The notes under the pieces are model-generated. The model saw only the letters and a list, made by a program, of their open reading frames with translations. It had not been told where the DNA came from and searched no databases. Made by a program: the position numbers and the translations under genes. Shown here piece by piece: positions 1-41,023 of a stretch of DNA of 41,023 bases. Source of the DNA: Actinomycetes bacterium. GTDB lineage: Bacteria; Actinomycetota; Thermoleophilia; BMS3ABIN01. Each line of letters begins with the position of its first letter. Position 1 is the first letter of the stretch. The DNA is taken from contig JAJYIM010000017.1 in the NCBI GenBank assembly GCA_021790115.1, positions 1-41,023 of the forward strand. Direction: 5' to 3'.

Positions 1-182
1 CAGCTAGCCGGCGTCTGCCAATTTAATAAATTGTTTTTTCGCGGGTGTGTTCACATGCCCGGGCGATTGCTTTTGTCTGCAGTAATTTACTGTATGCATC
101 GTGTTTCGGGCGCCTTAAATTACAGGCGCCTTTTTGCCAGGGAGCGTTTCTTCCCCAACCTTTAAAAAGGAAGCCGTCTTTC

Positions 183-1049
183 GTGAGGAACGCCAAATTC
201 CTGATAGCCGGCCTTGCGTTGGAGGTAAGCGCCGCTCCCGGATCCGGTGGTTTTGAGATTCCGGTCCCCTACCGTCCCTTCCTTGTCAACGATACCAAGG
301 CTGACTTCCTGCTTAATTCCCATAGCGATGGCATTCCTGCCTGGGAGGGGGAACTCGTCTTTGATTCTCGCGGCCCCTGGAAGCTGTGGCGTAGCCGGGA
401 AAAATATTTAATCTCCCTCCACAACCTGGCCCAGGGCAAAGACCCGTACCAAATTGCTTTCCTGGATGAAAAATTTAGCAGGGGGGAAACCTTTTTCAAG
501 CCGGAAATTGAAAACAGTTTGCCCCGGTTTTTTCCTTTTAGTTATCCGCTGGACGAGGTCATCGTTGTCAACCGCCTGGCGCTGGGGCAGGGGCTGGAAG
601 TCCATGCCTGCGGCATAGACGACAACGGCGGCGGCATTCTTTTTCTGGGCGCCTCGGGGGCCGGCAAGAGCACGATGTCGAGATTTTGGGAGACAGAGGA
701 CGGCGCTGCTGTTCTTAGCGACGACCGCATCATTGTTACCAGGCAAGATGGCGGCTTTTTTATTCACGGCACCCCCTGGCACGGCGAGGCCGGCCTGGCG
801 GCTGCCGCCGGCGCTCCCCTGAAATCAGTTTTTTTTCTAAAGCACGCCGCCGCCAACAGCCACGGCCGCCTGGGTCCGGGCCAGATCGCGGCGCGGATTA
901 TGGCCACCTGTTTTCCGACTTTCTGGAACCAGGCGGGCATGCAGTTTAGCGCCGGCCTGGCGGCCGAGATCGCGCTGGCCGTGCCTGGCTACGAACTCGG
1001 TTTTGCGCCCGGGCCGGCCGTGGTTGAATATGTCAGAAAGATACCATAA
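183..1049 (+). CDS. HPr-kinase-like P-loop protein (HprK-related)
   Basis: The protein has a Walker A loop GASGAGKST at about residues 156-164 and a following acidic strand LSDDRIIV, the arrangement of HprK/P-type serine kinases. The N-terminal half is not the HPr kinase N-domain but a region typical of HprK-related proteins found near PqqD-like chaperones and S24/S26 peptidases. That context is known for peptide-modification loci; the genes left of the window are not visible. The 3' end overlaps the next gene by 20 bases, suggesting coupled translation. The reading frame is open from GTG at 45. I prefer GTG at 183 because the preceding 46 residues are rich in Cys, Phe and Pro and look non-coding, although the AAGGA before 183 is rather far away (about 11 bases). 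The substrate is unknown; it need not be HPr. Confidence 0.75.
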   Translation: MRNAKFLIAGLALEVSAAPGSGGFEIPVPYRPFLVNDTKADFLLNSHSDGIPAWEGELVFDSRGPWKLWRSREKYLISLHNLAQGKDPYQIAFLDEKFSRGETFFKPEIENSLPRFFPFSYPLDEVIVVNRLALGQGLEVHACGIDDNGGGILFLGASGAGKSTMSRFWETEDGAAVLSDDRIIVTRQDGGFFIHGTPWHGEAGLAAAAGAPLKSVFFLKHAAANSHGRLGPGQIAARIMATCFPTFWNQAGMQFSAGLAAEIALAVPGYELGFAPGPAVVEYVRKIP

Positions 1050-1605
1050 GCCAAAAATTGCAGCGGCGCCGCAAGGGGCGCGCCTCGCCGGTCATGATCT
1101 GGCTGCCTTGGCCGCGGAGGTTATCTCAAAAAGCGGCACATTCTCTTTTCAGGCAACCGGCGCCAGCATGGCCCCCACGATCCGCTCTGGCGAATCTGTC
1201 CTGGTGAGATCGTATGAATTTGACAAGCTGAAGCCGGGTGACATTGTTATGGCTTATCCCCCCAGCGGGCTCATCATCGTTCACCGGGTGGTCGGCCGCA
1301 CGCTGATCGGGGAAGAGCAGGCCGTAATCACCATGGGCGATAATTCGGCCGCAACGGACCTTCCATTAACCGAAAGTGAAATTCTTGGCCGGGTTGTCGC
1401 CGTTTTAAGCCGGGGCCGGAAAGCGGATTTGCAGGGGCGGTTTTGCGCCGGGGGTGGCAGGCTGCTGGCCCTGGTTGAAATGAGGCGCATCCGCATGTCC
1501 GGCTCAGTTTCACAGCAGAGGTGGCGGCGGCGGCTGCTGACGGCAAGCCGCTTGTTGCTAAAGAGGGCTCTCAGACTGGAAATGAGGCTGCAAGCGCGAC
1601 CTTAA
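1030..1605 (+). CDS. S24/S26-fold signal-peptidase-like protease, no membrane anchor
   Basis: A 191-residue protein with the S26 signature GASMAPTI (Ser46 is the expected nucleophile), a second box IVHRVV (His85) and a third TMGDNS. A histidine at the second position instead of lysine is the pattern of the ER/archaeal/SipW type of signal peptidase. Unlike secretory signal peptidases it shows no hydrophobic segment at either end; the C-terminus is strongly basic and looks helical. This fits the soluble S24/S26 proteins encoded beside HprK-like kinases and PqqD proteins, where maturation of a peptide is suspected but not established. ATG at 1030 lies inside the 3' end of the kinase gene; the open frame continues upstream to 1003. 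Confidence 0.8.
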   Translation: MSERYHKPKIAAAPQGARLAGHDLAALAAEVISKSGTFSFQATGASMAPTIRSGESVLVRSYEFDKLKPGDIVMAYPPSGLIIVHRVVGRTLIGEEQAVITMGDNSAATDLPLTESEILGRVVAVLSRGRKADLQGRFCAGGGRLLALVEMRRIRMSGSVSQQRWRRRLLTASRLLLKRALRLEMRLQARP

Positions 1606-1627
1606 TTTATCACAAGCGGCAATCGCA

Positions 1628-3004
1628 TCAGTCGCCGGGCGGCGGCGCCGCCGGGAAATAAGCCGTATCACCAATAGCGTCACGGGCGCTGGCGTAAATT
1701 GTTGTCCGGAACGCTGACACTCCGACCGGAACCTGGTATTTAACCGTCACACTGCTTTGTCCTCCCGGCTGGATGTCACCGACGGCCACGGGCGTGGGGC
1801 TGCTGAGCATAACTCCAAAGGTCGCCGGCGAGGCGAGAATCCGGGTTCCGTAAGCGACGGCGGCGTCCGGCGGCGCGGCGATGGTATACCGCACCGACAG
1901 GAGACCGTTTTGGTAATCCTGGTAGGAACCCCAGAAAGCGGTTTGGGACACCAGCTGAAGTGAAAGTTTTGCCGTCGGGACTGCCGCCGCCATGATATCG
2001 TAGCCGGCCCAGCTGCCGGAAGGATCGTCTTCCCAGACTACTTCGCCGTTGGCAACGGCGGGATAGGCAGGGTTGGTGCTGCGCGGCGCCAGGGTGCTGG
2101 TGATGCCGGTATTGAGGTCTTCCATGAAAATGTCATAAGCAGACGGGCTGGCCGGGTCGGGGTCGTTGCTGCCATCCATCCAGACAACCAGGCTGCCGCT
2201 GATGCGCGCGGACAGCTTGTAAGCGGCGTTATTGGTAAGCAGATGGTCAACGCCGTCGGTGAGGTTCATCCAGTGCAGATTCCACTCGCCGTTTTCATAA
2301 GCGCGCCAGACCACGATATTGCCGCTGATATCAGGGAATTCGTCATCGCCCGGATTGGTGGTGAGCTGCTGCTCCAGGCCGCCATTCAGGTCTTTCTCGA
2401 AAATATCCCAGTTGCCGTTGCGGTAGTCCATCCAGACCACCTTGCTGCCGCTGATGCGCGGCGACCACTGGGCGGCGGCCGTAGGGCTGACCGGCTGGGC
2501 CAGGCCGCCGGAAATGTTTATATAGTAGACCTGGTTGCCGGGGTCGGTTATTGACGTCGAGCTGGAATCGGGATTGTAAACATAGGCTGCCGTGTTGCCG
2601 CTAACGGCTAAAATTCCCTTATCCCCCGGTCCCGTCACCAGCGGCTGGTTGACACCAAGGTGGTTCATATAGAGATTGCCGTTGCCCGTGCTCCAGTCTT
2701 CCCAGATAATGTCGCTGCCGTTGGTAACGGGATTTATCTGGTTGCCGGTTTCGTTATTGGTGATGTCAACTTCACCCGGATTAGAGAGATTGGTCAAATT
2801 ATTTACATAGATTTCGTAATCGCTGGGGCTGGGAAGGTACCGTTTCCAGGTGACAAGGCTGCCGCTGACGTCCGGCCGGCCCTGATGATAACCGCTGGAA
2901 ATCTGGACGGGCGTAACGGCCGTGGCCAGGCCCTGGCCTCCGAGAAGCAAAAGCAGGAAAGCGCTCAAAAAAACTATCAATTTGTATGGAATGCGGCTGG
3001 GCAT
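1628..3004 (-). CDS. Secreted TolB-like beta-propeller protein with C-terminal extra domain
   Basis: A 458-residue protein with an N-terminal signal peptide (hydrophobic run about residues 9-28, then ATA). It is followed by about six repeats of the form SGxxVVWxDxxNGxWDI, the TolB/WD40-like propeller pattern, to about residue 340. Residues about 345-458 form a separate domain that begins LSLQLVSQTAFWGSYQDY and contains the motif YASARD. The same domain ends the propeller protein at 18450-20849. ATG at 3004 has GGAG six bases upstream. The gene converges with the protease gene, leaving a 22-base gap. It probably acts outside the membrane; the ligand is unknown. No sortase motif or C-terminal membrane helix is visible. 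Confidence 0.75.
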   Translation of the reverse strand: MPSRIPYKLIVFLSAFLLLLLGGQGLATAVTPVQISSGYHQGRPDVSGSLVTWKRYLPSPSDYEIYVNNLTNLSNPGEVDITNNETGNQINPVTNGSDIIWEDWSTGNGNLYMNHLGVNQPLVTGPGDKGILAVSGNTAAYVYNPDSSSTSITDPGNQVYYINISGGLAQPVSPTAAAQWSPRISGSKVVWMDYRNGNWDIFEKDLNGGLEQQLTTNPGDDEFPDISGNIVVWRAYENGEWNLHWMNLTDGVDHLLTNNAAYKLSARISGSLVVWMDGSNDPDPASPSAYDIFMEDLNTGITSTLAPRSTNPAYPAVANGEVVWEDDPSGSWAGYDIMAAAVPTAKLSLQLVSQTAFWGSYQDYQNGLLSVRYTIAAPPDAAVAYGTRILASPATFGVMLSSPTPVAVGDIQPGGQSSVTVKYQVPVGVSAFRTTIYASARDAIGDTAYFPAAPPPGD

Positions 3005-3116
3005 CTGCGTCTCCGGCTGTCTTGACTTGCCTGACCTGAGGCGGGAATCCTTCCCATTGTACCCCGCCCGGGAAGAAACGTAAATGGAGAAAGCCTTTCT
3101 GCTATTCTGTTAGAAA

Positions 3117-5168
3117 TCAGCTGTATCTAATTGCCAGTTTTTTGGCCGTCGCGGCGACCAGCCGGCGCGGCTCCGCCGGCGACAGCACGATTGCCTCGCC
3201 GCCGTATTTAAGGACTTCCCTGGCCAGCCATTCATGGTTAAAATAGGGTATTTCATCAACAAGGCTGCCGTCTTCAAGCATCACCGCAGCCGGCATCCTT
3301 TCATTTACAAACCGGGCGGCGGCCGCCGAGAAATGCACACGCGCAACGAGCGGCGCCTCGCTGCCGGAGGGAAACTGCGCGTGGCGGTAACGGTCCAGAT
3401 CAATTTCGCGGGGTTGAAAGCGCTCGTCAAGAAGGGCGGCTTGTTTTATCATCCGGAAGCGGAAAATGCGCTCGGCCCCGGCCCGGCGGCAGAAGGAAAC
3501 CACGTAGCGCTCGCTACCGCGGCCGATGATCAGATAAGGCTCAATCCGGCGCTTGCGGGGCCGGTCGCTTGTCTCGGACAGAAAATCGATCTCGACCAGC
3601 CGGTGCTCTTCAATTCCCCTGGCGATGACGCCGGCGGTTGCGTCATCCCTGCCGGCCTCATGAACAATGATAGTTTGTCCATCGTCGACGCCGCCGCTGG
3701 CCTCGATGATTTTCATGCGGGCGCTCTTCAGTGAGCTGCTGCCCTGAGGCGCATGTTCTCCTACCAGGTCAATCGCCAAAAGTAGCGCCCGCGCTTCCAG
3801 CGGCGACAGGCGGGCGGGCTTTTTGAGCAGGTGGCCGTAAACGCAGCGCTCCACCCGCAATCTGCCGTCCTCGATATAAGCTTCAACCAGATAGGCGCCG
3901 GCGTCGATGCACACCAGCAGCAGCAGGTCGGTGTCCTGTTTGAGGCTGCCGATGCTCTCATAGCCGAGCCTGTCCGCCACTTCAGCCGCGGCGAGCTCGA
4001 TACTCTCCGCATCACCCAGGCGGTCTGTAAGATAAGCGCTAAGTGTCGACAGCCTGGTGAAGCGCTCCGGTTTGACCTGGCCGGGCGAGCCGGCTTCCGA
4101 CTGCGGCGGCTGTTTTACCGCCGCGGCCTTAATGGGCTTTGGTTGACCGCTATGCCGGGCTGCGATTGTTTCCAGCAGCTTGCCCATCATTTGCCTTAAG
4201 AACGCAGGTTTGATCAAGGTTGCATCGGATTCCATCCCCAGCACCAGCGAGCAGAGCTGTTTTTCATCTGTGTAGGCGGTGGCAAAGAGCGTCTCGCCAT
4301 CCCCGCCGGGCTCAAAGCTGCCGCAATGACCCAGCTCTCGCTCTATCCTCCAACTGATACGGGGGGAAAGGCTGACAACAGCCCTGCCTTTCGCCGGCCC
4401 CAATTGCCATGGCTCAAGGTTTTGGTAATGGCGCGGGTCAAAGTCTTCGGGCAGGATGAAATCGTGCGTTTTTCGAGTGGCGTTGTGAATTTTTCCCCCG
4501 ATGCGGCCCAGCTTGAAAACCCTGATGCCGGAGCGCTCATGGGAAAATCCGACCATGTACCAGTCTCCCCTTGAGATCATCAAGGCATACGGATCAACCC
4601 GGCGCTCTTCGGTCCTGTTTCGCGCCGCGGCGTGGTATTTAAAAACAATACTCTTGTTTTGAGCAATGGCATGCTCAATTTTCGCCAGGCGGCCGGCGGC
4701 GGCCCTGTCAATCGCCATTGGCAACAGGTTCAGGCTGATGTAATTTGGCTCCAGCGCCTCCAGCGGGCTGCCCGCCGCCAGAGCCAGCCCCTGAAGCGCC
4801 AGCCGCAACACATTGCTGTAGGCAAACTGGCCTTCCAGCAGCCAGAGGCAGGCGTTAAGCGCGGCCATCTCCGCCGATGAGAAATCAATTGGCGGCAGGC
4901 GGTAGTTTTCCGGCGGCAGCCAGTAGCGGGCGCTGCCGAGGAACTTGCCGCTCTGGCTTTCGTTGCCATCGCTCATGATTTCGATTCCCAGCCGGAGGAG
5001 TTCCGCCCGGTCGGCGTAAAAACGCCTGCTGAAGGTGTCATCGCTCATGCCGGCGTATTCTTCGACGCTGCGGCGGATATCCCACGCAGATGCCTTTCTG
5101 CCGGAAGCAGACATTAAACAGGCAACCAGTGACAGCTGCCGGATCAGTTTTCCTTTGTCAGACGAGAT
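3117..5168 (-). CDS. pafBC: PafB-PafC-type fusion: tandem WYL-domain transcriptional regulator
   Basis: A single protein of about 683 residues contains two copies of the HTH-WYL arrangement. The first WYL domain includes RRVDPYALMISRGDWYMVGF. The second includes RRIEPYLIIGRGSERYVVSF. Each is followed by the WCX-type C-terminal extension. Fused or adjacent PafB and PafC activate the LexA/RecA-independent DNA-damage response in actinobacteria. The first ATG in frame (5114) would cut off the first helix of the HTH: the frame continues upstream as KLIRQLSLVACLM, as expected for this family. No ATG, GTG or TTG exists between the upstream stop and 5114. An excellent AAGGAG (5175-5180) lies six bases before an ATC codon at 5168, which I take as the start. 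The gene faces away from the addBA group, consistent with a role in repair. Confidence 0.85.
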   Translation of the reverse strand: MSSDKGKLIRQLSLVACLMSASGRKASAWDIRRSVEEYAGMSDDTFSRRFYADRAELLRLGIEIMSDGNESQSGKFLGSARYWLPPENYRLPPIDFSSAEMAALNACLWLLEGQFAYSNVLRLALQGLALAAGSPLEALEPNYISLNLLPMAIDRAAAGRLAKIEHAIAQNKSIVFKYHAAARNRTEERRVDPYALMISRGDWYMVGFSHERSGIRVFKLGRIGGKIHNATRKTHDFILPEDFDPRHYQNLEPWQLGPAKGRAVVSLSPRISWRIERELGHCGSFEPGGDGETLFATAYTDEKQLCSLVLGMESDATLIKPAFLRQMMGKLLETIAARHSGQPKPIKAAAVKQPPQSEAGSPGQVKPERFTRLSTLSAYLTDRLGDAESIELAAAEVADRLGYESIGSLKQDTDLLLLVCIDAGAYLVEAYIEDGRLRVERCVYGHLLKKPARLSPLEARALLLAIDLVGEHAPQGSSSLKSARMKIIEASGGVDDGQTIIVHEAGRDDATAGVIARGIEEHRLVEIDFLSETSDRPRKRRIEPYLIIGRGSERYVVSFCRRAGAERIFRFRMIKQAALLDERFQPREIDLDRYRHAQFPSGSEAPLVARVHFSAAAARFVNERMPAAVMLEDGSLVDEIPYFNHEWLAREVLKYGGEAIVLSPAEPRRLVAATAKKLAIRYS

Positions 5169-5216
5169 GCCCTGCTCCTTCTGGAAAACCCAAGCTGCGG
5201 CCGGCGTAGATTTATC

Positions 5217-5238
5217 TGTCCGGGCCGGCGGTTATGAT
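5217..5238 (+). promoter_or_regulatory. Candidate PafBC-dependent (RecA-NDp-like) promoter
   Basis: The sequence reads TGTC (5217-5220), then 12 bases, then TATGAT (5233-5238). The known actinobacterial RecA-independent DNA-damage promoter has TTGTCRGTG, eight bases, then TAnnnT, which places TGTC exactly 12 bases from TAnnnT. The first part here, CTGTCCGGG, matches six of nine positions. It lies in the gap between the pafBC regulator and the genes leading to addB/addA. The motif is short, so a chance match is possible. Confidence 0.35.
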
Positions 5239-5279
5239 TGCATTCAGATTGTAGTCCTTAACCGACCAACGGGGAAGCG

Positions 5280-5501
5280 ATGAGCGCAGAATTGTATTCC
5301 GATCTGTGGTTTGTTTTTGGGGTGGCCTGCCTGGTGGCAGGCGGGCTGGGGACGGCATACTGGCTGTGGCTGACGGGGGCGCCCGAAGAGCCTGCTTCCG
5401 TTGGCACCGATGAAGACTTGCCGGCTGATCCCTGTACCGGCAGCGCCGGCTTGTTCTGCTTCGCTTGCCGGGAAGACAGGCGTAGGAAGACAAGCGTATA
5501 A
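5280..5501 (+). CDS. Small membrane protein of unknown function
   Basis: A 73-residue protein with one clear hydrophobic segment at about residues 10-31 (FVFGVACLVAGGLGTAYWL) and a short acidic then cysteine-containing tail ending in RRRKTSV. GGGGAAGC just before ATG 5280 can serve as ribosome-binding site. It is the first gene after the pafBC divergence point and precedes a second small gene and addB, so it may belong to the same transcript. I do not recognise the family. The coding case rests on the start context and the membrane segment; the opposite strand also has open frames. Confidence 0.45.
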   Translation: MSAELYSDLWFVFGVACLVAGGLGTAYWLWLTGAPEEPASVGTDEDLPADPCTGSAGLFCFACREDRRRKTSV

Positions 5502-5545
5502 TTTAAGCCAAATCAGGCGGGGGCAATTGACGTGAGGAGGCAAAT

Positions 5546-5689
5546 ATGAAGCTTACCACTTTTCTTTATCGCATGGCCCGCCTTTCCCGGGACGCCGAGG
5601 TCATTGCCTCTGGCAACCCGAAAAAGATGGCGCGCCGCGCCAGAAACAAGTACCTCGGCCGCAAGCTTCTCTGGCGGCTGTTTAAATGA
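5546..5689 (+). CDS. Small basic protein, 47 residues
   Basis: A very short gene with a textbook start: AGGAGG at 5535-5540, five bases before ATG 5546. The product begins MKLTTFLYRMARLSRD and contains SGNPKKMARRARNKYLGRK, ending in LWRLFK. It is strongly basic and predicted helical. From memory, short proteins of this kind (an N-terminal amphipathic helix, then a K/R-rich stretch with GNPKK) occur in various Gram-positive bacteria and phages with no assigned role; this was not checked by search. It sits 84 bases before addB. Nucleic-acid or membrane binding would fit the charge but is only a guess. Confidence 0.65.
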   Translation: MKLTTFLYRMARLSRDAEVIASGNPKKMARRARNKYLGRKLLWRLFK

Positions 5690-5772
5690 GGTTGGGCGGC
5701 GGCCTCCCAGGCCCGCTGCACTTCTGCTTCGATTGAGCGTGCTTAAGTTTCGCAACGCCCTGGAGACGATCA

Positions 5773-8700
5773 TTGTCTTTTAGTATTATATGTGGTCCAG
5801 CGGGATCGGGCAAAACCACGCGCGCCATCGAGGCCTTTCTCGCCGCGCTTGACCGTGGCGACAACCCGGTGTTCATAGCCCCCAGCGGCCCGGATGCGCG
5901 GCATTTTCACCGGCAGATCTTGCGATCTGCCGGTGACGGGGCAGCTCCGGGAGTTTTATCAGGCGGCAGGGTAACTACCTTCGCCGGCCTCTGCTCGGCC
6001 ATTCTGACTGCCAGCGAGCCAGAAACCAGGATCATCGGCGCCAACGAGCGATTCCTGATCCAGCAAGCAATTGTCGATTCCACGAACCTCAAGGCCCTGT
6101 CCCGGTCTGCTTCGTTTGACGGCTTTGTCCGCGCTTTCGGAAAGCTGGCAGCCGAGTTGGCGTCACTGGGGGTAAACGCCGCCGGTTTGGGCAAGATCCT
6201 CCGCTCGTGGGCCGGTGGCGACGAGTGGCGGCAGGGGCTCAACAAAGACCTTTTCCGTTTGCTCGAGCGTTACGAGGCCGTGTTGGCGGATACCAGGATC
6301 AGCGATGGCGAGCGGGCGCAGCGGCGCGTGCTGGCCGTGTTGGACAGTGACGCGGACGCCTTGGGGCACAGGTCTGTCATCATTGACGGGTTTTGGGATT
6401 TCACGCCGCTTGAGCACGATCTGATTGCGCAGCTGCGCCACACGGCGGATGAAGTCATCGTCACCTTGCCGTATGTTCCCGACCATCCGGCCTACATGGC
6501 GCCATCATACCACTTAAAGCGACTTAATCAACTGGCAAACAGCGAGCCTTTGCTGCTGGAGCCGCCCAGCAAAACCGGCCGCAGCCCCGCCCTTGACCAT
6601 CTGGCCGCCAGCCTTTTTAAAGAGGAGCCGGCCAGGGTGCCGGCGGCTGGCAGTCTGCAAGTCCTGACCGCCGCCGGCTCTCGCGGCCAGGCGGAGATTG
6701 TCGCCGCCGAGGTCCTCAGGCTCTGGCGGGAAGGCCAGGACCTCGACGGGATCGCTGTTATGGGCCGCAGTCTCGGCCCCGATCTCTACGAAATATCCGC
6801 GGTCATGGAGGCGTACGGCATTCCCCACGAGCTTGCCGCGCCGCTGCCGTTGGCCCTGACGGCGGTGGGCAAGACGGCACTGGCCTTGCTTGATTTTGCC
6901 GGCGGCAGCCGGTCGCGAGCGAGCCTGCTTGCATATCTGCGCAGCCCCCTGTCAGATCTGCCACTCTCAAGCGTTGACGAGTTTGACAGACATTGCCGGC
7001 GTCACGGGATTGAAGCGTCGGGTGATCTTTTTGATGAATGGCGGCTATTTGGCGGCCGTCCACTTAACGAAATCAGCCGCTTGACAGGCGCGGCGGCAAA
7101 AGGAGCCGGGGAGCTGGGCAGCGAGCTTTGCGGTTTCCTTCAAGGCTTGCTTACGGGTCCGGGGCCCGGGACCGGTTCTTCTGCGGCAACCCTGAAATGC
7201 GACTTGCCCGCTCTGGAAAGCCTGCAGTCGTTGTGTCAGGAAGCCGGAAAGATCGGGCAAGCGTTTGCGGGCAACGGTTATCATACGCCGCAAGGGGGCG
7301 ATGGCGCCGTCCGGGTCCTAACGCAGGCTATCAGGCAGGCGGTGGCGAGAGCGCCCGCGGCAAGAAGCCGGCACTGTGTCCGCATCCTCGACCCGCACCG
7401 GATTCTCAACCAGCTCTTTGACATCGTATTTGTGTGTGGGATGGTGGAAAAACAGTTCCCCAATCTTGGCCGCGAGGATTCTTTTTTTCCCGACAGCGAG
7501 CGCCGCGAGCTTGCCGTCAAATATGGCCTCGGCCTGGGTAGCCGCGAGCGCCGGCTTGATCAGGAGCGCTTCCTTTATTTTCGCACCTTGAGCCGCGCCC
7601 GGCGGCGTGCTTATCTCTGCTTTCCCTACTGTGACAAAGAAGGCAAGCCATCAATATCTTCGCTGTTTGTTGATGACACTACCCGGCTTTACGACAAAGA
7701 CTCGGCCACGGTCAGGGAAAGGAAAATCGGCGACCGTGTTTTTCCACCTGGTGAAGCGCCGACCACAGGCGAGGCAATCCGCTCGTTGGCCGCCTGGTCC
7801 CGGAACCAGGGCGGCGATTCAAAAAAGGAGCTGATTGGCAGCAATCCGGCCGGGCTCGGGAAGCGCTTGGCGGCGTGCCTGAGCGTTGGCCTGGCGCCGG
7901 ACGCGGTAATCTCCGACCGGGAGATAATCTCAACACTTGAAAAAAGGGCTGGTTTCCAGGTTACGGGGCTGCAAACCTACCTGCGCTGCCCGTTCCGTTA
8001 TTTTGTCGAAACCGTGCTGGCGCCGGCGGAGATAACGCCGCTCGCCCACGGGCTCAAGCGCGGCCGCGTGATTCACGACATCCTCTGCAGGTTCGGCTCC
8101 CAGCTGAAGCGGTCGGGCCTCTATCTGAATGCCGAGGCTACGCAAACGCAAATCGATGAAGTCAGGCGCCAGATGTCAGCTTTCATCGAAGAAGAATTTG
8201 TGGAGGCAGGTTCCGATCTTGCCACGATAATTCTCAAAAGCGAGCTTGAATTCCATCTCAACCGTTACATTGACAGGGAGATAGCAACTGACCGGAAACT
8301 AAAGTACTTTGATTTCGAGGTTGGATTTGGCGGCGCCCCCGGCAAGTGCGGCGGCAAGAGCAACACGGAAAACGTTTTACCCATGGGCGACTTTCATCTT
8401 ATCGGCAGGCTTGACCGCGTCGATTGGGAGGGCAGCAGCAGCCGCGCCCTGGTCATCGACTTTAAATCGTCAAGGTCAGCGACTTCCCAGTCCGACTTCG
8501 AGAAGCGAAAGGAGATCCAGATTCCCCTGTACATCCTGGCGCTCAGGGAGGCTTTTGGCCTGGAGCCGGTCGGAGGCGAGTACTATGCGCTCCGTGGCGA
8601 TAAAAGGGCCGGCCTCTACCTGGCGGGATGCGAGGATATCATCGGAGCGGCGTCGGCCCGGACCGCCGGTAAGGACATCGTTGACCGGGAGCAGTTTGAA

Positions 8701-8868
8701 GAGCACTTGGCGATGGCTAAAACAATGGCGCGCGAGGCGGCGGCCGGAATCCGCTGCGGGGATTTCCGCGCGCAGCCCTTGGACAAAAAGGATTGTGAGT
8801 GGTGCAGCCTGGATGGCGTCTGCCGCCTGGCTGCCGCCCATAGGCCGGAAGCCGGCGGCGATGGCTAA
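5773..8868 (+). CDS. addB: AddB-type helicase-nuclease subunit with Fe-S nuclease domain
   Basis: A 1031-residue protein. It starts with a Walker A motif GPAGSGKT (residues 8-15) in a UvrD/Rep-like fold that otherwise lacks standard helicase motifs, as in AddB. The C-terminal third is a PD-(D/E)XK nuclease: GRVIHDIL, LDRVDWEG and VIDFKSS carry the catalytic positions. Four cysteines (Cys739 in CPFRYF, and Cys1008, Cys1011 and Cys1017 in CEWCSLDGVC) match the iron-sulfur staple of AddB. The AddAB complex resects double-strand breaks for RecA loading. The start is TTG 5773 with GGAG seven bases upstream. It overlaps addA by eight bases, indicating translational coupling. Confidence 0.9.
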   Translation: MSFSIICGPAGSGKTTRAIEAFLAALDRGDNPVFIAPSGPDARHFHRQILRSAGDGAAPGVLSGGRVTTFAGLCSAILTASEPETRIIGANERFLIQQAIVDSTNLKALSRSASFDGFVRAFGKLAAELASLGVNAAGLGKILRSWAGGDEWRQGLNKDLFRLLERYEAVLADTRISDGERAQRRVLAVLDSDADALGHRSVIIDGFWDFTPLEHDLIAQLRHTADEVIVTLPYVPDHPAYMAPSYHLKRLNQLANSEPLLLEPPSKTGRSPALDHLAASLFKEEPARVPAAGSLQVLTAAGSRGQAEIVAAEVLRLWREGQDLDGIAVMGRSLGPDLYEISAVMEAYGIPHELAAPLPLALTAVGKTALALLDFAGGSRSRASLLAYLRSPLSDLPLSSVDEFDRHCRRHGIEASGDLFDEWRLFGGRPLNEISRLTGAAAKGAGELGSELCGFLQGLLTGPGPGTGSSAATLKCDLPALESLQSLCQEAGKIGQAFAGNGYHTPQGGDGAVRVLTQAIRQAVARAPAARSRHCVRILDPHRILNQLFDIVFVCGMVEKQFPNLGREDSFFPDSERRELAVKYGLGLGSRERRLDQERFLYFRTLSRARRRAYLCFPYCDKEGKPSISSLFVDDTTRLYDKDSATVRERKIGDRVFPPGEAPTTGEAIRSLAAWSRNQGGDSKKELIGSNPAGLGKRLAACLSVGLAPDAVISDREIISTLEKRAGFQVTGLQTYLRCPFRYFVETVLAPAEITPLAHGLKRGRVIHDILCRFGSQLKRSGLYLNAEATQTQIDEVRRQMSAFIEEEFVEAGSDLATIILKSELEFHLNRYIDREIATDRKLKYFDFEVGFGGAPGKCGGKSNTENVLPMGDFHLIGRLDRVDWEGSSSRALVIDFKSSRSATSQSDFEKRKEIQIPLYILALREAFGLEPVGGEYYALRGDKRAGLYLAGCEDIIGAASARTAGKDIVDREQFEEHLAMAKTMAREAAAGIRCGDFRAQPLDKKDCEWCSLDGVCRLAAAHRPEAGGDG

Positions 8869-11800
8869 AAAAATCAAGCTCACTCCCCAACAAAGGCGCG
8901 CAATTGAGACCCTTGAAGGTCCGCTGTTTGTGGCCGCGGGAGCCGGCTCCGGCAAAACCGGTGTTGTTACCCGCCGGTTCGTGCACGCGGTTGCTTCCGG
9001 CTACGCCAGGGTGGACCAAATCCTCACCATCACCTTTACCAAGAAAGCCGCCGCGGAGATGATGGCGCGGATCCGTGAGCTGCTCAGCGGGCGCGAAAGT
9101 ATTGGTGTACTGGACGACGCCGCAAAAGAGCGGATGTCGGCTGCCTGCCGCGAAATCGAGCGGGCCCGCATCAGCACCATCGACGCCTTTTGCGCATCGG
9201 TTTTGCGCACGCATGCGCTCGCCACCGGCATCGACCCCGACTTTGCCGTCGTTGACGGTTCGCAGGCGGCCATGATTCAGGAAGAGGTCTTCGATCCAAG
9301 CCTGGAGGCGTTGATCAAGAAATACGGCCCGGCGGCGGTAGAGTTCATAACCGCCTACGACCCCAACATGGACGGATCCCTGTTTAAGGCGGTTACAAAA
9401 GCGCAGGCGACGCTGCGCAGCCAGGGCCGGCAGGTAACCCTGCCGTGCCCCGGGCCGCCGGACATTGATGGCGCAAAGCGCGATCTGCGCGAAGCGGTGC
9501 GCGAAGCCCGCGCCGCCGTTGCCCAAATTGCCAAGCCGAACAAGGATCAAGCAACCGGTATCAGCAGGCTGGAGCGGCTGGAGCAGGCTCTGGCCGAGAC
9601 CAATCCCGTCAAGCAGATCGAGCTGGCGGAAACAGGCGAGGTCAAGTTCAAGAAAATGGGCCCGGCACGTGAAGAGTTCTCCCGGCTGGAGCTTCCGCGC
9701 CTGGCGCTGCTTAACGCGCTGCGCTCGCGCGAAGCGGCGGGAACGCTCAATCTCTTCCGTGAGCTGCTGGAGCAATTCCACTCTAGCTATTCAGAAAAGA
9801 AACATGAGGCAGGCGTGATGGATTTTGCCGATCTGGCGCTGCAAACCAGAGACTTGCTGAAAAGCAGCATCCGGGCCCGCAATCAAATGTCATCATCGTT
9901 CCGGCTGGTGATGGTCGATGAGTTTCAGGACACAAATCCGCTGCAGTTTGACGTCATCAAGCGGGTGGCGGGCAGCAACCTCTTTATCGTCGGTGATGAG
10001 AACCAGGCCATCTACGGGTTTCGCGACGCGGAGGTGGCGTTATTCCAGCAAGAGAAGAAAAAAGCCCGGGAGCATGGGTATTTGGTCGAGCTGGAGGACA
10101 ATTTTCGCAGTCAGCGGGAGATCATCAGGTTTGTCGACCATGTCTTCAACCGTGACGACATGCTGTCGCCGGGATATCTGGAGTTGAACCCGGCTGTGGC
10201 AGCCGACGCGGAGAAAGAAGATTGCCGCATCGAGATAATGCTGGTTGACTGCCGCCGCGACGAAAAAAAGGTGGGGCTGAAAAGGATCAACAAGGAAGTT
10301 ACCCGCCCGGCGGAAGCACAGCTGATCGCGAGGCGGCTGCAGGACCTTTTCGCACAGGGTTATGCGCCGGGTGACGCCGCTATTCTGCTTAGCACTTCCA
10401 CTGACGCCGAGGTCTACCGCGACGCCCTCACCCAAGCAGGGATTGAAAACCACTTTTCCGTGGGCAAAGGTTATTTCAGCAAGCTGGAGCTTCACGATGT
10501 GGTAAACATGTTCAAGCTGATTATCAACCCACTTGACGATCTTGCCATGCTGGGCGTGTTACGGTCACCTTTGACAGGGTTAAGCGACAATGCGCTCTAC
10601 TGGCTGTATCATGCAAATGCCGGCAAAAAAACAAAGCAATCCGCCTGGCTCTCGCTGCATTCTCTGGAAAGGCTGGAGCGCCTGGACAAGGCCGACCGGA
10701 AGAAAGCAGCCAGGTTCATCTCCTGGCTTGAGGAGCTTCGCAAGGAAGCCGGGCGGTTGTCGCTCCGGGAGCTGGCGGAAAAGGTGATCAATATCGACGA
10801 TTACGCTGCCAAGATAGCGGCCGGCCCCAACGGAGAACAGGGTTTTGCCAACCTGATGAAACTGCTCGACCTGGCAAGTGATTTCGAGGCGGCGTGGAGC
10901 AATGATCTTGCTAGCTTCACGCAGTTTCTCGAGCGGCAGAAAACCACCGAGTCAGGTGAAGCAGAGGCGCCAATGGAGGCAGAGGGAGCGCAGGCGGTCC
11001 GGATCATGACCATGCACAGCGCCAAGGGCCTTGAGTTTCCATTGGTGGTGCTTCCAAATCTGCAAGCTTCAGGGAAAGGAAAAAATAATGCGCCGGTGCT
11101 GCTGTTTGACCGCAGCGGCAAAAACCGCATCGGCTTGAAATACAAGACCGACGGCAGCGGCAGCGGCGATGCTTTTGACTATGACGAGCTGTGGCAGGAG
11201 GAGGTCAGGAGGTGCAACCTGGAATCAAAACGCCTGGGATACGTTGCCATGACCCGGGCCGAGAAGCACCTTATTCTTTCCGGAGTTGCCCCGGCCGACC
11301 GGCTGCCGAAAAAAGACAAACAGCACGATCCTCCGTTCGACTGGTTGCGCAACATTTTTAATCTTAAGTGGCCGCGGGATGAGAACCTGGGCAAGGCCGG
11401 CCGCCTTGACCAGATCAAAGGCTCAGCAGTCAGGCTGCATATCTGCACCGATGCGGTGAAGGCCGCCGGGTCCGGGCTCCCAGGGCCGGCTACTTCCAGG
11501 CCGGAGCCGCCACGGGTAAATGCCGGGATTGCCAGCCTGCCGCAGCCCGCCATTTATGTGCCGCCGGAAATCTCACCCACGGCGCTGGATACCTTTAAGG
11601 CCTGTCCGCGCCGTTACTTTCTCGACCATGTCTTGCACGCCGGTGATATCTTTCCGGTGAAAGGTGAGCGGACAGGCAGTGACGACGATGGCCTGTCGGC
11701 TACTCAGTTAGGCCTGCTGGTGCACGGCGTACTGGAAAATGAGGATCTGGAGACAATCACGTCAGCGCCGGCAGCTAATGAGGTTTTTGACAAGCACGCC

Positions 11801-12397
11801 AGGCGTGTGGTGGAAATAACGACAGGGTTGAAACAGCGCGACTACGAGCGCGCCCGGCGGCTGATCGGCAATTTCAGCCGCGCTCCGGCCGCGCAGGCAT
11901 TGTGCCGGGCAGCGGCGGCAGGCGCGCTGGCCAGGGAGGTCCCCTTTTCCACGCTTGTTGGCAACACTATTATCCAGGGGCAGATGGACGCGATGCATCC
12001 CGCCGGGTTCGGCGGAAGCCCGGAAAAAGACGGCATCATCATCGTTGATTACAAGACTGGCGTGGCGAGAATGCCAGAGAAGCCCGGATCAGATACGCTT
12101 CCCTACCGCCTGCAAACGGCGGCCTACGCGCTGGCGGCGGCGCGCATGCAGGCCGGACCGGTGCGCGTGATCCTGATCTATCTTGGTGGGGATGAGCCGC
12201 TGGAAGTCATCCAGGATTATGAGGCCGATCAGGCCGCCGTGATCGAGAGTGAGCTGTTATCAGTGATCGGCAGCATGAGCGACGGCAGTTTTCCGCCCCT
12301 GGATGAGTTTGACGCGTATTACTGCACCTGGTGCTCCGGCGGCCCCCGCTGCGCAGGCCTCTGCCCAACCGGAGCGAGGATTGGTCAAAATAGATAG
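8861..12397 (+). CDS. addA: AddA-type UvrD helicase-nuclease subunit
   Basis: A 1178-residue protein with a complete set of SF1A helicase motifs: Walker A AAGAGSGKT near residue 25, DEFQDTN (motif II), GDENQAIYGFRDAE (III), MTMHSAKGLEFPLVV (V) and VAMTRAEKHL (VI). The C-terminal nuclease domain has LVHGVLE, QGQMDAMH and IIVDYKTG. It also has four cysteines: Cys915 in CPRRYF, and Cys1155, Cys1158 and Cys1164 in CTWCSGGPRC. This is the arrangement normally noted for AddB, so both subunits may carry an Fe-S cluster. ATG 8861 lies within the last codons of addB; the frame is open upstream to 8309, but that part is a shadow of addB. A palindromic repeat follows 63 bases after the stop. Confidence 0.92.
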   Translation: MAKKIKLTPQQRRAIETLEGPLFVAAGAGSGKTGVVTRRFVHAVASGYARVDQILTITFTKKAAAEMMARIRELLSGRESIGVLDDAAKERMSAACREIERARISTIDAFCASVLRTHALATGIDPDFAVVDGSQAAMIQEEVFDPSLEALIKKYGPAAVEFITAYDPNMDGSLFKAVTKAQATLRSQGRQVTLPCPGPPDIDGAKRDLREAVREARAAVAQIAKPNKDQATGISRLERLEQALAETNPVKQIELAETGEVKFKKMGPAREEFSRLELPRLALLNALRSREAAGTLNLFRELLEQFHSSYSEKKHEAGVMDFADLALQTRDLLKSSIRARNQMSSSFRLVMVDEFQDTNPLQFDVIKRVAGSNLFIVGDENQAIYGFRDAEVALFQQEKKKAREHGYLVELEDNFRSQREIIRFVDHVFNRDDMLSPGYLELNPAVAADAEKEDCRIEIMLVDCRRDEKKVGLKRINKEVTRPAEAQLIARRLQDLFAQGYAPGDAAILLSTSTDAEVYRDALTQAGIENHFSVGKGYFSKLELHDVVNMFKLIINPLDDLAMLGVLRSPLTGLSDNALYWLYHANAGKKTKQSAWLSLHSLERLERLDKADRKKAARFISWLEELRKEAGRLSLRELAEKVINIDDYAAKIAAGPNGEQGFANLMKLLDLASDFEAAWSNDLASFTQFLERQKTTESGEAEAPMEAEGAQAVRIMTMHSAKGLEFPLVVLPNLQASGKGKNNAPVLLFDRSGKNRIGLKYKTDGSGSGDAFDYDELWQEEVRRCNLESKRLGYVAMTRAEKHLILSGVAPADRLPKKDKQHDPPFDWLRNIFNLKWPRDENLGKAGRLDQIKGSAVRLHICTDAVKAAGSGLPGPATSRPEPPRVNAGIASLPQPAIYVPPEISPTALDTFKACPRRYFLDHVLHAGDIFPVKGERTGSDDDGLSATQLGLLVHGVLENEDLETITSAPAANEVFDKHARRVVEITTGLKQRDYERARRLIGNFSRAPAAQALCRAAAAGALAREVPFSTLVGNTIIQGQMDAMHPAGFGGSPEKDGIIIVDYKTGVARMPEKPGSDTLPYRLQTAAYALAAARMQAGPVRVILIYLGGDEPLEVIQDYEADQAAVIESELLSVIGSMSDGSFPPLDEFDAYYCTWCSGGPRCAGLCPTGARIGQNR

Positions 12398-12460
12398 GGC
12401 TCCGGCTCAAGCGGACAACGGTTTCTTGACATGGACGGTAAATTAGCAAAAATCAGTTTA

Positions 12461-12639
12461 GAGCCTATTTCGATAGGTAATTCGTAGCGAGGCCGAGCGA
12501 AAAGGCGATGGGCAAGGACGCAGGAGTAAAAAGCCCGCAGTCGTACCCGCTGCGGTACGTCGAGGACTTTTTGCTCCGAGGACGCCGCTCATCGCCTTTG
12601 CAGCCGACCGCAGCAGAATACGCCTATCGAAGTAGGCTC
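12461..12639 (-). repeat. Palindromic element copy A (179 bp)
   Basis: The ends are GAGCCTATTTCGATAGG (12461-12477) and its inverted copy with one mismatch (12623-12639), flanked by TTA on both sides. The interior matches the copies at 28135, 37436 and 38325 but in opposite orientation. It includes an inner stem of about 14 bases (GGCGATGGGC paired with a near-copy of its complement) and a central hairpin CCGCAG/CTGCGG followed by GC and five T on the minus strand. It has no coding capacity of its own. It fills the gap between the convergent addA and ybaK-like genes, and its right edge touches the ybaK-like stop codon. Confidence 0.85.
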
Positions 12640-13128
12640 TTAGTAAAGCAGCTCCGCCCCCGGTTCCTGTGTCAGGTCGGCAACCCGGGGATGGATGAGT
12701 TTGAGAAAATCTTCCCCTGACATCTTTACCGAGTCCATGTGCGTGCCGCCAGCGAAGACGACCTCGTCCATCTGCTCAAGCTTTTCATCCAGGTAGACCC
12801 GGGCCCCGATAAGTTCTCCCAAAGGGGGCACTGCGCCCAGCTCAAACTCATTGAACGCGGCCTGCATCTCTTCTTCACTGGCCAGCCGGGCATGGTTATC
12901 CCCCAGGACGTCGCGGAGCTTATGCATGTCGAGCCGCGCTGACGCCGGGAGCACCACGAGCGCGTCGCCCCCTTGCGACCTGACCACAATTGTCTTGGCG
13001 ACTTCCGCGGGGGTCACCCCCAACGCCCGTGCTTCATCGCCACTCGTGAGCGCCTGGCGGTGCCTGACTGTTTCGTAGGCAAGTCCCTGCTCGTCAAGGT
13101 AGCATTTGATGCTGCCAACGATTGCCAT
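12640..13128 (-). CDS. YbaK/EbsC-type aminoacyl-tRNA deacylase
   Basis: A 162-residue single-domain protein of the YbaK/ProX/INS editing family. Such proteins hydrolyse mischarged tRNAs such as Cys-tRNA(Pro) or Ala-tRNA(Pro) in trans. Visible family features are TSGDEARALGVTPAEVAKTIV, with the conserved lysine of the substrate pocket, then VLPASARLDMHKL and the loop GAVPPLGE; GGTHMDSVKMS near the end is also typical. ATG 13128 is chosen over ATG 13143 because AAGGGAG lies six bases before it. The TAA stop is formed at the very edge of repeat copy A. Which tRNA it edits cannot be told from sequence. Confidence 0.88.
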   Translation of the reverse strand: MAIVGSIKCYLDEQGLAYETVRHRQALTSGDEARALGVTPAEVAKTIVVRSQGGDALVVLPASARLDMHKLRDVLGDNHARLASEEEMQAAFNEFELGAVPPLGELIGARVYLDEKLEQMDEVVFAGGTHMDSVKMSGEDFLKLIHPRVADLTQEPGAELLY

Positions 13129-13277
13129 TATTGCTCCCTTCATTGCGGCTGAAACTTCTTTTGGGAATTTACCCGCTGCCGCGCCAGCTTACACCAGCAG
13201 GGAAATTCCGCCTTTGCGAATTGGAGTGGTTTGCTGCCAGCAGGCAAATGGGGCGGTCCCGGCGCCCGCCGCCGTCT

Positions 13278-13306
13278 TTTACCACAAACAGGAGATAAAG
13301 TATAAT
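13278..13306 (+). promoter_or_regulatory. Candidate sigma-70 promoter before the histidine kinase
   Basis: TTTACC (13278-13283), 17 bases, then a perfect TATAAT (13301-13306). It lies in the 364-base gap (13129-13492) between the divergent deacylase and kinase genes. It would give a leader of about 180 bases for the kinase. I see nothing else in this gap. The -35 box matches only four of six positions. Confidence 0.4.
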
Positions 13307-13492
13307 TTAAGGTGTCAGGCTTGAGCAGTGACCGCGAGGGTGTTTGAGGGCCACCGGTTTTGGGGAATTTTAATGGGCACATTCCTTCCGAAGATTTTCA
13401 ATAACTACTGGCGGCGTTTCCAGGGATAGGCCGGCAATTGAGGTTATCCTTGATTTAATCAGGAACACTGGCAAGATCTGACCGGGACGGAA

Positions 13493-16400
13493 ATGGATAC
13501 TGTCAAGAGGGGCAAACTGGAGTACGATCTCCAGCAACGGAACCGGCGGCTGCGATTGCTGCAGTCATTGACTGCCAGGAGTGTGTCCGGCTTGGCCAGC
13601 GGCAGATCGCTGCAGGTATTGGTTGACGAAGTTGCCGAGGGATTCGGTTATGCAGTTTGTTCGGTTTTCTTGCCCTCGGATGACGCCTCGAAACTTAAAA
13701 TTGTTGCCTGCCATGGCTGCGGCTGCAGCTTAACGGCGGCAATAGATCTGCGGGCTCATGTTAATCTCGATAAAAATGATTTTAAGTCAACGCCGGTCGC
13801 GCGCGCCTTTCTTGACGGAAGCCAGACAGTCTTCGATGCTGGTTTCGGGCTGCTCCAAGACACTTTTTTTCTCGGCCGGGCAGACGGGCAAAGCCTGGGT
13901 TCGCTGGTGGCCACCCCGATGGAGCACTGGGGAGAGCGGCTTGGCGTTCTAGTTGTTTGCTCATTATCGGCGCGCGAGTTTGACGATGCCGGGCTTGAAT
14001 TTCTTGGGGTTATTGCCGCTCAGGCAGCCTCGATCGCCGGCACGCTCAGAGCCTATCAGCAACTGGCCCAGTCCAGGGAACGTTACCGCGAGCTTTACGA
14101 CAGCGCCGCAGACTGGATGTACTCAACTGACGCCTGCGGCATCATAACCGAATGCAACGCGACGATGGCGGCAGCGCTCGGTTATCCGAAATGGGCGTTA
14201 ATCGGCGGCCACATTCATGAGTTTGAGTCTAGGGAAAAAGATGATGGTGACATGCCAAGCATCTGGCAAGAAGATAACGACAGGACCTTGACCCGCGAGC
14301 GTTATTTCACAACCGCGGCAGGCGGCGAAATCGCCGCCGAAATTCATGCCAGCCCTGACCATGATCAGTCAGGCAAAATCAGCCAGTGGCGTTTCGTGGC
14401 TCGTGACATTAGTGGAAAGAAGATGGCGCAGCGGCAGATCAGATTGCTGGCGGCCGCGGTGGAAAGCAGCCAAGAATGCATGATTGTTTCCGGCCCGGAC
14501 GGCGAAATTATCTCGATTAACAAGGCCGGCGCCCGCTATTTTGGATACCGGCGCCCGGAACTGGCGGGCCGCAATATTAGAGAGTTATTGTCGGGCGCGA
14601 ATCACCACGATCTGTTGGAGCCGGTTTTTAAGTCATCATTGGCAGAGGGTTGGCAGGGGCAGTTATGGGGACGCCGTCGAGACGGCGCCAGCTTTCCTGT
14701 GTTTGTCTCCTTTGGGCAAGTTGATGATGAAAATGGCAGCCGGCTCGCATTGGTTGCCATAGTTCGCGATGTCTCCACCGAACAGCGGATGGCGCAGGAA
14801 ATCATGCGCCGTAACCGTGAGCTGGCCGTGCTTAATGCCGTCGCCGTCAATGCAGCCAAATCACTTGACCTAAAGGATATTTTGCAATCAATAATCACTT
14901 CTGTTGTGGAATCAATGAACTATGATGGCGGTGTCATTTTTCTGTGTGAGAATAACTGCCAGGACACTGTGCTTGGGGCAGCAGATGGCGTTCCTGAAGA
15001 TATGCTTGAACAATTGCGGGACAAGCACGTTCGCCGGATAGCAAAAACCGGCAAGGCTCTGTTTATTGATGAAGCCGCCGGCTCAAGCCATGCCGCCGGT
15101 GGGCATGGAGAACCGGCATTTGTCTCCCTGGCGGCGGTGCCGCTGCTTTCCAAGGGCCGCCTCCTGGGGGTGATGCTGACCGCAACCGCCGAGCCGCATG
15201 ATTTTGATGGTCACGAAATAGATTTGCTCAAAGCCATCGGAAAGACCATCGCCGTTGCCGTGGACAACACCCGCCTGTTTAATGACGTCGCCAGCGCTAA
15301 AACTGAATGGGAAGCAACCTTTGACGCCATGGCCGACGGGATTTCCATTCACGCCCCTGATTTTACAATAGTGCGCGCCAACCGGGCGCTGGCGGAGCTG
15401 CTGGGCACGAGCAGCCGGGAGTTGGTGGGAAAGAAATGTTTCCAGGTATTTCACCGCCGCTCCCAGCCAATTGCCGAGTGTCCGCTTCAGGAGGCGATTG
15501 AGCGGCGCCGGAACGTCACCGCAATTATCGAGGAGCCTGTTTTGGGCAAGATACTTAGCGTCTCGGCTGACCCTATCATCGAGACTAACGGAGAGATACT
15601 GGCGGTCGTTCATGGGGTCCGCGACATTACTGAGCAGGAACGCCTGCAGGAGCAGGTTAACCAGAAAGAAAAGTTGACTGCGCTGGGAGAAATGGCGGGC
15701 GGCGTCGCCCACGACTTTAACAATTTTCTTTCCGTCATCCTCGGCAATACGCAGCTGTTATTATCCAGCGGCAATGCCGGGGCCGGCGCCCACGAGTTGC
15801 TCAAGACAATCGAGCGGGTGGCCAATGACGCCGCTGAGACGGTGCGGCGAATTCAGGAATTTACCCGCGTCAGGACGTCTCACCGTTTCACTGCCGTTGA
15901 TATCAACGAGGTCGTCAGAAATTCAATTGAAGTCGCACGGCCCCGCTGGAAAGATGAGGCCGATGCCCGCAGCTCCGCCATCGAGATTAGACTTGATATT
16001 GATGATGTTCCTTTTATCAAAGGCAACAAGCCTGAGCTGGGCGAGGTTTTTGTTAACCTGCTTTTAAACGCGGCCGATGCGCTTGCTGGCGGCGGCGAGA
16101 TTTCCATCACCACCAGAGCCGCCGGCGCCTGGGTTGAGGTGCTTGTTGCTGACAACGGGCCTGGATTAAAAGACGAGGTGCGGCGCCGGATTTTTGAGCC
16201 TTTCTTCACCACCAAGGGAGCCGGCGGCAGCGGCCTGGGGCTCAGCGTTGCCTACGGCATCATCAGCCGCCACAATGGCGGGATTATCGTTGACAACGGG
16301 CGTGAAAGGGGCACTGCCTTTACCGTGCGTCTGCCGGCCGCCCCCACAGAGAGGCAAGAGCAAGTTGAGCTGCCGCCAAAACCGTCCAGCCAACCGCAGC

Positions 16401-16786
16401 CAGTGCGGGTGCTGGTGATTGACGATGACGTCATGATCCGCGACCTGCTTGTTGATATTCTTAAAGGGATGAAACATTATGTACAAACAGCCGCTACCGG
16501 CCAGGCGGGCGTGGAGAAGTTTGCCAACGCCGGTTCTGACCCGCAGGCAGCCTTTGATCTCGTTTTTACCGACCTGGGGATGCCGGGCATGTCCGGCTGG
16601 GAAGTCGCGGAAAGAATTAAGGATATTAGCCCGGAAACGCCCGTGGTGTTGGTTACCGGCTGGGGAGACCAGCTCGATCCAGAGAAGATGAAAGCAAGCA
16701 ATGTCGATACAGTTATAGCCAAGCCGTTCCGGGTGGATCAGATTCGCGCTCTTGTCTCGGAAGCGCTGGCAGCCTGGAAGGGTTAA
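13493..16786 (+). CDS. Hybrid sensor histidine kinase (GAF-PAS-PAS-GAF-PAS-HisKA-HATPase-REC)
   Basis: A 1097-residue cytoplasmic protein without membrane helices. Domains in order: GAF (about 20-190), PAS (about 195-310), PAS (about 315-435), GAF (about 450-600), PAS (about 605-725), HisKA with GGVAHDFNNFLS (phospho-acceptor His740), HATPase (about 840-960, with DNGPGL, FFTTKGAGGSGLGL), and a C-terminal receiver with DDD, FTDLGMPGMSG (Asp1027), VTGW and the lysine of IAKPF. It would sense soluble signals and pass phosphate to its own receiver; any further partner is not in the window. No cognate response regulator with an output domain is next to it. The start ATG has GGGACGGA upstream. Confidence 0.93.
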   Translation: MDTVKRGKLEYDLQQRNRRLRLLQSLTARSVSGLASGRSLQVLVDEVAEGFGYAVCSVFLPSDDASKLKIVACHGCGCSLTAAIDLRAHVNLDKNDFKSTPVARAFLDGSQTVFDAGFGLLQDTFFLGRADGQSLGSLVATPMEHWGERLGVLVVCSLSAREFDDAGLEFLGVIAAQAASIAGTLRAYQQLAQSRERYRELYDSAADWMYSTDACGIITECNATMAAALGYPKWALIGGHIHEFESREKDDGDMPSIWQEDNDRTLTRERYFTTAAGGEIAAEIHASPDHDQSGKISQWRFVARDISGKKMAQRQIRLLAAAVESSQECMIVSGPDGEIISINKAGARYFGYRRPELAGRNIRELLSGANHHDLLEPVFKSSLAEGWQGQLWGRRRDGASFPVFVSFGQVDDENGSRLALVAIVRDVSTEQRMAQEIMRRNRELAVLNAVAVNAAKSLDLKDILQSIITSVVESMNYDGGVIFLCENNCQDTVLGAADGVPEDMLEQLRDKHVRRIAKTGKALFIDEAAGSSHAAGGHGEPAFVSLAAVPLLSKGRLLGVMLTATAEPHDFDGHEIDLLKAIGKTIAVAVDNTRLFNDVASAKTEWEATFDAMADGISIHAPDFTIVRANRALAELLGTSSRELVGKKCFQVFHRRSQPIAECPLQEAIERRRNVTAIIEEPVLGKILSVSADPIIETNGEILAVVHGVRDITEQERLQEQVNQKEKLTALGEMAGGVAHDFNNFLSVILGNTQLLLSSGNAGAGAHELLKTIERVANDAAETVRRIQEFTRVRTSHRFTAVDINEVVRNSIEVARPRWKDEADARSSAIEIRLDIDDVPFIKGNKPELGEVFVNLLLNAADALAGGGEISITTRAAGAWVEVLVADNGPGLKDEVRRRIFEPFFTTKGAGGSGLGLSVAYGIISRHNGGIIVDNGRERGTAFTVRLPAAPTERQEQVELPPKPSSQPQPVRVLVIDDDVMIRDLLVDILKGMKHYVQTAATGQAGVEKFANAGSDPQAAFDLVFTDLGMPGMSGWEVAERIKDISPETPVVLVTGWGDQLDPEKMKASNVDTVIAKPFRVDQIRALVSEALAAWKG

Positions 16787-16844
16787 ACAGGGAATGGCAG
16801 AACACCTCATATAGGTCCCTGATGTCTGGATGCGGCTCCACGTC

Positions 16845-16864
16845 GAGCCTATTGCCGATAGGCT
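16845..16864. repeat. Solo terminus of the palindromic element family
   Basis: GAGCCTATTGCCGATAGGC closely matches the end type of copy A. It forms a small hairpin (seven-base stem, loop TGCCG). It lies in the 116-base gap between the kinase and the glycosyltransferase, with no element interior beside it. Confidence 0.5.
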
Positions 16865-16902
16865 ATTGGTCTTGACTCCACTTCAAGTTTGGGAGGAAGC
16901 TT

Positions 16903-18003
16903 TTGAGAATTGGTTTTGATGCGCGCATGATCGCATGGCGGGGAGTGGGAACCTATTCTCGCAATATGCTTAAGCAGTTTGCTCAAGTTCCCGACCTGCA
17001 AGTGGTATGTTTTTACAACGACGATACCGCAGGGCGCATTCCTGCCGGCGGCAACTTGATAAAGGTGGCTTTAAACCAAGATATTTTTTCCCCCCGCAGT
17101 TTGGCAAAAATAGGACAGATTGTCAATAAAGCCGGCTGTCAGCTCTTCCATACTCCGTACGTGGTCGCGCCCAGCAATTTAAATTGTCCCTTGCTGGTCA
17201 CAGCTCACGACATCATCCCCCTGCTGTTTCCCAAAAGCATCCCCAGCTTTTGGACCCGCCGCACTTACAAGGGGCTGCTGGCCGACGCCATTGGCAAAGC
17301 TGATCATATTATCACGGTGTCAACCGTTTCCCAGTCCTATCTGCTAGCGCACTTCGGCTTGCCGCTGGGGAAAGTCTCGGTCATCCTCGATGGCGTTGGC
17401 CATGAGTTCGGTCCCCGCAGCGAGGAGGAAGTGAGCGCTGTTTGTGAAAAATACGGCATCGGCCGGCCGCATATACTTTGGCTGGGAGAGTTTATCGCGC
17501 ACAAGAACCCGGCCACGCTGGTGAGCGCCTACTCTGCTTTGTCAGCAAAAATCAGGTCTCATTACAAGCTGGTTCTCGCCGGTGAAAAAAGCGGCGACTG
17601 GGCAGAGGTTCATAAAGAGGCGGTCCGCCGCGGGGTTGGCGAGCTGGTTCAATTCACCGGGTTCATCGAGGAGCCGGACCTGCCGGCGCTTTATTCGGCT
17701 GCTTCCCTGTTTTGTTTTCCATCCCTTTATGAGGGCTTCGGCCTGCCGCCCCTGGAGGCGATGGCTTGCGGCACCCCCGTGATTTGCTCAAATTCTTCAT
17801 CACTGCCAGAGGTGGTAGGGGACGGCGGCCTGCTGGTGGCGCCCCGCTCGGCGGCGATCAGCGCCGCCATCACCGAAGTGCTGACAAACGATAACCTCCG
17901 CCAGCGCCTGCGCAAACGGGGCATGGCCCGCACGGCAATGTTCTCCTGGGACACGGCCGCCTCAAAAACACTGGATCTCTACCGCGAGCTGGCAAAGGGC
18001 TGA
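16903..18003 (+). CDS. GT4-family glycosyltransferase
   Basis: A 366-residue protein of the GT-B fold. The N-terminus, RIGFDARMIAWRGVGTYSRNM, with a glycine-rich loop, is typical of family 4 retaining transferases. The C-terminal domain has LWLGEFIAHKNPATLV and the E-x7-E motif EGFGLPPLE (Glu277, Glu285), which binds the sugar nucleotide. It probably adds a hexose to an envelope or extracellular glycan at the cytoplasmic face. TTG 16903 is preceded by GGAGG at a six-base distance. It stands alone: a sensor kinase gene lies upstream and a tRNA gene downstream. Donor and acceptor are unknown. Confidence 0.9.
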   Translation: MRIGFDARMIAWRGVGTYSRNMLKQFAQVPDLQVVCFYNDDTAGRIPAGGNLIKVALNQDIFSPRSLAKIGQIVNKAGCQLFHTPYVVAPSNLNCPLLVTAHDIIPLLFPKSIPSFWTRRTYKGLLADAIGKADHIITVSTVSQSYLLAHFGLPLGKVSVILDGVGHEFGPRSEEEVSAVCEKYGIGRPHILWLGEFIAHKNPATLVSAYSALSAKIRSHYKLVLAGEKSGDWAEVHKEAVRRGVGELVQFTGFIEEPDLPALYSAASLFCFPSLYEGFGLPPLEAMACGTPVICSNSSSLPEVVGDGGLLVAPRSAAISAAITEVLTNDNLRQRLRKRGMARTAMFSWDTAASKTLDLYRELAKG

Positions 18004-18009
18004 TGAAAC

Positions 18010-18042
18010 GGACTTTGGACGGTGGATTTCGGATGTTGGACA
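18010..18042 (+). repeat. TGGANNN-type short tandem repeat
   Basis: Just after the glycosyltransferase stop is a run of degenerate heptamers of the form TGGANNN (GGACTTTGGACGGTGGATTT and onward). Similar runs occur at 18147-18180 in the opposite orientation and at 34586-34655. Confidence 0.45.
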
Positions 18043-18115
18043 AGCCTTTGACATTTTGCCATCGCTCCCGTGGCAATTTTTTTAAAAAATTTTTCGAACA
18101 CAAGACGTCCTTGGC

Positions 18116-18121
18116 TATAAT
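18116..18121 (+). promoter_or_regulatory. Likely -10 box for tRNA-Thr
   Basis: A perfect TATAAT 61 bases before the tRNA. The matching -35 is weak (TTCGAA is the nearest candidate). It follows an A/T-rich palindrome (18075-18094) that may end the glycosyltransferase transcript. Confidence 0.4.
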
Positions 18122-18146
18122 GTCTGTGACATAGAACAATGGTTTT

Positions 18147-18180
18147 ATCCAGCGTCCAGAGTCCAGCATCCAGCATCCGT
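18147..18180 (-). repeat. TGGANNN-type short tandem repeat, inverted
   Basis: Read on the minus strand this gives GGATGCTGGATGCTGGACTC and continues TGGACGCTGGATA. It shares GGATGCTGGACTCTGGA with the run at 34596-34615. It lies in the leader between the -10 box and the tRNA-Thr gene. Confidence 0.5.
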
Positions 18181-18182
18181 TT

Positions 18183-18255
18183 GCCGACGTAGCTCAGCTG
18201 GTAGAGCAGCTCACTCGTAATGAGCAGGTCTGCGGTTCGATTCCGCACGTCGGCT
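18183..18255 (+). tRNA. tRNA-Thr (anticodon CGT)
   Basis: A complete cloverleaf: seven-base acceptor GCCGACG/CGTCGGC, D-stem GCTC/GAGC, anticodon stem GCTCA/TGAGC with loop CTCGTAA giving anticodon CGT, and T-stem TGCGG/CCGCA with TTCGATT. Discriminator U at 18255, followed by an encoded CCA (18256-18258). It reads ACG codons. Confidence 0.97.
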
Positions 18256-18364
18256 CCAAGCCTCCTGTTTCAATACGTTGTAGCCTTCAATCGTGTTCCC
18301 GTGGTTTTTCTGTAAATAGCCTTCCGTGATCACAGCAATATATACGCCAATAAACGTTATACGA

Positions 18365-18392
18365 TTGACAAACATTTCTATTGTTGTACAAT
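18365..18392 (+). promoter_or_regulatory. Strong sigma-70 promoter for the secreted propeller gene
   Basis: TTGACA (18365-18370), 16 bases, TACAAT (18387-18392); the start codon follows at 18450. The outer parts, ATTGACAA and TTGTACAAT, form an imperfect inverted repeat across the promoter that could serve as an operator. The latter point is speculation. Confidence 0.7.
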
Positions 18393-18449
18393 AAACTTCC
18401 TGCATTTTTTGAAAAAGGCTTTCATTAATCACTACTGAGGGGATGGGGA

Positions 18450-20849
18450 ATGAGGGTGCTTGGAAGGATTAAATTCGGCGCTGCGGCTATGCCGGGGAAA
18501 ATTGGCAGGCCCAAAGCCGGCTCCTGGCTGCCAAGATTTATTGCCGGTTTTTTTATGCTGGCGATCATGGCCGTAGCTGGCTCGCCACAAACCGGCCTGG
18601 CCGGGCTGAATCAATGGACTACCGGCGGACCTGATGGGGGCACTATTAAGGCTATTGCGGTTTCACCCGGGTTTGCCAGCGACAACAGCATATTTGCGGC
18701 GACATCTCAAGTAGTTTATAAATCGGCAGACGGGGGAGCCAGTTGGGTAGCAGCCGGTAGCGGGCTTCCATCTAACGCAAATTTTAGCTCTCTGGCGATC
18801 TCACCCGCGTTTGCCTCGGATAAAACTATATTTGCCGGCTCAGGCAGCGGTATTTTTAAATCTGTCGACGGGGGCGTCAGCTGGAATTCTGCCGGCAGTG
18901 GCCTTTCAAACAGCAGCGTTGACTCGCTCGCAATTTCTCCCGGATTTAATTCAGATCACACGGTCTTTGCCGGCACGGCTGCCGGCCTGTTTAAATCAAC
19001 CGATGCGGGAGGCAGCTGGAGCGCGGTCGGCGGCGGGCTGCCGTCAAACTTTGATATTTTCGCGCTGGCGCTTTCACCTGGTTTTGGCACTGACCATACG
19101 CTTTTTGCCGGCACTTACGGCGGGGGCGTTTTTAAGTCAACTGACGGCGGTGCCAGCTGGAGCGCGGCAAACAACGGCCTTGCTAACGCGGGCATCACCT
19201 GGTTGACGATCTCTCCAGGTTTTGTTACAGATAAAATCATCTTTGCCGGCACGTGGGGCGCCGGCGTCTTTAAATCGACTAACGGCGGCGCTGGCTGGAG
19301 CGCGGTAAACAGCGGACTGCCCACAAACATTGTCTCACTGGCGGCATCGCCAAATTTCACTAGCGACAGCATCGTCTTCGCCAACACCGCCAATTCGGGC
19401 ATTTATAAATCCGCCGATGGCGGCGGCAGCTGGATGCAACAAAACAGCGGTCTCACCAATACTTTTATCTTAGCGCTGGCGCCGTCTCCAAGCTTCGCCG
19501 CCGATCAGACAGTTTTTGCCGGCAGCCGCGGCGGCGGCGTGTTTAAGTCGTCCAACGGCGGCGGCAGCTGGAACGCGGCTAATGATGGCATCATTAATAC
19601 TTTTGTCTACAGCCTGGCAGTTTCCCCGGATTTTAGCAGCGACGCCACTGCCTTTTCAGCCCCGAACGGGGCGGGCATTTTTAAATCAAGCGACGGCGGC
19701 GCCGGCTGGAGCGCGGTAAACAACGACCTGCCCGCCAACGCGTATTTCGATGCGCTGGCAGTCTCACCCAACTTTGCAGCCGACAGCACCCTGCTTGCGG
19801 GGGGCTATGGCGAGGGTATCTATAAATCGACTAACGGCGGCGCCGGCTGGAGCGCAAGCAACAGCGGTTTTGCTAATCTGTATGTTGTCGCGCTGGCATT
19901 TTCTCCCAACTTTGCTACGGACAATACTATCTTTGCCGGCAACGTCGATGGGGTCTACAAAACCACCAATGGGGGAGCGAGTTGGGCGCGGGTTTACCCC
20001 AGCGGCGGTTACTCCATTTCTGCATTGTCAATCTCACCTGGTTTTGCCACTGACCATACAATTTTTGCCGGCACCAATGGCAATGGCGTCTTTGAGTCAA
20101 CCAACGGTGGCGCCGGCTGGAGCGCGGCAAGCACAGGGCTTGCCGGCGCTAATATTTATGCCTTGGCCAGTTCACCCAATTTTGCCACCGATGGCACTAT
20201 CTTTGCCGGTACCTGGGGGAGCGGCGTCTTAAAGTCGACTAACGGCGGCGCCAGCTGGAGCAGCGCCGGCGCCGGCATCACCAACCTTGATGTCACTTCC
20301 CTGGCGATCTCCGCAAGCTTTGCCAGAGACGGCACCGTCTATGCCGGCACTTACGGCGGCGGCGTCTTTGAGACGGTCAATGGTGGCTCCAGCTGGGCGC
20401 AGCTTAACAGCGGCCTTGCCAACACTACTATTAACGCGCTGGCTGTCTCCCAGAACATCAATACTGACAACACCATTTTCGCCGGCACTTACGGCGGCGG
20501 CGTCTTTGATTACACTTCTTGCAATGGCGGGAAACCCACCCTGGATGTTCAGTCATACAGAGCTTTTTGGGCTTCTTTAAGCGACTATTCAGCTGGGCGC
20601 CTGTCGGTTACGTTCTGGGTAGGCAACGCGGGAGGCAATGATGCTGACAACGTCGAGATTATCAGCGCGTCCGGCTCCAACGGTGTGTCCTTGTTCTCCC
20701 CGATTCCGGTCAATGTTGGCAATATCAGCGCCGGCGGCTCCGGACCGGCAACGCTTGTCTACAGCGTTCCCACCGGGGTCGGTTCATTCAAGACCTCTTT
20801 AAGCGCCTCGGCCCGGGATACCTGCGGAACAACCTACACTTATCCGTAA
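18450..20849 (+). CDS. Secreted 14-repeat beta-propeller protein (BNR/Ycf48-like repeats)
   Basis: A 799-residue exported protein. A long basic N-terminus precedes the signal-peptide core (about residues 31-49, ending near GLAG). Then come 14 repeats of about 44 residues, each with the pattern SPxFAxDxTIFAGTxGGGVFKSTNGGASW, the Asp-box type seen in sialidase and Ycf48-like propellers. Fourteen repeats suit two seven-bladed propellers. The last about 105 residues, from LDVQSYRAFW to SARD and TYTYP, match the C-terminal domain of the TolB-like protein at 1628-3004. The repeats are also similar at DNA level. The start ATG 18450 has GAGGGG upstream. The next gene begins three bases after the stop. 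Probable surface or extracellular protein; no anchor is seen and the ligand is unknown. Confidence 0.82.
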   Translation: MRVLGRIKFGAAAMPGKIGRPKAGSWLPRFIAGFFMLAIMAVAGSPQTGLAGLNQWTTGGPDGGTIKAIAVSPGFASDNSIFAATSQVVYKSADGGASWVAAGSGLPSNANFSSLAISPAFASDKTIFAGSGSGIFKSVDGGVSWNSAGSGLSNSSVDSLAISPGFNSDHTVFAGTAAGLFKSTDAGGSWSAVGGGLPSNFDIFALALSPGFGTDHTLFAGTYGGGVFKSTDGGASWSAANNGLANAGITWLTISPGFVTDKIIFAGTWGAGVFKSTNGGAGWSAVNSGLPTNIVSLAASPNFTSDSIVFANTANSGIYKSADGGGSWMQQNSGLTNTFILALAPSPSFAADQTVFAGSRGGGVFKSSNGGGSWNAANDGIINTFVYSLAVSPDFSSDATAFSAPNGAGIFKSSDGGAGWSAVNNDLPANAYFDALAVSPNFAADSTLLAGGYGEGIYKSTNGGAGWSASNSGFANLYVVALAFSPNFATDNTIFAGNVDGVYKTTNGGASWARVYPSGGYSISALSISPGFATDHTIFAGTNGNGVFESTNGGAGWSAASTGLAGANIYALASSPNFATDGTIFAGTWGSGVLKSTNGGASWSSAGAGITNLDVTSLAISASFARDGTVYAGTYGGGVFETVNGGSSWAQLNSGLANTTINALAVSQNINTDNTIFAGTYGGGVFDYTSCNGGKPTLDVQSYRAFWASLSDYSAGRLSVTFWVGNAGGNDADNVEIISASGSNGVSLFSPIPVNVGNISAGGSGPATLVYSVPTGVGSFKTSLSASARDTCGTTYTYP

Positions 20850-20852
20850 AGA

Positions 20853-22579
20853 ATGATGAAGTTCGCTGCGGAAAAGTCCAAGCTTTTTGCCTGCCTAGGC
20901 TTGATTGCAATAATTTCCTCACTTTTTTTCTTGCCACTGAGCTGCGGCGGCCATGGTTCGGGTATTATTCTGGCCAAAATCATGACTGGTTAACTGCCAG
21001 CACTGTAACATTTGCTGATAATTGGTATAGAGAAGGAATTTGGAACCTCAGGTTTGGCCTGTACGAGCTGCCTAAATCTCCGGAGTTGTCAACGCAATGG
21101 AGCCGAATGCCATATCTTTCATATCCGCCCGGGGCTGTAATCCCGGTTTTTCTGACCAGCGAGATAATGAATCACGCGCCCACAGTTGGTTTGGTGATGT
21201 CTGACGATCTTGTTAACGGGTATCTGGTAACGCTTTTTCTCTCTCTGACCGTTTTCTTTTTTCTTAGGCGGTTGCGGCTCAGCGCCAGACTTGCCTTCCT
21301 GTTTGCCTTGATTCCAATCCCGCTGGAGCTGTTTTTACCAGAGCCCTTTTACTATTTTCAGAATTCCTTTTTTACGGATCAGGCCGTGATTCTGCCTTTT
21401 GTCCTGGTGGTGTTTCTGGAAGTAATCAGGGAGGGCCGCCAGGAACGCTCCCGGCGAATCATTGATTTGCTTCAGGCTCTCGTTTTTTTCTACGGGGCAT
21501 TTACTGATTGGTTTTTTGTTTTTGTCGCATTCATTTTTTATCTGGACAGGTTATTCTTCAGAGAGATCCGTTTCCGCCCCAAGAAAGAGTTTTTCAAGGG
21601 CAGTTTAAAATTTGCGGCGCCGCCACTGGCTGCTGTTTTGGCATTCTTGATTCAGATAACGGTGATGATGTGGGGGAACCTTGGGGATGCTGCCAAGTGG
21701 ATTGAACATAAATATGTTGTGCGATCGGGACTGAGTGGTTCAACCAGCGAGCTTCACGGAGGCGGCGGCTACCTCCGCAATATCGCCAGATCGGCGAAAG
21801 CAGGCTATGGCCTCTTCGGGTTGGGCGTTATTGCCGTCACAGTCTTGTTTTCCGTCGGAATATACCTTTTTGTCAATTGGAGAAAAAGGCAGAAACGGAA
21901 TGTGGCGCCGGAAGTTCAATCGATTGCGCGCCTTTCTTTTGTTGTTACTGTGCCGTGCGTCCTGCAAATATTGGTTTTCTTGAACCACTCCGCGGTCCAC
22001 AGTTTTTCGGTATTGAAGCTTTCTGTGCCCATTGCCATCGTCCCCTTCGTATTGGTGCCGGTGACACTAGTGCTGTTGCTGAAGCCAAAAAATGGGACCG
22101 GAGGATCTTCCCAGTACATGTTTATTGCTTTCATCGGCGCTTTTTTACTAGCCGGTTTTTCAATTGCTCAGGCCATTCCTGAATACAATCACTTTTTTTA
22201 CCCCAAGAATACTATTTGGTACCGAATTGTTGACGTTACAAATGAGCACACTGCGGCTAACGATGTTGTTTTTTCTCCAGACATGGAGGTTCCTTATCAT
22301 CCGCCGCAGCTTGTTTCCCTGACAATGAAAAGGGTTTACCGGGTCAAGACCGTTGGCGACATTATTCAGGAGATACAAAATGCGCTAGGCGATTATCGCG
22401 TCGTAATCATTTTTTGGAATAAACCGGCAGCGGGGAGCTATTGGGATAAGGCGGTGTCAGCCGCCGACAACACGCTTGAGGATGGTGCTTTTTATTGTTA
22501 TTATGGCGTCGGCGGGGTAAAAAAATTGGAATCTGAGTATAATGGCTGGCCTTCTTTCGTCCCCGGGCCTCAAACGTAG
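20853..22579 (+). CDS. Polytopic membrane protein (possible GT-C glycosyltransferase), apparent frameshift
   Basis: The main open frame (from TTG 21086) encodes about 497 residues with around eight membrane segments, but homology-like coding continues upstream without a start. ATG 20853 opens the other part: MMKFAAEKSKLFACLGLIAI, a first membrane helix. The two frames would join exactly if the T7 run at 20933-20939 had one more T, giving LFFLATELRRPWFGYY followed by SGQNHDWLTASTVTF. A His-Asp pair in the first outer loop resembles the catalytic acidic residue of GT-C transferases such as the PMT/ArnT families; this is inference. ATG is three bases past the propeller stop, so the pair probably forms an operon. 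As written the gene is broken; sequencing error, slippage or real decay are all possible. Confidence 0.6.
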
Positions 22580-22670
22580 ACAGAAATCGGAAGTTGTTTT
22601 TGGACGTTGGGGAAGCGGTGGCGCATTTGGCTTCGCTGGGTTAGAATGTAACAATTGCAACTAGTGTGAT

Positions 22671-22708
22671 TAAGGCAATTTTTCTCGCACCTTAAGGCAA
22701 TTTTTCTC
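22671..22708. repeat. Short direct repeat in a non-coding gap
   Basis: TAAGGCAATTTTTCTC occurs twice with a 22-base period (22671 and 22693). It lies in the 369-base non-coding gap 22580-22948. Apart from it I see only an A/T-rich stretch before the rhodanese gene (TATGAT near 22858) and no convincing riboswitch. Confidence 0.55.
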
Positions 22709-22948
22709 ATACTCTCCTGAACTTCTTGCTGAACTGTTTCTTACCCTCTGTTTTTCCCTGCCCTAGTCAGGGTTTTTGCCCATGCTGGCAGATTAAAATG
22801 AGGCGCTGCCGGTTTCGGGAAAATCAAGGTGCGGGGGTGTTAAAAGAATGTAAAAAATATGATAAGCTTGGCCGGGCGGCCGGAGTGTGTGAAACGAAAT
22901 TTATTCATCTTCAATGTTTTTCAACAATCTAACGAAGGGAGAGGGGAA

Positions 22949-24037
22949 ATGAGAAATAATCGAAAGCTGAAGGCCCTTTTTGCTGTCATGGCGGTCGTGC
23001 TGGCCATGGGCTTGCTGGCGCTGGCAGCCGGCTGCGGCGGGGGCACTACCAGCAGCGCCACGACTTCGGCGGGGCCGGTTACTAATTTTGACAAGACGGC
23101 AAGCCTGATGAATCAATTCCTGAATTCGCCCGCTGCCACGCAAACCATCTCCGCAACCGACCTGAATAAACTTCTTACAAGCGGCAAGCCTGCTGACGCA
23201 CCGCTCGTGATTGACGTTCGCAGCGCCACGGACTACGCTCAAGCTTCAAGCGCGTCACCCGGTCATATCCCGGGGGCAATCAACATACCTTTCAAAACGA
23301 TTGCCAGCCCTGACAGCATCGCCAAGATTAACGCTGAGCTGGCAAAGCACACGAACAAGACAATCGTAGTTCACTGTTACACCGCGCACACGCAAAGCAT
23401 TGACATCCCCATTCTTTATGACCTGGCGCAGAGCGGCAAGCTCGGCTCACCGGCGCCCAAGATCGAAGGGCTGGACTGGGGCATGCTCGGTTACAACTCT
23501 GTTGAGAAGCCGCCCAGTTATTCCAATACTTATCCTTTGGCTACGGCTTCCACGCAGGAGACTGCCACCTTCCCACTGCCTACTGTGAGCGGCGACCTGA
23601 TCGCGCAGGCGCAGCAGGTCTTGCCTAACATGCCCGGCAGGCTTAACGTTGGTGCCGACCAGGCGATCAACAAAAAGCCGTTGTCAAGCTACACTATCAT
23701 TGACATCCGCAGCGCGTCGGATTATGCCAAGGGGCACATTCCCGGGGCGATTAACCTGCCTTATCAGGACCTGTTTAAAAAAGTTGGCGACACCTATCCG
23801 AACCTGGTGAAGATCGACCGTTCCAAACAGATCCTCGTTACGGGCGACAGGCACGACCTGGAGGAGTACGTGGCAATCGGGTTGAACCTGCTAGGGATCA
23901 GCCAGCAGAAGTCAAATACCGGGGCGCTTGGTTTTGACATCGCCACCTGGAACAACACTGTTGGCCGCAAGTTCACGACCGCGGACAAGAACAGCCTGCC
24001 GGTTGTCACTGGTGCGGCGCCGGGAGGCGCCGGCTAA
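22949..24037 (+). CDS. Lipoprotein with two rhodanese domains
   Basis: A 362-residue exported protein. It has a basic start, a hydrophobic core and a lipobox LALAAGC, so Cys29 would be lipidated. The first rhodanese domain has VIDVRSATDY, GHIPGAINIP and the active loop HCYTAHTQS with Cys143. The second has IIDIRSASDYAKGHIPGAINLP but VTGDRHD where the cysteine loop should be, so it is probably inactive. It may handle sulfane sulfur or serve as a binding module at the outer face of the membrane. ATG 22949 has GAGAGGGG upstream; the open frame extends to 22859 without support. A terminator follows, so it is likely a single-gene transcript. Confidence 0.88.
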   Translation: MRNNRKLKALFAVMAVVLAMGLLALAAGCGGGTTSSATTSAGPVTNFDKTASLMNQFLNSPAATQTISATDLNKLLTSGKPADAPLVIDVRSATDYAQASSASPGHIPGAINIPFKTIASPDSIAKINAELAKHTNKTIVVHCYTAHTQSIDIPILYDLAQSGKLGSPAPKIEGLDWGMLGYNSVEKPPSYSNTYPLATASTQETATFPLPTVSGDLIAQAQQVLPNMPGRLNVGADQAINKKPLSSYTIIDIRSASDYAKGHIPGAINLPYQDLFKKVGDTYPNLVKIDRSKQILVTGDRHDLEEYVAIGLNLLGISQQKSNTGALGFDIATWNNTVGRKFTTADKNSLPVVTGAAPGGAG

Positions 24038-24067
24038 AGCGGCGGCAGCGCGGCTGAGGAAGCTGCA

Positions 24068-24093
24068 GGGACCGGGCTTGCCCGGTCCCTTTT
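24068..24093 (+). terminator. Rho-independent terminator after the rhodanese gene
   Basis: A nine-base perfect stem GGGACCGGG/CCCGGTCCC with loop CTTG, followed by TTTT. It starts 31 bases after the stop codon. Confidence 0.9.
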
Positions 24094-24191
24094 GGTTCGA
24101 GGCGTAGGTCATAAGATTAATGGGCCGGCCGTTTGAGCAATTTGAGTAAAATGAACAAACTGTTGGAAGCAGACAGGTAAACCGACCTGCC

Positions 24192-24869
24192 ATGAAACCG
24201 GAAACCTACAAGTATTATTCACGCATATATGATCTGTTTACGAATGATCTTCTCTTTCCCCAAAACTTGCAGTTCACACTCAAGGTTTTAAGGTTATTGT
24301 CAAGGAACGACAAGGTCACTGACGTCGGCGGCGGCACAGCATATTATACCAGCAAGCTGCTAACACTTTTCCCGCGTGTCGAGCTAACCTTTATCGAACC
24401 CAGCCCGGAGATGATGGCGATAGCAAGGGCCAGGCTACCGGCCAAAACCTACTTTTTGCAGGAGAATTTCGATGAGGCGCTTCCAGCTCTGCCTGAGCAG
24501 GACCTGTTCATTTTCCAGCGCTGCCTTTATTCCTTCTACAGCAGCCTGGAACTTTACCAGCAAATGGCCCGGCGGCTGTACGAGAAAACCGCGCCCGAGG
24601 GCTGGCTGGCCATTTATGAGATAGGGGAGAGATATGATATTGAGCAAATGACGGGGTTCATTACCAAGTCGAAAGAAGCGCTGAAAATAAGCGAGGCCCA
24701 GTTCCAGGAGTCATTGGATCTTTTTATTCAGGTATTAAAAAAATTCAATGATGCGGTTGATAAGAAGATTTTTACCCTGTTGCCGCCGGAGGAGATCGAA
24801 GCGTTTTTCGTTTCTGCGGGATTCTCATTGCTTGATCGCGACAATGCCTCATACTTCTTTAAAAAGTAG
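24192..24869 (+). CDS. Class I SAM-dependent methyltransferase-like protein
   Basis: A 225-residue protein with a Rossmann motif I VTDVGGGTAYYTSKL, a motif II region LTFIEPSPEMMAIARARL and a following acidic loop LPEQDLFIFQRCLYSF, as in small-molecule methyltransferases. The aromatic-rich segment RCLYSFYSSLELYQQMARRLY is unusual. ATG 24192 lacks a clear Shine-Dalgarno sequence. It lies between a terminator and a minus-strand gene, so it seems to be transcribed alone. The substrate cannot be inferred. Confidence 0.78.
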   Translation: MKPETYKYYSRIYDLFTNDLLFPQNLQFTLKVLRLLSRNDKVTDVGGGTAYYTSKLLTLFPRVELTFIEPSPEMMAIARARLPAKTYFLQENFDEALPALPEQDLFIFQRCLYSFYSSLELYQQMARRLYEKTAPEGWLAIYEIGERYDIEQMTGFITKSKEALKISEAQFQESLDLFIQVLKKFNDAVDKKIFTLLPPEEIEAFFVSAGFSLLDRDNASYFFKK

Positions 24870-24984
24870 ATCTCAGCTGCCGCGGCTGGTGCTTGACTGG
24901 AAAATGCCGGCGGGTGCGAAAGCCGCCTAGAGCATATCGCACCAGACTTATCAAGCAGACATATTCTACTGCCGGCGGCAGCAG

Positions 24985-25314
24985 TTATTCAGGGGCGCCT
25001 GGCTCTTCGGTCTCGGGCAGCCCGTCAATATCACGCCGGGTGAGAAAGCGGCTGTAATTTTCCTTAAGGGCTTCCAGCAGATGAGGCATGAACTCGTGGC
25101 TGACCATCACCCTGGCAACCACAATCGCGGGTATGTTTCCGGCGCTGTCATGGCCGGCAAAATCCGCGTTGGCAAAGTCAATGGAAAACTCAAACTCGGA
25201 GTGGTTGACACGGGCCATGTTGGCGTAAACTCCGCGTTGCACTTCCGGAGGCACTTGAACTTTCACCTGCGGTCCCGGCGCCGGATCAACGCTGCCGTCC
25301 TCTTCCTTGTTCAT
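24985..25314 (-). CDS. DUF3467 family protein
   Basis: A 109-residue acidic protein. The core VQVPPEVQRGVYANMARVNHSEFEFSIDF and the later VVARVMVSHEFMPHLLEAL match the DUF3467 family, small proteins with no defined function. ATG 25314 is used rather than 25335 because GGGAGG precedes it by five bases. The N-terminus is low-complexity and charged. The next gene upstream is 560 bases away and faces the other way. Confidence 0.8.
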   Translation of the reverse strand: MNKEEDGSVDPAPGPQVKVQVPPEVQRGVYANMARVNHSEFEFSIDFANADFAGHDSAGNIPAIVVARVMVSHEFMPHLLEALKENYSRFLTRRDIDGLPETEEPGAPE

Positions 25315-25573
25315 TTTTCCTCCCTTGCCGGCCAAGACAAAAAGGTTGTCAATATGAGAAAGTTGCGGTGTTTGGCGCTGAACCCTCTCGCCAATTCACA
25401 ACCGCCGTTTTGATCATCCTATAAGTTTTTGCAGTTTAAATCTTCCTGCTTCGCCGTTCCGGGAAATTTTCTCAAATAATGGTATTAGAACCGTATTTCT
25501 AAAGGAATGCCTTCCCGGGTCGATAATTATCTTGAATCACCATTACACAGGACTGAGGCCAGGCCTCCGCCCT

Positions 25574-25630
25574 AAAAGGAGCCCGCAGGTTGTGAGTTTA
25601 GCCTCCCCCCACCTGCGGGCTCTCCTTTTT
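25574..25630 (+). terminator. Strong orphan hairpin with T tract
   Basis: GGAGCCCGCAGGT pairs with ACCTGCGGGCTCTCC (ten or more uninterrupted base pairs) around a loop of about 20 bases. It is bordered by AAAA on the left and TTTTT on the right, so it could terminate in either direction. It sits inside the 559-base gap 25315-25873 and does not follow any annotated gene on either strand. It may end an unrecognised small RNA on the plus strand, or act in the leader of the FAD gene 244 bases downstream. Nothing else clear is seen in the gap. Confidence 0.7.
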
Positions 25631-25873
25631 CCCTCTTGCCGCCGTGCGCAGCCGCAGTTCACTGCTGCCACCTGCTTTCCCCGGCTTGTTGCTTTCAGGG
25701 CCGGAAGTTATAATCAAATTACAATACTTTCCGCCCCCGCGAGGCTTCCTCACCTGCGGTTTTTCAAACAAGACAGTGGGCAGAATGCGCTTCGCAGCTT
25801 ATGTGTGCTTGTAAATTGCACAGCTTAAACGTGATGGCGGGAATCCGGATAGCCCAACCTGACAGGAGAAAAG

Positions 25874-27304
25874 GTGAGCAAGACCGCCGTTGATGTTTGC
25901 GTGGTCGGCGCTGGCCCTGCTGGACTAAGCGCTGCCTATGTTTTGAGTCAAAGTCATGTAAGCACTGCCGTGCTGGAAGCAAGCAGCCAGGTGGGCGGTA
26001 TTTCCCGCACAGTGGTGCGCGATGGTTTCCGCTTCGACATTGGCGGTCACCGCTTCTTCACTAAAGATGACGAGATCGACCGGTTCTTCCGCGACCTGTT
26101 AGGGGACGAGATCATTTGGGTCAACCGCACCAGCAGGATCTTCTACCGGGGCAAGTACTTTGATTATCCTTTAAAGCCGGCCAATGCGCTGTTTGGCATG
26201 GGCATTGGCACAACTGCCAAGTGCTTGCTTGATTATGGCTCTCTGAAAGTGAAGAACATCTTCCGCCAGCCTGAGATTATTTCCCTGGAGGATTGGGTCA
26301 GCAATGAGTTCGGGCACGAGCTCTTTAAACTTTTTTTCAAGAATTATACCGAGAAGGTCTGGGGCATTGATTGCAGCCGCATTTGCGCCGAATGGGCCGC
26401 CCAGCGGATCAAGGGGCTGTCGCTGCGGGTGGCTGTCAAGGAGGCCTTGTTTCCTTCCAAGAATGGCAAGGTCAAGACTTTGATTGACAAGTTCATGTAT
26501 CCGCGGCTGGGCATCGGCCGCATCAGCGAACGGCTGGCCGAGGACGTGGTTGCGCTTGGCAACGAGGTGCGCACGGGCTCGCGGGTGGTTGCAGTCAACC
26601 ACGAGAAGGGTGTGGTGACGTCTGTTGATGTCGAAGCGCCCCAGGGGCGGTACACTCTTCCACTAAAAAGCCTTTGCTCAAGCATGCCCTTGACAGAACT
26701 GGTGCTGGCGATGAAACCGGAGGCTCCCGCGGAAGTGACCCGGGCGGCCCGCTCGCTCCGCTACCGGGACTTAATCACGGTCAACCTGATGGTCGACAAG
26801 CCGCGCGTCACCGATGACACCTGGATTTACATCCATGATCCGACTATCACCCTGGGCCGCATTCATGAGCCGCGCAACTGGAGCCCGGAGATGGCGCCGC
26901 CCGGCAAAAGCTCCCTGGTGGTGGAATATTTTTGTTTTCAGGATAGAGAAATATGGAATATGAGCGATCAGACGCTAATCGATCTTACCATCAAGGAGCT
27001 GGACCGCCGCCTCGGCTTTCTAAAGCAGGATCAAGTCTCGGACGCGTTTGTCATCAGAGTCCCCAAGGCTTATCCCATGTACGAGCTGGGGTACGAGGAG
27101 CCGCTTCGCAAAGTCGTTGATTATGTCGGCAGCTTTAGCAATCTTGAAACAGTAGGTCGCTATGGCACTTACAAATACAATAACATGGACCACTCCATAA
27201 AAACCGGCATCCTGGCGGCGCGCAACCTGCTGGGGGAGGCTCAACATAACGTCTTTGATGTCAACCGCGCCCGCGAGTATCACGAAGAGAAGGTGTTGCC
27301 CTAG
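25874..27304 (+). CDS. FAD-dependent amine-oxidase-type oxidoreductase
   Basis: A 476-residue flavoprotein. The dinucleotide-binding motif VVGAGPAGLSAAYVLSQ is followed by LEASSQVGG and the second signature DIGGHRFFTKDDEI. This is the layout of the protoporphyrinogen oxidase/amine oxidase and UDP-galactopyranose-mutase-like group. The segment KNYTEKVWGID and the C-terminal GRYGTYKYNNMDHSI are conserved in the oxidoreductases often found in glycan or lipid biosynthesis loci. GTG 25874 has AGGAG six bases upstream. The TAG stop lies at the edge of a degraded palindromic element. The exact reaction is unknown. Confidence 0.88.
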   Translation: MSKTAVDVCVVGAGPAGLSAAYVLSQSHVSTAVLEASSQVGGISRTVVRDGFRFDIGGHRFFTKDDEIDRFFRDLLGDEIIWVNRTSRIFYRGKYFDYPLKPANALFGMGIGTTAKCLLDYGSLKVKNIFRQPEIISLEDWVSNEFGHELFKLFFKNYTEKVWGIDCSRICAEWAAQRIKGLSLRVAVKEALFPSKNGKVKTLIDKFMYPRLGIGRISERLAEDVVALGNEVRTGSRVVAVNHEKGVVTSVDVEAPQGRYTLPLKSLCSSMPLTELVLAMKPEAPAEVTRAARSLRYRDLITVNLMVDKPRVTDDTWIYIHDPTITLGRIHEPRNWSPEMAPPGKSSLVVEYFCFQDREIWNMSDQTLIDLTIKELDRRLGFLKQDQVSDAFVIRVPKAYPMYELGYEEPLRKVVDYVGSFSNLETVGRYGTYKYNNMDHSIKTGILAARNLLGEAQHNVFDVNRAREYHEEKVLP

Positions 27305-27366
27305 AGTCTATTGCGATAGGCATTCCTATTGCTGCTGCGCTACGAATAATCTGTTGAGAGCGGTTC
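27304..27366. repeat. Internally deleted palindromic element (63 bp)
   Basis: It begins GAGTCTATTGCGATAGGC and continues to GCTGCTGCG, matching the left end of the full copies. It then jumps to GCTACGAATAATCTGTTGAGA, matching their right end. About 115 bases of the interior are missing. It spans the convergent stop codons of the FAD oxidoreductase and the methyltransferase. Confidence 0.65.
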
Positions 27367-28116
27367 CGGCCCCGGTTTTTTTGCCAGGACGATGACGCTC
27401 AGGCCCCAGGGCAGGTTCCTGCCGGAGGCGATCCATTTCCCCTCCAGCTTCAGCACCTGAAACAGCGCTGAATTGAGAGCGCCCGGAAGCGGGAAGATGT
27501 GCGAGCGCGCTTGTTCACGCTTTACCGATTCAACCGGATGCGTCATCCTGCTGGCCAGCCGGTAAGCTGCGAGCGCCGGAAACAGAATGCTGTTGGCGCC
27601 GGTCATCCGCAGTATCTCAAATCCTGGATCTGTCAACAACTGCTGCAGGCGTCGCTGCGTATAGCGGCGGATCGCTTCCTGGGAGATGTCATGCTGGCTG
27701 CGCAGCAGCGGGAAGGCTTGTTCAGAAATGTAATAAAGTCCGCCGGGCTTAAGCACGCGGAAGGCTTCCCTGATGCCGGCCCTATCATCTTCCAGGTTCT
27801 GAAGAACGTCGCAACAGGTTACGTGTGTAAACATCCCATCGGAATAGGGAAGGCTGGCCGCGTCTCCCTGGGTAATATTTGCCAGACCCCGCTGCCGGCA
27901 GTACCCGGCCGCGCGTGGGTGGCAGTCAATGCCCCAGGTCTGGCAACGCCGGCTCAACATTTGCAGGCGGCCGCCGGTGCCGCAGCCAACGTCCAGCAGC
28001 TTGGATGAAGGCTTGATGGTCGGACCCAGAATCCTGTCCATGATTAATTTCATGCCTGTGAACCACCAGTAGGAATTCTCGAGGTTGTACAGGATTTCGT
28101 ATTCTCGCGGCAACAT
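27340..28116 (-). CDS. Class I SAM-dependent methyltransferase
   Basis: A 258-residue protein. The opening YEILYNLENSYWWFTGMK is the characteristic N-terminus of a family of methyltransferases common in polysaccharide clusters. Motif I is LLDVGCGTGGRLQML, and FTHVTCCDVLQNLEDD is the motif III region. The C-terminal codons (STDYS and the TAG stop) lie within the shrunken repeat at 27304-27366, so insertion of that element may have supplied the present end of the protein. No clear ribosome-binding site precedes ATG 28116. It converges with the FAD oxidoreductase. Confidence 0.87.
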   Translation of the reverse strand: MLPREYEILYNLENSYWWFTGMKLIMDRILGPTIKPSSKLLDVGCGTGGRLQMLSRRCQTWGIDCHPRAAGYCRQRGLANITQGDAASLPYSDGMFTHVTCCDVLQNLEDDRAGIREAFRVLKPGGLYYISEQAFPLLRSQHDISQEAIRRYTQRRLQQLLTDPGFEILRMTGANSILFPALAAYRLASRMTHPVESVKREQARSHIFPLPGALNSALFQVLKLEGKWIASGRNLPWGLSVIVLAKKPGPEPLSTDYS

Positions 28117-28134
28117 AAAGAAGTTTCCAGTTTA

Positions 28135-28314
28135 GAATCTATCTCAAAAGGCATATTCTGCTGCGGCCGACTGCAAAGTCCATGGGCTGCGTCCTTAAGA
28201 GCAAAAAGTCCAGGGCGTACCGCAGCGGGTACGACTGCGGGCTTTTTACTCCTGCGTCCTTGCCCATCGCCTTTTCGCTCGGCCTCGCTACGAACAGCCT
28301 TTTGAGATAGATTC
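28135..28314 (+). repeat. Palindromic element copy B (180 bp)
   Basis: The ends GAATCTATCTCAAAAGG and CCTTTTGAGATAGATTC are perfect inverted repeats, flanked by TTA on both sides. The interior has the hairpin CCGCAG/CTGCGG followed by GC and five T on the plus strand. It lies between two minus-strand genes; its right edge is directly at the TAA stop of the MMPL gene. Confidence 0.9.
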
Positions 28315-30525
28315 TTACTGGTTTTCCTGCTCCTCGCCGCCGATGTGGAAGTCAGGCAGCCACCTGAGCCAGCGCGGCAGGTACCAGTTCTTGTCGCCGA
28401 GCAGCTTCATGGCAGCGGGCACCAGCACGCTGCGGACAATGGTTGCATCCAGCAATATTGCCACCGCCAGCCCAAAGCCCATTTGCTGGAACATAACCAG
28501 CCGGCCGCTGGCGAAGCCGCTGAACACTGCCACCATGATCAGGGCGGCGCCGGTGATAATCCTGCCGGTTGACCTCAGGCCTGTGGCGACAGAGGCGCTG
28601 TTGTCTTTCGAAATAACGTAATGCTCGCGGATGCGGCCCAGCAGGAAGACGTGATAATCCACGGACAGGCCAAATAGCACTGAAAACAGAAACAGCGGCA
28701 CCCAGGCCTCCACGACATCAACCTGCTGGAAGCCAAACAGGCTCGCTCCCACCCCCTTTTGAAAGACAAGGACTATCAAGCCATAAGCCGCCCCGACTGA
28801 CAAAAGATTCATTATCACTGCTTTTAAGGGAACCACCAGCGAATGGAATACAAGCATCAGCAGCAGGAAGCTGAGGCCGAGGACAAAGGCGAAGACAAGC
28901 GGCCGGTAATCATTTGTGATGTTGAAGTAATCGAGGTCGTATGCCGGCAGGCCGCCGACCAGGGCTTTTGCATTGACGCCCCGGAAAGCTTCGGGGATAT
29001 ACGTCTGGCGCAGCCTCTGAATTGCCCCGGTAGCCTCATTGCTTTCCGGAGCGCCGGAAACCGGCAGTGATATTAACTCCAGGTCGCCGCTGCTGTCGGT
29101 TTGCACAGTCGGCGTTCCATAAAAGACGCTGTCTTTTTTGACTTCATTTTCTAATCTTGTTATTGCATCCCTAACTGGCGGCGAGTTGACATTTCCGGTG
29201 ACGGCCACCTCCGCTGGCGACGTCAGGCCAAAGGAGAACTGGCGGGTTAAAATGTCGTACCCTTGTTTGGATCCGAAGCTGTTGGGAAGCGCCGCTACGC
29301 CGTTGGCGCCTGTGTTGATCTGGAAGTAAAAAAGTGACGGCAGCGCCAGCAGGCAGACTGGCAAGAAGACGCTGACGACAGGATGGCGCATCACTGTTCG
29401 CGTGACCCAGTCCCAGAACCGGCCCTGCTGCCCTTCCCGTCCGGCCTGGTACCGGTGGATCAGAGGGACTCTCAAAGAGTTGACCCGCTCTCCCAGGAGG
29501 CTCAGGACCGCCGGCAACAGGGTAAGGGCGGCCAGCACCGATACTGACACCACGAACATCGCCCCCGCCGCCAGGCTGTAAAAGATGCTCAAGGGGACAA
29601 TCAGCATGCCCGCCAGGGCCAGGATGACCGTCATGCCGCTGAAGAGCACGGCGCGGCTGGCGGTGGAGCCGGCGGTCTGGATGGCGCCCAGTTTGTCACG
29701 CCCCCGGCCGAGTTCCTCCCGGTAACGGGAAACCACAAACAGGGAATAGTCGATCCCGACCGCCATGCCCATCATGGTGATCATGTTTACTACAAAGAAG
29801 CTCATTTCGAACTTTTGGCCAACAAGCGCCGTAATGCCGATGGCGATGATGATGGAAAAGCCGGCCAGAATGAGCGGCAGCCCAGCGGCCACCAGGGTGC
29901 CGAAGACGAGCACGAGTATGACCAAGGCGATCGGAATGCCAAAAAGCTCTGCCTTTTGCAGGTCTGTCTCTGACAAGGTGTTGAAATCATTGTTTGTGCT
30001 GGCGGTTCCCGTTGTCAGGATTGTGTAGCCGCTTTGCTGTGCACTGCGGGAGAGCACCGCCTGCAGTTTTTCCACGTTTTTTTCGGCAGTGGAAAGGCTG
30101 CCGGTCATCACCAGCGGAATGATCGTCGTGTGCCGGTCTGGCGAAACCATTGATTGATTATGCGTTTGGTAATAACTGACGCCGCCGGAGACTACGCCGG
30201 GGCCCAGGTTAATAATGTCCCGGCCCAGCTTTTCGACTACGGCAAGAAACTGCGGCGAGTCAACAGTGGCCTTCCGTGAGGAGACAATCACAACCTCGTC
30301 AATTTTCTCCGGCCTGTGCAGCCGCTGGGAAATAAGATTTTTGACCTGTTGGGACTCAGGATTCCGGCTGAACGTGAACTCATTGGTGAGTGCGCCGCCA
30401 AGCAGGCGCGAGATGGCGGCCACTGAAAGCACCGCGATGATTATCCAGATGCTGATTGTCAGCCACGGCCTGCGGGCGCAGGCATGGGCAAGGCGGCCCG
30501 TGGACAGCCTCGGCTCAGGCTTCAT
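28315..30525 (-). CDS. MMPL-family RND transporter
   Basis: A 736-residue protein of the MmpL/YdfJ type with about 12 membrane helices in two halves. The first helix follows LAHACARRPWLTISIW; large outside loops follow helices 1 and 7. The paired motifs GMAVGIDYSLFVVSRYREEL and GLSVDYHVFLLGRIREHY carry the conserved Asp and Tyr of the proton relay. Such pumps export lipids or hydrophobic compounds using the proton gradient. The perfect palindrome ACAGTACTGT at 30556 lies upstream of the start and could bind a regulator. The stop codon is the edge of repeat copy B. Confidence 0.92.
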   Translation of the reverse strand: MKPEPRLSTGRLAHACARRPWLTISIWIIIAVLSVAAISRLLGGALTNEFTFSRNPESQQVKNLISQRLHRPEKIDEVVIVSSRKATVDSPQFLAVVEKLGRDIINLGPGVVSGGVSYYQTHNQSMVSPDRHTTIIPLVMTGSLSTAEKNVEKLQAVLSRSAQQSGYTILTTGTASTNNDFNTLSETDLQKAELFGIPIALVILVLVFGTLVAAGLPLILAGFSIIIAIGITALVGQKFEMSFFVVNMITMMGMAVGIDYSLFVVSRYREELGRGRDKLGAIQTAGSTASRAVLFSGMTVILALAGMLIVPLSIFYSLAAGAMFVVSVSVLAALTLLPAVLSLLGERVNSLRVPLIHRYQAGREGQQGRFWDWVTRTVMRHPVVSVFLPVCLLALPSLFYFQINTGANGVAALPNSFGSKQGYDILTRQFSFGLTSPAEVAVTGNVNSPPVRDAITRLENEVKKDSVFYGTPTVQTDSSGDLELISLPVSGAPESNEATGAIQRLRQTYIPEAFRGVNAKALVGGLPAYDLDYFNITNDYRPLVFAFVLGLSFLLLMLVFHSLVVPLKAVIMNLLSVGAAYGLIVLVFQKGVGASLFGFQQVDVVEAWVPLFLFSVLFGLSVDYHVFLLGRIREHYVISKDNSASVATGLRSTGRIITGAALIMVAVFSGFASGRLVMFQQMGFGLAVAILLDATIVRSVLVPAAMKLLGDKNWYLPRWLRWLPDFHIGGEEQENQ

Positions 30526-30555
30526 GCCGCGGTTTTGTTCCCGAAACTGTTTTTC

Positions 30556-30565
30556 ACAGTACTGT
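30556..30565. promoter_or_regulatory. Perfect 10-bp palindrome upstream of the MMPL gene
   Basis: ACAGTACTGT, 31 bases before the MMPL start codon. The position suits an operator, but the site is short and no regulator gene is adjacent. Confidence 0.25.
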
Positions 30566-30715
30566 TAATAGGCTAAAGCCAGTGCCTAATGCATTTATCT
30601 TTGCACAGACTGGTAGATGGCGGGCTTTTAGCTGCGCATTCCGCTCAATTCGGCCGCCCATTCCGCTCAATTCGGCCACCTCGGAGCGAAGCGACGCCAG
30701 GCACCTATGATTTAA

Positions 30716-31474
30716 TCACATCGTGGCCGATTTAGCCTCCTGCTTTTGCTTTGTTTTTCTCCTCATTGATTCTCCTTTCAGATTAAATTTATAGGCAGAG
30801 TGAACCAGACGGTCCAAGATGGCGTCGGCCACCGTGGGGTTGCTGATCGCCTGGTGCCAGCTGTCTAGCGGCAGCTGGCTGGCAATGACGACAGAGCATT
30901 TACTCTGGCATTCTTCGATCACCTCCAAAAGGTCTTTGGCCTCGGTTTCCGTGGGAGCCGAAAGGCCGAAGTCATCCAGGATCAGCAGCCGGGCGCGGCC
31001 AAACTTGGTTAAAAGACGGATGTAGGTGCCGTCTACTCTCGATAACCTTATCTCCTCCAGCAGCTTGGGGACCCGGTAGTAATGGGTTTTGTATCCTTGG
31101 CGGCAGGCACCGTTGCCAAAGGCGCAAGACAGATAGGTCTTGCCGGTGCCGGTGGCGCCCGAGATGACCATGTTGTGATGTTTTTCTAACCAGTCAAAGC
31201 TTGTAAGGCTGGCTATTACTGATCTGTCCAGACCCCGGGCAGCAGAGTAGTCTAGGTCCTCCAGGCAGGCAGGAATCTTGAGTTTGGCTTCACGAAGCAG
31301 GCGCACAAGCCTTTTGTCCTCCCGGTCTATCCATTCCCGGTCCACCAAAAACGACAGGCGCTCCTCGAAGCTCAAAGCTCCGCTTTGGGGGTTTGCCTTT
31401 TGTTCGTCCCAACCTTTCACCATGCCAAAGAGTTTCATATGGTTGAGCTTGGCGATTGTCTGATTCATAAGCAT
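30716..31474 (-). CDS. istB: IstB-type ATPase of an IS21-like element
   Basis: A 252-residue helper ATPase. Walker A GATGTGKT, Walker B LLILDDFG and the C-terminal box DAILDRLVHSAY are those of IstB/DnaC-like proteins, which help target choice by the IstA transposase. It appears intact, with AGGAG seven bases before ATG 31474. Its partner istA just upstream is truncated, so it has no working element to serve. Confidence 0.93.
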   Translation of the reverse strand: MLMNQTIAKLNHMKLFGMVKGWDEQKANPQSGALSFEERLSFLVDREWIDREDKRLVRLLREAKLKIPACLEDLDYSAARGLDRSVIASLTSFDWLEKHHNMVISGATGTGKTYLSCAFGNGACRQGYKTHYYRVPKLLEEIRLSRVDGTYIRLLTKFGRARLLILDDFGLSAPTETEAKDLLEVIEECQSKCSVVIASQLPLDSWHQAISNPTVADAILDRLVHSAYKFNLKGESMRRKTKQKQEAKSATM

Positions 31475-31490
31475 TTTAACTCTCCTATTA

Positions 31491-32030
31491 TTAGTGATAG
31501 TATTCCGCGCCGCGGATGTTTTTGTGCCGGACGATGGGAAGCTGCCCCTGCGCTTCGCTGGCGGCGCCCTCCAGATTGTTTTTAAGCATCATGTCAACGC
31601 TTTTAAATGACAGCGCCCGGGCCGCAAGTGCTCTTTTTGCCGCTGCCTCCAGCCGCTCGTTGGGATAGGTCTTGGCCAGGCGGATGAGCCCCATGGCGGA
31701 CCGGTAGCCCTGCACCGGATGCTGCCGCGAGGCCATGATCGCCTCCACCAGCGCCCGGGTACTCGGGCCGATGGTTGAGGCCCAGTTAATCAACCGGCGG
31801 GGCGACCAGTCGCGGTATTCGCGGTGGGATTTGGGCATGTGCTCCGGCAAAGTGGTGTAGTGGCCCTTTTTGTAGCTCCTGATGTGCGAGACGATGCGCT
31901 TTGATTTAAAGAGCACCTCCACTGTGGTTTTGGTCACCCTGACGTCAACTTTTTCTTTTACCAGCTGGTAGGGGACGCTATTATAGTAGTGGCCAAAGAC
32001 ATCGATGTGGTAGTCGATGTGAACCGCTTC
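31491..32030 (-). pseudogene. istA: 3' remnant of istA transposase
   Basis: The open frame of 180 codons reads HIDYHIDVFGHYYNSVPYQL, then a basic C-terminal domain with HMPKSHREYRDWSP and QGYRSAMGLIRLAKTYPNERLEAA. This matches the C-terminal third of IstA. A stop codon (32031-32033) ends the frame upstream, and the DDE catalytic region is gone. The break lies at or near 32033, where unrelated sequence begins. The longest GTG-initiated frame (31937) is not a natural start. Confidence 0.88.
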
Positions 32031-32032
32031 CT

Positions 32033-32193
32033 ATGCTGCGCTCATATCTTGACAACTATGTCGAAGAGGCGATGCAGGGAGAGGCCGCCGGCTTTTACGT
32101 TGAGCTTGGCCAGCCCTGGGGACGGTGTTGGACCAGATTGAAGCCAACGTGAGGCGGAGCACTTCGAGCCCGAGCGACCAGTGGAAGGATTAA
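32033..32193 (+). pseudogene. Remnant of an unrecognised gene next to the IS21 break
   Basis: The plus strand reads MLRSYLDNYVEEAMQGEAAG and FYVELGQPWG, then, after a shift of one base at the GGGG near 32119, TVLDQIEANVRRSTSSPSDQ and a stop at 32191. Both pieces look protein-like and join well if one G is added. It is probably the end of a gene cut by the IS21 rearrangement. I do not recognise the family. Confidence 0.4.
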
Positions 32194-32254
32194 ACGTTAA
32201 AAATACCCTCGAATGACCCTGGTAAGGGTCAAAATAAGGGTCAAAACGCGGAAA

Positions 32255-32281
32255 GGGCCGTCATCATGAGCGGCCTTTTTT
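32255..32281 (+). terminator. Rho-independent terminator
   Basis: Stem GGCCG/CGGCC with a ten-base loop and six T. It follows the plus-strand gene remnant by about 60 bases and fits as its former terminator. Just before it the string AAGGGTCAAAA occurs twice. Confidence 0.7.
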
Positions 32282-32316
32282 CGTGGAATCCCGCCATTAG
32301 CGGGGAAAATATCTGG

Positions 32317-32389
<73 letters not shown>

Positions 32390-32542
32390 ATAATTATCAA
32401 TATGTCAGCTGGTGCCGCCTATATTCAACGGCCCGTCTGGCGGGCCGAGAAAACAGTCTAGCATACCCATGGACGGGGTTGAAATCAGACGCCTTTCGGC
32501 CTGGCTTGCTTCTCGATTCTCCGCTTCGCCAGTGGCCGGTTA

Positions 32543-33541
32543 TCACACACTTGAGGCAACGGCATAGATGACAAACGCCGAATACCACAGGCCGCCAAGC
32601 AACAGCATCCACCAGGCCAAAGTTCTGCGAAGCCGCATCCAGAAGAGGAGCAGCGCAGCCGCCCCCAGCGCCAGCGCCGCGCTTGAAACGGAAACAGTGT
32701 CAAGCCGCCAGTCAGTCAGCAGCAGGCCCACGGAAACGGGAAAGACGCTCTGAAATACCATTGCCCCGGTGATATTGCCCAGCGCCAGCGTGTCCTTGCC
32801 GGCCCGGAGCCAAAGGACGCTGTTAATTTTTTCCGGTAGCTCAGTGGCTACCGGCGTGATCAGCAAAGAAACAACCAGCGCCGGCAGACCGATGAAATCG
32901 GCCACGGTGGCGACGGCGCCGACGAACAGGCGGGCGCCCAAAATTATAGTCGCCAGCGACACGGCTATCTGCAATGCAATCCAGCGCAGGCGGGGTAGCT
33001 CCGGCAGATGGGAGGGGTGGAAATAAAGCGCCTGTGTTTCCTCGTCAAGACCGCCTTCAGCCCTGAATGTCAAAAACACATAGTACACGTAGCCAATCCA
33101 TAGCAGCGGTGCCAGTGTTAGGTTGACAGCTTTCAGGTGTATGATGCCGGCAACGATAGCGGCCAGGTAAAAGCCAAGAAAGAAAACGAGGTCGCGGCTG
33201 ACGATGCGGGAGTTGACGCGGGGGTTAAGCGGCCTGCCTTTTTGTAGGCGAAAGGCTACCAGCGCCGAGCCGCTGACAAACATGGCTAGGGTCGCGAGCA
33301 TGAAGGGGGCGCCCAGAATGGCCCCGACGCCGATATCTTGCGAATGCGCAGCGCGGGTGAAGGCGATTGCCACCAGCGGGATGAGCGTTTCCGGCATGGC
33401 CGTGCCCACGGCGGCGAGCACACTGCCAACGGCCCCCTCGCCCAGGCCGTATTTTTTGCCGAACCATTCAATACTATTGGTAAAGCCTTCGCAACCGGCA
33501 AGTATTATGATTAGGCTGACGATAAAAGATAATGCGGTCAG
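32543..33541 (-). CDS. Sodium/calcium-exchanger-family (CaCA) membrane antiporter
   Basis: A 332-residue protein with about ten membrane helices and two inverted halves. The alpha repeats are GSVLAAVGTAMPETLIPLVA and LLITPVATELPEKINSVLW, the ion-binding motifs of CaCA exchangers. The first ATG/GTG in frame (33421) would delete the first helix. The upstream frame LSFIVSLIIILAGCEGFTN continues to a CTG at 33541, with AAGGAG six bases before it and no ATG, GTG or TTG available. An extended -10 promoter lies 30 bases further upstream. It may move Ca2+ or another cation against Na+ or H+. Confidence 0.88.
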   Translation of the reverse strand: MTALSFIVSLIIILAGCEGFTNSIEWFGKKYGLGEGAVGSVLAAVGTAMPETLIPLVAIAFTRAAHSQDIGVGAILGAPFMLATLAMFVSGSALVAFRLQKGRPLNPRVNSRIVSRDLVFFLGFYLAAIVAGIIHLKAVNLTLAPLLWIGYVYYVFLTFRAEGGLDEETQALYFHPSHLPELPRLRWIALQIAVSLATIILGARLFVGAVATVADFIGLPALVVSLLITPVATELPEKINSVLWLRAGKDTLALGNITGAMVFQSVFPVSVGLLLTDWRLDTVSVSSAALALGAAALLLFWMRLRRTLAWWMLLLGGLWYSAFVIYAVASSV

Positions 33542-33570
33542 GTTCGGCTCCTTGAGCTGACAAATAAATC

Positions 33571-33579
33571 ATTATAGCA
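33571..33579 (-). promoter_or_regulatory. Extended -10 promoter for the exchanger gene
   Basis: On the minus strand TGCTATAAT is a perfect extended -10 box. A -35 match is not evident, as is usual for this class. It gives a leader of about 25 bases to the CTG start. Confidence 0.6.
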
Positions 33580-33655
33580 TGGCTACTTTAAGTGGCAGCG
33601 CTTGAACGAGCGGCCATCTGAGGCAGGTTGTCTCCAGGGACACGAAGGCAATAAA

Positions 33656-34579
33656 ATGAATATTGACATAAAAGCACATCATCAAAGCGCCAAGCTGGGG
33701 GCGGCGCTTGTGTCCGTGCTGGTAAACATTTTTTTAATTTTGTTAAAGACTTTTGTGGGAGTTGCCACGGGCAGCATTGGCATTCTGGCCGAAGCGGCTC
33801 ATTCCCTGCTGGACCTGACTGCCAGTGTGCTCGCCTTTTTGGGGATCCGGCTGGCTGGCCGGCCGGCAGACGCCAGCCATGCTTTCGGCCATGAGAAGTT
33901 TGAAAATTTAAGCAGCGCTCTGCAGATGGTGATGCTGGGGGGCACCTGCGCCGTCATTCTCTATGAAGCCATCAAGCGGATGATCAGCGGCTTTGTGATC
34001 GACGTGACCTGGTATGCGCTGGCGGTGATGATTGTCGCCATTTTAGTTGATTTCTGGATCAGCCGTTATCTGCATCATACTGCGGATCATGCCGGCGGCA
34101 GCGCCGCCCTGGAAGCCGACGCTTTGCACTTCTTGTCCGACATGTGGGGCGCCATCGCAGTGGTGGCAGGATTGGCTCTGGCTGCACTGGGTTTTAAAAT
34201 TGCCGATCCCGTCGCCGCGCTTGCGGTTGCCGCTGTTATCGGCGTCACTGCGGTCAGGTCGGGGGTCAGGACCACTGCTATCCTGATGGACAAGAGCCCC
34301 GATACAATGATTATGACGCAGCTGGCCGGCATCCTGACGGCCCACCCGGAGGTGGTGGATTTTCACAATTTACGGGCGCGGCAGGCGGGAAGCAAGGTGC
34401 TGCTGGATGTTTGCATCGAATTAAACGAGGGCACCAGCCTGGGACGGGCCCATGAGATCTCCCACGAACTCGCGGAGGAGATTAAAAAGAAAGTTCCCCA
34501 GGTGAGCGATGCGCTCGTGCATGCCGAGCCTGCCTGCGGCGTTGAGCCCCACGAAGGGCAGGGGCACCCGGGGCACTGA
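33656..34579 (+). CDS. Cation diffusion facilitator (CDF) metal transporter
   Basis: A 307-residue protein with six membrane helices and a C-terminal cytoplasmic domain. Metal-site motifs are AEAAHSLLDL in helix 2 and EADALHFLSDMWG in helix 5. The cytoplasmic domain starts at KSPDTMIMTQLAGIL and contains VDFHNLRARQAGSKVLLDV, followed by a His-containing tail. CDF proteins export Zn2+, Fe2+, Co2+ or Mn2+ in exchange for protons. Start at ATG 33656 (AAGG upstream) rather than 33602; the added residues are not family-like. It is divergent from the exchanger gene. Confidence 0.9.
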   Translation: MNIDIKAHHQSAKLGAALVSVLVNIFLILLKTFVGVATGSIGILAEAAHSLLDLTASVLAFLGIRLAGRPADASHAFGHEKFENLSSALQMVMLGGTCAVILYEAIKRMISGFVIDVTWYALAVMIVAILVDFWISRYLHHTADHAGGSAALEADALHFLSDMWGAIAVVAGLALAALGFKIADPVAALAVAAVIGVTAVRSGVRTTAILMDKSPDTMIMTQLAGILTAHPEVVDFHNLRARQAGSKVLLDVCIELNEGTSLGRAHEISHELAEEIKKKVPQVSDALVHAEPACGVEPHEGQGHPGH

Positions 34580-34585
34580 AAACGC

Positions 34586-34660
34586 GGATGCTGGTTCTGG
34601 ATGCTGGACTCTGGATAAACCAAAACCCGGATGGCAGATGGTGGATGGTGGATAAAACCT
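34586..34660 (+). repeat. TGGANNN-type short tandem repeat
   Basis: GGATGCTGGTTCTGGATGCT continues as GGACTCTGGATAA and then as GGATGGCAGATGGTGGATGG. It shares GGATGCTGGACTCTGGA with the inverted run at 18147-18180. It lies just downstream of the CDF gene stop. Confidence 0.5.
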
Positions 34661-34723
34661 AAACGCAAAACCGGAACCGGAAGCCGGGCGCAGCTTGGTG
34701 CGCCCCTCAATTTCGGAACTTTG

Positions 34724-34753
34724 ACGCACTACGGCCGGAACGGCCGCAGTGCG

Positions 34754-34754
<1 letters not shown>
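34724..34754. other. Long hairpin at the DUF1015 gene end
   Basis: ACGCACTACGGCCG pairs with CGGCCGCAGTGCGT (14 positions, one mismatch) around loop GAA. It immediately follows the DUF1015 stop codon on the minus strand. It lacks a T tract, so it is either a poor terminator or an mRNA 3'-end stem. Confidence 0.6.
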
Positions 34755-36106
<1,352 letters not shown>

Positions 36107-36139
36107 AAAGAATGCAAATCCATTGCGCAGGAGCGCGCC

Positions 36140-37435
36140 ATCAGAATTTTACTGGTCCAACCTTATCATAAGTGCAACGTAAAGACGCGGGGCAGGATTT
36201 ACATGAGCCAGCTTACCCTGCCTTTGATAGCGGCGCTTACTCCCGGGGAGCACGAGGTCATAATTGTTGATGAGAACGTGGAGCCCATTGATTTCGATCG
36301 GGGCGCCGACCTGGTCGGCATCACCTGCCTGACGCCAACCGCGCCGCGGGCCTACCAGATTGCGGATCAGTTCCGGCTGCGTGGCGCCAAAGTGGTGCTG
36401 GGGGGAGTCCATCCCTCGCTGATGCCGGACGAAGCGGCGGCGCACGCCGACGCGGTTGTCATTGGCGAGGCGGAGGAAACCTGGCCGCAACTGCTGGCGG
36501 ACTTTGAAGACGGCGGCCTGAAACCACGTTACAGCGCTGACGTCAAGCCCGATCTGTCCGGATTGCCGATCCCCCGCCGCGACCTCGTGAAGGCAAAGGC
36601 TTACCTGAATATTCCCAAGGTGGAGACCTCCCGCGGCTGCCCCTTCCGTTGCTCTTTTTGCTCAACGACCGTCTTTTACGGCCCCCGCATGCGGTTCCGC
36701 CCGGTTGAGGACGTGGTAAATGAAGTCAAGGCGGCCCGGCACCGGTTTGTATTTTTCACCGACAATAATATTACCGCAAACAAGAAATATGCCAAACGGC
36801 TGTTTGAGGCGCTGACGCCGTTGGGGATCTACTGGCTGAGCCAGGGTTCGATCGACATGGCTGACGACGACGAGCTAATGGAGCTGGCGGAAAGGAGCGG
36901 CTGCGCCGGCATGCTGGTTGGTTTTGAGTCGCTGTCGGAGGAGAATATCGCCAGCATGGGCAAGAACGCCTCCAACCGGGTGGCGGAGTACGAGGAAAAA
37001 ATCCGCAAGTTTCATGCGCACCGGATTGGTTTGATCGGATGTTTTGTTTTTGGTTTTGATGGCGACGACAAGTCTGTATTTGCCAAGGCAGTGAATTTTA
37101 TCAAGAACAATAACATTGACTGCCCCCAGTTAACGGTGCTTACCCCTTATCCGGGCACCGTCTTAAGGACACAGCTGGAGGCGGAGGGAAGAATCCTGCA
37201 CAGCCGCTGGGAAAAGTACGATGTTGGCAACGTGGTTTTTCAGCCCCGGCAAATGACCGCCGCCGAGTTGCAGGCAGGCTATAACTGGGCCTGCGAGCAG
37301 CTTTACTCCACACGGGCGATTCTCAAGCGGGGCGCCCGGTCGTTAAGCTATATGAAAAACCCGTACCGCTCCTACGTTTTTAGCCGCAACAGTACCATAT
37401 ACAGGAAACTATATAAAGTTAGCCAAGAGGATTAA
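36140..37435 (+). CDS. Radical SAM protein with B12-binding domain
   Basis: A 431-residue protein. The N-terminal Rossmann-type cobalamin-binding domain runs from RILLVQP through EVIIVDENVEPIDF and VVLGGVHPSLMPDEA. The radical SAM core has the CxxxCxxC motif in ETSRGCPFRCSFCSTT (Cys167, Cys171, Cys174), which binds the 4Fe-4S cluster. It resembles the BchE/P-methylase group with unknown substrate. The frame has no ATG or GTG in the expected region. AGGAG (36129-36133) lies six bases before ATC 36140, giving MRILLVQP. The next ATG, 36203, would remove the first strand; TTG 36074 lies close to the divergent gene's start. The TAA stop abuts repeat copy C. Confidence 0.88.
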   Translation: MRILLVQPYHKCNVKTRGRIYMSQLTLPLIAALTPGEHEVIIVDENVEPIDFDRGADLVGITCLTPTAPRAYQIADQFRLRGAKVVLGGVHPSLMPDEAAAHADAVVIGEAEETWPQLLADFEDGGLKPRYSADVKPDLSGLPIPRRDLVKAKAYLNIPKVETSRGCPFRCSFCSTTVFYGPRMRFRPVEDVVNEVKAARHRFVFFTDNNITANKKYAKRLFEALTPLGIYWLSQGSIDMADDDELMELAERSGCAGMLVGFESLSEENIASMGKNASNRVAEYEEKIRKFHAHRIGLIGCFVFGFDGDDKSVFAKAVNFIKNNNIDCPQLTVLTPYPGTVLRTQLEAEGRILHSRWEKYDVGNVVFQPRQMTAAELQAGYNWACEQLYSTRAILKRGARSLSYMKNPYRSYVFSRNSTIYRKLYKVSQED

Positions 37436-37612
37436 GAATCTATCTCAAAGGCATATTCTGCTGCGACCGGCTGCAAAGGCGATGGGCGGTGTTCTCGGAG
37501 CAAAAAGTCCTCGCCGTACCGCAGGGGTACGACTGCGGGCTTTTTACTCCCGCGTCCTTGCCCATCGCCTTTTCGCTCGGCCTCGCTACGAACTGCCTAT
37601 TGAGATAGATTC
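37436..37612 (+). repeat. Palindromic element copy C (177 bp)
   Basis: The ends are GAATCTATCTCAAAGGC and GCCTATTGAGATAGATTC (inverted, one gap). The interior matches copies B and D. It starts directly at the TAA of the radical SAM gene and ends just before the GGGAGG ribosome-binding site of the next gene, so it forms the whole gap of a co-directional pair. Confidence 0.88.
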
Positions 37613-37627
37613 TAGGGAGGATTGCCG

Positions 37628-38293
37628 GTGGCGGAAAAATCCCTTTCCGGTTACTACCGCGAGGAATTTGGCCGGATCGCGCGTTTTTATGATTTTGGCG
37701 TTCGCCAGTCTTTCCGGTGGATCGGCGGGGAGCTGGCGTTCCGTTGCGGCATCGTGGCGGCGGCGGATGTGCACGGCGGCCACCGGGTGCTGGACGTGGC
37801 CTGCGGCACGGGAACGCTGGCGAGGCTGCTGGCGGAAAGCGCCGGCCCCGGCGGCAGGGTGACCGGCGTAGACATGTCGGAACGGATGCTGGCGGTGGCC
37901 CGCCGCAAGGCCGAGGCAAAGGGCCTGGGGCCGCCGCAGATCGAGTTCATCCAGGCAAACGCCGAGAATTTGCCTTTTGCTGATGCCGGCTTTGACAGGG
38001 TGACTGCGTCGCTTGCCATCCACGAAATGAACCGCCAGGGAAGGATGAACGCCCTGGCGGAAATGCAGCGGGTGCTGAAGCCGGGCGGCCTGGCGGTGAT
38101 TGGCGACATGCGCGGGCCGGACACGCCGCTGACGAGGCTGGGCATGCGCATCGTCAAACTGGAGGAGACTGATACGTTGTCTGACATGTGGGATGACGGG
38201 CTTTACCGGGAGCTGGGCCGGGCCGGTTTTTCCAGCCGCCGCCGCCGGATTGCCGGCAAGGGGTTCCTGGAAATTATCGTGGCGCGAAAATAG
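37628..38293 (+). CDS. UbiE/MenG-like SAM-dependent methyltransferase
   Basis: A 221-residue protein with motif I VLDVACGTGTLARLLAE, then VTGVDMSERMLAVARRKAE, FIQANAENLPFADAGFDRV (motif II region) and MQRVLKPGGLAVIGDMRG (motif III). It is the quinone/phospholipid methyltransferase type, but the substrate is unknown. GTG 37628 is seven bases after GGGAGG. A TTG two codons upstream is possible but too close to the ribosome-binding site. The gene lies between copies C and D of the palindromic element. Confidence 0.87.
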   Translation: MAEKSLSGYYREEFGRIARFYDFGVRQSFRWIGGELAFRCGIVAAADVHGGHRVLDVACGTGTLARLLAESAGPGGRVTGVDMSERMLAVARRKAEAKGLGPPQIEFIQANAENLPFADAGFDRVTASLAIHEMNRQGRMNALAEMQRVLKPGGLAVIGDMRGPDTPLTRLGMRIVKLEETDTLSDMWDDGLYRELGRAGFSSRRRRIAGKGFLEIIVARK

Positions 38294-38324
38294 GCTACCG
38301 CCCAGCCGCCGCGCCTCGCTCATA

Positions 38325-38503
38325 GAATCTATCTCAAAAGACATCTTCTGCTGCGGCCGGCTGCAAAGGCGATGGGCGGCGTCCTTAAGAGCAAAAAGTC
38401 CAGGCCGTACCGCAAGGGTACGACTGCGGGCTTTTTACTCCTGCGTCCTTGCCCATCGCCTTTTCGCTCGGCCTCGCTACGAACAGCCTTTTGAGATAGA
38501 TTC
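38325..38503 (+). repeat. Palindromic element copy D (179 bp)
   Basis: The ends are GAATCTATCTCAAAAG and CTTTTGAGATAGATTC. The interior includes GGCGATGGGC and its distant complement, plus a central stem on GTACCGCAAGGGTAC followed by a GC/T5 tract. It lies between the convergent methyltransferase and rsmI; its right edge is at the rsmI stop codon. Confidence 0.9.
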
Positions 38504-39358
38504 TTATTGATTAAATTCTTTTTTTATCGCCAGCGTTGCCCGATAGGCTTCTCTGCGCGGCAGGCCCGCGAGGGAGGAGACTATATCGGCGGCCTGACGC
38601 GTAGAGAGGCCGGCCTTTAGCATTTTCCCGATTGAGGCTTCCAGCCCGGGCGGCTGCGGTTTTCCCGCAGCGGGCGCAGCTTCACAAGATTCCCGGCGGC
38701 TGTTTCCCGCAAACACCAGCACGATCTCGCCTTTGACCGTTTCCGGCAGCAGGCCGGCCAGCTGGTCGGCGCTGCCCCTAAGAATCTGCTCATGCTTCTT
38801 GGTCAGCTCACGGCAGACCGCCATCTGGCGGCCGCCGAGGACGGCGGCGGCGCGGCTGAGCGTGGCCCGCAGGCGCAAAGGCGACTCAAAGGCCACCGAC
38901 GTGCGCGCCTGGCCGGCGACCTGCGCCAGCGACTTGCCGAGCTCGCCCGGCCTGCGGGGCAGATAGCCTAAAAAAATGAAAGAGTCTGTCGGCAGCCCCG
39001 AGGCGACCAGCGCCGTCTCAATTGCCGAGGGGCCGGGCAGCACCTCGACGGGCAACCCTTCATGGATGGCTGTTTTTACCAGCCGGTAGCCAGGGTCGCA
39101 GACGCCGGGCATGCCGGCGTCGGAAACCAAAGCAATGACTTCATCACTTTGCAGCCGCTTGATCAACAATGGCAGGCGCCGGAGTTCATTGTGCTCGTGG
39201 AAACTGACCAGCGGCTTGCTGATCTGGTAATGGGCCAGCAGCTTGCGGGTGCGGCGGGTATCCTCGGCGGCCACCAGGTCGGCATGCCTGATGGTTTCCA
39301 GCACCCTCAGGGTGACGTCAGCCAGGTTGCCGATAGGAGTGGGGCAAACGTATAGCAT
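38504..39358 (-). CDS. rsmI: 16S rRNA (cytidine1402-2'-O)-methyltransferase
   Basis: A 284-residue tetrapyrrole-methylase-fold enzyme. The N-terminus LYVCPTPIGNLADVTLRVLE and the loops AAEDTRRTRKLL, SFHEHNE and SDAGMPGVCDPGYRLV are diagnostic of RsmI, which 2'-O-methylates C1402 in the ribosomal P site. ATG 39358 has AAGGGG upstream. TAA lies at the edge of repeat copy D. Confidence 0.95.
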   Translation of the reverse strand: MLYVCPTPIGNLADVTLRVLETIRHADLVAAEDTRRTRKLLAHYQISKPLVSFHEHNELRRLPLLIKRLQSDEVIALVSDAGMPGVCDPGYRLVKTAIHEGLPVEVLPGPSAIETALVASGLPTDSFIFLGYLPRRPGELGKSLAQVAGQARTSVAFESPLRLRATLSRAAAVLGGRQMAVCRELTKKHEQILRGSADQLAGLLPETVKGEIVLVFAGNSRRESCEAAPAAGKPQPPGLEASIGKMLKAGLSTRQAADIVSSLAGLPRREAYRATLAIKKEFNQ

Positions 39359-39374
39359 GGTCCCCTTCAGGTTA

Positions 39375-39394
39375 GAGCCTATCTGCGCTCCAGG
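39375..39394. repeat. Solo terminus of the palindromic element family
   Basis: TTAGAGCCTATCTGCGCTCC includes the end type GAGCCTATC and is preceded by TTA, as in the full copies. No interior follows. It lies in the 72-base gap between rsmI and the ferredoxin gene. Confidence 0.4.
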
Positions 39395-39430
39395 CGGGTT
39401 TGATTCGCTCCGGGCCGCAGCGGCCGGGAA

Positions 39431-39601
39431 TTATCCTTCGACAATGGCGTCTGTGGGGCAGACCTCGGAGCAGGAGCCGCAATCTGTGCACTCGCTGGCG
39501 TCAATGACAAAAATGTCTTCACCTTCAGAAATAGCCTCCACCGGGCATTCATCCATGCAGACGCCGCAGGCAAGGCACTCGCTAGTAATTTCAAACGCCA
39601 C
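39431..39601 (-). CDS. 2[4Fe-4S] ferredoxin
   Basis: A 56-residue clostridial-type ferredoxin with two C-x2-C-x2-C-x3-C motifs: CLACGVCMDECPVEA and CTDCGSCSEVCPTDA. It is a low-potential electron carrier, for example for radical or reductive enzymes such as those nearby. The start is GTG 39601 with AGGAGG seven bases upstream; the longer frame to 39637 adds non-family residues. It lies about 60 bases downstream of the DUF362 gene on the same strand, so the two may be co-transcribed. Confidence 0.95.
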   Translation of the reverse strand: MAFEITSECLACGVCMDECPVEAISEGEDIFVIDASECTDCGSCSEVCPTDAIVEG

Positions 39602-39662
39602 TTTCCAACCTCCTGTTTTTCTACAAATGGCCCGCACCGGGGCGCTTTAGTCATTACCTTCT

Positions 39663-40811
39663 TTATGCCCTTTTGGAGTCAGTTTTGTCAAGTTTAATCA
39701 GCTCGTAATGACGCGTGCCGAGTCCCAGCCATTCCGCATGCTTTAGCTGCGCCGTGGCGTCAATGCCATGATGGATGGAACCAAACTTGTCCCTGCTTAG
39801 CAGCTCGGCCTCGGGCAGGGCGCTGCCGGCAATGCCCATGGCTTCGTTGACCAGGTCAAGCGAGGCCGCATCGGCAGCCACCGGATCCAGCGATGCAACA
39901 ATGCCAATATCGGGGACGATGGCGTTGTCGTTCCAGCCGAGGCAGTCGCAATCCGGCGTGACGCCGATGATGTAATTGATGGCGGCGAACTTGCCTTCCT
40001 TGCCGGCCAGCACACCCGCCATGTACTCAGCCGTCTTCTCCTGCACGATTGCGGGGTCTGACTGCCAGACAATGTCAATTGCCCCAGTGAAGCAAGTGGC
40101 GACGCACTCGCCGCAGCCAATGCAGGCCTCGTTGTCTATCAGCGCCACTTTATGGCCAACTGCCTCAGAGCCCTGCACGAGAGCAATTGCTTCCTCGGGG
40201 CACCACTTGCGGCAGCGGGCGCAGCCGTCGCATTGCTCCGCCTTGACTTCGGGGTGGATATCTGAGTGCATCATCTGCTTTCCCGGGCGGGCGCCAAATC
40301 CCATGCCCATGTTTTTGATGGTGCCGCCGAAACCGCAGACCATGTGTCCCTTGAAGTGCGCCAGCGAGATAACGGCGTCGGCGTCCAGCGGCGCCGAGGC
40401 GATTTTGACTTCCTGGAAGTGTTTGCCGTTTACGGGAACAGTGCGGTAATCGCGCCCCAGCAGGCCATCGGCAATGATGACAGGGGCGCCGGTGACGCTG
40501 TAGCCAAATCCGTTTTCAATCGCCGTGATCAAGTGATCGCGTGAATTCTGGCGACCGCCGGCATAAAGGGTGTTGGCGTCGGTAAGGAAAGGACGGCCGC
40601 CCAGGCGTTTGATTTCATCAATTACAACGCGGGCGTACTGGGGCCGCAGGTAATTCAGGTTGCCGCGTTCGCCAAAACTGAGCTTGATCGCGACCAGGTC
40701 ATTCTTTTCAATGACCTGTTTTAAATCAAGCTTTTTAAGCAGCCGTTGATATTTGCCAAGGTTGCGGTCTTGGCTATCGGCTCTGCTTGATATGAAGAAT
40801 ACTTTTGACAC
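39663..40811 (-). CDS. DUF362 protein with two 4Fe-4S clusters
   Basis: A 382-residue protein. The DUF362 domain (about 1-185) has VAIKLSFGERGNLNYLRP, PFLTDANTLYAGGR and the conserved ISLAHFKGHMVCGFGGTIKN. It is followed by a ferredoxin module with cysteines at about 194-204 (CDGCARCRKWC) and 230-240 (CIGCGECVATC). It ends in another DUF362-like part. Such proteins are common in anaerobes and are presumed iron-sulfur oxidoreductases of unknown substrate. The start is GTG 40811; no good Shine-Dalgarno sequence is seen. Confidence 0.9.
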   Translation of the reverse strand: MSKVFFISSRADSQDRNLGKYQRLLKKLDLKQVIEKNDLVAIKLSFGERGNLNYLRPQYARVVIDEIKRLGGRPFLTDANTLYAGGRQNSRDHLITAIENGFGYSVTGAPVIIADGLLGRDYRTVPVNGKHFQEVKIASAPLDADAVISLAHFKGHMVCGFGGTIKNMGMGFGARPGKQMMHSDIHPEVKAEQCDGCARCRKWCPEEAIALVQGSEAVGHKVALIDNEACIGCGECVATCFTGAIDIVWQSDPAIVQEKTAEYMAGVLAGKEGKFAAINYIIGVTPDCDCLGWNDNAIVPDIGIVASLDPVAADAASLDLVNEAMGIAGSALPEAELLSRDKFGSIHHGIDATAQLKHAEWLGLGTRHYELIKLDKTDSKRA

Positions 40812-40889
40812 GGGTGCTGGATTCCGGGCAGTCGATAATCGATAAAATATTTAAACATAATTCAGTGTTTGCCCCAAAGCTTCTGCTAA

Positions 40890-40908
40890 GAATCTATCTT
40901 AAGGGCAC
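40890..40908. repeat. Solo terminus of the palindromic element family
   Basis: TAAGAATCTATCTTAAGGGC matches the GAATCTATCTCAAAAGG end with three differences. It lies in the 212-base non-coding stretch at the right end of the window (40812-41023), in which nothing else is recognisable. Confidence 0.45.
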
Positions 40909-41023
40909 CTCTAATAATTTGATATAGCACTCAGTTGACACATGACGGCAGATGTTTGTCTATCTTGACTTGCTGTTTATTTCTTATTTCTGGCAATCAC
41001 TGCGATTTTCCGCCCTCAACCTC

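Follow-up and report, generated by a model that had tools for sequence, protein, structure and literature searches.

A conserved AUC or AUU codon as the very probable translation start of a fused pafBC gene in a Thermoleophilia genus

Where does translation of a pafBC gene begin when its reading frame offers no canonical start codon ahead of the first DNA-binding helix? This question is raised by contig JAJYIM010000017.1 of a Thermoleophilia bacterium, of which a stretch of 41,023 nucleotides, referred to below as the window, was analyzed. The gene lies on the minus strand and its frame ends at a stop codon at position 3117. Pfam matches to its product include WYL in two stretches (E value, 2e-30), WCX in two stretches (E value, 4.7e-24) and, mid-protein and just below the cutoff, HTH_PafC (E value, 9.9e-7; 29.1 bits versus a cutoff of 32). 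The best PDB match is PafBC 6sj9 (query residues 31 to 673; E value, 4.6e-24), and the PafB chain of 9fnd is matched by phmmer over query residues 6 to 225 (E value, 4.2e-17). NCBIfam gave no family match, and no relative was encoded in any of the viral contigs. Judged by these similarities, the product is predicted to be a fused PafB-PafC protein, the single-stranded DNA (ssDNA)-activated transcription activator of the DNA damage response.

Table 1. Features of the pafBC region, with positions in the window.
Feature	Position	Strand	Basis or remark
pafBC, predicted fused PafB-PafC, 683 amino acids counted from the ATC	3117..5168	-	Pfam and PDB matches
First canonical ATG, rejected as start	5112..5114	-	Within HTH helix 1 (VACLM); ATA in G002
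ATC, very probable initiation codon of pafBC	5166..5168	-	Genus conservation; homology to starts outside the family
Shine-Dalgarno sequence AAGGAG	5175..5180	-	Sequence; 6-base spacer (5174-5169) before the ATC
Putative RecA-NDp-like (PafBC-type) promoter, TGTC-N12-TATGAT	5217..5238	+	Points toward divergent addB and addA; located in the presumed leader of pafBC
Putative -10 box of pafBC, TACAAT	5248..5253	-	TANAAT in 6/6 aligned
Small predicted membrane protein	5280..5501	+	ORF; first gene divergent from pafBC; membrane nature judged by eye
AddB-like helicase/nuclease	5773..8868	+	Pfam ADDB_N, PDDEXK_1
AddA-like helicase/nuclease, start unrefined	8870..12397	+	Pfam UvrD-helicase, UvrD_C, PDDEXK_1

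The minus strand around the start reads ...TTTTCCAG AAGGAG CAGGGC ATC TCG TCT GAC AAA GGA AAA CTG ATC CGG CAG CTG. Upstream of the ATC, the pafBC frame stays open for 21 codons, back to a TAA at 5234-5232. The initial annotation placed the probable start at this ATC, six bases behind AAGGAG, in an open stretch without ATG, GTG or TTG. Upon re-reading the sequence, coordinates and spacing proved exact, and none of the three codons was found in the pafBC frame from the TAA down to the ATG at 5114. The proposed start itself is backed by conservation of the codon as ATC or ATT, by the pattern of substitutions around it and by the exclusion of other starts, as set out below. We therefore consider it very probable that translation initiates with fMet at AUC 5168, directed by AAGGAG, a judgment that concerns the start codon alone, apart from any low protein level or control by initiation factor 3 (IF3).

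To compare orthologous starts, a check that the initial annotation had named, 60 related genomes were searched for pafBC and 59 gave a match. The family comprises 19 genomes (18 with a match), six of which, including that of the window, form the genus (G000 to G005). In all five genus members with the gene, the homologous codon is ATC (G000, G002 and G004) or ATT (G001 and G003), never AUG, which bears out the proposed start. In none of the five does an in-frame canonical start occur in the interval from the preceding stop codon to the HTH, and each carries a Shine-Dalgarno-like stretch 6 to 8 bases ahead of the codon, uneven in strength (just AAGG in G003 and G004). The sixth genome, G005 (92% complete), had no match for pafBC or addB and is uncounted; both genes are either lost there or unassembled. 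In the sister genus, G011 has ATT at the same codon, but an ATG seven codons on could be the start instead, and a poorly spaced Shine-Dalgarno sequence adds to the doubt about the ATT; G011 was kept out of the firm count. The remaining family members have canonical starts further upstream, wherever the N terminus is present.

Outside the family, the homologous codon was read in 69 loci (L047 to L115) as ATG (30), GTG (25), TTG (9), CTG (4) or ATT (1), so that it is one of the first four in 68 of them, and in most loci it is followed by S-H-D-x-D-K-LIRQL. The single ATT (L102) is ambiguous, with a GTG two codons before it. Three of the CTG loci (L056, L075 and L083) lack any in-frame canonical start, and in the fourth (L068) the sole canonical alternative is a TTG lying 37 codons before the CTG. 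In the phmmer alignment, residue 6 of the AUC-started protein pairs with residue 6 of the 9fnd PafB chain, and the ATC therefore falls on residue 1. On the pafBC tree (80 rows; L113, a short row, was dropped), a branch with a support of 99 separates the ATC and ATT loci of the genus and G011 from all others.

The substitution pattern marks the same boundary. Among the five genus sequences, pairwise differences at the first, second and third codon positions amount to 0.10, 0.08 and 0.46 per codon in codons 1 to 18 and to 0.61, 0.65 and 0.64 in the 17 preceding triplets, which were compared without gaps. This three-base periodicity from the ATC/ATT on indicates that coding begins at or very near there. 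It also bears on the proposal that translation starts at ATG 5114, the first canonical codon of the frame (or at an ATG 40 codons in), yielding a PafBC without its first HTH helix. Such a product is very unlikely: purifying selection is seen on codons 1 to 18, upstream of ATG 5114, homologs start at the ATC position instead, and G002 has ATA in place of ATG 5114, its first canonical codon being an ATG at codon 40. Moreover, the HTH of PafB touches the promoter in the solved complex, as reported in PMC11804915. A CTG start at the KLI motif was likewise rejected, as CTG occurs there only in G000, G001 and G002, with CTT in G004 and CTC in G003.

Translation might also start upstream in another frame and shift into that of pafBC, which would make the isoleucine internal. 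Short frames with canonical starts do overlap the ATC/ATT codon in G000, G001, G002 and G004, and if initiation took place upstream by some unknown route, the isoleucine codons ATC and ATT would look no different from what is observed. In G003, however, no frame of the other two phases that opens with ATG, GTG or TTG extends to the ATT codon, so that no canonical route leads into pafBC there even with a frameshift. In G004, a stop lies 10 codons upstream of the ATC, and none of the intervening codons is a single base away from ATG. The overlapping frames vary between species in start, frame and peptide, and the DNA upstream of the ATC/ATT shows no coding periodicity; a shifted start is very unlikely as well. 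That the AUC is really an AUG miscalled in sequencing or assembly can practically be dismissed. The assembly of the window is fragmented (63 contigs), but four other species, in the separately named assemblies JACWAD, JAJYLW, JACWAM and JAJYXB (Thermoleophilia/Actinomycetes metagenome-assembled genomes), carry ATC or ATT at this position, and such an error would have had to recur in all five genus species with pafBC.

How unusual an AUC/AUU start is within the genus was gauged from a gene-pair control, in which stop-to-stop frames from the window and 19 sampled stretches of G000 were compared with those from 19 stretches of G001 and two earlier ones. Fifty-two pairs were kept, of which two fell below the score limit and were left unjudged. 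Among the 50 judged, 40 had a canonical start near the conserved N terminus in both genomes and 10 were flagged. Inspected by eye, the flagged pairs were pafBC, a frameshift gene, two probable selenoprotein genes (TGA), three pairs with an ATG just beyond the cutoff, two likely shadow frames and a pair at window positions 30-1046, flagged for its G001 partner and left without an assigned cause. Setting this last pair aside, pafBC is the only flagged pair without another visible explanation. In a published survey of 36 genome triplets, 1 of 61,358 ancestral AUG starts had switched to AUU (PMC5622118).

The same comparison brought up other irregular frames. At window positions 20853-22579, an N terminus resembling that of a membrane protein (MMKFAAEKSKLFACLGLIAIISSLFFL) is out of frame with a conserved body (ATELRRPWFGYYSGQ...); the two frames meet near CACTTTTTTTCTTGCC, and G001 has the same break, for which a programmed frameshift or slippage is a possible cause. 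In-frame TGA codons precede conserved bodies in L152 (2806-4317, minus strand) and L156 (14672-15256, minus strand); their G001 counterparts lie in L174 and L170. From their contexts (FWKGQ-TGA-QGCRREAP and YSDYI-TGA-PWCYIG), these two genes are probable selenoproteins; SelB was found above the cutoff in all six genus genomes.

If pafBC starts at AUC or AUU, what would such a start do? The closest likeness is sigR of Streptomyces, also an actinobacterial stress response regulator with a genus-conserved noncanonical start and a Shine-Dalgarno sequence. The two differ in codon (ATC/ATT in pafBC, GTC/GTT in sigR) and in product, a WYL activator versus a sigma factor. Starting at GTC, sigR is reported to be repressed by IF3, and changing its codon to a canonical one deregulated the response; this repression was measured for sigR and is extended to pafBC by analogy (PMC5472188). 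The infC gene likewise initiates at AUU in Escherichia coli and AUC in Streptomyces, but it is the autoregulatory gene of IF3 itself, which pafBC is not (PMC5472188). In Staphylococcus, cvfC1 starts at AUU and ccpN at AUA; these are conserved AUH starts too, one of them on a transcription regulator with an N-terminal HTH, but unlike pafBC the two genes have extended Shine-Dalgarno sequences and serve carbon metabolism rather than the DNA damage response. In Staphylococcus aureus, AUU and AUA starts were reported to yield about 10% of the output of AUG in one medium (PMC13009471). The PafBC proteins of Arthrobacter and Mycobacterium share domain order, start position and perhaps promoter type with the one described here (PMC6789036, PMC11804915, PMC5656591), and differ in having a conserved initiator methionine, or a probable GTG start in the case of A. 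aurescens (PMC6789036).

Conservation of AUC/AUU across the genus suggests that PafBC is deliberately kept at a low level. IF3 would reject most initiation complexes on this codon, and PafBC output would be low for that reason, much like that of sigR. The damage signal would then act on the protein, through ssDNA in the WYL domains, and not on its synthesis. In mycobacteria, the level of PafBC is reported to stay constant under damage while ssDNA activates the protein (PMC11804915), with which a fixed low synthesis rate fits. By analogy with the measured cases it is fair to infer, as the initial annotation suggested, that a weak start could limit how much of the activator is made; a regulatory role of the start is likely, and a low level controlled by IF3 through AUC/AUU seems to us somewhat the better bet. 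The gene for IF3, infC, is present in all six genus genomes (partial in G002). No leader RNA fold stronger than those of shuffled sequences was found in the five genus leaders (z-scores, -0.18 to 1.56).

Alternatively, the AUC/AUU start may be real but merely tolerated drift, devoid of regulatory meaning. This deserves serious attention, although we do not favor it. ATC and ATT could be explained by one origin on a single branch, and the CTG starts elsewhere on the tree, which require at least three changes, suggest that pafBC starts are loosely constrained. On the other hand, prokaryotes are reported to actively favor AUG (PMC5622118), and a hand count on the tree gives at least two C/T changes of the third base within the genus (three if G011 is included) and none to G, a weak argument given so few changes. 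Returning to the regulatory reading, the conserved weak start suggests that low PafBC dosage matters.

A second noncanonical start involves IF3 itself. Among the infC loci of the family (L124 to L138, with L131 from the genome of the window; L133 was unmatched by the pattern and L139, partial, was unused), all 14 matched by pattern have a strong Shine-Dalgarno sequence, GGAGGTG, followed by an invariant GTC. In half of them (7/14) no in-frame canonical start lies upstream of the GTC; L124 and L128 even have a TAG two codons ahead of it. In the genus of the window, a TTG two codons ahead could serve as the start instead. The infC gene of this family appears, from its sequence, to start at GTC; a search of open-license literature found no paper on a GUC start of infC. 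It is tempting, though doubtful, to link the GUC-started infC with the AUC/AUU-started pafBC of one genus into a DNA damage response gated by initiation fidelity. If true, PafBC would rise when active IF3 falls, priming repair with no need for a new transcription signal.

Bacterial genes with a noncanonical start conserved throughout a lineage are very few (infC, sigR, cvfC1 and ccpN), and pafBC adds a DNA damage activator to them. The pcnB gene of E. coli reportedly belongs with them as well. Both pafBC and this Thermoleophilia genus would be new to a kind of start codon control that is already known; in open-license literature, no paper title on a noncanonical pafBC start or a rare start of a WYL gene was found. 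In practical terms, gene callers limited to ATG, GTG and TTG would cut the DNA-binding helix from PafBC.

The region upstream of pafBC hints at what the activator may control. The plus strand at 5217-5238 (TGTCCGGGCCGGCGGTTATGAT) is the sole match of the promoter pattern in the window. It agrees in spacing with the published RecA-NDp motif (tTGTCRgtg-8 nt-TAnnnT; PMC5656591) and has C after TGTC where R is expected. A pattern of the form YGTCCG-N10-TANNNT, divergent from pafBC, occurs in 16 of 17 family loci versus 0 of 8 scanned outside the family; since it was written after 6 of the 17 had been seen, the independent count is 10 of 11. The motif faces the small membrane protein gene, which has homologous frames in G001 and G002, followed by addB and addA, a plausible target of PafBC. 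Genome-wide, the PafBC-type motif occurs 12 times in G000 versus 13 for a reversed control, so this count alone is uninformative. One identical PafBC-type motif, TGTCCGAATCACGCTGTATAAT, is found at G000:C14:25806-25827 and G001:C30:54331-54352 and represents a candidate second regulon promoter.
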